A stretch of DNA of 55,875 bases from assembly GCA_903874895.1 (NCBI GenBank), contig CAIQUG010000108.1, forward strand, positions 1 to 55,875, given 5' to 3'. Positions 1 through 55,875 of the stretch are shown here, piece by piece; position 1 is the stretch's first letter, and each line of letters starts with the position of its first letter. The translations under genes were made by a program, and so were the position numbers. This stretch comes from an uncultured Caulobacterales bacterium (GTDB taxonomy: Bacteria; Pseudomonadota; Alphaproteobacteria; Caulobacterales; Caulobacteraceae). The notes beneath the pieces were generated by a model. The model saw nothing but the letters and a program-made list of their open reading frames with translations, was not told the DNA's origin and made no database searches.

Positions 1-298
1 GATGGCACTGGCCTCCGGCGTCGGGATCGGCCTGTCCAATCCCACGGCGATCGCCGACCATGCCTTCTATTTCGGCGAGGACCAGGCCCGCTATCTGCTG
101 GCTCTTGACCCGGCGCAGCTGGACGTCCTGGACGAGGCCTGCGCCACGGCGGGCGTGCCCTACGAGGTGATCGGCGAGGCGGGGGGCTGCGAACTGGCAC
201 TCCGCGGTCCGGCGGGCGAGATCGTGGCCATCGATCTGGACGACCTGCGCGCGACCCACGAGGGCTGGATGCCTGCCTTCATGAACGCGCCGGTCTGA
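1..298 (+). CDS. purL: Phosphoribosylformylglycinamidine synthase subunit PurL, C-terminal fragment
   Basis: This is the C-terminal 98 or so residues of the large subunit of FGAM synthase, which converts FGAR to FGAM in purine synthesis using ammonia delivered by PurQ, with PurS as a bridging subunit. The gene enters from outside the window: the first Met lies inside the conserved block around MALASGVGIGLS and is internal. The FGEDQARYLLAL segment is typical of the C-terminal AIRS-like domain, and the gene ends at TGA 296-298. The partner subunits purS and purQ are 8.5-10 kb away on the opposite strand, so purL is not in their operon. Identity is secure; only the tail is visible. Confidence 0.9.
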   Translation, partial: MALASGVGIGLSNPTAIADHAFYFGEDQARYLLALDPAQLDVLDEACATAGVPYEVIGEAGGCELALRGPAGEIVAIDLDDLRATHEGWMPAFMNAPV

Positions 299-326
299 AC
301 CACGTCTGCCGCGGGGTCGTCCTTGT

Positions 327-1235
327 TCAGGCCGACTTCCGCGGCCAGAGGCGGTCCACCGCCAGCATCAGAAGGACCACGACCAGGCTGCACAGCAGGC
401 CGCCCTCCGGTCCCGCCGTCCCGCCGGTCAGCCACTCCGGACCGGCACCCAGGGTGGCCACCGTGAGGGAGCCCTTGATCATCAGGCCGCTGTCCGGCAC
501 GCCGAACACATAGCTCTGCGCGAAATCCCAGGTGGCGTGATAGCCGATGGCCAGCCACAGATTGCCGGTACGGTAGCGGATCCAGGCCAGGGCCAGGCCC
601 ACCAGGCCGACATTGGCGATGCCGATGACCGTCTCGCCCTTGTTGCCCAGGTGCAGGGCCAGGAACAGCAGGCTGGTGACGATCGCCGCCGGCCAGAAGC
701 CTCCGGCCCGGGCGATGAGGGCCAGCAGCGGACCACGGATCAGCCCCTCCTCCACCAGTGCCACAAGCAGGAACAGGGCGGAGAACCCCGCCAGCCACAT
801 CAGGCCGGTGGTGCCCTCGAAGCTCAGGGGCGCAAAGTGGATGAAGCCGGTGGCGTAAAGGACGCCGATGATGGCTGACAGCAGCACGAACCCAAGGACA
901 CCGCCCAGCACCAGCCCCCGCACGGCACCCTCGCCGTCATAACCGGCATCCCGGACACTGATCTTGAACGCGGCGACGGCCATCAGGGTGGCGGCCACCA
1001 CACCGACCCACTGGCTGACCTCCAGCCCCAGCATCACCGGCAGGGTCGGCCCCGCCCCGTCGGGTTTGACGTGCAGGGCCGACATCAGGCCGATGTCGAT
1101 CAGTCCGCCCACCAGCACGGCGGCGGCGAAGAATCCGAAGGCCTGGGCCACGGACAACATCCGTCGTCCCCAGCCGCTGACAGAGGTGAGGTCGCCCGCC
1201 GGCAAGGCCGCGGTCTGGGTGGTCAGGTCTGACAT
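327..1235 (-). CDS. CPBP family intramembrane metalloprotease (Abi type)
   Basis: Polytopic membrane protein of 302 aa with about 7-8 hydrophobic segments. The CPBP (CAAX protease and bacteriocin-processing/immunity) signature is complete: Glu162-Glu163 with Arg167 in EEGLIRG, His195 in the next motif, and His233 in GYHATWDF. These are the expected metal and catalytic residues of a type II CAAX-prenyl-endopeptidase-like glutamic protease. The substrate cannot be inferred. ATG at 1235 is preceded by GGGGGA at good spacing. It is divergent from the DUF1476 gene, with an inverted repeat (1254-1283) just upstream. A second, unrelated-looking CPBP gene lies at 38881-39852. Confidence 0.85.
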   Translation of the reverse strand: MSDLTTQTAALPAGDLTSVSGWGRRMLSVAQAFGFFAAAVLVGGLIDIGLMSALHVKPDGAGPTLPVMLGLEVSQWVGVVAATLMAVAAFKISVRDAGYDGEGAVRGLVLGGVLGFVLLSAIIGVLYATGFIHFAPLSFEGTTGLMWLAGFSALFLLVALVEEGLIRGPLLALIARAGGFWPAAIVTSLLFLALHLGNKGETVIGIANVGLVGLALAWIRYRTGNLWLAIGYHATWDFAQSYVFGVPDSGLMIKGSLTVATLGAGPEWLTGGTAGPEGGLLCSLVVVLLMLAVDRLWPRKSA

Positions 1236-1253
1236 GGATATCCCCCGGGTTCC

Positions 1254-1283
1254 GGCGTCAGGGTGGCCGGGGGGCCTGACGCC
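1254..1283. promoter_or_regulatory. 9-bp perfect inverted repeat between divergent genes
   Basis: GGCGTCAGG (1254-1262) and CCTGACGCC (1275-1283) are exact inverted copies separated by 12 bases. The repeat lies 19 bases upstream of the CPBP start at 1235 and 123 bases before the DUF1476 start. It could be a dyad operator or a hairpin in the CPBP leader. There is no T-tract on either side, so a terminator is unlikely. Confidence 0.4.
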
Positions 1284-1405
1284 GTCAATATCAGGGCAGA
1301 TTAAGATTCATTCATCCCGTTTCTTAGGACGACGCAAAGCTCCCCCGGCGCAGCCTCATGGAAAGACAGACGTCGCGATCCAGCGACGGGATGGGGGACC
1401 GAGGA

Positions 1406-1723
1406 ATGGACACTCTGGAACAGCGCGAGCGCGCGTTCGAAGCGCATTTTGCCTTCAGCGAACACCTGGCCTTCACCGTCGCCACCTATCGCAACCGCCT
1501 GCTCGGCCTGTGGGCCGGGGAGCGGCTGGGGCTGTCGGGCGCAGCCCTGGACGCCTACGCCCAGGACGTGGTGCATCAGAGCCTCGAGCCGAAGTGTGCC
1601 CTCGATCCGGTGGAACGGGTCTGTCGCGACCTGATGGCCCGGGGCTGCGGCGAGCCGGAGGGGGATATCCGCCAGCGGTTCCTGGCCTTCGGCCAGACGG
1701 CCGCCGACCGGCTGGCGGCCTAG
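1406..1723 (+). CDS. DUF1476 family protein (F1-ATPase inhibitor zeta-like)
   Basis: Small protein of 105 aa beginning MDTLEQRERAFEAH, which matches the DUF1476 pattern (REKAFE.KFAHDE...RRNKLLGLWAAEKLGLSG). Here the sequence shows RNRLLGLWAGERLGLSGAAL at about residues 30-49. The family includes the zeta subunit, an inhibitor of the F1-ATPase in alphaproteobacteria such as Paracoccus. The ATG at 1406 is chosen over an in-frame ATG 48 bases upstream because AGGA directly precedes it and the domain starts there. The gene's last four bases overlap the 3' end of dusA on the other strand. Whether it inhibits ATP synthase in this organism is inferred from the family only. Confidence 0.8.
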   Translation: MDTLEQRERAFEAHFAFSEHLAFTVATYRNRLLGLWAGERLGLSGAALDAYAQDVVHQSLEPKCALDPVERVCRDLMARGCGEPEGDIRQRFLAFGQTAADRLAA

Positions 1724-2790
1724 GCGAGTCCGGCGGGCTCGGGCTGTCGGGACGGACGCAGGGCCGCGAGCGCCCGGTCCAGCACGTCGAGCCCCGCACC
1801 CGGACGTACGGCTTCCACCGTCATGATCCGGCGCCAGGCCCGGGCTCCGGGGCGACCCTGGAACAGGCCCAGCATGTGTCGGCTCATGGCCGCCAGGGAC
1901 GTCCCGGCGGCCAGTTGGCGGGCCAAGTAGGGGCGATAGGCCTCGATTGCCGCCTCCGGGCTCACGGGCCCGTCGTCCGAGCCGAACAGGCGCGCATCCA
2001 CCGACCCCAGCAGACCCGGATCGTGATAGGCTGCGCGGCCCAGCATCACACCGTCAAGGCCGACCGCCTCCGCCGCGCACGGGTCGAGGCCGGATAGTCC
2101 GCCATTGAGCATGATGGCCAGACCCGGTCGATCGGCCTTCAGACGCCGGACCAGGGCATAGTCCAGGGGGGGGATGTCCCGGTTCTCCTTCGGCGACAGC
2201 CCCTGCAGCCAGGCCTTGCGCGCATGCACGATGAACTGGTCGACGCCGGCGGCCGCGCAGGCGTCCACGAGGGTATAGAGGCTCTCCTCCGGGTCCTGGT
2301 CGTCCACCCCGATGCGGCATTTCACCGTCACGGGGACGGAGACCGCCGCCCCCATGGCTGCCACGCATTCGGCGACCAGGGCCGGCTCGCGCATCAGGCA
2401 GGCGCCGAAGCGGCCGGACTGCACCCGGTCGGAGGGGCAGCCCACATTCAGGTTGATCTCGTCATAGCCGTAGTCCGCGCCGATCCGCGCCGCCTCGGCC
2501 AGCAGGTCCGGGTCCGAGCCGCCCAGCTGGAGGGCCACCGGATGCTCCACCCCGTCGAAGCCCAGCAGATGGTCCCGGTCCCCCCGCAACACGGCCTGCG
2601 CCGTGACCATCTCCGTATAGAGCAGGGCCCGGCGGGTGAGGGTGCGGTGAAAGGCGCGGCAGTGCCGGTCCGTCCAGTCCATCATCGGGGCCACGCTGAA
2701 CCGCCGCGCGCCCGCGTACGGAGCGGGGGCAGGGGCGGCAGACAGCGTGGCAGACGGGGCGGCAGGCGGGGCGGCAGGCGGCAGGCTCAT
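1720..2790 (-). CDS. dusA: tRNA-dihydrouridine synthase A
   Basis: FMN- and NADPH-dependent enzyme that reduces uridines in the tRNA D-loop (U20/U20a for DusA). Recognisable blocks are FSVAPMMDWTDRHCR (31-45), the QLGGSDPDLLAEAA region (88-101), and NVGCPSDRVQSGRFGACLM (115-133), which contains catalytic Cys131. The length of 356 aa fits, with an extra Ala/Pro-rich N-terminal tail of about 28 residues encoded by imperfect GGCGGCAGGC-like repeats near 2745-2785. That tail may vary between strains, and the true start could lie further in, although no other Met precedes the domain. It overlaps the DUF1476 gene tail-to-tail by 4 nt. Confidence 0.92.
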   Translation of the reverse strand: MSLPPAAPPAAPSATLSAAPAPAPYAGARRFSVAPMMDWTDRHCRAFHRTLTRRALLYTEMVTAQAVLRGDRDHLLGFDGVEHPVALQLGGSDPDLLAEAARIGADYGYDEINLNVGCPSDRVQSGRFGACLMREPALVAECVAAMGAAVSVPVTVKCRIGVDDQDPEESLYTLVDACAAAGVDQFIVHARKAWLQGLSPKENRDIPPLDYALVRRLKADRPGLAIMLNGGLSGLDPCAAEAVGLDGVMLGRAAYHDPGLLGSVDARLFGSDDGPVSPEAAIEAYRPYLARQLAAGTSLAAMSRHMLGLFQGRPGARAWRRIMTVEAVRPGAGLDVLDRALAALRPSRQPEPAGLA

Positions 2791-2848
2791 CCCCCGCCCC
2801 TACCACAAAGGACGGGGGGATTCACCCGTTCCGGCGCAGGTGCCGGCC

Positions 2849-4333
2849 TCAGGCCTGGGCCTCGGCCCGCTCGCGCATGTGCTTCACGATGCCCAGCGTC
2901 GCGAGGAAGAAGTGCAGGCTGCCCCAGGCGGCGAAAAGATAGGTGACCATGATGCCCTCCCGGGTGGCTTCCACCAGGGTCCCGGCACAGGCCTTGGCCA
3001 GGGCGGGAACCGAACCCTTGGGGGCCACCCCGCCGGGACAGGCCTGGGTGAACCGGGTGCTGTCCGGCCCCTGCAGCGCGCCCAGCACCGACTGGACCAC
3101 GTCCCCTGCCGGCGGACGGCCGAAATTGGCGTTGGCGATGTGGTCGATCAGCCAGCCGGTGAAGACCGGCCCGCCGCCCAGCGCAATGAGGTTCAGGAAC
3201 AGGAACAGCACCGCCGTCGCGGTGGCCCGACGGTGCGGTGCCACGGAATTCTGCACCACGCCGAAGGTCGGGGCGAGATAGGTGTAGGAGAAGATGCCCG
3301 GCAGGATCGAGAGCATCGCCATCATCTGCCAGGTGGTCTGGCTGTAGATCAAGAGGCTGATCGGCGTGGCGATCATCAGGCCGATGGCCGGGGTCAGCGG
3401 ATACCAGATCGCGTTGCGCTTCCCCAGCCGGTCGGGGAGAAAGCCTCCCACCAGCGTCCCGATCATCGTCGAGGCCCCGGCGATCAGCCCGAAGACCAGC
3501 CCCACCATGGACAGCTTCAGGTGAAACGCCCGGACCACGTAGACGAGGGCGAACTGGGTCGTCCCGTAGCCGGCAAAGGATACGAGCGTCACCCCGAGGA
3601 TCATGTTGACCACCGGCCATTTGAAGAAAAGCGCCGCGACCACCGCGCCCATCTCCCTCAGCTCGGTCCCCAGGGACAGGGGCGGCTTCACATAGGCCGC
3701 GTCTCCGGCCTTGGCTTCCGAATGCCCCCTGGGCGGCTCCTTGATGACCAGCCGGACCAGGAGCGCCAGCAGGATGCCCGGCAGGCCGACGATCAGATAG
3801 GCCGTCCGCCAGCTGAAGTTCTCGGTCAGCCAGCCCCCGGCCACCGCCGCGATCATGCCGCCCAGGGGAATGCCGACGGAATAGATGGACAGGGCCGTGG
3901 CCCGCTGCTTGGGCGGGAAATAGTCGCTGATCAGGGAGTGGGACGGGGGCGACCCGCCCGCCTCGCCGAAGCCGACGCCGAACCGGTAGGCGGCCAGGGT
4001 CGCGAAGCTGCCCGCCGTACCGCACAGGGCGGTGAAGGCCGACCAGATGACCAGGGACACGGAGATCACCGAGACCCGGTTGGTCCGCTCCGCGATCCGC
4101 GCGATGGGGATGCCCAGCAGGGTGTAGAGGATCGCGAAATAGAACCCGCCGAGAAGCCCGAGCTGGGTATCGGTCAGCTTCAGGTCAACCTTGATGGCCT
4201 GGCCGATGATGTTGATGATGCTGCGGTCGATGAAGTTGAAGGTGTAGGTGGCCAGCAGAAGAACCAGCACCAGCGCCTTGTAACCCGCAGAATATGTTGG
4301 ACTTTCAACGGTCCCCGATCCGTTTCCGGCCAT
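2849..4333 (-). CDS. MFS transporter, spinster-like
   Basis: 494-aa major facilitator with about 12 predicted membrane segments. N-terminal motifs include NFIDRSIINIIGQAIK and LGIPIARIAERTNRVS (the loop 2-3 signature). The FGVGFGEAGGSPPSHSLISD stretch resembles the spinster/Spns-like subfamily that is abundant in Sphingomonadales and Caulobacterales. A large hydrophilic insertion follows the eleventh helix (around CPGGVAPKGSVPALAKACAG). Substrates of this subfamily are mostly unknown in bacteria, so none is assigned. A GGGGAG sequence precedes the ATG at 4333. It is divergent from the GST gene. Confidence 0.8.
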   Translation of the reverse strand: MAGNGSGTVESPTYSAGYKALVLVLLLATYTFNFIDRSIINIIGQAIKVDLKLTDTQLGLLGGFYFAILYTLLGIPIARIAERTNRVSVISVSLVIWSAFTALCGTAGSFATLAAYRFGVGFGEAGGSPPSHSLISDYFPPKQRATALSIYSVGIPLGGMIAAVAGGWLTENFSWRTAYLIVGLPGILLALLVRLVIKEPPRGHSEAKAGDAAYVKPPLSLGTELREMGAVVAALFFKWPVVNMILGVTLVSFAGYGTTQFALVYVVRAFHLKLSMVGLVFGLIAGASTMIGTLVGGFLPDRLGKRNAIWYPLTPAIGLMIATPISLLIYSQTTWQMMAMLSILPGIFSYTYLAPTFGVVQNSVAPHRRATATAVLFLFLNLIALGGGPVFTGWLIDHIANANFGRPPAGDVVQSVLGALQGPDSTRFTQACPGGVAPKGSVPALAKACAGTLVEATREGIMVTYLFAAWGSLHFFLATLGIVKHMRERAEAQA

Positions 4334-4504
4334 GCTCTGAACGCTCCCCTACCCGGTTCTTGTCTTGTTGCGAGGAGTGTAGCGTCAAGGGGTCGCGATG
4401 CGCCAGTGGGCATGGCACCGTTGGGGAAACACGGGCACGGCTGGCCCCTTGCCCCCGGCCGCGACGCCGGTCTAGACCATGGCTCCGTCGCAGGAGGCCC
4501 CGGC

Positions 4505-5167
4505 ATGCAACTCATCATCGGCACCAAATCCTGGTCGACCTGGTCCCTGCGGCCGTGGCTCGTGCTGAAGCGGACCGGCCAGCCCTTCGAGGAACATCTG
4601 ATCCGGCTGCGCTGGGACGGCGCGGCGGACGAGATCCGCGCGGTTTCCCCCAGCGGCAAGGTCCCGGCCCTGAAGGATGGGGACCTGACCCTGTGGGACA
4701 GTCTGGCCATCAGCGAATATCTGGCGGAGCGGTTCCCCGACGCCGGGCTCTGGCCCGCCGATCCGGGCGTCCGCGCCGTGGCCCGGGCGGTCACCGCCGA
4801 GATGCACGCCGGCTTCCAGGCCCTGCGCAATGCCTGTCCGATGGACCTGGCCCTGCGGCGCACGGCCGCGCTCGATGACGCCACCACGGCGGATGTCCGG
4901 CGGATCGTCGCCCTGTGGCGGGATTGCCGGAGCCGGTTCGGGACCGGGGGGCCATGGCTGTTCGGCGACTGGAGCATTGCCGACGCCTTCTACACCCCCG
5001 TGGCGACACGGTTCCGCAGCTACGGCGTCGACCTGGCGGCACAGGGAGATGACGGGACCGCAGCGGCCTACCTGGCCACCCTCCTCGCCGACCCGGCTTT
5101 CCTCGCCTGGGAAGCCGACGCCCTGGCCGAAAACCCCGAACCAGCGGTGGGAGCCGCGAAGCTCTAG
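4505..5167 (+). CDS. Glutathione S-transferase family protein
   Basis: 220 aa with a thioredoxin-fold N-terminal domain. MQLIIGTKSWSTWSLRPWLV carries the Ser residues typical of the active-site turn, SGKVPALKDGDLTLWDS holds the cis-Pro and glutathione-binding Ser, and SLAISEYLAERFPDAGLWP ends the domain. A helical C-terminal domain with WLFGDWSIADAFYTPVATRF follows. It resembles bacterial GSTs annotated near maleylacetoacetate isomerase/YfcF types. The ATG at 4505 follows an AGGAGG-like sequence (4492-4498). It is a single gene, convergent with the gamma-carbonic anhydrase gene. Confidence 0.88.
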   Translation: MQLIIGTKSWSTWSLRPWLVLKRTGQPFEEHLIRLRWDGAADEIRAVSPSGKVPALKDGDLTLWDSLAISEYLAERFPDAGLWPADPGVRAVARAVTAEMHAGFQALRNACPMDLALRRTAALDDATTADVRRIVALWRDCRSRFGTGGPWLFGDWSIADAFYTPVATRFRSYGVDLAAQGDDGTAAAYLATLLADPAFLAWEADALAENPEPAVGAAKL

Positions 5168-5176
5168 GGACGCCGG

Positions 5177-5725
5177 TCAGGGCCGTGCCAGAGGACGCAG
5201 CTCCCGCGCATAGCGCTTCCAGTTCTCCACATAGTGCAGGGCCGACGCGGTGAGCATCTGCGCGCCATGCTCGTCCATGGTGCGAACGATCTTGCCCGGC
5301 GCACCCATGACCACGGAATTGTCCGGGATCTCCTTGCCCTCGGTGATGAGGGCCTTGGCACCGATCAGGCAATTCCGGCCGATCTTCGCGCCATTGAGGA
5401 TCACCGAACCGATGCCGATCAGCGAGTTGTCACCGATGGTACAACCGTGCAGCATCACCATGTGCCCTACCGTGACATTGGCACCAATCGTCAGGGGCGA
5501 GCCCACGTCCGTGTGCAGTACTGATCCGTCCTGAATGTTGGAGTTTTCGCCGATCGTGATGGGATCATTGTCCCCTCTCAGCGTCGCACCGAACCAGATG
5601 CTGGCATTCTTCTTCAATATGACATTTCCGAGAACGACGGCATTTGGGGCAATCCAGTATTCACCTTCAGGAGGCAAGTCCGGAGACGTGGTGCCCAAAT
5701 CATAGACATGAGAATTTGAATTCAT
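5177..5725 (-). CDS. Gamma carbonic anhydrase / hexapeptide-repeat protein
   Basis: 182-aa left-handed beta-helix protein built of hexapeptide repeats (for example [30 protein letters not shown]). His71, His88 and His93 are placed as the three zinc/iron ligands of gamma-class carbonic anhydrases, and a C-terminal helix ([16 protein letters not shown]) closes the fold. The ATG at 5725, with AAAGG about 10 bases upstream, is preferred over an in-frame TTG at 5746. Enzymatic activity is not certain because many family members (YrdA/PaaY/CaiE) have other roles. The 5' third of the gene and its upstream DNA look less GC-rich than the surroundings. Confidence 0.85.
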
Positions 5726-6058
5726 CCGTGCACGACCTTTCAACAAACTCTTCGCTTTAACACATTGGAAACCAAGCTAGCATCAAACTGTAGTCGCGAT
5801 TCGGATGGACCCCTTCGGGCCCGCTGCGGATCGAAACGGAGTTCAGGGTGACGCTTGATTTCCACCGGCGGCGTTTTGGCCCGCCCATCGGAGCAAGGTT
5901 CGCAGCCGGCGGTCAACCGCCGGGTTGCGCCGCGGCTCCGGCGTCACTTCAACCTCCTTTGCATCGGGCGCGCCGCTTTCGGTTCGCCCGATTTTTTTTG
6001 CCCTCGGCACCGCTCTCCTTTTCCAGCAGGGGCCCCAGGTCCCATTTCGGAGGTTCGA
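5726..6058. other. 333-bp divergent intergenic region with phoH leader
   Basis: There is no convincing ORF here. The left part is AT-rich and must hold the promoter of the carbonic anhydrase gene. The right part, read rightward, contains a perfect intrinsic terminator (5963-5999) about 60 bases before the phoH start. Just upstream of it is AACCTCC (5951-5957), which is fully complementary to the phoH ribosome-binding sequence GGAGGTT (6049-6055). That layout suggests a regulated leader or a small RNA ending at 5999. I recognise no known RNA family here. Confidence 0.45.
5963..5999 (+). terminator. Intrinsic terminator upstream of phoH
   Basis: ATCGGGCG (5963-5970) pairs perfectly with CGCCCGAT (5985-5992), with a 14-base loop followed by a run of Ts through 5999. 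Orientation is rightward. No rightward gene precedes it, because the neighbour at 5177-5725 is on the other strand. It therefore ends either a small transcript or the phoH leader itself. Confidence 0.75.
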
Positions 6059-6829
6059 ATGACCAAACGTGCTCTGAAGCGTATGGCGCGTGAAGGCGAA
6101 TTCAACAGCGCGCAGTTCGAGGAGGAGTCGAAGGTCCGGCGCCTGCCCGTGGATCGCAGCTGGTCGCCCCTGCGCGCCCAGGGGCCCGAGGCGGAGCGCG
6201 AACAGGGCTACATGAAGACCATCAAGGCCAAATCCGAAGGCCAGACGGCCCTGATCCAGGCCATCGACGCGAAGAATCTGGTCCTGGCCCTCGGCCCCGC
6301 CGGGACGGGCAAGACCTATCTGGCCATTGCCAAGGCGGTGGAGGCCCTGGAGGCCGGCCGGGTCGGGCGGATCGTGCTCTCGCGCCCCGCGGTGGAGGCC
6401 GGCGAGTCCATCGGCTTCCTCCCCGGCGAGATGGAGGACAAGCTGGCCCCCTATCTGCGGCCGCTCTATGACGCCCTCTCCGACCGGCTGTCCATGAAGC
6501 GGGTGCGGGCCCTGATGGCCGAGGGGCTGATCGAGATCGCCCCCGTCGGCTTCATGCGCGGCCGCACCCTGAACAACGCCTTCGTCGTGATCGACGAGGC
6601 GCAGAACTGCACCTATGTGCAGCTGAAGATGCTGCTGACCCGGCTGGGCTGGCACTCCACCATGGTCATCACCGGCGACCCGAACCAGTCGGACCTGCTT
6701 CCCGGCGTGTCCGGCCTCGGGGACGTGGCCAACCGGCTCGAGGCCCTCAATGACGTGTCCGTCGTCCGCCTGAAGGACGTGGACATCGTCCGTCACCCGC
6801 TGGTGGCGAGCATGCTGGGCGTTCTGTAG
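6059..6829 (+). CDS. PhoH family protein (ATPase)
   Basis: 256-aa P-loop ATPase of the PhoH family. Walker A is GPAGTGKT (79-86), and the FVVIDEAQNCT segment provides Walker B. SRPAVEAGESIGFLPGEMEDK and TGDPNQSDL are conserved PhoH blocks. It lacks the N-terminal KH-like extension of PhoL/YbeZ and is the short PhoH type. The biological role of the family (RNA metabolism, phosphate stress) is uncertain. ATG 6059 is supported by GGAGG at 6049-6053. Longer upstream readings run through the terminator hairpin and are unlikely. Expression may depend on readthrough of the terminator at 5963-5999. Confidence 0.9.
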   Translation: MTKRALKRMAREGEFNSAQFEEESKVRRLPVDRSWSPLRAQGPEAEREQGYMKTIKAKSEGQTALIQAIDAKNLVLALGPAGTGKTYLAIAKAVEALEAGRVGRIVLSRPAVEAGESIGFLPGEMEDKLAPYLRPLYDALSDRLSMKRVRALMAEGLIEIAPVGFMRGRTLNNAFVVIDEAQNCTYVQLKMLLTRLGWHSTMVITGDPNQSDLLPGVSGLGDVANRLEALNDVSVVRLKDVDIVRHPLVASMLGVL

Positions 6830-6911
6830 CGGTCAGCCGGGTCCGGGATGTGAATCAGGCGTCCCGGACCCGGTACCGCTCTCGATTCCTTACCGCCGCC
6901 TTCACTCCGGG

Positions 6912-6926
6912 TTAACGCGCATCAAC
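6912..6926 (+). promoter_or_regulatory. Possible degenerate CtrA site before fliI
   Basis: TTAA followed by seven bases and CAAC lies 32 bases upstream of the fliI start. The left half matches the CtrA half-site and the right half only partly does. Early flagellar operons of Caulobacterales are known CtrA targets, which is why this is listed, but the match is weak. Confidence 0.25.
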
Positions 6927-6957
6927 GAAGCTGACGGACGTCGTGGGGAGCCTTTGA

Positions 6958-8298
6958 TTGCGTAGCCTGATCGCCGCTGTTGAGAGGGTCGATCCCGTCC
7001 AGGTGTCCGGCCGGGTGGCCGCCGTGCATGGTCTGTTGATCGAGGCCCGGGGCGGGTTGACCCGCCTGTCCGTGGGGGCGCGGGTGGATATCGATCGCCA
7101 CAACGCCCCGTCCCTCGCCGCCGAGGTGGTGGGCTTCCGGGAGAACCGGGCGCTCCTGATGCCCTTCGGCGCGGTGGAGGGCGTGGCCCCCGGCGCGGAG
7201 ATCCGCATCCTGCCCCAGGGCGGTGCCCTGCGTCCGACCCTGGCCTGGCGAGGCCGGATCGTGAATGCCTTCGGAGAGCCCATAGACGGCAAGGGCCCCT
7301 TGCCGCAGGGGCCCGTCCCCTACCCGTTGCGGAACCCACCCCCGGCCGCTCACGCCCGGGGCCGGGTCGGCGCGCGGCTGGACCTGAAGGTCCGGGCCAT
7401 GGACGTGTTCACCACCTGCTGCCGCGGCCAGCGCCTCGGGGTCTTCGCCGGCTCCGGCGTCGGCAAGTCCGTGCTCCTGTCGATGCTGGCGCGGGAGGCG
7501 GAGTGCGACGCCGTGGTCGTCGGCCTGATCGGCGAACGGGGCCGCGAGGTTCGCGAATTCATCGAGGAGACACTGGGAGAAGAGGGGCTGAAGCGCGCCG
7601 TCGTCGTGGTCGCCACCTCCGACGAGCCCGCCCTGACCCGCCGCCAGGCCGCCTATGCCACCCTGGCCATCGCCGAATATCTGCGGGACCAGGACCAGGA
7701 GGTGCTGTGCATGATGGACAGCGTCACCCGCTTCGCCATGGCCCAGCGGGAGATCGGCCTGGCCGCCGGGGAACCGCCCACCACCAAGGGCTATACGCCC
7801 ACCGTCTTCTCCGAACTGCCCAAGCTGCTGGAGCGGGCCGGGCCGGGACCGATCCGCGCCGATGGAACGACGGCGGCCCCGATCACTGCCATGTTCACCG
7901 TGCTGGTGGACGGGGACGACCACAACGAGCCCATTGCCGATGCCGTGCGCGGGATCCTGGACGGGCACATCGTCATGGAGCGGGCCATTGCCGAGCGGGG
8001 CCGCTTCCCGGCGATCAACGTGCTGAAGTCCATCAGCCGGACCATGCCCGGCTGCCAGACGGCCTTCGAGCAGGACGTGGTGCGCAGTGCCCGCCAGACC
8101 CTGGCCGCCTACGCCAACATGGAGGAGCTGATCCGCATCGGGGCCTATCGCCGGGGCTCGGACCCGCAGATCGACCGGGCCATCGCGCTCAATCCGGCGC
8201 TGGAGGCCTTTCTCACCCAGCAGAAGGACGAGGCGACACCGCTGGACGAGTCCTTCTCCGTCCTCGACCGGCTTCTGAATGGCGGAGGTGACGCATGA
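6958..8298 (+). CDS. fliI: Flagellar export-apparatus ATPase FliI
   Basis: 446 aa, the normal length for FliI, the F1-beta-like hexameric ATPase that unloads chaperone-substrate complexes at the flagellar type III export gate. Walker A is GSGVGKS (165-171), followed by the conserved [16 protein letters not shown] block and the [20 protein letters not shown] segment. The start is a TTG at 6958 giving [19 protein letters not shown] ends seven bases before it, and no ATG fits. The gene overlaps fliJ by four bases (ATGA), so the two are translationally coupled. Confidence 0.95.
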
Positions 8299-8723
8299 GC
8301 TGGTCGGACTCCCTGATCCGCATCTCCACCTACGAGGTGGACGAACTGCAGAAGCGCCTGAAGGAGGTCCTCGACCGACAGGACGCCGTCGAGCAGGCGA
8401 TCGACACCCTCGACCTTGAAGCGGAGGAGGAAAAGCTGCGGGCCAGCGTCGATCCGTCGGTGGCCTGGTGCCATCCGGACTATCTGAAGGCTTGGAAGCT
8501 GCGCCGGGCCCGGCTGGAAGCCCAGCTGACCGCGATCACCCTGGAGGCGGAGGGGGCCCGCGACGCCCTGGCCGAGGCCTACGAGGCCCTGAAGAAGGTG
8601 GAACACGTGGCCGAACTCGCCCGGCTGCAACAGGCCCGAACCGACCTGCGCATCGAGACTGCCGGCCTGGACGAGATCGCCCTCCGCAACAGCCACAATG
8701 CGAGGCAGTCGAAGCGGTCCTGA
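8295..8723 (+). CDS. fliJ: Flagellar export protein FliJ
   Basis: 142-aa, almost entirely helical coiled-coil protein (residues about 10-140, with [20 protein letters not shown] near the N terminus), as expected for FliJ. FliJ binds the FliI hexamer like the gamma stalk of F1 and escorts chaperones. Identification rests on its position directly behind fliI, its size and its coiled-coil character, since FliJ sequences are weakly conserved. The start ATG overlaps the fliI stop, with GGAGG just upstream. The gene ends 23 bases from the convergent purQ stop. Confidence 0.82.
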
Positions 8724-8746
8724 CCGACTGCGGGAGGGGCGTTGCC

Positions 8747-9421
8747 TCAGGCGGGCTGCAGCGCGCTTCCCGCCACGCTCTGGAACAGCTTGGCGCCGTC
8801 GGCGGAGCCCAGGTCGACCTCGAAGGCGCGGTCGGGGTGCGGCATGATGCCGAGGATATTGCCTGCGCCGTTGACGATCCCGGCAATTCCCCGGGACGAG
8901 CCGTTGGGATTGTCCCGGTACCGGAACACCACCCGGCCCTCGCCCTCGAGCCGGTCGAGGGTTTCGGTGTCGGCGAAGTAGTTGCCCTCGCCATTGCCGA
9001 CGGTCATCACCGCCTCCCGCTGCTGCCCATAGGCGCTGGTGAAGCGGGTCTGACCATTGACGATGTCGAGGGTCACGGCCTTGCACACATATTTCAGCCC
9101 GGCATTGCGCAACAGGGCACCAGGCAGCATTCCCGCCTCGCACAGGACCTGGAAGCCGTTGCAGATGCCGACAATGGCCACGCCCCGGTCCGCCAGTCGC
9201 TTGACCTCGGCCATCACCGGAGACAGGGAGGCCATGGCCCCGCAGCGCAGATAGTCCCCATAGGAGAAGCCGCCGGGCAGCACGACCATGTCCAGCCCGT
9301 CGTCCAGCTTCGTCTCGGTGTGCCAGACCATCTGGGCCGGCGATCCGGTGGAGCGCTCGATGGCCACGGCACAGTCCCGATCGCAGTTGGAACCGGGGAA
9401 GACGATGACGGCGGATTTCAT
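8747..9421 (-). CDS. purQ: Phosphoribosylformylglycinamidine synthase subunit PurQ
   Basis: 224-aa class I glutamine amidotransferase that supplies ammonia to PurL. It begins [20 protein letters not shown], the classic PurQ N terminus. The nucleophile Cys is in [13 protein letters not shown], and the His-Glu pair is in [11 protein letters not shown] near the C terminus. It is the last gene of the leftward purC-purS-DUF3291-purQ unit, with a 17-base gap to the preceding gene. Confidence 0.96.
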
Positions 9422-9438
9422 GGCGGGTCCTGCGGGGG

Positions 9439-9912
9439 CTAGGCGATGGCGACGGGGGCACCGTCAGGCGTGAAGGGCTGGCGGAAGGTGAACGCCTCTG
9501 CCGTCGGGCCGAGGCGGGCGAGACGGTCGAGGCGGTCCTTGCCCTCCTCCACCGAGGGAATCGATCCGGCGGGAACCCACCACAGCGCCATGTAGGCCGG
9601 CAGGCTGTCGAACCACTGGTGGCGGCGGCGCATCACCTCCAGATGACCGCTGCGATAGACGAAGGCCCCCAGTTCGGACAACCCTGTCCAGACGGACATG
9701 TTGATCAGGATCCGCGGGTCGGGATAGGCGCGGATGCCGGTGGCATCGTTGGTCCCGTCCCCCAGCATCCGCCAGACAAAGCCCTGCGCGGCATCGGCCA
9801 GGGCATTGATCCGGTCGAGGGCGTCGAAGAAGGCCGAATTGGCCGGATCCTCGGGCGGGGTCTGGAAGGCGGCGATGTTGATCTGGGCCAGGTGAAAGCC
9901 CGGACCGGCCAT
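9439..9912 (-). CDS. DUF3291 domain-containing protein inside the purine operon
   Basis: 157-aa protein starting [19 protein letters not shown], with the conserved segments [17 protein letters not shown] and [14 protein letters not shown] that match DUF3291. This family has a dimeric alpha/beta-barrel look and is sometimes compared with heme-degrading monooxygenases. No activity can be claimed. The start codon shares its first base with the last base of purS (TGATG arrangement), and purQ follows after 17 bases, so it is co-translated with purine genes. There is no RNA or protein evidence here that it acts in purine metabolism. Confidence 0.75.
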
Positions 9913-10151
9913 CAGGCCACCTCCACCTTGTAGCTTTCGATCACGGCATTGGCGAGAAGCCGGTCCGCCATGGACTTCGCCTCGGCCTCGGCCTTCGCCC
10001 TGTCGTCGCCGGCGATGTCGAGGGTGATGATCCGCCCGACCCGGACGTCCGACACGCCGCCGAAACCCAGGCCGCCCAGGGCCGCCTCGATGGCCTTGCC
10101 CTGCACGTCCAGAACGCCGGGCTTCAGGAACACTTCGACACGGACCTTCAC
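9912..10151 (-). CDS. purS: Phosphoribosylformylglycinamidine synthase subunit PurS
   Basis: 79-aa small subunit that bridges PurQ and PurL. The sequence reads [20 protein letters not shown], followed by a typical [32 protein letters not shown] ending. The GTG start at 10151 is chosen because it overlaps the purC stop (GTGA) and has GGAGG six bases upstream. A longer reading frame upstream runs inside purC and is not credible. Confidence 0.93.
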
Positions 10152-10915
10152 GAGACGCCTCCGGTGATGCCGCCCTGGATGACCGTGGGCATTTCCTTCA
10201 TGATGCCGAGGCGGCGGGCCACCTCGGTATAGCTTTCGATCACATTGCCCAGGTCCCGGCGGAACCGGTCCTTGTCCAGCTTCTCGTTGGTGGTGGAGTC
10301 CCACAGGCGGCAGCTGTCGGGGCTGATCTCGTCGGCCAGGATCACACGGCTGAAGTCACCCTCGTAGATCCGGCCATACTCGATCTTGAAGTCCACCAGC
10401 GTGATGCCGACGGCGGAGAACATGCCGGTGAGGAAGTCGTTCACCCGGAGCGTCATGGCCAGGATGTCATCGATCTCCTGGGTCGCAGCCCAGTTGAAGG
10501 CGGTGATATGTTCCTCGGTCACCAGCGGGTCGTGCAGCTCGTCCTTCTTGTAGAAGAACTCGATGATCGACCGCGGCAGGGGGGTCCCCTCCGGAATGCC
10601 GAGGCGCGTGGAGATCGAGCCGGCGGCGATGTTGCGGCAGACCACCTCCAGGGGGATGATCTCCACCTCCCGGATCAGCTGCTCCCGCAGGTTCAGGCGC
10701 TTGATCAGGTGATTCTGCACGCCGATGCCGGCCAGGCGGGTCATGATGAACTCGCTGATCCGGTTGTTGATGACGCCCTTGCCCTCGAGCACCGCCTTCT
10801 TGGTGGCATCGAAGGCCGTGGTGTCGTCCTTGAAATACTGGATCAGGGTGCCCGGCTCCGGTCCTTCGTAAAGGATCTTGGCCTTGCCTTCATAAAGCTT
10901 CTTGCGGCGGGTCAT
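10148..10915 (-). CDS. purC: Phosphoribosylaminoimidazole-succinocarboxamide synthase
   Basis: 255-aa SAICAR synthase that joins CAIR and aspartate with ATP. The N terminus [20 protein letters not shown] and the block [18 protein letters not shown] are diagnostic, and [10 protein letters not shown] and [14 protein letters not shown] are also present. It is the first gene of the leftward operon, and its stop overlaps the purS start. An unusual 100-base leader containing a terminator-like hairpin (10951-10985) precedes it. Confidence 0.97.
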
Positions 10916-10950
10916 TCATCACTCCGGACAGCGGCGGGGATCCCGGAACG

Positions 10951-10985
10951 AAAAAGCGCGCGCGGATATTCCATCTAGCGCGCGC
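10951..10985 (-). terminator. Terminator-like hairpin in the purC leader (possible attenuator)
   Basis: Read leftward, GCGCGCGC (10985-10978) pairs with GCGCGCGC (10963-10956) across a 14-base loop, followed directly by five Us (the A-run at 10951-10955). It sits 36 bases upstream of the purC start and points toward purC, so it would end transcription before the operon unless overridden. Confidence 0.6.
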
Positions 10986-11024
10986 AGAATCCGTGGTCGC
11001 CGGCCACTCAAAATCAGAACCGAC

Positions 11025-11053
11025 AGGTTAGCGGAATCGGCGCCTTTTCGCAA
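11025..11053 (-). promoter_or_regulatory. Candidate purC promoter
   Basis: Read leftward, TTGCGA (11053-11048), 15 bases, then GCTAACCT (11032-11025) resembles the Caulobacter housekeeping promoter (TTGACG, GCTANAWC). The predicted start, near 11018, would give a leader of about 100 bases that includes the terminator hairpin. The assignment is by eye. Confidence 0.4.
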
Positions 11054-11149
11054 ACGCCGCCGCGCGTCGGCGGAATGTTTCCGCAAACCTGCGCCAAGGC
11101 GCCATGATCTGCTAAGACACGCGTCTCAACCTCACGGACCGCGCCCCGC

Positions 11150-12190
11150 ATGACCGCCGCCGCCTCCAGCCCCGATCCCGCGCCTGAGGGGGCCGACGCG
11201 CCTCACCCGCCACGGTCCGGCCGGCCCTCCCGCGCCAAGGCACAGCTTCACCGTCGGTCAGAATATGTCACCATCGCCCGGCCGTCCGACCGGAACGCGC
11301 GGTCAAACCCGATCGAGATCATCGGTCGTCGCCGGGCCGGCATCGACGATCTGTATCACCAGCTGCTGACGGCCTCCTGGACCCGGTTCCTGACCCTGTC
11401 GGCCATCACCTATCTGGCCATCAACGGGATCTTCGCCCTCCTGTTCTGGGTGGACCGGGCCGGTGTCGCCGGCGGGGCCTTGAAATCCTCGGCCGGTCTG
11501 ACCGACGGGCTGGCGGCCCTGGCCGACGCCTTCTTCTTCAGCGTGCAGACCTTCGGTACCATCGGCTATGGCGGAATGGCCCCCGCGGACCTCTACACCA
11601 ACCTGCTGGTGACCGTGGAAAGCTTCGTCGGACTGGGGGCCGTGGCGGTGCTGACCGGCATCATCTTCGCCCGCGTCTCGCGCCCCACGGCCCGGGTCCT
11701 GTTCTCGCAGTGGGCGACCATCAGCCAGTTCGAGGGCCAGCCGACCCTGATCTTCCGCTGCGCCAACGAGCGCGCCAACCAGATCCTGGATGCGGAAGTG
11801 ACGGTCAGCCTTGCCCGGCAGGTCGTGACCCAGGAGGGGATGCGGGTCCGCCGCATGCTCGACCTCAAGGTCGTCCGGTCACGGTCGCCGCTGTTTGCCC
11901 TGACCTGGATGATCCTGCATGTGATCGACGAGACCTCGCCCCTGCACGGCGCGACGCCGGAAAGTCTGACGGAGGACAAGGGGGAGATCCTGGTCATCGT
12001 CGGCGGCGTGGACGAGACGTTCGCCCAGCGAATCCATGCGCGCCATTCCTACATGCCCGCGGACATTGCCTGGAACCGGAGGCTTGCAGACATCCTGACC
12101 GTCGGAGCGGATGGGCATCGCGTGATCGATTACACGCGATTTCATACCCTCGAACCTGAAATTGATAACAATTCCACTCTTGATGGGTGA
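11150..12190 (+). CDS. Inward-rectifier type potassium channel (KirBac-like)
   Basis: 346 aa. Following a disordered Pro/Ala-rich N terminus (1-35) is a slide-helix region, transmembrane helix 1 (about 78-100), a pore helix with the K+ selectivity filter TIGYG (137-141), and transmembrane helix 2 (about 150-175). A C-terminal beta-rich cytoplasmic domain contains TLIFRCANERANQILDAEV and HVIDETSPLHG, which are typical of Kir channels. GCTAAGAC at 11111-11118 is a plausible -10 element. It stands alone between the purine operon and bolA. Confidence 0.9.
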   Translation: MTAAASSPDPAPEGADAPHPPRSGRPSRAKAQLHRRSEYVTIARPSDRNARSNPIEIIGRRRAGIDDLYHQLLTASWTRFLTLSAITYLAINGIFALLFWVDRAGVAGGALKSSAGLTDGLAALADAFFFSVQTFGTIGYGGMAPADLYTNLLVTVESFVGLGAVAVLTGIIFARVSRPTARVLFSQWATISQFEGQPTLIFRCANERANQILDAEVTVSLARQVVTQEGMRVRRMLDLKVVRSRSPLFALTWMILHVIDETSPLHGATPESLTEDKGEILVIVGGVDETFAQRIHARHSYMPADIAWNRRLADILTVGADGHRVIDYTRFHTLEPEIDNNSTLDG

Positions 12191-12277
12191 CAGCCTACGT
12201 TAAAAGCCCGCAAATCAGCGTACACGATGCCATCCGGCCGGACGCCGATCGTGTTGTTGGAGACCGTTGCCTTGCCG

Positions 12278-12511
12278 ATGCGCGCGAATGATCTGGAGTC
12301 CCTGCTTCGCGCCGCCTTTCCGGATGCGGAGATCGAGATCGTGGATCTCGCAGGCGACGGCGACCATTATCGCGCCCGCATCGTGTCCGGGCGCTTTTCC
12401 GGCCTCTCCCGCGTCCGTCAGCATCAACTGGTCTACGCCGCCCTGAAAGGCCGGATGGGGGGAGAGCTGCACGCCCTGGCGCTGGAGACGGCGTCGCCGC
12501 CGGGGGACTGA
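12278..12511 (+). CDS. bolA: BolA family protein
   Basis: 77-aa protein of the BolA/IbaG fold. DGDHYRARIVSGRFSGLSR and RQHQLVYAALKGRMGGELHA contain the conserved His and FxG-loop residues. BolA proteins form [2Fe-2S]-bridged heterodimers with monothiol glutaredoxins, and a CGFS glutaredoxin lies two genes downstream. ATG 12278 is used; an in-frame TTG at 12272 has a better-spaced GGAGA, and an ATG at 12227 has no Shine-Dalgarno. It is followed after 3 bases by the AKR-like gene, so the two are probably one operon. Confidence 0.88.
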   Translation: MRANDLESLLRAAFPDAEIEIVDLAGDGDHYRARIVSGRFSGLSRVRQHQLVYAALKGRMGGELHALALETASPPGD

Positions 12512-12514
12512 CCC

Positions 12515-13423
12515 TTGCGGTATCGCTCCTTCAGCGAGAGCGGACAGGCCATTTCAGCGCTTTCCCTGTCGCTGGACGCCGCAGACCTGCGCCCGGGGGA
12601 CCTGAACACCCTGGTCGTCAGCGCCCTTGAGGCGGGCGTGAATTGCTACGAGGCCCGGGTCGATGACCTCGACGCCCTCTACGCCATCGGCCAGGCCACC
12701 TCGACCCTGGAGCGCCGGATGGTCCTCGTGGGGCTTCGGGTGCCCCTAGACTCAGACAAAGGGCAGCGCCTTCTGGATCGTGGCACGGTCATCCGCCTGC
12801 TTCAGGAAGCCCTGCGCGCGTCCGGGCTTCGCTGGATCGACTATCTGATGATCGAGGACCCGCAGCCCGGCGAGTTCGACCCGGCGTTTCGCGCCACCAT
12901 CGAAGCGGCACGTCAGGCCCGGCGGCTGCGCTTCGTCGGCATCCGGGGAGACAGCGAGGCCGTCGACAAGCTGCTGGCCGATGCCGCCGTGGACATCTAT
13001 GCCGCGCCCTACAACCTGCGAGCCAGCTGGATCACGCGCTCGCGCATGCGCACCGCCGTCCATGGCGGTCTGACCGTGCTCGGCTACAACTATTATCCTG
13101 CCGAGGTCCGCGCGTCCCTGGCGACACCTGCGGCGGAGGCACCCCGGCGGTCGGGGCTCCTCGGCTTTGGCCTGGGCCTGGCCCGGTCGGTGCAGGCCCA
13201 GCCGGAGCGGCCGGCACCCTACCACTTCCTCGACCGCATCCGGGAATGGGATGCAGACCAGATCTGCCTCGCCTATGCCCTGACCGAGCCCTCCCTCTGC
13301 ACCATCCAGATTTCCGCCGATTCCGCCGAGACAATCACCCACCTGGCCGGTGTGGTGGAACGAGAGCTGCCGGCCGGCGTTCCCGCCCAGATCGAACTGG
13401 CCCGGGTGTCCGATCTCGACTAG
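12515..13423 (+). CDS. Aldo/keto reductase-like protein with degenerate catalytic tetrad
   Basis: 302 aa with the (beta/alpha)8 layout of aldo/keto reductases: SALEAGVNCYEAR (36-48), LRASGLRWIDYLMIEDPQ (100-117) and RQARRLRFVGIRG. Aligning by eye to the AKR motifs, all four catalytic positions are changed: Asp to Glu46, Tyr to Asp51, Lys to Arg75 and His to Glu114. It is therefore probably not a reductase. The TTG start at 12515 has GGGGGA seven bases upstream. It lies 3 bases after bolA and 108 bases before grxD, which suggests a role connected to that Fe-S pair. Confidence 0.7.
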   Translation: MRYRSFSESGQAISALSLSLDAADLRPGDLNTLVVSALEAGVNCYEARVDDLDALYAIGQATSTLERRMVLVGLRVPLDSDKGQRLLDRGTVIRLLQEALRASGLRWIDYLMIEDPQPGEFDPAFRATIEAARQARRLRFVGIRGDSEAVDKLLADAAVDIYAAPYNLRASWITRSRMRTAVHGGLTVLGYNYYPAEVRASLATPAAEAPRRSGLLGFGLGLARSVQAQPERPAPYHFLDRIREWDADQICLAYALTEPSLCTIQISADSAETITHLAGVVERELPAGVPAQIELARVSDLD

Positions 13424-13531
13424 GCCGGGACGCAGGCCTTGAAACCGTCCGTTTGCGGCTCTAGGTCTGTGTCGTGGGACGCCCGACGCGCCCCCAAGCC
13501 CGGGTCGGTCCCGGCGACCAAGGAGATCAAG

Positions 13532-13888
13532 GTGTCAGACGCAGTCAACGAAAGCCCCGAGGCGGCCGTTCACGCCTTCATCTCCAAGACGATTGCCGAG
13601 CATCCGGTCGTCCTGTTCATGAAGGGCGTGCCGGACCAGCCCCGGTGCGGCTTCTCGTCCCTCGTGGTCCAGGTGCTGGACCATCTCGGCGTGGACTTCG
13701 TCGGCGTCGATGTGCTCCAGGACGAGGCCCTGCGCCAGGGCGTGAAGGCCTTCTCCGACTGGCCGACCATTCCGCAACTCTATGTTGCAGGCGAGTTCGT
13801 CGGCGGCTCGGACATCGTGCGCGAGATGTTCCAGAGCGGGGAGCTGAAGCCCTTGCTGGTGCAGAAGGGCCTGCTCGCGGACGCCTGA
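13532..13888 (+). CDS. grxD: Monothiol glutaredoxin, Grx4/GrxD type
   Basis: 118-aa CGFS glutaredoxin. The thioredoxin fold has the active-site motif CGFS (39-42) in [15 protein letters not shown], and [19 protein letters not shown] is the glutathione-binding cis-Pro region. These proteins carry a [2Fe-2S] cluster and partner with BolA for cluster delivery. The GTG at 13532 is chosen because AAGGAG lies seven bases upstream. A longer frame beginning at 13439 has an unrelated N terminus. bolA lies upstream in the same direction. Confidence 0.93.
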
Positions 13889-13968
13889 TCGTCAGCCCAC
13901 ATCACACAAACGTTAGTGCGAGTGATATTAACGACGATTTTCGCGTTCAGGTCGCATTTCCGGTATTT

Positions 13969-13984
13969 CCAGCCGTGAGGCTGG
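13969..13984 (+). other. Short GNRA-capped hairpin after grxD
   Basis: CCAGCC and GGCTGG are perfectly complementary around a GTGA tetraloop. No T-tract follows, so this may stabilise the grxD 3' end or belong to the leader of the next gene. Confidence 0.35.
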
Positions 13985-14028
13985 CTATGATCCCCTCCGA
14001 CAAGCAATCGCATCGGGGAACAAGATCC

Positions 14029-14259
14029 ATGGCCATGTCTTCGCGCGTCCACCCGACCTTTGGTCGCCGCGGTCGGGTCGGGACCCGCGCCACCCCGCGA
14101 GGGCGGGCCATCCGCAGTGCGTCGGCCCTGCCCGTCACCTCCGCGGAGGAGCGGTGGAGCCCCCGTCGCACCCTGGCCTTCGTGATCGTCCTATCCGCCG
14201 GTCTGTGGGGCGTGATCGGCCTGATCGCCTATGGCGGCATCCAGCTGTTGCGCCACTAG
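14029..14259 (+). CDS. Small single-pass membrane protein, unknown function
   Basis: 76 aa. An Arg-rich, probably cytoplasmic N-terminal half is followed by one hydrophobic helix, TLAFVIVLSAGLWGVIGLIA (about 48-67), close to the C terminus. The gene is supported by GGGGAA upstream of the ATG and by the strong terminator directly behind it. An earlier in-frame ATG at 13987 would add 14 residues. No family is recognised. The shape (basic tail plus TM) is common among small conserved Caulobacterales proteins. Confidence 0.6.
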   Translation: MAMSSRVHPTFGRRGRVGTRATPRGRAIRSASALPVTSAEERWSPRRTLAFVIVLSAGLWGVIGLIAYGGIQLLRH

Positions 14260-14287
14260 CCGCGAACGTGCCGGAACCATCATGAAG

Positions 14288-14317
14288 AAAGGCCCCGGAG
14301 GGTTCCCCGGGGCCTTT
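14288..14317. terminator. Bidirectional terminator between convergent genes
   Basis: AAAGGCCCCGG (14288-14298) and CCGGGGCCTTT (14307-14317) form a perfect 11-bp stem with an 8-base loop. The A/T-rich ends on both sides let it serve the small membrane-protein gene on the left and rpsD on the right. Confidence 0.85.
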
Positions 14318-14358
14318 CCATGTCTGCAGACCGGTGCGGCGAGTTGCCGCGGCCGGGA

Positions 14359-14976
14359 TCAGCTCGAATAATATTCGACGACCAGGTTCGGTTCCATCTT
14401 CACCGCGAACGGCACATCGGACAGTTCCGGGGCGCGGACAAACTTCACTTCCATGCCCTTGCCGTCAACTTCGTAATAGTCCGGCACGTCGCGCTCGGGC
14501 GACTGCAGGCTTTCCAGCACCAGGGCCATGTTGCGCGAACGCTCGCGCACGGCGATCACATCGCCCGGCTTGACGGTGTAGGAGGCGATGTTGACGCGCT
14601 TGCCGTTCACCAGCACGTGGCCGTGATTGACGAACTGGCGGGCGGCGAACGGGGTCGGCACCCACTTGGCGCGGTACACGACGGCGTCGAGGCGGCTTTC
14701 CAGCAGGGCGATCAGGTTCTCCGAAGCGTTGCCCTTGCGGCGGGCGGCCTCGTCATAGATCCGGCGGAACTGCTTTTCGGTGATGTTGCCGTAGTAGCCC
14801 TTCAGCTTCTGCTTGGCGCGGAGCTGCAGGCCGAAGTCGGACACCTTGGACTTGCGGCGCTGACCGTGCTGGCCGGGGCCGTAGGAGCGCTGATTGACCG
14901 GAGACTTGGGGCGACCCCAGAGGTTCTCCCCCATGCGGCGGTCAATCTTGTATTTCGCCGAGTGGCGCTTGGACAT
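14359..14976 (-). CDS. rpsD: 30S ribosomal protein S4
   Basis: 205 aa, the standard S4 length. It begins [20 protein letters not shown], has the [19 protein letters not shown]4 RNA-binding domain, and ends LVVEYYSS. S4 nucleates assembly of the small-subunit body by binding 16S rRNA. It is monocistronic here, bounded by the terminator at 14288-14317 and a roughly 125-base leader with its own promoter. In many bacteria S4 is an autogenous repressor, and the structured leader makes that possible here. Confidence 0.98.
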
Positions 14977-15137
14977 TGTGGTACTTTCCAGTTCGACCCA
15001 GGCCGGCCTCCCCTCTATGGGAAGGCGATTGCAACGGCGGCGTTCGGATCACCCGTCATGGCTTCGCCCGCCCGGACACCAGAGGTGCCCGGAAACGGCG
15101 AAGGGCGGTGTATGACGTCGGGACGCGGCAGAGTCAA
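14977..15137 (-). promoter_or_regulatory. rpsD promoter and structured leader
   Basis: Read leftward, TTGACT (15137-15132), 17 bases, then CATACA (15114-15109) is a good promoter; transcription would start near 15102. The roughly 125-base leader contains a hairpin formed by CCGG/CACC (15072-15080) and GGTG/CCGG (15084-15092) with one A-C mismatch. It also holds a weaker stem near 15010-15030. No known S4 leader motif is recognised. Confidence 0.5.
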
Positions 15138-15226
15138 GCCGAGCCCGTTCCGCAGCCCGGTTACGCCGGGTTTGACTCCGGGCATCGGGGACCGCCACCT
15201 AGGACGACCAAGGGGGCTGCAGGTCA

Positions 15227-16810
15227 ATGACAATGACAGACGTCTTCGAGCGAATGACGGCAGGCCGCGCGCCGTCCCGTTCACGGGAACCGGAGCCGGA
15301 CTGGCACAGGGATGGCCTTGCTTGGGGCTTCGCGGCAGCCGCCCTTTGCCTGCACACCCTGGTAGCCGGGCGCTACGACGTCTTCCGGGACGAGCTCTAC
15401 TTCATCGTCTGCGGTCGTCACCCGGCCTTCGGATATGCCGACCAGCCGCCGATCGTGCCGCTGCTGGCGGCGGGGACCTTCGCCCTGGGACACAGCGTCT
15501 GGATGCTGCGACTGCCCGGTGCCCTGGCCGCGGGCGGCCTCGCCTGGCTGGCGGTGCGGTTCGCGCGCCTGCTGGGGGGCGGCACCCTCGCCGGCATCTG
15601 TGCCGCTCTGGCCGTCACCCTCTCGCCGATGTTGATGGGGCTGGGCGCGACCCTCAACACGACGACGTTCGACCCGCTGGCCTGGACCGCCATCGCCTGG
15701 TGTCTGGCCCGGGCGGTCAAGACCGGCGATCCACTGAGCCTGTGGCTGGGCGGCGTCATCGCCGGCATCGACCTGGAGATCAAAGATTCGCTGGTCTTCT
15801 GGGCCGTCAGTCTGGCCGTCGGGCTCGCCCTGACGCCGGAGCGGAGGCTGCTTGGCCGGAGACAGGTCTGGTGGGGTCTGGCACTCGCGGCCCTGATCGC
15901 GGCTCCGTCGGTGGCGTGGCAGGCCTTGAACGGCGTCCCGTTCCTCCAGCTGGCCGCAGCGGCACGGGACAAGAATGCCGAGATTCCGATCCCCGCCTTC
16001 CTCCTGAACCAGGTCCTGGTGATGAACCCGCTGCTGGCACCGGTGTGGCTCACCGGCGTGATCGTGCCCTTCCTCTCGGACAGCCTGCGCCCGTACCGTT
16101 TCCTGTCCGTGGCCTTCTTCACCTGTGCGACCCTGGTGATCGCGACCCACGGCAAGGACTATTATCTGGCGGCGAGCTATCCGGTGATGTTCGTGCTCGG
16201 CGCCGTGGCCCTCACCCGACGGCTGAGCGGGACCGCCGGACGCGCGGTTGCGACGGCCGGTGCCTTGGCCGCCGTCGCCTTTTCGGTCCTCGTCTCCCCC
16301 CTGGCACTGCCGGTCCTCAACGTCCCCCAGCTCCGGGCCTATGTCCGCGCGCTGCCCATGGCACCCCAACGGCAGGAAAAGAGCTTCGAGGGGACACCTT
16401 TACCCCAGGTCTTCGCCGATCAACTGGGGTGGCACGACTTCACATTCCAGGTCAGCGCCGCCTGGCGCCGGATACCCGCATCGGACCGGAGGCAAACCTC
16501 CATCAAGGTCGACAACTACGGTGAAGCCGCGGCCCTCGAGATCTACGGCACCCCGGGTGAGCTGCCGCCCCCGCTGAGTGGTCACAACCAGTACTACCTC
16601 TGGGGACTCCGAGGGCAGGCCCCGGTCAACCTGCTTGTGGTGCAGAACGAACCGGAGCGTCTGGCACCCTATTGCCAGCAGACGACCGTCCTGGGGCACA
16701 CCGCCTCGCCGGACGCGATGAGCTATGAAAACGGCAAGGCCATCGTCTTCTGCCGCGGCCTCAGGGTCGACATCGGCAAACTCTGGCCGGAGCTCAAGAA
16801 CTTCAGCTGA
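15227..16810 (+). CDS. Glycosyltransferase family 39-like membrane protein
   Basis: 527 aa. A cytoplasmic N-terminal tail is followed by about 9-11 membrane helices and a hydrophilic C-terminal domain from about residue 375. The loop after helix 1 contains FRDELYFIVCGRHPAFGYAD, the acidic motif of PMT_2/ArnT-type polyprenyl-phosphate-sugar transferases, and later GLGATLNTTTFDPL. Such enzymes add sugars to lipids or cell-envelope polymers on the periplasmic side. The acceptor is unknown. There is no partner glycosyltransferase beside it. The ATG at 15227 has an AGGGGGC-type upstream sequence; 15233 is an alternative. Confidence 0.82.
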   Translation: MTMTDVFERMTAGRAPSRSREPEPDWHRDGLAWGFAAAALCLHTLVAGRYDVFRDELYFIVCGRHPAFGYADQPPIVPLLAAGTFALGHSVWMLRLPGALAAGGLAWLAVRFARLLGGGTLAGICAALAVTLSPMLMGLGATLNTTTFDPLAWTAIAWCLARAVKTGDPLSLWLGGVIAGIDLEIKDSLVFWAVSLAVGLALTPERRLLGRRQVWWGLALAALIAAPSVAWQALNGVPFLQLAAAARDKNAEIPIPAFLLNQVLVMNPLLAPVWLTGVIVPFLSDSLRPYRFLSVAFFTCATLVIATHGKDYYLAASYPVMFVLGAVALTRRLSGTAGRAVATAGALAAVAFSVLVSPLALPVLNVPQLRAYVRALPMAPQRQEKSFEGTPLPQVFADQLGWHDFTFQVSAAWRRIPASDRRQTSIKVDNYGEAAALEIYGTPGELPPPLSGHNQYYLWGLRGQAPVNLLVVQNEPERLAPYCQQTTVLGHTASPDAMSYENGKAIVFCRGLRVDIGKLWPELKNFS

Positions 16811-16877
16811 CGCCGTCTTCTGGCCAATCGGCAGAATTCGGCTATGGTTAACAAGGCCCCTCGGGAGGAACGAGTTC

Positions 16878-17348
16878 ATGAAGACGCTCGCAATGCTGTC
16901 TCTGGCTGCCGGAGTCCTGTTCACTGGCGTTGCGCATGCTGGCGATGCGGCCGTCGAGAAGCCCATTCGCCAGATGATGGACGGTTTCAACTCGGGCGAT
17001 ATCAAGTCCGTCAAGGCCGCGCATGTGGCCCAGCCGACAATCATCGACGAGACGCATCCGTTTATCTGGTCCGGACCCAAATCGTTCGACCGGTGGGTCG
17101 CCCAGCTGACGAAGAACGAGGCGGAAGAGGGCAAGACCGACGGCTCGGTCTTCTTCGGCGATCCGATCCGCGAGTCCGTGGCGGGTGACCACGCCTATGT
17201 CTTCACCCCCTGCACCTACAGCTTCAAGCAGAAGGGCCAGATGATGCGGGAGACGGGCACCATCACCTTTGCCCTGGTCAAGACGCGGACCGGCTGGAAG
17301 ATCGCGTCCTGGGCCTGGACCAGCCCGGAAGCCCAGCCGGTCAAATGA
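16878..17348 (+). CDS. Exported SnoaL/DUF4440-like (NTF2-fold) protein
   Basis: 156 aa with a clear signal peptide (residues 1-21, cleaved after VAHA). The mature part has the cone-shaped NTF2-like pattern: a helical start (EKPIRQMMDGFNSGDIKSVK), DGSVFFGDP, and a closing strand TGWKIASWAWTSPEAQPVK. Family members range from ketosteroid isomerases to non-enzymatic ligand binders; no catalytic set is evident. ATG 16878 follows GGGAGGAA. It is probably periplasmic. Confidence 0.72.
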   Translation: MKTLAMLSLAAGVLFTGVAHAGDAAVEKPIRQMMDGFNSGDIKSVKAAHVAQPTIIDETHPFIWSGPKSFDRWVAQLTKNEAEEGKTDGSVFFGDPIRESVAGDHAYVFTPCTYSFKQKGQMMRETGTITFALVKTRTGWKIASWAWTSPEAQPVK

Positions 17349-17393
17349 TTTCCACGACCGATCGGTCTCGATAAGGTGCAGGGGAGGCGAGCC

Positions 17394-17648
17394 ATGCTCA
17401 GTCTGCGACCCAACTGCGAGTGCTGCGACGCGGACCTGCCGGCGGCGGCGATCGCCTACATCTGCACCTTCGAATGCACCTTCTGTCCGGCTTGTGCCGT
17501 GGACCGGCTGGGGAGCACCTGCCCCAACTGCGCGGGAGAGCTGGTCCGGCGTCCGGTCCGGCCTGCCGCCGCCCTCGCCCGCTTCCCGGCCCAGACGGAG
17601 CGCCATCTGCGCCAGGAGCCCTGTCCCGGTCAGCCCGCAGCGTCGTAG
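17394..17648 (+). CDS. DUF1272 domain-containing zinc-ribbon protein
   Basis: 84-aa protein with the DUF1272 pattern: LRPNCECCDADLP (Cys residues at the N terminus), ICTFECTFCPACA, then CPNCAGELVRRPVRP. Four CxxC-like pairs suggest two bound zincs. The function is unknown. ATG 17394 with GGGGAGG six bases upstream is preferred over the frame's earlier start at 17376. Its 3' end overlaps the convergent DUF4287 gene by 19 bases. Confidence 0.85.
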   Translation: MLSLRPNCECCDADLPAAAIAYICTFECTFCPACAVDRLGSTCPNCAGELVRRPVRPAAALARFPAQTERHLRQEPCPGQPAAS

Positions 17649-18190
17649 GCGGCGCGGAGCCAGCCCAGCACCTCGCCATCAAGGTCATCCGGTCCGGCCA
17701 GCTTCACCCGGTGGGACACCATGGCGTTGAAGCTCCCCGAGGCTTCCAGCCGCCCGGCCGGGGCCACCCCCGGCAGGTTGAGGCCGAGATCCAGGCGCGT
17801 GCGGGTCGAGGGCTGGACCAGCGCGAACTGCCGGCGGCGGCGGAGACTGACATTCAGCTTCTTCGGTGCGACCTCCACGTCCGGGCCGAGGGACCGGGCG
17901 GAGGCGATCACCTGATCGTAAAGCGGGCAAAGCGCCGCCTTGTCGTCGCCGAACAGGTGGGCGACGGGGTCATCCGCGTCCCGGGGAGCCGCAGCTTCCA
18001 GCGCCCGCTTGGCCAGGTGGTTGGCGTAACCGTGGCCGAGGCCATGCTCGGCCTTCAGCCAGGCCACCATCTGTCCGTGCTTGTCCAGACCCTGGCCGCG
18101 TAGCACCTCGACCCAGGCCGCCACGGTGCGTCCGGTCTGGGCGGCAATGTTGCGCTCGAAGCTGGCGACGGTCTCCTCGACGCTGGCCAT
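17630..18190 (-). CDS. DUF4287/DUF5655 domain protein
   Basis: 186 aa. Residues about 1-60 match DUF4287 (TGRTVAAWVEVLRGQGLDKH and WLKAEHGLGHGYANHLAKRA). The C-terminal half matches DUF5655 (LCPLYDQVIASARSLGPDVE and VAPKKLNVSLRRRRQFALVQ), a predicted transport- or DNA-binding-like fold of unknown function. The ATG at 18190 is chosen over a GTG at 18214 because AGGG and GGAGG lie just upstream and the family starts MASVEET-like. Confidence 0.72.
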   Translation of the reverse strand: MASVEETVASFERNIAAQTGRTVAAWVEVLRGQGLDKHGQMVAWLKAEHGLGHGYANHLAKRALEAAAPRDADDPVAHLFGDDKAALCPLYDQVIASARSLGPDVEVAPKKLNVSLRRRRQFALVQPSTRTRLDLGLNLPGVAPAGRLEASGSFNAMVSHRVKLAGPDDLDGEVLGWLRAAYDAAG

Positions 18191-18260
18191 GATCCCTGCC
18201 TCCGGTCCTGTCACTGCCGCCGGAAAGGTACGCCTTCCCGCGGGTCCGGCAAGGGGGTCG

Positions 18261-19073
18261 TCAGGGCTTGTCCCGGTCCTGCACCCGGGCGGCGAGGCGG
18301 GCCAGCGTCCGGCCCCGTCCGCGGACCAGGGCGGTGATCACGCCACGGAAGGTCTTCACCTCCTGTTCCGAGAAGCGGGCGCGGCCAAGCGCCACACGCA
18401 GGTTGCGGACCATGGCCGGGGTCTTTTCCGGCGGGTGGAAGAAGCCGGCGGCCTCCAGCTCCGTTTCCAGCTGCTCGAACAGGCCGAGCATGGCCTCCCC
18501 GGTGGCCGGGGGTGGATTGTCGCGGAAGATCGGTGTCGGGCCGTCATCCACCGTCATCCGCCACTCATAGGCGTTGATCGCCACGGCCTGGGCCAGGTTC
18601 AGGGACCGGTGGCGCATGTCCACGGGCAGGGTGACAATGGCATGGCACAGGGCGATGTCAGCGGTTTCCAGACCCGCCCGCTCCGCCCCGAACAGCAGGC
18701 CGATCCGCTGACCCTCTCCCTCGGCCTGGCGCAGGGCGGCAGAGGACTGGCGCGGATTGAGGACCGGCAGCTGGGTTTCCCGAGGGCGCGCGGTGGTGGC
18801 ATGGACGAGCGTGAGGTCCGCCATGGCCGCCGCGACGGTGGGATAGACCCGTGCGTCATCCAGCACCCAGTCCGCCCCAGAGGCCGAGGCCCAGGCGCGG
18901 TCCTGCGGCCAGCCGTCCCGCGGATTGACGAGACGCAGCTCTGTCAGGCCGAAATTGGCCATCACCCGGGCCGCCGCGCCGATATTTTCCGCCAGCTGCG
19001 GCTGGTCGAGGATGACCACGGGCGGGACGGGGGCGGCGGAGGCCGGGATTGTCTGTTCGGGGGGCGGGACCAT
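18261..19073 (-). CDS. trmJ: TrmJ-type tRNA/rRNA 2'-O-methyltransferase (SPOUT family)
   Basis: 270 aa. The N-terminal SpoU domain has VVILDQPQLAENIGAAARVM, GLLFGAERAGL (motif 2) and RSLNLAQAVAINAYEW (the knotted motif 3 that binds SAM). The C-terminal extension of about 90 residues (ETELEAAGFFHPPEKTPAMV) is typical of TrmJ, which methylates position 32 in tRNA. The substrate is assigned by family. It is divergent from rsfS, with about 125 bases between. Confidence 0.85.
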   Translation of the reverse strand: MVPPPEQTIPASAAPVPPVVILDQPQLAENIGAAARVMANFGLTELRLVNPRDGWPQDRAWASASGADWVLDDARVYPTVAAAMADLTLVHATTARPRETQLPVLNPRQSSAALRQAEGEGQRIGLLFGAERAGLETADIALCHAIVTLPVDMRHRSLNLAQAVAINAYEWRMTVDDGPTPIFRDNPPPATGEAMLGLFEQLETELEAAGFFHPPEKTPAMVRNLRVALGRARFSEQEVKTFRGVITALVRGRGRTLARLAARVQDRDKP

Positions 19074-19200
19074 GGCCCTTCTCTTAGGACGGATCGGCCG
19101 CCCCTGCGAAGGGGTCGCTGCCGCTAAACTGGCTGTTTGCCGCCCGATGTGCTAGGGAGCCGGTCAATCCTGACAATCCCCGCCCGATGGAGCACATCCA

Positions 19201-19755
19201 CTGTCTTCTGATCCCAAGCCGGAACTGACCGGCGAGGACGCCTTTGTCCCGTCCCTGGACGCCAATGACGCCGAGCTGTCCGCCCTCGATACCGATACCT
19301 CGGACTCCGCCACCGGTGGCGTCAGCGGGCCGCAGCCTGCCAGCGACTTCGAGGAGTTCACGGCCTTCGGCGGCGATCCCGAAGCCCTGCTCGCCCTGAT
19401 CGAGGGAAAGCTGGACGACGACCAGGCCCAGGACACGGTGGTCATCGACCTCCGCGGCAAGAGCCCGATCGCCGACTATGTGGTGGTTGCCTCCGGCCGC
19501 TCGCAGCGGCACGTGGCCGCCATCGCCGACCATCTGGCCCGCGCCCTCAAGGACGCCGGACATGGCAAGGCGCACATGGAAGGCATGCCCCAGGCGGACT
19601 GGGTGCTGATCGACGCGGGCGACGTGATCATCCACCTGTTCCGTCCCGAGGTGCGAGCCTTCTACCGGATCGAGCAGATCTGGTCGCTGGAGACCCCCGG
19701 CGCGGCACCCCGCCCGGCGGATGCCGGCAGCCATGTCGAGAGTGCCGACACCTGA
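19201..19755 (+). CDS. rsfS: Ribosomal silencing factor RsfS, probable CTG start
   Basis: RsfS binds ribosomal protein L14 and blocks subunit joining under starvation. The core domain contains VVIDLRGKSPIADYVVVASG, AHMEGMPQADWVLIDAGDVI and VRAFYRIEQIW. The first helix of the domain (LLALIEGKLDDDQAQD) lies upstream of the first conventional start, a GTG at 19438. The frame stays open back to a stop at 19171 with no ATG, GTG or TTG. A CTG at 19201 preceded by GGAG eight bases upstream is the best start, giving 184 aa with an acidic N-terminal tail. Starting at 19438 would delete part of the fold. It is followed by rlmH. Confidence 0.8.
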   Translation: MSSDPKPELTGEDAFVPSLDANDAELSALDTDTSDSATGGVSGPQPASDFEEFTAFGGDPEALLALIEGKLDDDQAQDTVVIDLRGKSPIADYVVVASGRSQRHVAAIADHLARALKDAGHGKAHMEGMPQADWVLIDAGDVIIHLFRPEVRAFYRIEQIWSLETPGAAPRPADAGSHVESADT

Positions 19756-19767
19756 TCGGCTGACCAG

Positions 19768-20235
19768 ATGCGGGTCGATATCCTTGCCGTACACCGCCTC
19801 GGCCGATCGGTGGAAGCCGATCTGGCGCGGGACTATGCCGCCCGGGCCACGGTGCAGGGCCGGTCCCTGGCGCTGGGTCCGGTCGACATCCTCGAGGTGG
19901 AGAGCCGCAAGCCCGGCAAGCTGGCGGAGGGCGACGCCCTCATGGCCGCCTGCGGGGATGGAACCCATCTGATCGCCTGCGACGAGCACGGGGAGACCTT
20001 TACCTCCCGCGCGTTCGCCGAGCGCCTCACCCGCCTCCGGGACATGGGTGAGCGGCGGGTGGCCTTCGTCATCGGCGGGGCCGACGGCCTGTCCGAAGCG
20101 GTGAAGTCCGCCGCCCGATCACGTCTGGCCTTTGGCCCCCAGACCTGGCCCCATGCCCTCGCCCGGGTGATGCTGGCCGAGCAGATCTACCGCGCGTTCA
20201 GCATCGCCGCCGGAACGCCCTATCACAGGGACTGA
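19768..20235 (+). CDS. rlmH: 23S rRNA (pseudouridine1915-N3)-methyltransferase RlmH
   Basis: 155 aa SPOUT methyltransferase. FVIGGADGLSEAV and the C-terminal LARVMLAEQIYRAFSIAAGTPYHRD are diagnostic of RlmH, which modifies helix 69 of the 70S ribosome. It lies 12 bases after rsfS and 43 bases before envC, in the gene order seen in many proteobacteria. Confidence 0.95.
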   Translation: MRVDILAVHRLGRSVEADLARDYAARATVQGRSLALGPVDILEVESRKPGKLAEGDALMAACGDGTHLIACDEHGETFTSRAFAERLTRLRDMGERRVAFVIGGADGLSEAVKSAARSRLAFGPQTWPHALARVMLAEQIYRAFSIAAGTPYHRD

Positions 20236-20278
20236 TCCCGTTGGCGGGGGCGGCGAACCATGGCACGGGTGGGCCCTG

Positions 20279-21361
20279 ATGCGCGCCCTGATCCCCCTCC
20301 TGCTGATGGCCACGCTCGCGCTTGCCGCGCCGGACCGCCCGTGGGCCCAGGCCCAGGGCCCGGCGTCAGACGCCCCTTCACCCGGGGCCCGGACCGGATC
20401 GCAGAAGCTGGAACGCCTGCGTCAGGAACTGGTCCGCCTCGGTCGGGCACAGCGGGCCGGCGACAAGTCATCTGACGCCTGGCGCGAGCGGTTGATGGAA
20501 CTCAATGCCCGGCAGGCGGACCTGGACCGGCGGATGGGGACCAACCGGGACAGCCTGGTGCAGATGCTGGGCGCCCTGCAGATGTTCCGGCGGGACCCGC
20601 CCCCCTCCCTGCTCGTGAATCCCCGCTCCGCCCGGGATGCGGTCCGCGCAGCCATCCTGATCCGGGCGGTCCTGCCGGAGCTGGAGGCCCGCCGCCGCAC
20701 CTATGTGGACGAGGCCAACGAGCTGAACCGCATCCGTCGGGACGCCGCCGTGGCCGGCGCTGCCCTGCTCAGCGCCGAGAGCGCGGATGCCGAGCGGCGG
20801 GCGCGGATCGACCAGCTGGTCGCCGCCAAGTCCACCCTGGAGGTCCGTGGCGATCCGGACGCCACGCAACGGGCGGCCGCGGCGGCCGCACACGCGGCCT
20901 CCACCGACGAACTGGTGGGCAATCTCTCGCATATCGACCCTCCCGCCGCGGCCAGTCGGGGCTCGCTGGAGGCCATCACGGACCTGCGGCTGGAGTCCCC
21001 CGTGCACGGCAAGGTCGTCCGGCGCTTCGGGGGTGCGATCCAGCGGGCGGGGGAAGACCGTCGGCGCAGCACCGGCGTCGCCTGGCGGACAGCGGCCGCC
21101 GCCACTGTGCTGAGTCCGGCGGACGGCGTCGTCGACTATGCCGGTCCGATCAAGGGGGCCGGACTGGTGGTGATCGTGCGGCTGAAGGGCGAATTCCGCC
21201 TCGTCCTGGCTGGACTCGACCGGGTGACCGCCACCACCGGCAGCCAGCTGGTGTCCGGCGAGCCCGTGGGACAGATGCCCCAGGTCAGCGGGCCGGAACT
21301 GCTCCTGGAGATCCGCCGAGGGGCCCAGCCGGTGAACCCGGCCAACTGGCTGAAACTCTGA
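20279..21361 (+). CDS. envC: Murein hydrolase activator EnvC-like, degenerate LytM domain
   Basis: 360 aa: a signal peptide (about 1-24), a coiled-coil middle (40-210) and a C-terminal LytM/M23-like domain (about 235-360) ending LLLEIRRGAQPVNPANWLKL. Where active M23 enzymes have the zinc ligands HxGxD and LHFE, this protein has TGVAWR and LLLE, so zinc cannot be held. This is the EnvC type: it activates periplasmic amidases during cell separation instead of cutting peptidoglycan itself. The order rsfS-rlmH-envC supports the call. Confidence 0.87.
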   Translation: MRALIPLLLMATLALAAPDRPWAQAQGPASDAPSPGARTGSQKLERLRQELVRLGRAQRAGDKSSDAWRERLMELNARQADLDRRMGTNRDSLVQMLGALQMFRRDPPPSLLVNPRSARDAVRAAILIRAVLPELEARRRTYVDEANELNRIRRDAAVAGAALLSAESADAERRARIDQLVAAKSTLEVRGDPDATQRAAAAAAHAASTDELVGNLSHIDPPAAASRGSLEAITDLRLESPVHGKVVRRFGGAIQRAGEDRRRSTGVAWRTAAAATVLSPADGVVDYAGPIKGAGLVVIVRLKGEFRLVLAGLDRVTATTGSQLVSGEPVGQMPQVSGPELLLEIRRGAQPVNPANWLKL

Positions 21362-21394
21362 GCCGGATCCTCAAGGGTCGCCCCCCGCAGGGGG

Positions 21395-22210
21395 CTAGCC
21401 GACGAAGGCCCGCTCGAGCACGTAGTCTCCCGGATCGGCGTTCGAACCCTCGGTCAGACCGTAGCCCTCCAGCGCCTTGGCCACGTCCTTGATCATCGCC
21501 ATGGAGCCGCACATCATCGCCCGGTCCACCGCCGGATCGAAGCCGGTGGCGGGCAGACCCAGATCGGCGAACATCTTGCCCGATGCCATCAGGTCGGGAA
21601 TGCGCCCCTGCCGCTCGAAGGGTTCCCGGGTCACGGTGGGGTAGTAGACCAGCTGCCTGCGGGCCTGCTCGCCCACCAGTTCATCCTCGAAGATCTCCCG
21701 GGTCCAGAGGTCGCGATAGGCCAGTTCCGACACCTGCCGCACTCCGTGCACCACGACCACCTTCTCGTAGCGCTCATAGGCGTCCGGATCGCGGGCGACG
21801 CTGAGGAAGGGAGCGAGGCCCGTGCCGGTGCTGAACAGGAACAGCCGCTTGCCGGGCGTCAGGGCGTCCAGCACCAGGGTTCCCGTGGGCTTGCGTCCCA
21901 TCAGGATCGGGTCGCCGGGCTGGATCCTCTGCAGGCGGGAGGTCAGCGGGCCGTCCGGCACCTTGATGGAGAAGAACTCCAGTTCCTCGGCGAAGTGCGG
22001 GCTGGCGATGGAATAGGCCCGCATGACCGGGCGGGGGCCGCCGGGCTCCGACGGCAGGCCGATCATCACGAACTCCCCCGAGCGGAAGCGGAAGCTCGCC
22101 GGGCGGGTCATGGTGAAGCTGAACAGGCGGTCGGTCCAGTGGTGGACACTGAGCACCCGCTCCACGAAGAAGGCGGGGTTGGCGGCGGCGATCTCGGGGA
22201 AGTCGGTCAT
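21395..22210 (-). CDS. fpr: Ferredoxin--NADP+ reductase
   Basis: 271 aa starting MTDFPEIAAANPAFFVERVL. The FAD-binding barrel contains RAYSIASP (the RxYS motif) and the NADP domain LFLFSTGTGLAPFLSVARDP. The C terminus is DYVLERAFVG, with the short extension typical of bacterial Fpr. It moves electrons between NADPH and ferredoxin or flavodoxin, often in oxidative stress. Two adjacent ATGs (22213, 22210) precede the domain; the second has better spacing from GGA. The long open frame upstream is a shadow of galM. Confidence 0.93.
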   Translation of the reverse strand: MTDFPEIAAANPAFFVERVLSVHHWTDRLFSFTMTRPASFRFRSGEFVMIGLPSEPGGPRPVMRAYSIASPHFAEELEFFSIKVPDGPLTSRLQRIQPGDPILMGRKPTGTLVLDALTPGKRLFLFSTGTGLAPFLSVARDPDAYERYEKVVVVHGVRQVSELAYRDLWTREIFEDELVGEQARRQLVYYPTVTREPFERQGRIPDLMASGKMFADLGLPATGFDPAVDRAMMCGSMAMIKDVAKALEGYGLTEGSNADPGDYVLERAFVG

Positions 22211-22250
22211 CATCAATCCAGAACAGGACGGTCCGGCGGGTGGAAGGCTC

Positions 22251-23270
22251 CTACGCGTCCGCAGGCCGGAAGTCGAGCACGGTCGTGCTGCGCCACACCT
22301 CGCCCGGGCGCAGGATGGACGACGGAAAGGACGGCTGGTTCGGGCTGTCCGGCAGCGCCTGGGCCTCGAGGCACAGGCCGCTCCGGGGGCCGTGGGGCCG
22401 TCCGTCGAGGACGTTGCCGGTATAGAGCTGCAGGCCGGGCTCGGTGGTGGCCACCCGCAGGCACCGCCCGCTGGGACGGTGCTCCAGCACCGCCGCAAGG
22501 GCCGGACCGCCCCTCTTCTCCCGCAGCCGGAAGCAGTGATCATAGCCCCGGCCGTTGCGCAGCTGCGGATGGTCCTCGTCGATGCGGTCCAACACCGGCA
22601 CGGGGGTGCGGAAGTCAAAGGGCGTCCCGGCCACCGGCATGAGCGCGCCCGTGGGCAGGCTGTCCGGCCGGATCGGCAGAAACAGCTCGGCGCACACGGT
22701 CAGCCAGTGATCCGCCAGGCTGCCTGCCTCCGCGCCGGCCAGGTTGAAATAGCCGTGGCTGGTCAGGCTGACCGGCGTCGGGGCCGTGGTCCGGGCCTCA
22801 TGGTCGAAGGTGATCCGGTGCTCATGGACCGAGATGCGCAGGGTCACGTCGAGGGCACCCGGAAAGCCCTGGTCGCCGTCCGGGCTGTGCAGGGCCAGCC
22901 GCGCCTCAGCCCCTCCCGTGTCGGAGACGCCGGTTTCGAGACACTGCCAGATCCGCCGGTGGAACCCCTCCGGTCCCCCGTGCAGCATGTTGGCTCCCTC
23001 GTTGGCGGCAAGGACGTGGCGGTTCCCGTCCAGCGCGAAGGCGGCACCGGCCAGACGGTTCGCATAGCGGCCCACCGTCGCTCCGAGATATCCGGCCGAG
23101 CCCAGATAGGCTGCCGTTCCCTCCAGCCCCAGCAGTACGTCTGTCCCGTCCGCCAGCCGGACCCGGTGCAGGGTCGCGCCGAGGGTCAGGACCGTGACCG
23201 CCAGACCGACCGCGGACTCAAGGGTGATGGCGTCGACCCCGCGCCCGTCGGGCATCGGTTCGAACGGCAT
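22251..23270 (-). CDS. galM: Aldose 1-epimerase
   Basis: 339-aa galactose mutarotase family protein: VLTLGATLHRVRL, YLGATVGRYANRLAGAAFAL, NMLHGGPEGFHRRIW (with the substrate-binding His), SLTSHGYFNLAGAEAG (the catalytic His) and the C-terminal Glu block GLCLEAQALPDSPN. It interconverts alpha and beta anomers of sugars. ATG 23270 is given; in-frame GTGs at 23288 and 23294 lie close behind the regulator's stop and are possible coupled starts. None has a clear Shine-Dalgarno. A sugar-type SSS symporter lies 6 kb away. Confidence 0.9.
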   Translation of the reverse strand: MPFEPMPDGRGVDAITLESAVGLAVTVLTLGATLHRVRLADGTDVLLGLEGTAAYLGSAGYLGATVGRYANRLAGAAFALDGNRHVLAANEGANMLHGGPEGFHRRIWQCLETGVSDTGGAEARLALHSPDGDQGFPGALDVTLRISVHEHRITFDHEARTTAPTPVSLTSHGYFNLAGAEAGSLADHWLTVCAELFLPIRPDSLPTGALMPVAGTPFDFRTPVPVLDRIDEDHPQLRNGRGYDHCFRLREKRGGPALAAVLEHRPSGRCLRVATTEPGLQLYTGNVLDGRPHGPRSGLCLEAQALPDSPNQPSFPSSILRPGEVWRSTTVLDFRPADA

Positions 23271-23299
23271 GACGGTGACCCGGTGCACGCTCACGGCGC

Positions 23300-24730
23300 T
23301 CAGGGGGCGAACGGATAGGGGGACACGGACTTGGTGAAGTCGTCCACGGTCAGGGCGCGGCCCAGGGGCTCCACCGCCCGCTGCGGGCAGGCCGGCCGCT
23401 CGCAGATCCGGCAGGCGGGGCCGATGGGGGTCGCGACCGGGTGGCTGAGGTCGAGCCCCCGGGAATAGACGAGCTTGGCCGCGTGCTTCAGCTCGCAGCC
23501 CAGGCCGATGGCCAGCTCCGAATCCTCCCCCGCATGAGGGGTGAAGACCCGGCGGACGGTCCGCGACAGGGTGAAGTAGCGCTCCCCGTCCAGGGTCTCG
23601 ACGATCTGGGTGACGATGCGGCCGGGCGTACGGAAGGTGGAGTGGATGTTCCACCGGGGACAGGCCCCGCCGAACCGCGAAAAGGGAAAGGCGCTGCTGG
23701 CATAGCGTTTGGAGATGTTCCCCGCCGCATCCACCCGGATCATGAAGAACGGCGTCCCGCGGGAGCCGGGGCGAGCCAGCGTGGTCAGACGATGGCAGGC
23801 CTGTTCGTACGACACGCCGAACCGGGCCCGGACCAGTTCGATGTCGTAGCTCATCTTCTCCACGGCGGCGTGGAAGGCCTCGTAGGGCATGATGGTGGCG
23901 GCGGCCAGATAGTTGGCGAGCGCCACCCGCAGCACGCTGCGGGTCGACCGGTCCGGGGGGGCGGCCCGCTCCACCTGGGATTCGATCAGGGCCCCGTGCT
24001 CGAGGATGGCCAACTGATAGGCCAGCGCGAAGTTGCGGCCGGAGCCGGTCAGCACCTCCGACAGGAACAGGCGCTTGCGGTGGTGGTCATAGCGACGGAC
24101 GGAATCGGGAAAGATGTCGAGGGGCGCCACGCTGACCTTGACGCCGAACTTTCGCTCCAGCCGGTCCCGGGCGGCGGCGGCGAAGTCCTGCGGTGCCGGG
24201 GACAGCTCCGCATGAAAGGCCTCGCCGCACTCGTCCAGCTCCGGGAAATAGTTGCGGTTGGACTGGATCACGTCCCGCACCCAGTCGGACGGGGCCAGCC
24301 GCGGGGACGCCGCCAGATCCTCCGGTCGCTGGAAGACGCCGAGATCGGACATGCGCCGCCCGTCCACATAGGCGCGATAGAGGCGGACGAAGGCCTCGGC
24401 CATGGTGGGGGACTGCTCCGCCATCTCGGCGATCTCGTGCCGGGGGGGCTTCAGGTCCTTGAACAGGGGATCGCCCAGGACCTCCTCCAGCCCCGCCGCA
24501 CCGGCGGTGTCCCCGTCGGCGGACAGGGTGCGCAGGTCGAGGTCGTAGGCATCGGCGAGGCGCAGCAGCATCTGGGCCGTCACCGGACGCTGGTTGCGCT
24601 CCAGAAGATTGAGATAGCTCGGCGATACGCCCAGCTCATCGGCCATGCGGCTCTGGGTCAGGTCCAGCTCCCGCCGCAGGCGTTTCAGGCGCGCGCCAAG
24701 GAACAGCTTCTTTTCGTGGGTCACCGACAT
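23300..24730 (-). CDS. XRE-family short-chain fatty acyl transcriptional regulator (ScfR/RamB type)
   Basis: 476 aa. An N-terminal Cro/C1 helix-turn-helix (about 12-66, LTQSRMADELGVSPSYLNLL) is followed by an IrrE-like middle domain and a C-terminal DUF2083-type domain with clustered Cys (CRICERPACPQRAVEP). The HExxH zinc motif of IrrE is replaced by LAILEHGALIE, so no protease is expected. Relatives regulate acetate/propionate or methylcitrate/glyoxylate genes in response to acyl-CoA. The ATG at 24730 has no Shine-Dalgarno, and palindromic sites lie within 40 bases upstream, so autoregulation and a very short leader are likely. Confidence 0.87.
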   Translation of the reverse strand: MSVTHEKKLFLGARLKRLRRELDLTQSRMADELGVSPSYLNLLERNQRPVTAQMLLRLADAYDLDLRTLSADGDTAGAAGLEEVLGDPLFKDLKPPRHEIAEMAEQSPTMAEAFVRLYRAYVDGRRMSDLGVFQRPEDLAASPRLAPSDWVRDVIQSNRNYFPELDECGEAFHAELSPAPQDFAAAARDRLERKFGVKVSVAPLDIFPDSVRRYDHHRKRLFLSEVLTGSGRNFALAYQLAILEHGALIESQVERAAPPDRSTRSVLRVALANYLAAATIMPYEAFHAAVEKMSYDIELVRARFGVSYEQACHRLTTLARPGSRGTPFFMIRVDAAGNISKRYASSAFPFSRFGGACPRWNIHSTFRTPGRIVTQIVETLDGERYFTLSRTVRRVFTPHAGEDSELAIGLGCELKHAAKLVYSRGLDLSHPVATPIGPACRICERPACPQRAVEPLGRALTVDDFTKSVSPYPFAP

Positions 24731-24738
24731 GGTCGGTT

Positions 24739-24770
24739 TGTAACAAGTTTACACTTGCCAACAAGTTACA
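24739..24770. promoter_or_regulatory. Nested palindromes upstream of the XRE regulator
   Basis: TGTAAC (24739-24744) and GTTACA (24765-24770) form outer arms. CAAGT-TTAC-ACTTG (24744-24757) is an inner perfect palindrome, and ACAAGTT occurs twice. The AAGTTTACACTT core resembles the AAAGTTTGCAAA sites described for RamB-type regulators, so this is a likely self-operator. Confidence 0.55.
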
Positions 24771-24785
24771 ACCCGACAAAAGCCC

Positions 24786-25394
24786 TCAGGCGACGTCGCC
24801 GGGGGTGTCCACGTCGTACAGCACGCCGTCGTCGGGGGCCTCCACAAGGGCGAGGTCAGGCCCCATCCCGGCCAGCAGGCGCCCGGCCCCCTGGTCGCCG
24901 GCAAGGGCCAGAAGCTGCGGGAACAGGGCGGCCCTGAACACCACCGGATGCCCCCGCCGTCCGCGGAACACCGGGGCAGCGGCCGCGGCTCCGGCGCGCA
25001 CGGCGTCCACCAACGGCCCCAGCACGGCAGATGGCACCCGCGGCATGTCCGCCAGCAGCACCAGCGCCGCATCGGCGTCTCCCAGCTCCCGGATGCCCGC
25101 CCGCAGGGACGCCGACAAACCGTCCCCCCAATCCGCTGCGGCGACGACCTTCAGACGCGACGGGCCGGACTGCGCCAATGCGTACGCCGCCACCTCCGGT
25201 CCCCTGGCGCCGGTGACCAGCACCACCTCGTCCACCGGGGCTGTGAGGGCCAGATGCAGCGCCCCGTCGATCAGCCGTCCCCCGGCATAGGGTGCCAGCA
25301 GCTTGCCCCCGTCGCCGAACCGGCGGCCGGCCCCGGCGGCCAGAAGCACCGCGCTGACACGAAAAGCCTTTTCCTCTGGCACAAGCCTCTCCAT
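24786..25394 (-). CDS. MobA/MocA-like nucleotidyltransferase
   Basis: 202 aa with a GT-A nucleotidyltransferase fold. [21 protein letters not shown] is the NTP-binding loop, [16 protein letters not shown] holds the Mg-binding Asp, and [18 protein letters not shown] is typical of MocA (molybdopterin cytidylyltransferase) and related CoxC-type proteins. The divergent moaA-moaD pair makes a molybdenum cofactor role likely. CTP versus GTP preference cannot be told. ATG 25394 (MERLVPEEK) is preferred over the longer frame, which overlaps moaA's leader. Confidence 0.82.
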
Positions 25395-25524
25395 GTTACG
25401 CACGCCGGAACAGCGCCTGGTCCGCGCACCTTGTCGAGATCGAAACGCCGCCTTCATGCCCGCCGACGACGCCCCGCCAGAGTTCCGTCTCGCCGCCCGC
25501 GCTCGCGTCCCGGGGGCAGAGGCC

Positions 25525-26514
25525 ATGCAGGACCCGTTCGGCCGCGCGATCCGCTATCTGCGCATCTCGGTGACGGACCGCTGTGACCTGCGCTGTGTCT
25601 ACTGCATGTCGGAACACATGGTCTTCCTGCCGAAACCGCAGGTCCTGACCATAGAGGAACTGGACCGGGTCTCCACCGCCTTCGTCAGTCTGGGCGTGCG
25701 CAAGCTGCGCCTGACGGGGGGAGAGCCCCTCGTCCGCCGCGGATTCATGGAGCTGGTGCAGCGCCTCTCCCGGCACCTGGACAGCGGGGCCCTGGACGAG
25801 CTGACCCTGACCACCAACGGCACCCAGCTGGCGCGGTTCGCCGCAGACCTGGCCCGGAACGGGGTCCGGCGGATCAATGTGTCCCTGGATACCCTCGACC
25901 CGGACACCTTCCGCGCCGTGACCCGGGGCGGGGACCTGGCCCAGGTCATCGCCGGGATCGATGCCGCCCAGGCGGCGGGGCTGAAGGTGAAGATCAATGC
26001 CGTGGCGCTGGCCCGGGACAATCGGGCGGACCTGCCGGCCCTGCTGGCCTGGGCCCATGGCCGGGGATGCGACCTGACCCTGATCGAGACCATGCCCATG
26101 GGCGAGGTCGACGAGGACCGGACCGACCAGTATGTGAGCCTGACGGACCTGCGCGCGGACATGGCGGCGGTCTGGACGCTGGACCCTCTGGACGAGGATT
26201 CCGGCGGCCCGGCCCGCTATTTCCGGGTGGCGGAAACCGGCGGAAAGCTTGGCCTGATCACGCCGATGAGCCACAACTTCTGCGACACCTGCAACCGGGT
26301 GCGGCTGACCTGCACCGGCACGCTGCACACCTGCCTCGGCCAGGACGATGCCACTGACCTGCGGGCGGTGATGCGCGCTGCACCAGAGGATGACGCGGCC
26401 CTGGTCGAAGCGATCCGCGGGGCCATCGCCGCCAAGCCGAAGGGGCATGACTTCCGCATCGGCCGCGGCGAAGGTCCGGCGGTGGCGCGGCACATGTCCA
26501 CCACCGGAGGCTAG
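25525..26514 (+). CDS. moaA: GTP 3',8-cyclase MoaA
   Basis: 329-aa radical SAM enzyme that starts molybdopterin synthesis from GTP. The N-terminal [4Fe-4S] site is Cys20-x3-Cys24-x2-Cys27 in [13 protein letters not shown] second cluster is carried by Cys residues in [15 protein letters not shown]. It ends in the functional GG tail. The ATG at 25525 gives the length and N terminus ([11 protein letters not shown]) of characterised MoaA; an in-frame ATG at 25456 is an alternative. moaD follows after 3 bases. Confidence 0.96.
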
Positions 26515-26517
26515 GGC

Positions 26518-26757
26518 GTGGCGCGGGTCCTGCTGTTCGGAAAACTCGCGGACATTGCCGGCTGGCGGGCGCGGCCGATGGCCGCGGCGACGATCGCGGC
26601 CCTGACCGACCTGCTGGCGGCGGAGGATCCCGCCCTGGGCGAGGCCCTGCGCGGGCCGGGCGTGCAGGTGGCCCTCGACCAGCAGTTGGTGCGCGGGGAT
26701 GCCGCGCTCAGCGACGGGTCGGAAGTGGCCTTCCTGCCGCCCATGAGCGGCGGATAG
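26518..26757 (+). CDS. moaD: Molybdopterin synthase sulfur carrier subunit MoaD
   Basis: 79-aa ubiquitin-fold protein starting MARVLLFGKLADIAGWRARP and ending FLPPMSGG. The C-terminal Gly-Gly is thiocarboxylated and donates sulfur to precursor Z. The GTG start directly follows the moaA stop, with GGAGG about ten bases upstream. The partner moaE is not in the window. It ends four bases from the convergent S10 peptidase stop. Confidence 0.94.
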   Translation: MARVLLFGKLADIAGWRARPMAAATIAALTDLLAAEDPALGEALRGPGVQVALDQQLVRGDAALSDGSEVAFLPPMSGG

Positions 26758-26761
26758 CCCC

Positions 26762-28318
26762 CTACTTCACCAGCCCGTCATACCAGGCCGCCAGGTCGGC
26801 CTTCATGGTCTTCAGCGCTTCGGGGTTCAGATAGACCATGTGCCCGGAAGGGTAGTAGCGGAACGCCACATTGCCGCGGAGGCTGGGGTCCAGCTGCATG
26901 TGGGCGATGTCGTGCTCGGTGCCGAAGAACGGCGTGGCCATGTCGAAATAGCCGTTGAGGGACAACAGCCTGAGCCGCGGATTGCGGCGCATGGCCGCGG
27001 ACAGGTCCAGCGCGGTGTCCGACGACACGCCCCCCTGGCCGGCATTTCCGGAGGTGGGGTTCTTGTGCTTCCAGTCCCAGTTGCGACCGATCTCCCCCCA
27101 GTTGGGCCGATAGGGCATGTCCGTCGCATAGCCCAGCTGATTGGCCAGATAGTCGTGGAAGGTCGAGATCACCGCCCCGGACATGCCGGTGTCGGACGGG
27201 TCATATTCCGGGCTTTCTCCCACGTCATCGGCATCGATCCCCAGGAAGCGGCTGTCATAGCGACCGAGGGTCCGGCTCTGCCCGCGCAGCAGTTCCTTGC
27301 GGAAATGGGACAGTTCCACCCGCAGCTTGGCGTCCTTCACATAGTCCACGGACAGGCCGGTCCATGCCGCCACCTTCGCCGCCACCGCGTCGCGCTCCCC
27401 GTCGGGCAGCAGGTCCCCCTTGGCCAGGGCCGCGGCATAGGGGCCCTCGGCATAGGCCCGGACCTCCTTCAGCCAGGCGGTCAGGTCCGCGGGCTTGTTC
27501 GCAACCCGGTCGTGGTACCAGGCCGTGGCGGCGTAGGAGGGCAAGAGGTTGATCAGGTTCCGGTCGAAGCCCGGGGACCGCACCCCGTAGTTCAGGATGG
27601 AGGACAGGATGATCACCCCGTTCAGCTGCATGCCGTCCTCCCCCAGCTTGAAGGCCAGACCCGCCGACCGGTGGGTCCCGTAGCTCTCGCCGAAGATGAC
27701 CTTCGGAGCGTTCCAGCGGTTGTTGATCGTGACATAGCGCTCGATCCCCTTGGCGAAGGCATCGATGTCCTGGTCCACGCCCCAGAAATCCTTGCCCTTC
27801 GCGTCACCCAGCGGACGGGAATAGCCGGTGCCGATGGCATCGAGGAACACCAGGTCCGACTTGTCGATCAGGCTGGAAGCATTCGGTATCAGGCTGTAGG
27901 GCGCAGGGCCCGTGGCCCGGGGCGAGGCGGTTTCCACCCGCACCGGGGCCAGGGAGGCCATGTGCAGCCAGATGGCCGAGGAGCCGGGGCCGCCGTTGTA
28001 GAGGAAGGTCACTGGCCGGGTCCTGCCACCGCCGTCGGCCGTATAGGCCACATAGAACATGGAAGCGATCGCCTTGCCCTCGTCATCCCGCAGGGTGAGG
28101 GTCCCCGCTGTCGCCGTGTACGGGAGGGTGCGGCCGTCCACCGACACCGTGTGGTGCGTGGCGCGGGCGACTTCCCTTGCAGAGGCCTTTGCGCCCCCAT
28201 CCGTATCCGCCGGTTCGGCCTTGGCCGCCTCCGGACGGGGGGCTTCCGCCGCGAGGACAGGTGTGGCCGACAGCACAGCCGCGACGCAGCCCGCGGCAAT
28301 GAGGGATGGCAGGTTCAA
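26762..28318 (-). CDS. Exported S10 family serine carboxypeptidase-like peptidase
   Basis: 518 aa with a signal peptide (about 1-23, ending VLAAEA). The alpha/beta-hydrolase core has FLYNGGPGSSAIWLHMASL (oxyanion hole), nucleophile Ser212 in GESYG, a late Asp in NGYFDMATPF and His in PSGHMVYLNPE, the complete triad of peptidase family S10. The TTG start at 28318 is chosen because GGAG lies eight bases upstream and the signal peptide begins there. The earlier ATGs would add a non-hydrophobic extension. It is predicted periplasmic. Confidence 0.88.
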   Translation of the reverse strand: MNLPSLIAAGCVAAVLSATPVLAAEAPRPEAAKAEPADTDGGAKASAREVARATHHTVSVDGRTLPYTATAGTLTLRDDEGKAIASMFYVAYTADGGGRTRPVTFLYNGGPGSSAIWLHMASLAPVRVETASPRATGPAPYSLIPNASSLIDKSDLVFLDAIGTGYSRPLGDAKGKDFWGVDQDIDAFAKGIERYVTINNRWNAPKVIFGESYGTHRSAGLAFKLGEDGMQLNGVIILSSILNYGVRSPGFDRNLINLLPSYAATAWYHDRVANKPADLTAWLKEVRAYAEGPYAAALAKGDLLPDGERDAVAAKVAAWTGLSVDYVKDAKLRVELSHFRKELLRGQSRTLGRYDSRFLGIDADDVGESPEYDPSDTGMSGAVISTFHDYLANQLGYATDMPYRPNWGEIGRNWDWKHKNPTSGNAGQGGVSSDTALDLSAAMRRNPRLRLLSLNGYFDMATPFFGTEHDIAHMQLDPSLRGNVAFRYYPSGHMVYLNPEALKTMKADLAAWYDGLVK

Positions 28319-28423
28319 GGCAAGATCTCCGGTTGCGCACCGGTGCATAGCAGTTTGCCGCAGGTGACTTGTCAATCAGGGGCCTGGCAGGCCACCCTCT
28401 GCGCCCCAGTCCGGAGCCCCTGC

Positions 28424-28891
28424 ATGTCCGAAACCCGTCCCGCCGCGTCCGACGCCGATCTTCTGGCGCGCTTCCAGGCCAGCAAGAACCAGCCGCCCGG
28501 CTCGGAAACCCTGGGCTTCCGCATCATCCGGGTCAGCCAGGCCGACATGCTGGTGGAGGCCCTGTTCACGGGGCGCAAGGAGTTCTGCAACCCCATGCGC
28601 CAGATCCAGGGCGGCTTTCTCTGCGCGATGCTTGACGACACCATGTCCGTGGCGGGGCTGGTGGCGTCCGGCATGACCTGCGTCATGCCGACGCTCGAGA
28701 TGAAGACCAGCTTCCTGCGGCCGGCCAAGCCCGGCGAACTGCGCTGCGTCGGCCGGGTGCTGAAATGGGGCCGCTCCATCGCCTTCACGGAGGGGGAACT
28801 GTTCGATGCCGACGGCGTGCTGCTGGCCAAGGCGACGGCGACCGCCAAGCCGACCCCCTACGAGCAGTTCAAGACCCCGAAACCGGCCTGA
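28424..28891 (+). CDS. PaaI family thioesterase
   Basis: 155-aa hotdog-fold protein. QIQGGFLCAMLDDTMSVAGL matches the PaaI active-site region, with Gln replacing the usual His of HGG and with an Asp retained in LDDTM. MKTSFLRPAKPGELRCVGRV and the GRSIAFTEGELFDADG segment follow. Members hydrolyse aryl- or medium-chain acyl-CoA. ATG 28424 has GGAG eight bases upstream. It is divergent from the S10 peptidase gene. Confidence 0.87.
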   Translation: MSETRPAASDADLLARFQASKNQPPGSETLGFRIIRVSQADMLVEALFTGRKEFCNPMRQIQGGFLCAMLDDTMSVAGLVASGMTCVMPTLEMKTSFLRPAKPGELRCVGRVLKWGRSIAFTEGELFDADGVLLAKATATAKPTPYEQFKTPKPA

Positions 28892-29001
28892 CCGGCGCGG
28901 CGTCGGCACCCGTCGCCCTCTGGACAAGCCCCGGCGGGTCTGTCTGTCATGCGCACGACAGCGGGCGACAGACCCGCGCACCCTTCGGACGGAGACCGCG
29001 T

Positions 29002-30573
29002 TTGACGCCCCTCGATTTCACCGTACTGGCGGTCTACGCCGTCTGCGTCTTCGGCCTCGCCCAGTGGGTGTCCCGCGACCGGGGCACCGCCGGCAAGACC
29101 AGCGCCGACTATTTCCTGGCGGGACGGTCCCTGCCCTGGTGGGCCATCGGCGCGTCGCTGATCGCCGCCAACATCTCCGCCGAGCAGATCATCGGCATGA
29201 GCGGCTCGGGATATGCCATCGGCCTTGCCATCGCCTCCTACGAATGGATGGCGGCGCTGACCCTGCTGATCGTCGCCAAGTTCCTGCTGCCGATCTTCCT
29301 GAAGAACAACGTGTCGACCATGCCGGAGTTCCTGCAGCAGCGATACGGCCCGGCCGTGCGCTCGCTGATGGCCGTGTTCTGGCTGGCGCTGTACATCTTC
29401 GTCAACGTGACGTCGATCCTGTGGCTGGGCTCCATCGCCGTCCATGCCGTCACCGGGATCGACCAGATGACCGCCCTGATCGCCATCGGCGCCTTCGCCC
29501 TGGTCTACCAGCTGTGGGGCGGACTGAAGGCCGTGGCCCTGACGGACATCGTGCAGGTGACCCTGCTGGTCGCCGGCGGTCTGACCATCGTGGCCATCTC
29601 CCTCAGCAGGATCGGCGGCGGCCACGGGGTCAGCCTGGAGGCGGCAGGGTCCGGCTTCGCCGACCTGATGGCCCACTATCCCGAGAAGTTCCATATGATC
29701 CTCGGCAAGGACAGCCCGCACTACAAGGAACTGCCGGGCCTGTCCGTGCTGATCGGCGGCATGTGGATCATGAACCTCAGCTACTGGGGCTTCAACCAGT
29801 ACATCATCCAGCGGGCGCTGGCGGCCAGGAGCCTCGGCGAGGCACAGAACGGCATCGCGTTCGCCGCCTATCTGAAGCTGCTGATGCCGGTGATCGTGGT
29901 GGTGCCGGGGCTCGCGGCCCTCACCCTCGCGCCGCACCTGGGCAAGCCGGACCAGGCCTATCCGGAAATGCTGAAGCTGCTGCCGCCGGGCGTGCTCGGC
30001 CTCGTCTTCGCAGCCCTGGTGGCGGCGATCATCGCGTCGCTGGCGGCCAAGATCAATTCCATCGCCACCATCTTCACCCTCGACGTCTATCGTCCTTTCC
30101 GCCCCAGGACCTCGGAAAAGGACCTGGTGAAGATCGGCCGTCTGGGAGCCATCGCCGCCACGGTGATCGGCGTCCTCGCCGCCCCGCCGCTGCTGGGCGG
30201 GTTCGAGCAGGCCTTCCAGTACATCCAGGAATTCACCGGCTTCTTCACCCCCGGCATCGTGGTGATCTTCGTGCTGGGCATGTTCTGGAAGCGCACCAGT
30301 GCGGCCGCCGCCCTGACCGCGGCCATCGGCTCGGCCGTCCTGTCATTGGCCTTCAAGCTGGTTCTGCCGGAGCTGCCCTTCATGGACCGGGTCGGCGTCG
30401 TGTTCCTTGCCAGCCTCGGGGCCGCGGTGGTGATCTCCCTGATCCGCCCGGCACGGACGGAGGTGTCCACCGTCAGCCTCGAGGGCGTCAGCTTCCGCAC
30501 CGGACCGGTCTTCAACATCGCCGGCATCGGCGTGATCCTGATCCTGATCGCGATCTACAGGACCTTCTGGTAG
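29002..30573 (+). CDS. Sodium:solute symporter family (SSS) transporter, sugar type
   Basis: 523 aa with about 14 transmembrane helices. TSADYFLAGRSLPWWAIGAS and ANISAEQIIGMSGSGYAIGL contain the SSS signature and the helix-2 Na+ site region. It is closest in style to SglT/vSGLT-like sugar symporters (FNQYIIQRALAARSLGEAQ is typical). The TTG at 29002 with GGAG seven bases upstream is chosen; earlier readings overlap noncoding sequence. The substrate is not proven. Confidence 0.87.
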   Translation: MTPLDFTVLAVYAVCVFGLAQWVSRDRGTAGKTSADYFLAGRSLPWWAIGASLIAANISAEQIIGMSGSGYAIGLAIASYEWMAALTLLIVAKFLLPIFLKNNVSTMPEFLQQRYGPAVRSLMAVFWLALYIFVNVTSILWLGSIAVHAVTGIDQMTALIAIGAFALVYQLWGGLKAVALTDIVQVTLLVAGGLTIVAISLSRIGGGHGVSLEAAGSGFADLMAHYPEKFHMILGKDSPHYKELPGLSVLIGGMWIMNLSYWGFNQYIIQRALAARSLGEAQNGIAFAAYLKLLMPVIVVVPGLAALTLAPHLGKPDQAYPEMLKLLPPGVLGLVFAALVAAIIASLAAKINSIATIFTLDVYRPFRPRTSEKDLVKIGRLGAIAATVIGVLAAPPLLGGFEQAFQYIQEFTGFFTPGIVVIFVLGMFWKRTSAAAALTAAIGSAVLSLAFKLVLPELPFMDRVGVVFLASLGAAVVISLIRPARTEVSTVSLEGVSFRTGPVFNIAGIGVILILIAIYRTFW

Positions 30574-30589
30574 TTCGATCCAAAGACCG

Positions 30590-30619
30590 TTGACTGTACG
30601 GCGACGCCGTAGATAAAAT
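30590..30619 (+). promoter_or_regulatory. Promoter and palindromic operator of higBA
   Basis: TTGACT (30590-30595), 18 bases, and TAAAAT (30614-30619) form a strong promoter. In the spacer lies the perfect 15-bp palindrome TACGGCG-A-CGCCGTA (30597-30611). Binding there by the antitoxin would block RNA polymerase, the usual autoregulation of toxin-antitoxin operons. Confidence 0.65.
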
Positions 30620-30654
30620 TTGTCGATAGGTCGGCATGATCGTATCCTGCCGGC

Positions 30655-30981
30655 ATGTACACGGTGGTCGAAACGGCAGGATATCTGCGGGACGCCGAGG
30701 ACATCGGGCTGGGCGAGGCCGAGAGGTTCGCGCCGATCTCGCGCCGGGCGGAAAACCCCCTGGCCGGGGACCTCATGGCCGGAACCGGCCGGTGCCGAAA
30801 GGTCCGCGTCGCCCGGCCTGGCCAGGGGCGATCCGGGGGGGTCCGGGTGGTGACGTTCCTGGTCTGGGATGGGCGTGTCATGCTGATCGCTGCCTTCGCC
30901 AAGAGCCGGCAGGCCAATCTGACCCACGCGCAGCGCAACGCCCTGCCGCGGGTGACGTCAGGCCTGAAACAGGAGGACTGA
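30655..30981 (+). CDS. higB: RelE/HigB-2 type toxin
   Basis: 108 aa. RRAENPLAGDLMAGTGRCRK, VRVARPGQGRSGGVRVVTFL and LIAAFAKSRQANLT match the HigB-2/RelE mRNA-interferase pattern (ENPLAGD, RKVR, G.RGG.RV). Toxins of this kind cut mRNA on the ribosome. As in higBA operons, the toxin precedes the antitoxin; one base separates them and AGGAGG lies within the toxin's end. GC content resembles the host, so it is not an obviously recent arrival. Confidence 0.85.
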   Translation: MYTVVETAGYLRDAEDIGLGEAERFAPISRRAENPLAGDLMAGTGRCRKVRVARPGQGRSGGVRVVTFLVWDGRVMLIAAFAKSRQANLTHAQRNALPRVTSGLKQED

Positions 30982-30982
30982 C

Positions 30983-31321
30983 GTGACCCAGGAAGCATTC
31001 GACAAGATTTCCCGCGGCCTGGAGGAGATCCAGGCGATCCTCGACGGGACTGCCGAGCCGGCGACCTACCGGGTGCACAGGCCGGTGGACGTGAAGGCTA
31101 TCCGCATGGCCCTCGGCCTGAGCCAGGAGGTGTTCGCCCGTGCGTTCCAGCTTTCGCTGGGGGCAGTGCGGGATTGGGAACAGGGCCGGAAGCAGCCGGA
31201 GCTCGGGGCTCGCAACTATCTGCGGGTGATTGCCCGGCATCCTGACATCGTCCGCAGCACCCTGGCCGCAGACAGGGCAGATGAAGCCGATTTCCCGCGG
31301 GCCGATGTGATCGCAGATTGA
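30983..31321 (+). CDS. higA: HigA/NadS-type helix-turn-helix antitoxin
   Basis: 112 aa with a C-terminal XRE helix-turn-helix: VDVKAIRMALGLSQEVFARA and AVRDWEQGRKQPELGARNYL (about 35-75), followed by VIARHPDIVRSTL. It is the cognate antitoxin and presumed repressor of the pair. The GTG at 30983 follows AGGAGG with seven bases of spacing. Confidence 0.87.
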   Translation: MTQEAFDKISRGLEEIQAILDGTAEPATYRVHRPVDVKAIRMALGLSQEVFARAFQLSLGAVRDWEQGRKQPELGARNYLRVIARHPDIVRSTLAADRADEADFPRADVIAD

Positions 31322-31375
31322 CGGATACCGGCCGGTCGACGGAAAGTGCAGCCGCCTCCTTCAGGAACCTCACCG

Positions 31376-32695
31376 ATGAACGCGCCGCTGCCCAACGACC
31401 TGTCCGCCTTCTGGATTCCGTTCACCGCGAACCGCAGCTTCAAGGCCGACCCGCGGATGCTGGCCAGCGCCAAGGACATGCATTTCCAGACGCCGGAGGG
31501 TCGCAGGATCCTCGATGGAACGGCCGGACTGTGGTGCGTGAATGCGGGCCACTGCCGTCCGCGGATCGTCGAGGCCATCCAGAAGCAGGCGGCGATCCTG
31601 GACTTCGCCCCCACGTTCAATCTTGCCCACCCCCTGGCCTTCGAGCTGGCGACCCGGGTGGCCGACCTGATGCCCGAGGGGCTGGACCATGTGTTCTTCA
31701 CCAATTCCGGCTCGGAGTCCGTGGAAACGGCCCTGAAGATCGCGCTGGCCTATCAGCGGGCCCGGGGCAAGGGCCACAAGACCCGGCTGATCGGGCGGGA
31801 GCGCGGCTATCACGGGGTCAATTTCGGCGGCATCTCGGTCGGCGGGCTGCCGAAGAACCGCATGTACTTCAACAACCAGCTCGCCCAGGTCGACCACCTG
31901 CCCCACACCCACGACCTGGCCCGCAACGCCTTCTCCTCGGGCCAGCCGGAGCACGGGGCCGAACTGGCAGACGCGCTGGAGCGGCTGGTCGGCCTGCATG
32001 ACGCGTCCACCATCGCCGCGGTGATCGTGGAGCCGATGGCCGGGTCCACCGGCGTGCTGCCGCCGCCCAAGGGCTATCTCGAGCGGCTGCGCGCCCTGTG
32101 CGACAAGCACGACATCCTGCTGATCTTCGACGAGGTCATCACCGGCTTCGGACGCCTGGGCGCCCCCTTCGCGGCAGAGCGGTTCGGCGTCACCCCGGAC
32201 CTGATCTGCATGGCCAAGGGCATTACCAACGCCACGGTGCCGATGGGCGCGGTCGGGGCCAGCAGCCAGATCTACCAGACCATCCTCGACGGGGCCGATG
32301 CCCCGATCGAGCTGTTCCACGGCTATACCTATTCCGGCCATCCCCTCGCCTGCGCCGCGGCCCTCGCCACCCTCGACACCTACGAGGAGGAGGGACTGTT
32401 CGAACGCGCCCGGGAGCTTGAGCCCTATTTCGCACAGGCCGTCCACAGCCTGCGGGACGCCCGCCACGTGATCGACATCCGCAATATCGGCCTCGCTGCC
32501 GCGGTGGAGCTTGCGCCCCGCCCCGGTGCCCCGACGGTCCGGGCGATGGAGGTGTTCCACAAGGCCTTCGACCGGGGCCTGCTGCTCCGCTGCACCGGGG
32601 ATATCCTCGCCATGTCCCCGCCCCTCATCGTGTCGAAGGGCCAGATCGACGAGATCGTCGATGGTCTGCGCAAGGCGATTGACTCCACGGACTAG
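31376..32695 (+). CDS. Omega-amino acid (beta-alanine):pyruvate aminotransferase
   Basis: 439-aa class III PLP aminotransferase. [20 protein letters not shown] binds the PLP phosphate, [15 protein letters not shown] holds the cofactor Asp, and [14 protein letters not shown] contains the Schiff-base Lys. The N terminus [20 protein letters not shown] is characteristic of beta-alanine:pyruvate transaminases. The start at 31376 follows AGGAAC. It lies directly upstream of panB-panC, whose product pathway consumes beta-alanine, so it may make or control beta-alanine from malonate semialdehyde. That last step is inference. Confidence 0.87.
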
Positions 32696-32725
32696 GCCGC
32701 CCCTGCTGCAGAAAGAGCGCTTTAC

Positions 32726-32787
32726 GCACACGTTCACGCAATTTTGCGAAATCAGGCGTTTCGTGTGCACGCTCCGGTCGCTATATC
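32726..32787 (+). promoter_or_regulatory. Candidate panB promoter with inverted repeats
   Basis: GCTATATC (32780-32787) matches the Caulobacter -10 consensus GCTANAWC exactly, 33 bases before the panB ATG. Upstream are the palindrome CGCAATTTTGCG (32737-32748) and the outer arms GCACACG (32726-32732) and CGTGTGC (32762-32768), which could bind a regulator. Confidence 0.45.
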
Positions 32788-32820
32788 CAGCGCCCCGGAA
32801 CCAAAGGCGAGGACACGGCC

Positions 32821-33663
32821 ATGCGGATCACGCTTGCGGACCTGCAGAAGATGAAGGCGGCGGGCGATCGCATCGCCATGGTCACGGCCTATGACTTCCC
32901 TTCCGCGCGAATCGCGGACCGGGCCGGCGTGCCGCTCCTGCTGGTGGGCGACAGCCTCGGCATGGTGGTGCTGGGCCATGACACCACCCTGCCGGTCACC
33001 CTCGACGACATGATCCGCCATGCAGGCGCGGTGGTCCGCGGCAGCGAGACCGCGCTGGTGGTGTGCGACCTGCCCTTCCTGACCTATGCGAGCGAGGCCG
33101 ATGCCGTCACGTCCGTTCGACGGGTGATGCAGGAGACCGGGGCCCAGGCCGTGAAGCTGGAGGGCGGTGCCCCGATCCTTTCCATCGTCCGCCGCCTGAC
33201 CGAACTCGGCGTACCGGTCATGGGACATCTGGGCTTCACCCCCCAGTCGCAGAACCAGCTGGGCGTGAAGGTCCAGGCCCGGGACGTGGCCGGGGCCCGC
33301 CAGCTCCTGAAGGATGCGCTGGCCCTCGAGGCCGCGGGTGCGTTCGCCATCGTCCTGGAGCTGGTGCCCGCCGCCCTCGCCCAGGCCGTGAGCGCGCGGC
33401 TTGGAATCCCGACCATCGGCATCGGCGCCGGGGCCGGCTGCGACGGTCAGGTCCAGGTCTGGCATGATCTGCTCGGCCTGTTCGAGGGCAAGACGCCCCG
33501 CCATGCCAAGCGGTTCGCCGAGATCGGCAAGGCCATCGAGGCCGCCGTCACGGCCTATGTGGCCGACGTCCGCGCGGGCCAGTTTCCCACCGACGCCCAT
33601 AGCGCCAAGATGGATCCCGCCGATCTGGCCGAGGCCCTCGACGCTGAAGCGGTGTTGAACTAG
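32821..33663 (+). CDS. panB: 3-methyl-2-oxobutanoate hydroxymethyltransferase
   Basis: 280-aa PanB, which adds a hydroxymethyl group from methylene-THF to ketoisovalerate, giving ketopantoate. [20 protein letters not shown], the AVKLEGG block and [14 protein letters not shown] are diagnostic, including the Mg2+-binding Asp residues. Nearby folD (36091-36999) supplies folate one-carbon units. panC follows 9 bases later. Confidence 0.97.
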
Positions 33664-33672
33664 GGCGACGCC

Positions 33673-34506
33673 ATGCAGGTTCTGACGACCCTCGCCGAGG
33701 TGCGGGCCGCGCGCCAGCAGTGGCCCGAGCTCGGCTTCGTGCCGACCATGGGCTATCTGCATGCCGGCCACATCAGCCTGGTGGCACGGGCCCGGGCCGA
33801 ATGCGGTGCCGTCGTCGCCAGCATCTTCGTCAATCCCACCCAGTTCGGCCCGAACGAGGACCTCGATCGCTACCCCCGGGATCCCGACGGGGACCTGGCC
33901 CGGCTGCGGGCGGCGGGTGCGGACCTGGTGTTCCTGCCCCTGCCGGAGGTCATCTATCCCCCCGGGTTCAGCGCCAGCATCGATCTCGGCCCCGTCACCC
34001 GCCGGCTGGAGGGGGCGGTACGCCCTCACCACTTTGCCGGCGTGGCCACGGTGGTGACCAAGCTGTTCAACATTGTCCAGCCGACCCGGGCCTATTTCGG
34101 CCAGAAGGACGCGCAGCAGTGCGTGGTCATTCGCAAGCTTGTCCGCGACCTGGACCTTCCGGTGGAGATCGTGGTGGGTGACACGGTGCGGGAAGCCGAC
34201 GGCCTCGCCCTGTCCAGCCGCAACAGCTATCTGACCCAGGCCCAGCGGGCGGAGGCTCCGGTGCTCCACCGGGCGCTCACGGCCGCCCGCATGGCCTATG
34301 CCGCCGGCGAACGGGACGCCGAGGTGTTGCGTCGGACCGTCCGCGCCCTGCTCGGCGAGGCCCTGGCCCCCGCCACGGATTATGTCAGCGTCGCCGATCC
34401 GGACACGCTGGAGGAGCTGGACGTCGTCACAGGCGGGGCCCTGGTGTCCCTCGCGGTCCGCTTCGGCGCGACCCGGCTGATCGACAATGTGGTGCTGACG
34501 CCCTAG
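33673..34506 (+). CDS. panC: Pantoate--beta-alanine ligase
   Basis: 277-aa PanC, which condenses pantoate and beta-alanine with ATP to pantothenate. VPTMGYLHAGHISLVARARA contains the HxGH nucleotide-binding motif. FVNPTQFGPNEDLDRYPRD, YFGQKDAQQCVVIRKLV and LALSSRNSYL are conserved active-site segments. It is in an operon with panB and overlaps the convergent P1 peptidase gene by 4 bases. Confidence 0.97.
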   Translation: MQVLTTLAEVRAARQQWPELGFVPTMGYLHAGHISLVARARAECGAVVASIFVNPTQFGPNEDLDRYPRDPDGDLARLRAAGADLVFLPLPEVIYPPGFSASIDLGPVTRRLEGAVRPHHFAGVATVVTKLFNIVQPTRAYFGQKDAQQCVVIRKLVRDLDLPVEIVVGDTVREADGLALSSRNSYLTQAQRAEAPVLHRALTAARMAYAAGERDAEVLRRTVRALLGEALAPATDYVSVADPDTLEELDVVTGGALVSLAVRFGATRLIDNVVLTP

Positions 34507-35498
34507 CCGGGACCGGCCGCCGCATGCACGCCGCGGGCAATGGCCCGGGCCAGGGTGTCTGCGGCAGCGGCCCCGATGAAGGCGATCCGGCGGGGCCGCT
34601 CCGGTCCATCGGGAAGCTCGGCTCCCTTTGCAACGCACAGGACGATGTCCCCGTCGAAGGGCGTGTGCGCCGGGCGAATGGCCCGGGCCAGCCCGTCCTG
34701 CGCCATCATCGCCACCCGCCGGCATTCGGGTCCGGTCAGGGCCGCGCTGACGGCGATGACACACAGGGTGGTGGCTATGCCTGGCTGCAGATCCGCCGCA
34801 GACAGCCGCCCGTGGAGCGGGAACGGCGGCTCGGGTCCGGTGGTCGGGTCGGGGGTGATGCCGCCGAACTCGCCATCGATCTCGAACGGGTGGGCGTAGA
34901 AGCTGCGGCCGTCCTCGGCATGGACCGAACCCACGGGATTGACCGCCGCCAGGGCACCGACGGTCAGTCCGGGTGCGAGGACCAGGGAGGCAGAGCCCAC
35001 ACCGCCGGGACGCGCCCCCGCCCGGGCCCCGCGACCGGCCCCGACAGATCCCAGGGCAAACGCGCCTGCCGCCGCCTCCCGGGTGGCCTGCTCGCCCAGG
35101 GCACGATAGGGCGGCTCGGTGCCCCAGGCCTTGTCGCCGCCATTGCCAAGATCAAACAGGCACGCCGACGGGACGATGGGCACGGCCGGGGCACCCGGCG
35201 TCACCACCAGCCCCTCCCGCCGGGCCGAAAGGAGGGCCGTCACCCCGTCGGCAGCGGCGAGGCCGAACACAGATCCCCCGGACAGGCAGATGGCATGGGC
35301 CCGGCCGACGAGGTTCTCCAGTCCCAGCACGTCGATCTCCCGGGTGGCCGGACCGCCCCCGCGCACGTCCGCTGCCGCGGTCCAGCCGCCGGGACAGACA
35401 AGGACCGTCACGCCGGACCGGACTGCCTCATCCGTTGCGTGACCGACCTCGAGACCCAGGACGTCGGTGATCAGGTTCAGGGGGCCGGGGCGCAGCAT
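34503..35498 (-). CDS. P1 family (S58) N-terminal nucleophile peptidase, DmpA/NylC-like
   Basis: 331 aa. The start NLITDVLGLEVGHATDE, the GGGPATREIDVLG block, LSGGSVFGLAAADGV and HTPFDGDIVLCVAKG match the P1/DmpA superfamily. These proteins cleave themselves into alpha and beta chains. In NylC-like members cleavage is Asn|Thr; here the aligned site is Ala242-Thr243, so the Thr nucleophile is present but the preceding Asn is replaced. Known relatives release N-terminal D- or beta-amino acids, including beta-alanine, or hydrolyse nylon oligomers. The location beside panC is suggestive but not proof. Confidence 0.82.
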   Translation of the reverse strand: MLRPGPLNLITDVLGLEVGHATDEAVRSGVTVLVCPGGWTAAADVRGGGPATREIDVLGLENLVGRAHAICLSGGSVFGLAAADGVTALLSARREGLVVTPGAPAVPIVPSACLFDLGNGGDKAWGTEPPYRALGEQATREAAAGAFALGSVGAGRGARAGARPGGVGSASLVLAPGLTVGALAAVNPVGSVHAEDGRSFYAHPFEIDGEFGGITPDPTTGPEPPFPLHGRLSAADLQPGIATTLCVIAVSAALTGPECRRVAMMAQDGLARAIRPAHTPFDGDIVLCVAKGAELPDGPERPRRIAFIGAAAADTLARAIARGVHAAAGPG

Positions 35499-35655
35499 CG
35501 GGAAGTCCTCGCGGCACGGCCGGGACGGCGGAGCCGGGGTCAGCCATACCGCTCCCCTCGCATCGGGCGCAACGTCCCCATGGGCCGGCCCTGTTCAAGT
35601 CTCCCGATTGGCGCTTTGATGGACATCGACCCGAAGCTTCTCCGGAGACATCGCC

Positions 35656-36066
35656 ATGAGCGCCACCGCCCCCGAGACCATACAGCGCTGGCACGCCTAT
35701 ATGCAGGCCGACGATCCGGCCCTGCTGGACGCCCTGCTGAGCGAGGACGCGGTGTTCGAGTCCCCGGTGGTGCACACACCCCAGGCGGGGAAGGGCAAGA
35801 CCATGGCCTATCTGCGGGCCGCCGCGGTGGTGCTGGGCAATCCCAGCTTCCGCTACCTGAACGAATGGTATGCCGAGCGCTCCGCCATCCTGGAGTTCGA
35901 CTGCGAAATCGACGGCATCCGGATCAACGGGATCGACATGATCAGCTGGGGCGAGGACGGCCGCATCACCCACTTCAAGGTCATGGTCCGGCCCCTCAAG
36001 GCCATGAACAAGCTCCACGAGATGATGGGCGAGCGTCTGGCGGTCATGGCCGCCGGTGCCGCCTAG
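35656..36066 (+). CDS. NTF2-fold (SnoaL-like) nuclear transport factor 2 family protein
   Basis: 136-aa protein with the small cone-shaped NTF2 fold: an N-terminal helix (TIQRWHAYMQADDPALLDAL), LSEDAVFESPVVHTPQAG, then strands through ILEFDCEIDGIRINGIDMIS and GRITHFKVMVRP. Members include isomerases and ligand-binding proteins; no catalytic set is visible. It lacks a signal peptide, unlike the copy at 16878. GGAG lies nine bases before the ATG. Confidence 0.78.
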   Translation: MSATAPETIQRWHAYMQADDPALLDALLSEDAVFESPVVHTPQAGKGKTMAYLRAAAVVLGNPSFRYLNEWYAERSAILEFDCEIDGIRINGIDMISWGEDGRITHFKVMVRPLKAMNKLHEMMGERLAVMAAGAA

Positions 36067-36090
36067 GCTGAAGTTGCCAAGCCGAAGTCG

Positions 36091-36999
36091 CTAGGCCAGG
36101 GCCGCCAGCCGGATCCCCCGCGCCTCGGCGCAGGCGAGGACCGCGTTGCGCAGCAGGCAGGCTATGGTCATGGGCCCGATCCCGCCGGGTACCGGCGTGA
36201 TCTGCGCGGCGACGGCGGAGACCGCGGCAAAGTCCACGTCCCCCACCAGGCGGGTCTTGCCCGCCGCGGCCTTGTCCGGATCCCTGGACGACACGCGGTT
36301 CATGCCCACGTCCAGCACGGTGGCGCCGGGCTTGACCCAGTCCGCCTTGACCATTTCCGCCTGCCCCACCGCCACCACCAGGATGTCTGCCACCCGGCAG
36401 ACCGCGGGCAGGTCCCGGGTCCGGGAATGGGCAATGGTCACGGTGCAGTTGGCCGCGAGCAGCAGCTGGGCCATGGGCTTGCCCATCAGGTTGGACCGCC
36501 CGACCATCACCGCGTGCATCCCCGAAAGGTCCCCCAGCCGGTCCTTCAGCAGCATCATGCAGCCCACGGGCGTGCACGGAACGAGGCCGGGCAGGCCCGC
36601 CGACAGGCGTCCGGCGCTGAGGGGATGAAGGCCGTCCACGTCCTTGGCCGGATCGATGGCGGCAATGACCGCATCGGCGTCCAGCCCCTTGGGCAGGGGC
36701 ATCTGCACGAGTATGCCGTGGATCGAAGCGTCCGCATTCAGCTGCCGGACCAGATCCAGCAGATCAGCCTGGGACGTGTGGGCGGGCAGGCGGTGGGTCA
36801 CCGAATGCATTCCCGCGGCATTGGCCTGCTCGCCCTTGTTGCGCACATAGACGGCACTGGCCGGATCATCCCCCACCAGCACCACTGCCAGACCCGGCGT
36901 GATGCCGTAGTCGTCCTTCAGTTCGGTCACGGCCCGGACCACCCCGGCGCGCACGCCCTCGGCAAAGGCCTTGCCATCGATCACGGCGGCTGGGGTCAT
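36091..36999 (-). CDS. folD: Bifunctional methylene-THF dehydrogenase / methenyl-THF cyclohydrolase
   Basis: 302-aa Fol[16 protein letters not shown] has the catalytic Lys region, [20 protein letters not shown] follows, [20 protein letters not shown] is the NADP-binding part, and [20 protein letters not shown] ends the protein. It interconverts 5,10-methylene-, methenyl- and 10-formyl-THF, feeding purine synthesis (the purC operon nearby) and PanB. It is divergent from the M20 gene with a 77-base gap. Confidence 0.96.
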
Positions 37000-37061
37000 G
37001 GGGGGCTCCTCGAAGGCTGGCCGTCCCGCGCGGCGCGGGCGCGACGAACGCGATGATGTCG

Positions 37062-37069
37062 GCTATATT
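37062..37069 (+). promoter_or_regulatory. -10 element placing transcription start at the M20 ATG
   Basis: GCTATATT differs by one base from GCTANAWC and ends seven bases before the ATG at 37077. Transcription would begin at or next to the A of that ATG, implying a leaderless mRNA. A -35 match is not obvious. Confidence 0.4.
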
Positions 37070-37076
37070 CGCCCTC

Positions 37077-38342
37077 ATGCAGATCACACAAGCAGATCAT
37101 GGCGTTCTGGACGCCGTCGACGCCGCAGCGGATGACCTTGTCCATCGGGCCATCGCCTGGTGCGCCATCAATTCGGGCAGCCGCCACTTCGCGGGACTGG
37201 ACGCCCAGCGCGCGAGGCTGGAGGCCCCGATGGCCGCCCTGCCCGGCCTGTTGGAGCGGGTGCCCCTGTCCCCGTCCACGGAGATCAGCGCCGACGGGCG
37301 GGAGCGGGAGCAGGCCCATCCGGACGCCCTGCGCCTGTCCGTCCGGCCGGATGCCCCCGTGCAGGTGGCCCTGACCGGTCACTACGACACCGTCTATCCG
37401 GCAGAGACGACCTTCCGCGAGGTGGTCACCCGGGCGGACGGGGCCCTGCACGGACCCGGAATCGCCGACATGAAGGGCGGGATCAGCGTGCTGCTGGGGG
37501 CGCTGACCGCCTTCGAGGCGCACCCCCTGGCCCCCCGCGTCGGCTATACGGTGCTCCTGTCGCCGGACGAGGAGATCGGGTCGGTGGCCTCCGCTCCGCT
37601 GCTGGCGGCCCTGGGCCCGAGGGCCATGCTGGGCCTGACCTACGAGCCCGCCATGGGCGCCGGGGCCCTGGCGGCGGCGCGGAAGGGATCAGGCAATTTT
37701 CACGTGGTGATCCGGGGCCGGGCGGCCCATGCAGGGCGGGACTTTGCCGCCGGTCGCAACGCCGTCGCGGCTGCGGCCCGTCTGGCGGCACGGCTTGACG
37801 CCCTGAACGGACGCCGGGACGGGGTGACCCTCAATCTGGCCCGGATCGACGGTGGCGCGCCCCTCAACATGGTGCCGGACCTGGCCGTGGCGCGCTTCAA
37901 TGTCCGCATGCCCGACGAGGCGGCACGGGCCTGGATCGCCGACGAGATCGCCCGGGCCGTGGCGGAGACCGAGGCCGACGGCATCACCGCCCACCTTCAC
38001 GGGGGCTTCACCCGACCGCCCAAGCCGTTCACGCCGGTGCAGCAGACCCTGTTCCACAAGGCCCGCGAGGTCGGGGCCCTCATCGGCCAGTCCCTGACCT
38101 GGACCCCGTCCGGCGGCGTGTGCGAGGGCAACAACCTGTTTGCCGCAGGCGTTCCGAACATCGACACCCTGGGGGTGCGCGGCGGGGACATCCATTCCGA
38201 GGCGGAGCACGCCTTCCCCGACAGCTTTGCCGAACGGGCCCGCCTGTCGGCCCTGATGCTGGTCAAGATCGCGGAAGGCGAGATCGACGCCCCCGCCCTG
38301 AAGCGGGCCATGTCGGAAGGACACGTCCATGCTGCGGTCTAG
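37077..38342 (+). CDS. M20 family metallopeptidase (carboxypeptidase G2-like hydrolase)
   Basis: 421 aa. The two-zinc site is complete: His102 and Asp104 in LTGHYDTVYP, bridging Asp131 in GPGIADMKGG, catalytic Glu165 in SPDEEIGS, Glu190 in TYEPAM, and His373 in GDIHSEAEH. A dimerisation domain carries GRAAHAGRDFAAGRNAV. It belongs with glutamate carboxypeptidase-type hydrolases; the exact substrate is unknown. The ATG at 37077 is preferred because a -10 element ends just before it; ATGs at 37053 and 37056 lie in frame but have no Shine-Dalgarno. Its 3' end overlaps the next gene by 14 bases. Confidence 0.87.
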   Translation: MQITQADHGVLDAVDAAADDLVHRAIAWCAINSGSRHFAGLDAQRARLEAPMAALPGLLERVPLSPSTEISADGREREQAHPDALRLSVRPDAPVQVALTGHYDTVYPAETTFREVVTRADGALHGPGIADMKGGISVLLGALTAFEAHPLAPRVGYTVLLSPDEEIGSVASAPLLAALGPRAMLGLTYEPAMGAGALAAARKGSGNFHVVIRGRAAHAGRDFAAGRNAVAAAARLAARLDALNGRRDGVTLNLARIDGGAPLNMVPDLAVARFNVRMPDEAARAWIADEIARAVAETEADGITAHLHGGFTRPPKPFTPVQQTLFHKAREVGALIGQSLTWTPSGGVCEGNNLFAAGVPNIDTLGVRGGDIHSEAEHAFPDSFAERARLSALMLVKIAEGEIDAPALKRAMSEGHVHAAV

Positions 38343-38871
38343 TCTGGCCCTGGTTCTCGCTGCCACCCTGGCAGGCCCCGCACCCCGCCCGGTCTCGGCC
38401 CGTCCGGAGACGGCGCACCAGCTGACCGGCCGAGCGGAACCGGTGCGGTCGACACCGGCCCTGGAAGGCGCGCGGCATTTCGTCCGGAGCCTCTATGCCG
38501 GTTACGAACACGCCGAGCCCGACTACCTGGGCAAGGGCGCGGACAAGGTCTTCTCCCCGCGCCTGCTGGGCCTGATCCGGGCCGACCAGAAGGCCACGCC
38601 GGACGGAGACGTGGGGGCGCTGGACGGCGACCCGATCTGCGACTGCCAGGACCAGCAGCTCACCGACCTGTCCGTGGACGTGACACCCCTGTCGCCGGGC
38701 CACGTGCGGGCCCGCGTGCGCTTCCGCAACCTCGGCCAGCCCCACGACATGACCCTCGACCTGGCCATGGGACGGCGGGGCTGGCGGGTGGATGACGTCC
38801 ACACCCGGGACACGCCGAGCCTGATCAGCTATCTGCAGGACAGCCTGAAGCGGCCCGCAACGCATCCCTGA
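38329..38871 (+). CDS. Exported DUF3828-like protein
   Basis: 180 aa with a signal peptide (about 1-24). The mature part contains VRSLYAGYEHAEPDYLGKGA, ALDGDPICDCQDQQLTDLSV (a conserved Asp/Cys block) and GRRGWRVDDVHTRDTPSL, as in DUF3828 proteins of unknown function. It begins inside the M20 gene, so the two are co-transcribed. It is probably periplasmic. Confidence 0.7.
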   Translation: MLRSSLALVLAATLAGPAPRPVSARPETAHQLTGRAEPVRSTPALEGARHFVRSLYAGYEHAEPDYLGKGADKVFSPRLLGLIRADQKATPDGDVGALDGDPICDCQDQQLTDLSVDVTPLSPGHVRARVRFRNLGQPHDMTLDLAMGRRGWRVDDVHTRDTPSLISYLQDSLKRPATHP

Positions 38872-38880
38872 GGACGTGCC

Positions 38881-39852
38881 TCAGGCGGGCTCAGGCGCCA
38901 CCACCCGTCGCAGGGCCTTCCAGCGCATGGCCAGCTCCGCCAGGCCAAGGCCGGAGACCGTCACGGTCAGCTGGATCAGCAGTTCGCTGAGGGTCATCCG
39001 CCCACTGAGGTCGTCCACCCGGAAAGGCGTGGAGAACCACACCAGCATCAGGTTGTTGGCGGCGTGCACGCCGATCCCGAACTCCAGCCCCCCCGTGCGC
39101 AGGGCGATCAGGCTGAGGCAGACCCCGGACACGAACAGGGCCAGGTTGCGGCGGGGATCGGGGTCCAGGTGCAGCAGCGAGAAGGCCAGGGCGTTGACGC
39201 AGACGATCACGGCCAGGTTGCGGGTGAAGACCGCCGTCTGCTGCATCATCCAACCCCGGGTGATCACCTCTTCCGCCGAGGCCGCAACGGTCACAGCCAG
39301 CAGGGTCAGGACAAAATAGACCACCCGAACCGCCGGGCTCTCATCGGTGCGAAGCAGGGGTGCGCTCCTGGGAAAGCCGTGCATCGCCCCGTCCGCCAGC
39401 ATGGCAAGGCCGGTCACGGCGCTGAACAGCACCAGGCCTGCCGCCAGCATCTTCCAGCGGAAATGCTCCGACGCGCTGAACCACGACCGGGCCGGGCGGT
39501 GCATCAGATAGAAGCCGGCCAGGGGGACAGACACGGCAAACCCCGCCGGTCCCGCCGCCAGCAGCAGGATGCGCCGCGCCTCGCCGATCAGGCCGATGTC
39601 CGGCCCCACCTGCGCCACCGGCACCCGGCCGAGCGGCGCCGCCCGCAGGCCCCGGACGACAGCGGGAAACTGCTGCGACAGCTCATCGGAAAAGCTCATC
39701 ACCGTGAAGAAGATCAGGGCCCCGATGACCAGCCCGCCCCCCAGCCAGAGGGCGGCGAAGGCCAGCACGCGCCACGGTTCGCGATCCCGCGATCCGGACT
39801 GGGCCAGGAAGGCGGGCGCGGTTGACAGGTTCGTCCAGAGGTCGGTTTGCAT
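38881..39852 (-). CDS. CPBP family intramembrane metalloprotease
   Basis: 323 aa, polytopic. The CPBP motifs are EEVITRG (Glu194-Glu195, Arg199), AFSLLHLD (His228) and FGIGVHAANN (His263). It differs from the copy at 327-1235 in its long N-terminal region of about 190 residues. ATG 39852 is used; an ATG at 39879 and a longer frame to 39930 overlap the upstream promoter area. No good Shine-Dalgarno is visible. Substrate unknown. Confidence 0.83.
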   Translation of the reverse strand: MQTDLWTNLSTAPAFLAQSGSRDREPWRVLAFAALWLGGGLVIGALIFFTVMSFSDELSQQFPAVVRGLRAAPLGRVPVAQVGPDIGLIGEARRILLLAAGPAGFAVSVPLAGFYLMHRPARSWFSASEHFRWKMLAAGLVLFSAVTGLAMLADGAMHGFPRSAPLLRTDESPAVRVVYFVLTLLAVTVAASAEEVITRGWMMQQTAVFTRNLAVIVCVNALAFSLLHLDPDPRRNLALFVSGVCLSLIALRTGGLEFGIGVHAANNLMLVWFSTPFRVDDLSGRMTLSELLIQLTVTVSGLGLAELAMRWKALRRVVAPEPA

Positions 39853-39929
39853 GGTGGGGCTGCGTCTCTGCCGCAGCATAGTGTAGTGGACGGCCGGACC
39901 AACAGTGAAATAGCGGATTGTGAGCGGCA

Positions 39930-40496
39930 ATGCGGATTGTCAGTGGAAAGTTTCGCGGCAAGGCCATCGCGGCGCCGGACGGCCGCGACACCCGGCCGAC
40001 CTCGGACCGGGCGCGGCAGGCGGTCTTCAACATCCTCGAACATGCCGCCTTCGCGCCGACACTCGCCGGGTCACGGGTCATCGACCTGTTTGCGGGCTCC
40101 GGTGCCCTGGGGCTCGAGGCCCTGTCCCGGGGCGCGGACTTCTGCCTGTTCGTGGAAACCGATGATCAGGCGAGGGGGGCCATCCGCGAGAACATGGACG
40201 CCATGGGTCTGTTCGGCGTGTCCCGCATCCACCGCCGGGACGCCACCGATCTCGGCCAGCGCCCGGCCAGCGCCGGACCGGCCTTCGATCTGGCCTTTCT
40301 CGACCCGCCCTATGGCAAGGGCCTGGCGGAGCGGTGCCTCACCTCCCTCGTCGAGGGCGGGTGGCTGACAGAGGACGTCCTGGCCGTGGTCGAGCGTGGT
40401 GCGGATGAGCCGCCGCTGGTGGTTCCGGGTTTCGACGTGCTGGACGAGCGGGTCTACGGGGCCGCACGGGTCTGGTTCCTGCGGCGCGCGGGGTGA
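39930..40496 (+). CDS. rsmD: 16S rRNA (guanine966-N2)-methyltransferase
   Basis: 188-aa class I SAM methyltransferase. MRIVSGKFRGKAIAAPDGRD, TRPTSDRARQAVFNILEH, FAGSGALGLEALSRGA (SAM motif I) and LDPPYGKG (the catalytic DPPY) are all present. It methylates G966 in assembled 30S subunits. Confidence 0.96.
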   Translation: MRIVSGKFRGKAIAAPDGRDTRPTSDRARQAVFNILEHAAFAPTLAGSRVIDLFAGSGALGLEALSRGADFCLFVETDDQARGAIRENMDAMGLFGVSRIHRRDATDLGQRPASAGPAFDLAFLDPPYGKGLAERCLTSLVEGGWLTEDVLAVVERGADEPPLVVPGFDVLDERVYGAARVWFLRRAG

Positions 40497-40526
40497 TCCG
40501 GATCGCTCAGCGGCGGCGCGGTGCCC

Positions 40527-42452
<1,926 letters not shown>

Positions 42453-42457
42453 GCCGG

Positions 42458-43156
42458 ATGGTCCGACAGCCCCAGCGCTGGGGTGGCCCGGCCCGCCGCG
42501 CACCGGTCTGCGGCCGGCCCGGCGGCCTGCGTCTCGGCCTGACCCTTGCGCCCGGCATGCGGGTCGGCCTGTTCGGCGGATCCTTCAACCCCGCCCATGA
42601 GGGCCACGCCCATGTGGCTGCGACCGCGATCGAGCGCCTGCGGCTGGACCGGCTGATCTGGCTCGTCTCACCGCAGAACCCGCTGAAAGCCGCGCACCAG
42701 ACCGCGCCCCTGGCCGAGCGGATGGCGGGGGTCGCCGCCTTCACCGGCCGTCGCGAGATCGTCAGCGACCTCGAGACCCGACTGGGGGTGACCTACACCA
42801 TCGACACGGTGCGGGTGCTGAAGGCGCGCTTTCCCGGCGTGCAGTTCATCTGGATCATGGGGTCGGACAACCTGGCAGGCTTTCACCGCTGGCGGGGCTG
42901 GACGGACCTGCTGCGGGCCGTGCCCGTGGCCGTGATTTCCCGTCCCGGCGCGCTGCTGCAGAGCCGGCTGGGACCCGCCGCCCGGCGCTTTCCCCATGCC
43001 CGGCTGCCCAGCCGCCAGGGCCCGGTTCTGGCCCGCGCGGCGGCACCGGCCTGGATGTTCCTGCGGGGTCCGCTGCACAAGGCGTCGTCAACGGCGATCC
43101 GGGCGCAGAAAGGGATGCAGCCGGACGCTTCCATGGGCCCGCGCATCGGTCTATAG
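42458..43156 (+). CDS. nadD: Nicotinate-nucleotide adenylyltransferase
   Basis: 232-aa NadD, which makes deamido-NAD from NaMN and ATP. GLFGGSFNPAHEGH (37-50) is the nucleotide-binding motif, WLVSPQNPLK follows, and the ISSTAIR-type ending appears as ASSTAIRAQ. The N-terminal 33 residues are Arg/Gly-rich; a start at the Met just before RVGLFGG (42557) is also possible. In many proteobacteria nadD is followed by rsfS-rlmH; here those genes are 22 kb away. Confidence 0.9.
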   Translation: MVRQPQRWGGPARRAPVCGRPGGLRLGLTLAPGMRVGLFGGSFNPAHEGHAHVAATAIERLRLDRLIWLVSPQNPLKAAHQTAPLAERMAGVAAFTGRREIVSDLETRLGVTYTIDTVRVLKARFPGVQFIWIMGSDNLAGFHRWRGWTDLLRAVPVAVISRPGALLQSRLGPAARRFPHARLPSRQGPVLARAAAPAWMFLRGPLHKASSTAIRAQKGMQPDASMGPRIGL

Positions 43157-43222
43157 ACCCGCCAAACGTCCTCGGCGGGTGCCTCGCAAAGGTGCCGCTG
43201 CAAGCAAAAAAGGCCCCCCTTC

Positions 43223-44434
43223 ATGTCCAAGATCAAAGTCGCCAATCCGGTCGTCGATCTCGACGGCGACGAGATGACCCGGATCATCTGGAAGCTGATC
43301 AAGGACAAGCTGATCTTCCCGTATCTCGACCTGACGCTGGACTATTACGACCTGGGCATCGAGCATCGGGACGCCACCGGCGACAAGGTGACCATCGACT
43401 CCGCCCACGCCATCCAGAAGTACGGCGTCGGCGTGAAGTGCGCGACCATCACCCCGGACGAGGCCCGGGTGAAGGAATTCAACCTCACCAAGATGTGGAA
43501 GTCGCCCAACGGCACCATCCGCAACATCCTGGGGGGCGTGATCTTCCGTGAACCGATCATCTGCAAGAACGTGCCCCGCCTGGTGCCCGGCTGGACCCAG
43601 CCGATCATCGTCGGCCGCCATGCCTTCGGCGACCAGTACAAGGCCACCGACTTCGTGGTGCCGGGCAAGGGCAAGCTGACCATCAAGTTCGTCGGCGAGG
43701 ACGGTCAGGTGATCGAGCACGAGGTGTTCGACTATCCGGGCGGCGGCGTGGCCATGGCCATGTACAATCTGGACGACTCCATCCGCGAGTTCGCCCATGC
43801 GTCCATGGCCTACGGCCTGGACCGGAAGTACCCGGTCTATCTCTCCACCAAGAACACCATCCTCAAGGCCTATGACGGCCGCTTCAAGGACATCTTCCAG
43901 GAAGTGTTCGAGGCGGAATATGCCGACAAGTTCAAGGAAGCCGGCATCACCTACGAGCACCGCCTGATCGATGACATGGTGGCCTCGGCCCTGAAATGGT
44001 CCGGCGGTTTCGTCTGGGCCTGCAAGAACTACGACGGCGACGTGCAGTCCGACACGGTGGCCCAGGGATACGGCTCGCTGGGCCTGATGACCTCGGTGCT
44101 GCTGACGCCCGACGGCAAGGTGATGGAGGCCGAGGCCGCCCACGGCACGGTGACCCGCCACTATCGCCAGCACCAGCGGGGCGAGCAGACCTCCACCAAC
44201 TCCGTGGCCTCGATCTTCGCCTGGTCCCGGGGCCTGTTGCACCGGGCCAAGCTGGACGACAATGCCGAGTTGAAGCGCTTCGCCGAACTGCTGGAAAAGA
44301 TCACGGTGGACACGGTGGAAGCCGGCTTCATGACCAAGGACCTGGCCCTTCTGGTGGGCGACCAGCAGAGCTGGCTGACCACCGAAGGCTTCCTCGACAA
44401 GGTGTCGGAGAACCTCGACAAGGCCATGGGCTGA
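43223..44434 (+). CDS. icd: NADP+-dependent isocitrate dehydrogenase
   Basis: 403-aa homodimeric type II IDH, like the mitochondrial enzyme. [32 protein letters not shown] (isocitrate-binding), VARHAFG-like [10 protein letters not shown], and [15 protein letters not shown] with [16 protein letters not shown] (NADP-binding) are all present. It produces 2-oxoglutarate and NADPH in the TCA cycle. It is monocistronic. Confidence 0.98.
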
Positions 44435-44505
44435 GCCCTTTGATCCCGCTCCGGCGGCGGCGTCATGCGATCATCGCGTGACACCGCCGTTGCGAACGGG
44501 CATGG

Positions 44506-44521
44506 TTAACAGGAGGTTAAC
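44506..44521. promoter_or_regulatory. Perfect CtrA box (TTAA-N7-TTAAC)
   Basis: TTAA (44506-44509), seven bases, then TTAAC (44517-44521) matches the consensus binding site of the cell-cycle regulator CtrA exactly. It lies 18 bases before the DUF2939 start and contains that gene's AGGAGG. If it overlapped a -35 the transcription start would fall inside the gene, so repression fits the geometry better. Confidence 0.6.
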
Positions 44522-44539
44522 CAGGGGTGGAACCGCATC

Positions 44540-45148
44540 ATGCGTCGAATCTTGATCGGGGTGGCCGCCGGCCTGCTCGTGGCCATCGGCGTCTATCTGG
44601 CCGGCCCCTACTATACCCTCTGGCGCCTGGTGCAGGCCGCCCGCGCCCATGACATCAAGGTCGTCAGCGAGATCGTCGACTTTCCCTCGGTCCGCGCCAG
44701 CCTCAAGCCGCAGCTGAGCGCGGCCCTGCAGGCCCAGCTGGAAAAGCAGAAGCCCAAGCCCCAGAACCTGCTGGAACAGATCGGCGCGGCCATCGCTCCG
44801 GTCTTCGTGGGCAATGCGGTGGACACGGTCATCACCCCCGAGGGCGTGGCGGTAATGCTGCGGACCGGGCATGCGCCCAATCCGACCAGCCCCTTTGCCA
44901 AGACCCCGGCCCCGGCCTTCGACGACAGTGGCGTGGGCGATCCCAAGCTGGTGGACATGGGCTATAACGGCGTGCTGTTCGACTGGCCGCACAAGCGGGT
45001 GTTCGACTTCGACCTGGACCAGTTCCACGCCAGCGTCATCAGCCGCAGCCATCCCGAGGCCCGGGTGAACGTGATCCTGCTCCGCCGCGGCATCCTGGAA
45101 TGGAAGGTCGAGGCCATGGACATTCCCGCCCTCAGCTCGCCCGCCTGA
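44540..45148 (+). CDS. DUF2939 domain-containing membrane-anchored protein
   Basis: 202 aa. One N-terminal membrane anchor (about 4-24, ILIGVAAGLLVAIGVYLAGP) is followed by the DUF2939 pattern: YTLWRLVQAARAHDIKVVSE, VDFPSVRASLKPQLSAAL, and a C-terminal beta-rich part with FDFDLDQFHASVI. Function unknown. A perfect CtrA box and AGGAGG precede it, although AGGAGG is 23 bases from the ATG and GGTGGAAC is closer. A link to the cell cycle is therefore possible. Confidence 0.78.
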   Translation: MRRILIGVAAGLLVAIGVYLAGPYYTLWRLVQAARAHDIKVVSEIVDFPSVRASLKPQLSAALQAQLEKQKPKPQNLLEQIGAAIAPVFVGNAVDTVITPEGVAVMLRTGHAPNPTSPFAKTPAPAFDDSGVGDPKLVDMGYNGVLFDWPHKRVFDFDLDQFHASVISRSHPEARVNVILLRRGILEWKVEAMDIPALSSPA

Positions 45149-45157
45149 GGCGCGGCC

Positions 45158-45625
45158 TCAGGACCCGGCCGTGTTGGCCCAGCACTCCAGCTCCACCGCC
45201 GCGCCCCGGGCGAGGCCGTTGGCCCCGAAGGCACTGCGGGCCGGCAGCCGGTCCGCCTTGAAATAGGTCACATAGACCTTGTTGAAGGTGCTCCACTGGT
45301 TCATGTCGGCGATCATGACCGTGCACTTGAACACCGCGTCATAGGTCAGGCCCCGGCGCTTCAGAACCGTGCCGATATTCTCCATCACCTGTCGGGTCTC
45401 CGCCTCCAGCCCGCCTGTGACCACATGGTCCACCCCCGGCGCGGCCCCGATCTGGCCGGAGATGTACAGCACGCCCCCCACCTCCACCCCGTCGGAAAAC
45501 GGACGATGCAGGGCCTGGGTCTCCGGTGAGGTGAGATAGACCGTGGGGGCCGCCCGGGCCGCCCGGGCCGCCCCGCCGCCCGCGACGACAGCCAGGGCCA
45601 CAAGGGCGCTGCGGAACAGGGTCAT
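45158..45625 (-). CDS. Exported RidA (YjgF/UK114) family protein
   Basis: 155 aa. Residues 1-25 form a signal peptide (LFRSALVALAVVAGGGAARA). The Rid domain then has VGGVLYISGQIGAAPGVDHV, TRQVMENIGTVLKRRGLTYD, and LPARSAFGANGLARGAAVEL, which keeps the Arg used for enamine/imine binding. Cytosolic RidA removes reactive enamines; an exported form must act elsewhere. ATG 45625 with GGGAGA six bases upstream. Confidence 0.85.
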   Translation of the reverse strand: MTLFRSALVALAVVAGGGAARAARAAPTVYLTSPETQALHRPFSDGVEVGGVLYISGQIGAAPGVDHVVTGGLEAETRQVMENIGTVLKRRGLTYDAVFKCTVMIADMNQWSTFNKVYVTYFKADRLPARSAFGANGLARGAAVELECWANTAGS

Positions 45626-45678
45626 TGTGGTCTCCCGTGAAGCGTGGTCCCCAGCGTGCGGCGTGCCGCCCGGGTGGG

Positions 45679-46176
45679 TCAACGGGAGAATGTGTTCCGG
45701 AGGATCGTCTCGAGCCCGTCGGCATCCACCGAATCGAACGCGGCGGGCGTCTCGGCGTCCACGTCCAGCACCGCCAGCAGCGTCCCGTCCGCCCCGAACA
45801 CGGGGACGACGATCTCGCTGCGGGACCGGCTGTCGCAGGCAATGTGACCGGGGAAGGCGTCCACGTCGTCCACCACCACTGTGCGCCGCTCCCGGGCCGC
45901 GGCCCCGCAGACGCCGCGGCTGAAGGCAATGCGCAGGCACCCCAGCGTGCCCTGGTACGGACCCACGACCATCTCGTCGGTGCGGGTGCGGTCGACCACG
46001 TAGAAGCCGACCCAGAAGAAGTGTTCGAACGTCGCGCGCAGCATGGACGAGACCGTCGCCATGCGAGCGGTCACGTCCGGCTCCCCGTCGAGGACGGAGG
46101 CGATCTCGATCGCCAGCTCGCGGTAGCGTCCGGCCTTGTCGGTGGCGAGCTGGTCGGGCTGGAAGGCTTCGGCCAT
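45679..46176 (-). CDS. msrC: GAF-domain free methionine-(R)-sulfoxide reductase
   Basis: 165-aa fRMsr. The three redox cysteines are in place: Cys80 in GTLGCLRI, Cys90 in GVCGAAA and Cys114 in GHIACDSRSRSEIV. FFWVGFYVVD is the usual N-terminal GAF strand. The enzyme reduces free Met-R-sulfoxide with thioredoxin. ATG 46176 has AGGAG six bases upstream and replaces a longer frame starting at 46215. Confidence 0.92.
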   Translation of the reverse strand: MAEAFQPDQLATDKAGRYRELAIEIASVLDGEPDVTARMATVSSMLRATFEHFFWVGFYVVDRTRTDEMVVGPYQGTLGCLRIAFSRGVCGAAARERRTVVVDDVDAFPGHIACDSRSRSEIVVPVFGADGTLLAVLDVDAETPAAFDSVDADGLETILRNTFSR

Positions 46177-46303
46177 GGGAACTCCTGCAACGGCTTGGAC
46201 CCACAGATAGGACACCGGCGCTCGGTTTGACAGGGATCAAGGACGGTCCCGCCCTCCCCGGCCATGGTAGCCTTCAACCTGTGATCAGAGAGGGATCCCG
46301 ACA

Positions 46304-46420
46304 ATGTTCGACATGGAAAACGGCTGGTATCTGGCCATGGCCATCGGGGCCTGCGCGACCTTCATCGTGGTGGTCGGCTCGGTCCATATCTGGACCAATC
46401 TCGGAACCCCGCGCCACTGA
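46304..46420 (+). CDS. Predicted 38-aa membrane microprotein
   Basis: A complete short ORF: MFDMENGWYLAMAIGACATF followed by IVVVGSVHIWTNLGTPRH. A single hydrophobic helix covers about residues 8-30, with a charged N terminus. GAGGGA lies about eight bases before the ATG. Nothing is known of its function. It lies alone between the fRMsr gene (opposite strand) and a small Pro-rich gene. Confidence 0.55.
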   Translation: MFDMENGWYLAMAIGACATFIVVVGSVHIWTNLGTPRH

Positions 46421-46566
46421 TCCACCGGCAGACTGCAATACTGCCGGATTCAGCATATCGCTCAGCACACCCTTCAGCAATTGGCGACACAGTGGGGACG
46501 GCGGGCTGATCCTGGCCCGCCCTGCCTCGCGACGGCCGATCGCCGCCGCACTCAACGGAGGGCGCG

Positions 46567-46845
46567 ATGAGCACCCTGGCTTCCGTGACGGCCGCCGCGG
46601 CCGGTCCGTTTCTCGCCGCGCAGATCCCCCCGGTCACGCCGGCTGCCGTCCAGCCGCCCCCATCGCAGGACGCCTCGCAGGCGGTGCAGTCGGTCGCGGC
46701 CCCGCCCCCGGTGGCCCGGCCGGCCTCGCCGGGGCCGGACTCCGGATCTGGCGGAAGTCCCCCGGCGTCAGAGCCCGGCGGTTATGCTGCGGATGGCACC
46801 GCCACCGCGCCGGGCGGTCGCAGCCTGATCGACATCAAGGTCTAG
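46567..46845 (+). CDS. Small Ala/Pro-rich protein, unknown function
   Basis: 92-aa low-complexity protein (AAVQPPPSQDASQAVQSVAA and PPPVARPASPGPDSGSGGSP) ending in an ordered-looking RSLIDIKV tail. GGAGGG upstream of the ATG supports translation, but composition alone could produce such a frame in this GC-rich genome. No family is recognised. Confidence 0.5.
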   Translation: MSTLASVTAAAAGPFLAAQIPPVTPAAVQPPPSQDASQAVQSVAAPPPVARPASPGPDSGSGGSPPASEPGGYAADGTATAPGGRSLIDIKV

Positions 46846-46941
46846 GCCATTCACCACCACCGCACGGCGTCGAACCTTCGCCCGGTCGGATCTCCTCCGG
46901 CCGGGCTTTCCGCTGTCGGAGAGCGACGGGCTGCCCGAGGC

Positions 46942-48048
46942 CTACTGGCCGTCGGGCCGGCGGGACTTGTGCGACGTCCGTCCACGGGACGCCACGGTCT
47001 CCGTGGGGGCCATGACGCTGGTGGCCGCCTCGATCGAGGCGGTGGTGACCCCGGCCGCCTTGGCGATGCACTGGCCGGTATCCGCCAGGGCGTGCAGGCC
47101 CAGGCAGAACATGTCCTCGTAGTAAGGCTTGGCCACCGCGAGGCACTGGTAGAGATTCAGCTTGGACATGTTGAGGCAGAAGCCCGCCGTCGTGTCGTTC
47201 AGCAGGCTTTCCAGCGCGGTCTCGTTTTCCTCCCCGCCCTCGCCCAGGGACGCAAGCGCGGCGATGGCCAGGCTGCGGGCCACGAAGGGGGTGAAGGGCG
47301 GGTTGGCCGGGTCGGTTCCCGTGGCACCCGGAAGTTCCCTGGCCATGAATCCGTCCGTCCCGGCGACGGCGGCTGTCAGTTCGCGGACGTCATCGGGTAC
47401 CGGCGTCATCGGTGCCGTGGAGACGACCTTGGCCCGGGCCAGGCGGCCCTCCCGGTCAGCGACAAAGGTCTTGGACCAGGCCTGGGCGCGCTGCACCTCA
47501 TAGGCCTGGGCCCGGATCTGCCCGCCGAGGACCGCCATCCGCTGGCCGTGCTGGCTCATGGCCGACATGATCATGTTGGCGGCCGTCGCCGCGCCGGGCA
47601 TGCCGGTGATGTAGTTGGGGTCTGCGATGATCCGGTCGGCAAAGTCCCGGCGGATCGCGCTGTTGCCCGCATAGACCCGCACACCGGCGACAAAGGCCGG
47701 ATCCTGCAGGGCGATCACGGCTCCGTAGGCCACGGCCCCTCGGATCAGCTGCTGCGGCTCATAGGCCTCGACATCCGCCAGACTGGACTCGATGGCCTGA
47801 CCGTTCTCGAAATGGGTCTTCACCGCAGCCGCGTGACGCATATAGGCCCGGTATTCGCTGGCCATTTCCAGCACACGGGGAGACAGGGCCACCCGCGGCA
47901 GGGTCGGGCTTTCCACCACCGGAGGGGGGATATTGTCGGCCCGGGCCGCCAGGGCGGGGGACGCCCCCGCCAGGGCCACGGCGGTCATGACGGACAGGAG
48001 GCCGACGGCGGAAACAGCCAGGCGATCGACCGATCGAGTCCACATCAT
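46942..48048 (-). CDS. Exported hypothetical protein
   Basis: 368 aa with a signal peptide (about 1-34, ending SPALA). The mature protein is largely helical and ends in a basic tail. Conserved-looking features are VLEMASEYRAYMRHAAAVKT, DPNYITGMPGAATAANMIMS and a Cys-bearing C-terminal part (TTAGFCLNMSKLNLYQCLAV and FCLGLHALADTGQCIAKAAG) that could form disulfides. I do not recognise a family. A 9-bp hairpin lies upstream (48093-48121). Confidence 0.72.
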   Translation of the reverse strand: MMWTRSVDRLAVSAVGLLSVMTAVALAGASPALAARADNIPPPVVESPTLPRVALSPRVLEMASEYRAYMRHAAAVKTHFENGQAIESSLADVEAYEPQQLIRGAVAYGAVIALQDPAFVAGVRVYAGNSAIRRDFADRIIADPNYITGMPGAATAANMIMSAMSQHGQRMAVLGGQIRAQAYEVQRAQAWSKTFVADREGRLARAKVVSTAPMTPVPDDVRELTAAVAGTDGFMARELPGATGTDPANPPFTPFVARSLAIAALASLGEGGEENETALESLLNDTTAGFCLNMSKLNLYQCLAVAKPYYEDMFCLGLHALADTGQCIAKAAGVTTASIEAATSVMAPTETVASRGRTSHKSRRPDGQ

Positions 48049-48092
48049 CTTGAAATCCCACCTACTCTGGACGCGACTTCCATGCGGGAAGC

Positions 48093-48121
48093 GCGGGGTG
48101 AGCGCAACACTGTCACCCCGC
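48093..48121. other. 9-bp hairpin between prs and the exported-protein gene
   Basis: GCGGGGTGA (48093-48101) and TCACCCCGC (48113-48121) are exact inverted copies around an 11-base loop. There is no T-run, so it is more likely an mRNA stability or leader structure than a strong terminator. A second dyad, TTAACC-N5-GGTTAA, lies at 48135-48151 and is not a CtrA box because its spacer is wrong. Confidence 0.4.
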
Positions 48122-48190
48122 AGCTTATCCGACCTTAACCCAGTTGGTTAATATCACGGCAGTCTGACTCCAAACCACGGCATTCGCATG

Positions 48191-49129
48191 TCAGTCGAAC
48201 AACTTTGACACGGACTCCTCATTGGCGATTCGGCGGATGGCCTCGCCGATCAGCGGGGCGACGGAGACCTGCCGGATCTTGGCGCATTGGCGCACGGTTT
48301 CCGAGGCCTCGATGGAGTCGGTGATCACCAGTTCGTCGAGGACGGAGCGCGATACCCGTTCCGCCGCCGCACCGGACAGCACCCCGTGGCTCACATAGGC
48401 CGAAACGGCCACCGCCCCCTTGGCCTTCAGGGCCTCGGCGGCGTTGCACAGGGTGCCTGCGCTGTCGACGATATCATCGAACAGGATGCAGCGGCGTCCG
48501 TCCACGTCCCCGATGATGTTCATCACCTCGCTCAGGCCCGGTGCCGGGCGGCGCTTGTCGACAATGGCCAGGTCGGCGTCGAGGCGGTCGGCGAGCTGCC
48601 GGGCCCGGACCACGCCGCCCACGTCGGGGGACACGATCATCAGTTCGCCGGGTGCGGTGCCGTGGCGCAGGCGGATGTCATTGGCCATCACCGGAATGGC
48701 GACGAGATTGTCCGTGGGAATGTCGAAGAAGCCCTGGATCTGACCGGCATGGAGATCCATGGTCAGCACCCGGTGCGCGCCAGCGCGGACAATCAGGTTG
48801 GCCACCAGCTTGGCCGAGATCGGCGTGCGGCCGCCGGTCTTCCGGTCCTGCCGGGCATAGCCGAAATAGGGCATGACCGCCGTGATCCGCCGGGCCGAGG
48901 CGCGGGACAGGGCGTCGATGCAGATCAGCAGCTCCATCAGGTTGTCATTGGCCGGATAGGCGGTGGACTGGATGACGAACACATCCTCGCCCCGGACATT
49001 CTCGTCGATCGTGACGAACACCTCCATGTCGGCGAAGCGCCGGACCTGGGCGCGGGTCAGCGGCATGTCGAGATAGTCGCCGACCGCAGCGGCGAGCGTG
49101 GTATTGGAATTGCCCGCAAGGAGTTTCAT
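48191..49129 (-). CDS. prs: Ribose-phosphate pyrophosphokinase
   Basis: 312-aa class I PRPP synthetase. [20 protein letters not shown], RDVAVVxxR-type [38 protein letters not shown] (ATP loop), [20 protein letters not shown] and the PRPP loop [11 protein letters not shown] are all present. PRPP feeds purine, pyrimidine, NAD and histidine synthesis, linking it to the pur operon and nadD here. Confidence 0.97.
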
Positions 49130-49206
49130 GACCCGTCCATCTGGTCTCGGCCCGCGCCGGCGGCGGCCGGTTGTGTTGTCTGGCCTTCTAGGACCTGCGG
49201 GCGATT

Positions 49207-49980
49207 TCAGACAAGCATAATCGCCGACAGCAGGCGGCCGTAGTCCGGCTCGCCCCGCTGGAAGGCGCGGCGGTTGGAAAAGAAGCCCTCGTCCGCGCAG
49301 GTATCGACGCCGATCCAGGCCGCATCGGCCACGCCGCTGCGCCTCAGCCGGGCGAGCACATAGCCCGGCAGATCGAACAGGCGCTTGTCCGCCCGGGCCC
49401 CGTCGGCGAAGTGAATGTCCGAGCCCGGATCATCGGCGGAGAATCGTTCGAGGAACTCGAGCCCCACCTCGTAGGAGGCCGGACCGATGCACGGCCCCAC
49501 GACGGCAACGATTCGCCGGCGGTCTGCACCCTCGGCCTCCATCGCCGCGATGGTCGCTTCGGCCACGCCGGTCAGGGCTCCCTTCCAGCCAGCATGCGCG
49601 GCCCCCACCACGCCGACCTCCGAATCGGCCAGAAGGATCGGCGCGCAGTCCGCTGACAGGGCACCGCAGATCAGGCCGGGAGTGCGGGTCACCACCGCAT
49701 CGCCCTCGGGCCGGGCCGGGCCGAAGGGCACGGTAGCCACATGGGCCGTGGCGGAATGGATCTGGTGGCAGGTCAGAAGATCCCCCGCCGGCCGCCCGAA
49801 CACGGATGCGGCGCGACGACGGTTTTCCTCCACCGCGGCCGGATCATCCCGGGAGCCGCGCCCGACATTCAGTCCCGCATGGATGCCTTCGGACACACCA
49901 CCTGCCCGGGAGAAGAACGCATGCTGAACCCCCGGGACGGCGTCGAGCAGGGGATGAGTCAGGACAGGGGGTCGGGTCAT
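49207..49980 (-). CDS. pgeF: Peptidoglycan editing factor PgeF (YfiH/laccase-domain)
   Basis: 257 aa. [25 protein letters not shown] and [14 protein letters not shown] provide the His/Cys zinc-site residues of the YfiH family, and [13 protein letters not shown] is also conserved. PgeF prevents or removes L-Ser at position 1 of peptidoglycan stems. It overlaps midA by 4 bases (ATGA) and sits in a leftward lgt-midA-pgeF unit. Confidence 0.92.
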
Positions 49981-51071
49981 CTCGCCTCCTCGGTATCGGT
50001 AAATCCGGGCGGGTCCGCCGCCAGGGTGTGGATGGCCAGGACCTGGAACAGAGTGCCCATCTCGGCGGGATCGGTGATCCGGTGCAACTGCCGGGCGATC
50101 CTGTCCGCCAGGTCCGGTCGGCCGCTGCGGATCGCGGTGTCGGCCAGGGCCCGGGCCCGCGCCTCGATCCCCATCCGTCGAAGGAATGTCCCCTGTGCCG
50201 TGATCGGCGCGGTTCTCGCCCCGCCCCGGCGGGCGGCGGCGGCGACGGACGGGAAGTCCACATGCACGGTCAGGTCCGCCTGACCCGGGGCCTCCAGGGG
50301 ATCCACCTTCCGATGTCCGGACAGGGCCTGGAAGGTATCGCCATAGGCGAACCGGTCGCGTCCGTAGTCGATCAGCAGAGCCGCGCCCCCGGCCTCGGCC
50401 ATCCGCAGCCCGATCCCCTCGCCGATTGCCTCCTGAGCCTCGGAGATTTCCAGCACGCCCCCCTCCGGCGCGTCATCGGGGGCGCAGAATCCCGACGGGG
50501 GCGGAGCCAAGCCGAGGCAGAGCCCCCCGTCGGCATCCAGACCCACCCGATGCTCCAGCCATGCCCCGTCGCGGCGGACGAACTGTCGCACGCCGAAGCA
50601 GTCCAGGAACTCGTTGCCGATCAGGATCAAGGGGGCACCGGCAGGAACCTGATCGAGGCGCTCGGCGAAGGAGACGGTCCCCCCGTCCAGTTGCGTCGCC
50701 TGCGCCCGGCGAAGGGGCGCACTGAGTTCCACCAGCCACAGGTCGATGGCCGCCAGGAAGGCCGGCTGCCCCTTCACCGCACGGAGCAGGTCGTTGATCA
50801 GGGCACCGGACCCGGGGCCCAGTTCCACCAGGCGGACCGGTGCCGGGCGGCCCATGGCCTCCCAGACCGACACGGCCCACACACCGATCATCTCGCCGAA
50901 CATCTGCGAGACTTCCGGTGCCGTGATGAAATCTCCCCCGGCGCCCAGGGCCGGTCGCGTGGCGTAATAGCCCTCCGCGGGGTCATGCAGGCACAGGGTC
51001 ATGTACTGGGCCAGAGTCAGGGGACCCGTCTCCTGGATCAGGCGCGCCAGCCGTGCGGCGAGTCCGTCCAC
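49977..51071 (-). CDS. MidA/NDUFAF7-type SAM-dependent methyltransferase
   Basis: 364 aa. The N terminus IQETGPLTLAQYMTLCLHDP, GGDFITAPEVSQMFGEMIGV, VELGPGSGALINDLLRAV (SAM-binding) and LIGNEFLDCFGVRQFV match MidA. The mitochondrial relative NDUFAF7 symmetrically dimethylates an Arg of complex I subunit NDUFS2, and alphaproteobacteria share that substrate. The GTG start at 51071 lies 7 bases after the lgt stop. Confidence 0.9.
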   Translation of the reverse strand: MDGLAARLARLIQETGPLTLAQYMTLCLHDPAEGYYATRPALGAGGDFITAPEVSQMFGEMIGVWAVSVWEAMGRPAPVRLVELGPGSGALINDLLRAVKGQPAFLAAIDLWLVELSAPLRRAQATQLDGGTVSFAERLDQVPAGAPLILIGNEFLDCFGVRQFVRRDGAWLEHRVGLDADGGLCLGLAPPPSGFCAPDDAPEGGVLEISEAQEAIGEGIGLRMAEAGGAALLIDYGRDRFAYGDTFQALSGHRKVDPLEAPGQADLTVHVDFPSVAAAARRGGARTAPITAQGTFLRRMGIEARARALADTAIRSGRPDLADRIARQLHRITDPAEMGTLFQVLAIHTLAADPPGFTDTEEAR

Positions 51072-51077
51072 CCGCCG

Positions 51078-52040
51078 TCAGCCCTCGGCCACGCCGGAGC
51101 GACGGGCCCCGTCTCCGCGCCGGACCCGGTCCACCCAGTCATTGGGCAGCACCGAATGGGGATAGGCCGACAGGCGCTCCTGCATCTCACCCGGCTCGAT
51201 CGCGGCACCCGGATCGGGGTCGTCAGCGGGCTCCGACAGGAGGGCGAAGAGGATCAGGCCGAGGCCGATCAGCACCATGGGCAGGCTGAGGATCATCCCC
51301 ATGCTCAGGCCGAAGGGGAATTCCGGCATGCCGAAGTCCGGCTCGCGCACGTGCTCGAGCCCGAACCGGAAGAGGCCATAAATGGCGAGGAACAGCCCGG
51401 TCACGGCCCCCGGTCGGCGGAGCCAGCGCAGCCGGTGCGTCGCCAGCCGCAGGATCAGGAACAGGACCAGACCTTCCAGGGCCGCCTCGTAGAGCTGGCT
51501 GGGATGCCGCGGCGCCGGCCCGGCATTGGGGAAGATGATGCCCCAGGGCAGGTCCGTGGGCCGCCCCCAGAGCTCACCGTTCACGAAGTTCGCGATGCGG
51601 CCGAAGAACAGGCCGATGGGAACCGCCGGTGCCGCCACGTCCGCCAGCCGCAGGATCGGAATGCCCCGCCGCACGGAAAACAGGATCAGGGCCAGGGACA
51701 CGCCGATCAGCCCCCCGTGGAAGGACATGCCGCCCTCCCATGTGCGGAAGATCTGCAGCGGGTTTCGCCAGAGGGTGGCCGTGGAATAGAACAGGATGTA
51801 GCCCAGCCGCCCGCCGACGATCACACCCAGGGTCACCCACAGGATCAGGTCGTCGATCACCGGATCGGTGGCGGGGGGGGAGGCACCGCCCCAGATCCGC
51901 GAATTGCGCACCAGACCCACGGCATAGCGCCAGCCGATCAGGATTCCGGCCACATAGGCCAGGGCGTACCACCGGATCGCCAGGGTGAACCATGGCAGCG
52001 GGATGGACAGGGCAACCGGATTGAAATCTGGAAAGGGCAC
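51078..52040 (-). CDS. lgt: Prolipoprotein diacylglyceryl transferase
   Basis: 320-aa inner-membrane enzyme with about 7 helices that adds diacylglycerol to the lipobox Cys of prolipoproteins. Landmarks are IRWYALAYVAGILIGW, GGRLGYILFYS, GGMSFHGGLIGVSLALILFS and the Lgt signature GRIANFVNGELWGRPTDLPW. It starts with GTG at 52040, preceded by GGAG. The C-terminal tail after about residue 275 is longer than usual. Confidence 0.96.
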   Translation of the reverse strand: MPFPDFNPVALSIPLPWFTLAIRWYALAYVAGILIGWRYAVGLVRNSRIWGGASPPATDPVIDDLILWVTLGVIVGGRLGYILFYSTATLWRNPLQIFRTWEGGMSFHGGLIGVSLALILFSVRRGIPILRLADVAAPAVPIGLFFGRIANFVNGELWGRPTDLPWGIIFPNAGPAPRHPSQLYEAALEGLVLFLILRLATHRLRWLRRPGAVTGLFLAIYGLFRFGLEHVREPDFGMPEFPFGLSMGMILSLPMVLIGLGLILFALLSEPADDPDPGAAIEPGEMQERLSAYPHSVLPNDWVDRVRRGDGARRSGVAEG

Positions 52041-52142
52041 GCGTCCGGCTCCGTGCGGGCACTGATCTTCGGGCTAGTGAATTAGCAGGCCACGCCGCAT
52101 CCGTCGCCCCCCGATTTCAACCCTCCGCGGTCCGATCCGGCC

Positions 52143-52916
52143 TCACCGCTGAAGATCGTAGACGGCATCGATGGAGATCCGCACCCGCAGCTCGCCCGGC
52201 TCGACGGAGGTCGGGGCCTGGTCTGCCATCTTGGCCATGGCGTAGACGCGCATCGGTGCCGGAGCCGCGACAAAGCCGCCGCTCTCCGACAGCCGGATCA
52301 GGCGCTGGACGTGCAGGCCCGTGGCGGCGGCATACAGTTCCGCCTTGTCCTGCAGCGCCTTGACCGCCAGCCGGCGGGCCTCGTCCTCGGCCTTGTGCCG
52401 ATCGGAAATATCGAAGCTGATCCCGTTGATCTGATTGGCACCCGACGCCGTCACCGCGTCGATCACCGACCCGGCCCGGCCGATGTCACGGACGATGGCG
52501 GTGACGGTGTTGCTGGCCACATAACCCGTCAGCCGCGGCGGCTTGTTGGCCTCGTAGCTGTATTGCGGGTTCAGGCTGAACCCGGCGGTCTGGATGTCCT
52601 TGGGGGCGACCCCGCTGGCCTTCAGGGTGGTCAGGGCGGCATTCATCCGCTCCCGGTTGATGCGGATGGCCTCCGCCCCGGTGGCGGCCTGGGCCGAAAC
52701 GCCCATCTGCAGCACGGCGATGTCCGGTGCAACCTCGACTTCCCCGGTCGCGGACAGGGACAGTTCGGTCGGAGCCTCGCCCCGGCCTGCCGCGCTCTCC
52801 GCCGGTGCAGCCCAGGCCGCGCCGCCCAGAAGGGCGAGGGACAGGGCCCCGACCAGCACGGGCGCGCCCAGAAATGGAACCACCGGACCCGGCCGGCGAC
52901 GCAGCGACGACGTCAT
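52143..52916 (-). CDS. Exported SIMPL domain (DUF541) protein
   Basis: 257 aa with a long signal peptide (about 1-42, LVGALSLALLGGAAWAAPAE). The SIMPL domain follows: LSLSATGEVEVAPDIAVLQM, GVAPKDIQTAGFSLNPQYSY, RLTGYVASNTVTAIVRDIGR, and the closing LRVRISIDAVYDLQR. Family members are periplasmic or outer-membrane-associated, with roles in oxidative or envelope stress. ATG 52916 has GAGGAAG upstream; the longer frame is rejected. Confidence 0.9.
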   Translation of the reverse strand: MTSSLRRRPGPVVPFLGAPVLVGALSLALLGGAAWAAPAESAAGRGEAPTELSLSATGEVEVAPDIAVLQMGVSAQAATGAEAIRINRERMNAALTTLKASGVAPKDIQTAGFSLNPQYSYEANKPPRLTGYVASNTVTAIVRDIGRAGSVIDAVTASGANQINGISFDISDRHKAEDEARRLAVKALQDKAELYAAATGLHVQRLIRLSESGGFVAAPAPMRVYAMAKMADQAPTSVEPGELRVRISIDAVYDLQR

Positions 52917-53085
52917 GACAGACTTCCTCAGACCCTCTGCCACCCATCGCGGCATCGAACACAGGCGCACACTGCAACCCAATCTTGACCGATTTGCGCC
53001 GGACCGACCGACCCCGACCCGCCGGACCGCCGTGCCGCTTTTCCCCTGCGCCAACCCATGGTAACGCCACTGACGCCGCTGAGGC

Positions 53086-53158
53086 GGGCCCGTAGCTCAA
53101 TGGTTAGAGCCGACCGCTCATAACGGTCTGGTTGGGGGTTCGAGTCCCTCCGGGCCTA
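53086..53158 (+). tRNA. tRNA with anticodon CAT (probably tRNA-Ile2, otherwise tRNA-Met)
   Basis: The cloverleaf folds completely. The acceptor stem is GGGCCCG/CGGGCCT, the D-arm is GCTC/GAGC, and the anticodon stem GACCG/CGGTC carries the loop CTCATAA (anticodon CAT). The T-arm is GGGGG/CCCTC and the discriminator is A. The C4-G69 and C5-G68 pairs favour tRNA-Ile2, whose C34 becomes lysidine, over elongator Met; it is not initiator-like. The genome continues ACCG, so the CCA end is not fully encoded. The 3' end is duplicated at 54441-54458. Confidence 0.9.
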
Positions 53159-53160
53159 CC
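53143..53160 (+). repeat. Left attachment-site repeat (tRNA 3' end)
   Basis: The 18 bases AGTCCCTCCGGGCCTACC cover the 3' half of the T-arm, the acceptor strand, the discriminator and two following bases. They are identical to 54441-54458; the flanking bases differ on both sides. Confidence 0.85.
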
Positions 53161-53203
53161 GCTGGCGGAATTCTGTTATTTTTCAATATATTGGATTTGT
53201 GCT

Positions 53204-53234
53204 TGTAGCAGTTCCTGTAGCAATTTTTGTATCA
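53204..53234 (+). repeat. Three heptamers at 12-base period
   Basis: TGTAGCA (53204), TGTAGCA (53216) and TGTATCA (53228) are spaced exactly 12 bases apart, about 45 bases inside the left attachment repeat. Such clusters near att sites often bind the arm-type domain of a tyrosine integrase. Confidence 0.55.
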
Positions 53235-53437
53235 ATCGGGCTCGATAGCGTGCCTAGCGGCACCTCCTTGCATTCCCCGAAATGTCTCCAACACCCTGAA
53301 AAGATTTATGTTTATGGATTTGGACAGGAAAAGTCAGGAATGTCAGGTTAGCCAGTCCGCGATGGGTTCGGACTGCGACGCTCATGGACGGTTCAAAACC
53401 ATCTTGCTCGGATGGAACATTTCATGAACATACCGGC

Positions 53438-53719
53438 ATGGGGCATCGCAACTATGACCGCTGGACACCGTCGGATTGGCGCCTCACCGCAGAGACAGTT
53501 GAGCAAATGCAGCGCTTCGGCTGGGACGTTCTGTCGTTCTGCACGTCGTGCCATCTGTCGATGCAGGTTGACCTGGCGCTGATCATAAGGATCGCCGGAC
53601 CCGAGACGGTCCTTTGGAACCGACAGGCGCAATGCCGGAGGATCGGCTGCGGTGGAACGGTCGAGTTCCGCGGGCGACCGCCAAAGCTCGCGCGACATAT
53701 TCGGCTAATGATGGGTTAG
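53438..53719 (+). CDS. Small protein with CxxC/CxxxxC motif in the mini element
   Basis: 93-aa frame: MGHRNYDRWTPSDWRLTAET, then FGWDVLSFCTSCHLSMQVDL and RQAQCRRIGCGGTVEFRGRP. Cys35/Cys38 and Cys66/Cys71 could bind one zinc as a ribbon. Short Cys-paired proteins of this style occur in Caulobacterales and Sphingomonadales, but I know no function. No Shine-Dalgarno is clear; an ATG at 53384 would add 18 residues. Confidence 0.5.
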   Translation: MGHRNYDRWTPSDWRLTAETVEQMQRFGWDVLSFCTSCHLSMQVDLALIIRIAGPETVLWNRQAQCRRIGCGGTVEFRGRPPKLARHIRLMMG

Positions 53720-53805
53720 AAGATGACTGGCAAATTACAAACGTCAGATTGACTTCACCCGGTATGCGAACATGGTTAACGCCTTCGTGCTTTTAGGAGG
53801 GTGCT

Positions 53806-54165
53806 ATGTCTGATGATGAGAATCGGGGTCCGTTGCAACTTCTCGACATAACGAGCCTGATGGGGCAAGGCGCAACCTCGAATGACAGAAAGCCCCCGAA
53901 GCCAACTATAGGAGCAATTATACTCGGAGCTATTTTAGGACTTTTCGAGCTCCTGAAGACGGCTATTGGTATTTCGGTCGGTATTATCTGTATCGCGGGT
54001 GGCGCTTGGCTTTCCTATGTCGGGATAACTGCGAATACGTCTTGGTCGATACATTTTATGGGTGAGAGTTTCGACCTGACGACATCAGCTCCGGGCGTCG
54101 TGATGATAGTTGCGGGGATGGCTATCGTCTTCGTAGCTTTAAAAGCGCACGAGATCAGGGCGTAA
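53806..54165 (+). CDS. Small hydrophobic membrane protein in the mini element
   Basis: 119 aa. A polar N terminus (1-32) is followed by hydrophobic segments at about 35-50 and 53-73 and a final one at about 96-113, with a short polar loop between (TANTSWSIHFMGESFDLTTS). AGGAGG five bases before the ATG strongly supports translation. The use of ATA and TTA codons is unlike the neighbours and marks it as foreign. No family is recognised. Confidence 0.65.
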   Translation: MSDDENRGPLQLLDITSLMGQGATSNDRKPPKPTIGAIILGAILGLFELLKTAIGISVGIICIAGGAWLSYVGITANTSWSIHFMGESFDLTTSAPGVVMIVAGMAIVFVALKAHEIRA

Positions 54166-54380
54166 GGAACACGGATAAAAAGGACGTGCCCGACGATTTC
54201 CTAGTTCTTCACTTCGCTTGCACCGGATTCTGTCTTTCCATCGGCGAGAGCCCAAACCACAGCCAGCGATCCTCCTTGGGTCACTAGCGGGCATGGAATG
54301 GCAGTTTATTGATATGTGTCTGCTACGGCGTCGGTATGGGGCGATGATGGCGGCTTAAGCCCCTTGCCACACCTTCCCCA

Positions 54381-54409
54381 AAGGTTAGACGATCGCCCCA
54401 AGGTTAGAC
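54381..54409 (+). repeat. Direct repeat near the right end of the mini element
   Basis: AAGGTTAGAC occurs at 54381-54390 and again at 54400-54409, each preceded by CCCCA, about 35 bases before the right attachment repeat. It is a candidate integrase or excisionase binding pair. The stretch 54166-54380 has no convincing ORF. Confidence 0.5.
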
Positions 54410-54440
54410 ACTGCAAGCCCTTGATGTCATTGGCCACAGC

Positions 54441-54458
54441 AGTCCCTCCGGGCCTACC
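54441..54458 (+). repeat. Right attachment-site repeat
   Basis: Exact 18-bp copy of 53143-53160. Host-like high-GC sequence (the YCII gene) resumes eight bases later, so this marks the right boundary of the inserted DNA. Confidence 0.85.
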
Positions 54459-54465
54459 AACCGCC

Positions 54466-54762
54466 TCAGCCATCCCGGGGCAGGCGGCGGACCTCGACGG
54501 TGCCGCCGCAGAGATAGACCGGGTTGTCCATGACCCAGGCCTGCGCGGCCGCGAGGGATTCCGCCTTGATCCGAATGAAGCCGGTCAGGTGCACAGCCAC
54601 GGATCCCGGCGGCCCGTCCTTTCGGAGACCGACCCCCTCGCCCATGGCGCTGCCCCCCTCAAAGACGCCACTCCGGTGCAGGGCTGAGAAATAGGCGTCC
54701 CACAGGGCATCGGGCACGGGCCGGGTGGCATCGTCGTGCATCAGCAGCAGGTAGTCGTTCAT
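54466..54762 (-). CDS. YCII-related domain protein
   Basis: 98 aa: MNDYLLLMHDDATRPVPDAL, GVFEGGSAMGEGVGLRKDGP, LTGFIRIKAESLAAAQAWVM, then NPVYLCGGTVEVRRLPRDG. This is the YCII/DGPF-type ferredoxin-like fold found in many sigma-ECF-associated proteins; function unknown. The ATG overlaps the stop of the ABC ATPase by 4 bases, so it is the last gene of that operon. Its 3' end abuts the mini-element boundary. Confidence 0.8.
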   Translation of the reverse strand: MNDYLLLMHDDATRPVPDALWDAYFSALHRSGVFEGGSAMGEGVGLRKDGPPGSVAVHLTGFIRIKAESLAAAQAWVMDNPVYLCGGTVEVRRLPRDG

Positions 54763-55574
54763 GGCTGCGGGTCCTGGCGGCCGAGGATGTCGATCCTCAC
54801 ACGGTCCGCCGTGACCGTCACCTGGGTCCGTATCCCGTAGACCCGTTGCAGCAGCTCCGGCGTCAGGGCGGTGGCCGCAGGACCATCGGCCGCGATGCGC
54901 CCGTCCGCCAGGACCACGATCCGGTCCGCCATGCGGGCAGCCAGATCGAGGTCGTGCAGGGTCAGGACCACGCCGGCACCCCGGTCCGCCTCCGCCCGGA
55001 ACAGGGACAGGGCGTCGAGGGCGTGGCCGGGGTCGAGACCCGCCAGGGGCTCGTCCGCCAGCAGCCAGTCGGCCTCTCCCGCCAGGGCCCGGGCGATGAG
55101 CACCCGCGCCCGCTCCCCCCCGGAGAGGTCCGCGACCGGGCGATCGGCGAAGTCCGTCACCTGGGCAGCACGCAGGGCCCGGTCCACCGCGTCGGCATCG
55201 GCGGCGCGCAGGCCGAAGGCCCCCTGATGCGGGATACGGCCCAGCTCCACCAGGCTGCGGACAGTGATCGGCCACGCAATATCGGTGTGCTGGGGCAGCA
55301 GCGCGATCCGCCGGGCCCGGGCGCGGCGCTCCATGTCGGACAGCAGCCCACCGTCGAGGCGCACCTGGCCTGAGTGGGGCGAAAGCAGCCCCGCCAGGGC
55401 CGCGATCAGGGTCGACTTGCCCGCACCATTGGGCCCGATGATCACGCTGACCTCCCCCGGGTGCAGGGAAAGACCGATCCCGTCGAGCACTGTACGACCA
55501 CCCCGTTGGAGGGTGAGGTCGTGGATCGACAGGCTCTGGACGGCCGGGGCGGGACCGGGGCGGATCGCGCTCAT
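54759..55574 (-). CDS. FecCD-associated ABC transporter ATP-binding protein (heme/siderophore/B12 type)
   Basis: 271-aa ATPase. Walker A is GPNGAGKS (47-54), the Q-loop is LLPQHTDIAWPITVRSLVEL, the signature is DLSGGERARVLIARAL, Walker B is WLLADEPLAGLD, and the H-loop is LTLHDLDLAARMADRI. The sequence style is that of FecE/HmuV/BtuD importers. The ATG at 55574 overlaps the permease stop. The imported metal chelate cannot be told from this part. Confidence 0.92.
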   Translation of the reverse strand: MSAIRPGPAPAVQSLSIHDLTLQRGGRTVLDGIGLSLHPGEVSVIIGPNGAGKSTLIAALAGLLSPHSGQVRLDGGLLSDMERRARARRIALLPQHTDIAWPITVRSLVELGRIPHQGAFGLRAADADAVDRALRAAQVTDFADRPVADLSGGERARVLIARALAGEADWLLADEPLAGLDPGHALDALSLFRAEADRGAGVVLTLHDLDLAARMADRIVVLADGRIAADGPAATALTPELLQRVYGIRTQVTVTADRVRIDILGRQDPQP

Positions 55575-55875
55575 CCGTTCCGGCTCCAGCGACCCTGCAC
55601 CCCGCCGCGGACCAGCACCCACAGGAAGAACGGGGCCCCGATCACCGCCATGGCCACGCCGAGTTTCAGTTCTGCCGGTGTCGGGGCGAGCCTGACCGCC
55701 GTATCCGCCGCCAGCAGCAGGATGGCTCCGCCGATCAGGCTGGGGATCAGCAGGGCCGAGGGCCGCGCCCCCACATGGGGTCGCAGCAGATGGGGCATGA
55801 TCAGTCCGACGAAGCCGATCACCCCGCTGACCGCGACACTGGCGCCCGCGGACAGGGCCACGGCCACGATCAGCA
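55571..55875 (-). CDS. FecCD family ABC permease, C-terminal part
   Basis: Partial gene running off the window's right end (translation read to at least 101 residues from the C terminus). AVSGVIGFVGLIMPHLLRPH is the conserved cytoplasmic coupling helix region of FecCD/BtuC permeases. The last helices and LGVAMAVIGAPFFLWVLVRG follow. It pairs with the downstream ATPase to import an iron complex, heme or cobalamin. Confidence 0.92.
   Translation of the reverse strand, partial: LIVAVALSAGASVAVSGVIGFVGLIMPHLLRPHVGARPSALLIPSLIGGAILLLAADTAVRLAPTPAELKLGVAMAVIGAPFFLWVLVRGGVQGRWSRNG

Follow-up and report, generated by a model that had tools for sequence, protein, structure and literature searches.

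An integrase-less 1.3-kb insertion at a tRNA 3' end of an uncultured Caulobacterales bacterium, probably the att-flanked ends of a phage or phage-like island

The insertion and its tRNA target

What is a 1.3-kb segment, bounded by two copies of a tRNA 3' end and devoid of an integrase, doing in the genome of an uncultured Caulobacterales bacterium? The window analysed here is the complete stretch of 55,875 nucleotides of contig C108, from an assembly of 3.56 Mb in 266 contigs. Its target tRNA gene (53086..53160, + strand) has anticodon CAT and is detected by ARAGORN, which names it tRNA-Met, and by Rfam; we take it to be probably tRNA-Ile2 rather than tRNA-Met, on account of its likeness to E. 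coli ileX. The 18-bp 3' end of this gene, AGTCCCTCCGGGCCTACC, forms the attL core (53143..53160, + strand) and recurs as the attR core at 54441..54458 (+ strand), the two starts lying 1298 bp apart. The direct repeat reported by the first-pass annotation is thus exact at both positions. The tRNA 3' end has no other exact repeat of at least 12 nt on either strand of the window, and the two cores are the sole exact copies in the 3.56-Mb genome, where the next best match carries two mismatches. The GC content of the insert (53161-54440, about 1280 bp) is 52.6% versus 68.9% and 71.9% in the flanks, bearing out the low-GC character noted earlier.

The two cores have a polarity. The tRNA gene ends in ACC-G where CCA would be encoded, and the distal copy reads ACC-A, with the A at 54459 completing the CCA as in relatives. 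The target is the one tRNA gene among 39 in the genome that does not encode CCA; the other 38 (RF00005) do. It is also alone in having its 3' end (at least 12 nt) repeated downstream on its own contig, in a scan of up to 6 kb downstream on each contig with at least 1.5 kb readable for 28 of the 39 genes. For two of the other 38, tRNA-Ser(tga) and tRNA-Ala(cgc), a displaced copy of the 3' end is found on a different contig, in keeping with their larger islands.

Relatives provide the empty sites that the first-pass annotation proposed to look for. Of the 29 copies of the target tRNA examined in relatives, 26 encode CCA, including all five of the same genus. These five genomes have a single core copy, no element and no second copy of at least 12 nt in the downstream sequence available, which extends from 1.1 kb (G001) to 12.5 kb. 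Genome G003, of the same genus, has one copy flanked on its two sides by a SIMPL gene and an ABC-transporter gene, like the site in the window; the 300-430 bp adjoining the tRNA differ from the window and the flank match is not exact. The target tRNA ends in ACCG rather than ACCA in G010 (L021), G018 (L020) and G028 (L013). Over about 9.8 kb, a second core copy was sought in these relatives: G010 has nothing longer than 9 nt and G028 has none, while the contig of G018 ends there.

The exact core repeat, together with a CCA lost proximally and kept distally, identifies the 1.3-kb segment as a real site-specific insertion at the tRNA 3' end. Its border repeats and its absence from same-genus genomes are those of a tRNA site used by a tyrosine integrase, of which an integrase of its own is the missing hallmark: contig C108 has no match to PF00589, and Pfam, PHROGs and NCBIfam reveal no integrase or other recombinase in the submitted ORFs of the element. 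An insertion without its own integrase, as first described, is therefore upheld by the core repeat, the CCA polarity and the absence from same-genus genomes. The segment is missing from relatives and no relative was seen to keep both of its ORFs, so that neither outcome named in the first-pass annotation as refuting its reading came about.

End repeats and the two ORFs

Short repeat clusters had been described near both ends. On the left, three tandem 8-nt sites, TGTAGCAG, TGTAGCAA and TGTATCAA (53204..53235, + strand; starts at 53204, 53216 and 53228), follow the form TGTA(G/T)CA(A/G) with a 12-bp period, 43 bp beyond the core. Pairs of this form at up to one mismatch occur in the window at the left cluster alone. 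Read by eye, and by their distance from the core, these sites look like arm-type integrase sites. On the right, the repeat pair CCCAAAGGTTAGAC / CCCCAAGGTTAGAC (54377..54409, + strand), two 14-nt copies at 54377 and 54396 that are 93% alike, exceeds chance expectation only weakly: 4.6% of resampled sequences contained an exact 9-mer repeated within 100 bp. The left cluster thus stands and the right one does so weakly. Arm sites common to both ends were considered and rejected, the degenerate right-end forms CTGCTACG and TTGATATG, picked by eye, failing the pair test. A likeness of the right-end AAGGTTAGAC to the att region of phage contig L166 was dropped as well, one 9-mer match in 1.08 Mb of loci being at chance level. 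The two ends are therefore without common arm-type sites, in contrast to the tRNA-Ser(tga) island of the same genome, which has GTGGACC repeats near the core at both ends.

Both small ORFs announced in the segment are present. ORF2 (53806..54165, + strand; 119 aa) is probably a small membrane protein whose predicted fold is of low confidence (pLDDT 62.0). It has no relative in viral contigs, is found in 100 relatives as its own copy alone, and gives three marginal matches (E 0.0016 to 0.0078) in 390 family genomes. Neither ORF2 nor ORF1 has a match in phage and plasmid records at E 0.01, and defence-system models gave none.

ORF1 (53438..53719, + strand) encodes a 93-aa zinc-ribbon-like protein of a gene family found at the ends of islands and phages. 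Judged from its homologues, its start is likely at 53438 and not at 53384. Residues C35, C38, C66 and C71 are invariant among 18 homologues, and the predicted alpha/beta fold (pLDDT 90.8) has the look of a zinc ribbon. The family appears to be undescribed: no Pfam or NCBIfam model matched, the best PHROG reached E 0.1, and a narrow literature search found no published account. Fold neighbours are not convincing in the PDB (best E 1.1) or by VIA-align (best Z 2.8); the best in BFVD is an unnamed 87-aa viral protein (E 0.016, TM 0.50), and the PDB holds no sequence relative. The nearest named genomes are those of uncultured Caulobacterales, other alphaproteobacterial MAGs, Caulobacteraceae and Phenylobacterium. 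Three more copies are found in the same genome, one of them truncated. Comparison with the G004 copy (dN 0.12, dS 1.70) indicates that ORF1 has evolved as a protein, under a selection that these values do not date to after the supposed deletion discussed below.

Close homologues of ORF1 are mostly found beside tRNA genes. Eight chromosomal loci fall at or above 60% identity, and in five of these ORF1 lies no more than 300 bp from a tRNA 3' end: the window, contig C102 of the same genome, G003 C14, G004 C156 and G410 C34. For comparison, simple arithmetic gives about 0.3% of the genome as covered by 300 bp at each of 39 tRNAs. Of the other three loci, that on contig C165 of the same genome has next to it a 12-nt copy of the end of tRNA-Ser(tga), and G003 C18 and the truncated copy on the genome's own C237 have none. 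The association does not extend to more distant ORF1 loci, where a tRNA within about 1.5 kb is found in 0 of 24, a count that leaves out L150 and L151, matched by 28-29 bp of DNA only. At one distant locus, G064 C8, a tRNA-Ser lies about 1.6 kb away with an integrase in between, and a PF00589 match within 10 kb is found at 5 of 20 distant loci, compared by eye.

Tandem repeats of their own kind, recognized by eye, separate the tRNA from ORF1 on the genome's own C102, in G004 and in G410. The ORF1 copies of G410 (L144/L153) and of C102 (L042) are 93% alike in protein and both lie beside tRNA-Arg(acg), in two genera; the tandem repeats between tRNA and ORF1 differ in this pair. Longer homologues of 176-190 aa (L162, L164, L048 and L065) have a second cysteine-bearing part at their carboxyl terminus, which the next ORF of L166 (10298-10621) resembles by eye.

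A putative LexA (SOS) box, GAACATTTCATGAAC (53415..53429, + strand), with the motif GAAC-N7-GAAC, precedes the start of ORF1 by 23 bp. For Caulobacter, the published LexA motif reads GTTCN7GTTC (PMC12700426). Of 30 ORF1 homologues, 17 have GAAC-N7-GAAC in the 120 bp upstream; being kin, they do not amount to 17 independent events. Among 1322 control ORFs picked mechanically, spurious ones included, the count is 14. The set of 30 leaves out L004 (truncated), the second G022 copy (L093), L147, L057 and L243, and adds L165 and L166. Five of its members have an uncertain start (L054, L058, L061, L069, L146), all of them boxless, and L051, which has the inverted form of the motif alone, was scored as lacking the box. 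All eight close homologues carry it, at -23 to -26. The motif is not rare in the window alone (2 matches versus 0.94 expected), and its weight comes from conservation across homologues. It is also found upstream of recA in the same genome. An ORF1 relative at 46% in viral contig L243 has no box within 120 bp and has one 410 bp upstream. The conserved promoter box, as expected of a LexA-regulon gene, suggests that ORF1 is under LexA control and would be de-repressed on DNA damage. With this box, and found next to tRNA ends or att sites in one phage and several different islands, ORF1 is the main feature of this locus, one that the first-pass annotation passed over, and the more useful lead from it.

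Origin of the element

The viral contig L166 (IMGVR_UViG_3300047495_000053) offers the closest parallel to the element. Its genes and sites are ordered methyltransferase, integrase, tRNA-3'-end-like sequence, LexA box and ORF1, with a tail-fibre gene further on. It carries no whole tRNA, which suits an unintegrated attP. It shares with the element the tRNA-3'-end-like sequence, the LexA box and the ORF1 homologue (60% identity), all on the same strand; unlike the element it carries integrase, methyltransferase and tail genes, and its core sequence differs. The left half of the element matches the ORF1 side of L166 in order and strand; the integrase of L166 is on the opposite side.

Two islands of the same genome have displaced tRNA 3' ends like the element and, unlike it, tyrosine integrases; the repeats adjoining their cores also differ. 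The tRNA-Ser(tga) island is split over C179 (L100, 381-1957) and C165 (L041, about 480-600), with a 454-aa integrase on the tRNA side and a 12-nt copy of the tRNA end at the far end. The tRNA-Ala(cgc) island comprises C208 (L216, 2-77) and C143 (L099, 209-1735), and its 37-nt displaced tRNA 3' copy lies beside a 439-aa integrase on C143, which is the far end. Both layouts thus exist, and the integrase on the tRNA side of tRNA-Ser(tga) indicates that far-end placement is not universal. The whole genome has four PF00589 matches. Arsenic-type genes, recognized by eye, are found beyond the C143 integrase.

We privilege the hypothesis that the element consists of the two ends of an integrated phage or phage-like island whose interior, integrase included, was deleted, and we regard it as probable. 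It is built on the close homologues of ORF1, mostly found beside tRNA 3' ends and in one case beside the attP-like site of a temperate phage. The ancestor would have been a temperate phage or phage-like island, inserted by a tyrosine integrase at the 3' end of the target tRNA gene. The ancestral attP would have had tRNA-proximal arm-type sites followed by the LexA-controlled ORF1, with the integrase on the other side as in L166. On integration, ORF1 of such a phage comes to lie beside the tRNA, and its integrase at the opposite end. An internal deletion could then have removed the integrase and nearly everything else, leaving attL, the arm sites, ORF1, ORF2, the distal end and attR. Such a relic could not excise itself, although it might still be mobilised by a compatible integrase from another source, and DNA damage would de-repress its ORF1. 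The core repeat with its CCA polarity, unique among the 39 tRNAs, the sites without the element in the five same-genus genomes, the gene order of L166 and the far-end integrase of the tRNA-Ala(cgc) island count for this hypothesis. The failure to find an undeleted parent, the lack of arm-type sites common to both ends, the tRNA-side integrase of the tRNA-Ser(tga) island, the lack of tRNAs at the more distant ORF1 loci and the lack of a convincing relative by which to place ORF2 count against it. The search for a full-length parent with the core-plus-arm pattern gave 10 stretches of viral contigs, none with a tRNA or tRNA-like core, and the right-end pattern gave 0 matches; the 390 family genomes gave 2 matches besides the window, neither preceded by a tRNA core.

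The dissimilar ends could also be the scar of two islands accreted at the target tRNA, with a deletion that began within one and ended within the other, which would keep the left end of the first island and the right end of the second. The TGTAGCA-type repeats of the left end do differ from the AAGGTTAGAC-type repeats of the right, while the genome's tRNA-Ser(tga) island carries the same repeats at its two ends. Accretion is also seen there, an island lying between tRNA-Ser(tga) and an ORF1 copy that in G003 is 47 bp from that tRNA. However, the repeat at the right end is a weak one and perhaps no arm site at all, and a single deleted island is simpler, so that we hold the two-island scar to be unlikely.

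The first-pass annotation had left the choice between a deletion remnant and a small satellite mobilised by an integrase encoded elsewhere; we infer the former. As a minimal 1.3-kb satellite, the element would consist of attL, attR and arm sites moved in trans by another element's integrase, and its SOS-induced ORF1 would help excision, for example as a directionality factor. The exactness of both cores, the intact ORF1 with its LexA box and the conservation of ORF1 as a protein would agree with this. So would the C143 integrase region, where CCGTATCAG occurs twice, each copy differing from the left arm sites by no more than one mismatch. But that pair has a 10-bp period and the C143 island has another target tRNA (Ala); the repeats of the C179 integrase region do not match the left arm sites; and arm-like sites are significant at one end of the element only. 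A satellite is also expected to recur as a discrete unit, and no second copy was found in the same genome, at its other tRNAs, at the same tRNA of relatives or in the 390 family genomes. We consider such a satellite quite unlikely. Its further elaboration is a long shot: in a class of Caulobacterales phages and islands, ORF1, as the excision or directionality factor, would mark the end next to the tRNA and would remain after they are gone. If true, DNA damage could mobilise integrase-less relics through a helper integrase.

A chance repeat or assembly artefact with no insertion at all, to which the fragmented MAG-type assembly and the lack of an identical insert-free flank might lend colour, is scarcely credible given the perfect recurrence of the 18-mer no more than 1.3 kb from the end of the tRNA, the CCA completed at the distal copy only, and the SIMPL and ABC-transporter genes on either side of the site in G003 as here.

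Relation to known integrase-less elements

The first-pass annotation had suggested that a family of such cassettes would be new. The proposed family of 1-2 kb cassettes did not materialize: there is no second one at the other 38 tRNAs of the genome (at least 1.5 kb being readable for 28 of all 39) and none within up to about 1.5 kb of the same tRNA in 29 relatives, and the 390 family genomes have DNA of the ORF1 region alone in common with the element, with no repeated unit. Nor does its small size make it novel, relics of such size without an integrase being already described as CIMEs (cis-mobilizable elements; PMC7563491). These are defined as elements without integration and transfer genes in which attL and attR are kept (PMC5704250). 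Classical CIMEs are reported to span 1.2-13 kb and gene-free microCIMEs 130-220 bp, and 215 CIMEs were counted at a tRNA-Lys gene in S. agalactiae (PMC7563491). Integrase-less units moved in trans are likewise a known idea (CALINs, MITEs; PMC11389934).

On the descriptions in these sources, the element resembles CIMEs in its kept attL and attR, the loss of recombination and transfer genes, the retained cargo, a size of 1.3 kb within their range and a tRNA site. By definition, however, CIMEs are decayed ICEs or IMEs, whereas ORF1 suggests that the element derives from a phage or phage-like island, and unlike CIMEs the element has no tandem neighbouring mobile element in sight. Its size and its lack of an integrase are not new and it is most likely an ordinary kind of relic, which makes it a clean and very small alphaproteobacterial case of the decay of a phage-type island to its att-flanked ends.

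A larger, integrase-bearing island at the same tRNA had been another proposed sign of this history. A full-length parent was not found, but a short integrase-like frame was: in G051, of the same order (L140, 580-1385), GGGTCAC repeats and an integrase-like frame of 228 aa lie downstream of the target tRNA and are probably another decayed island at the same site.
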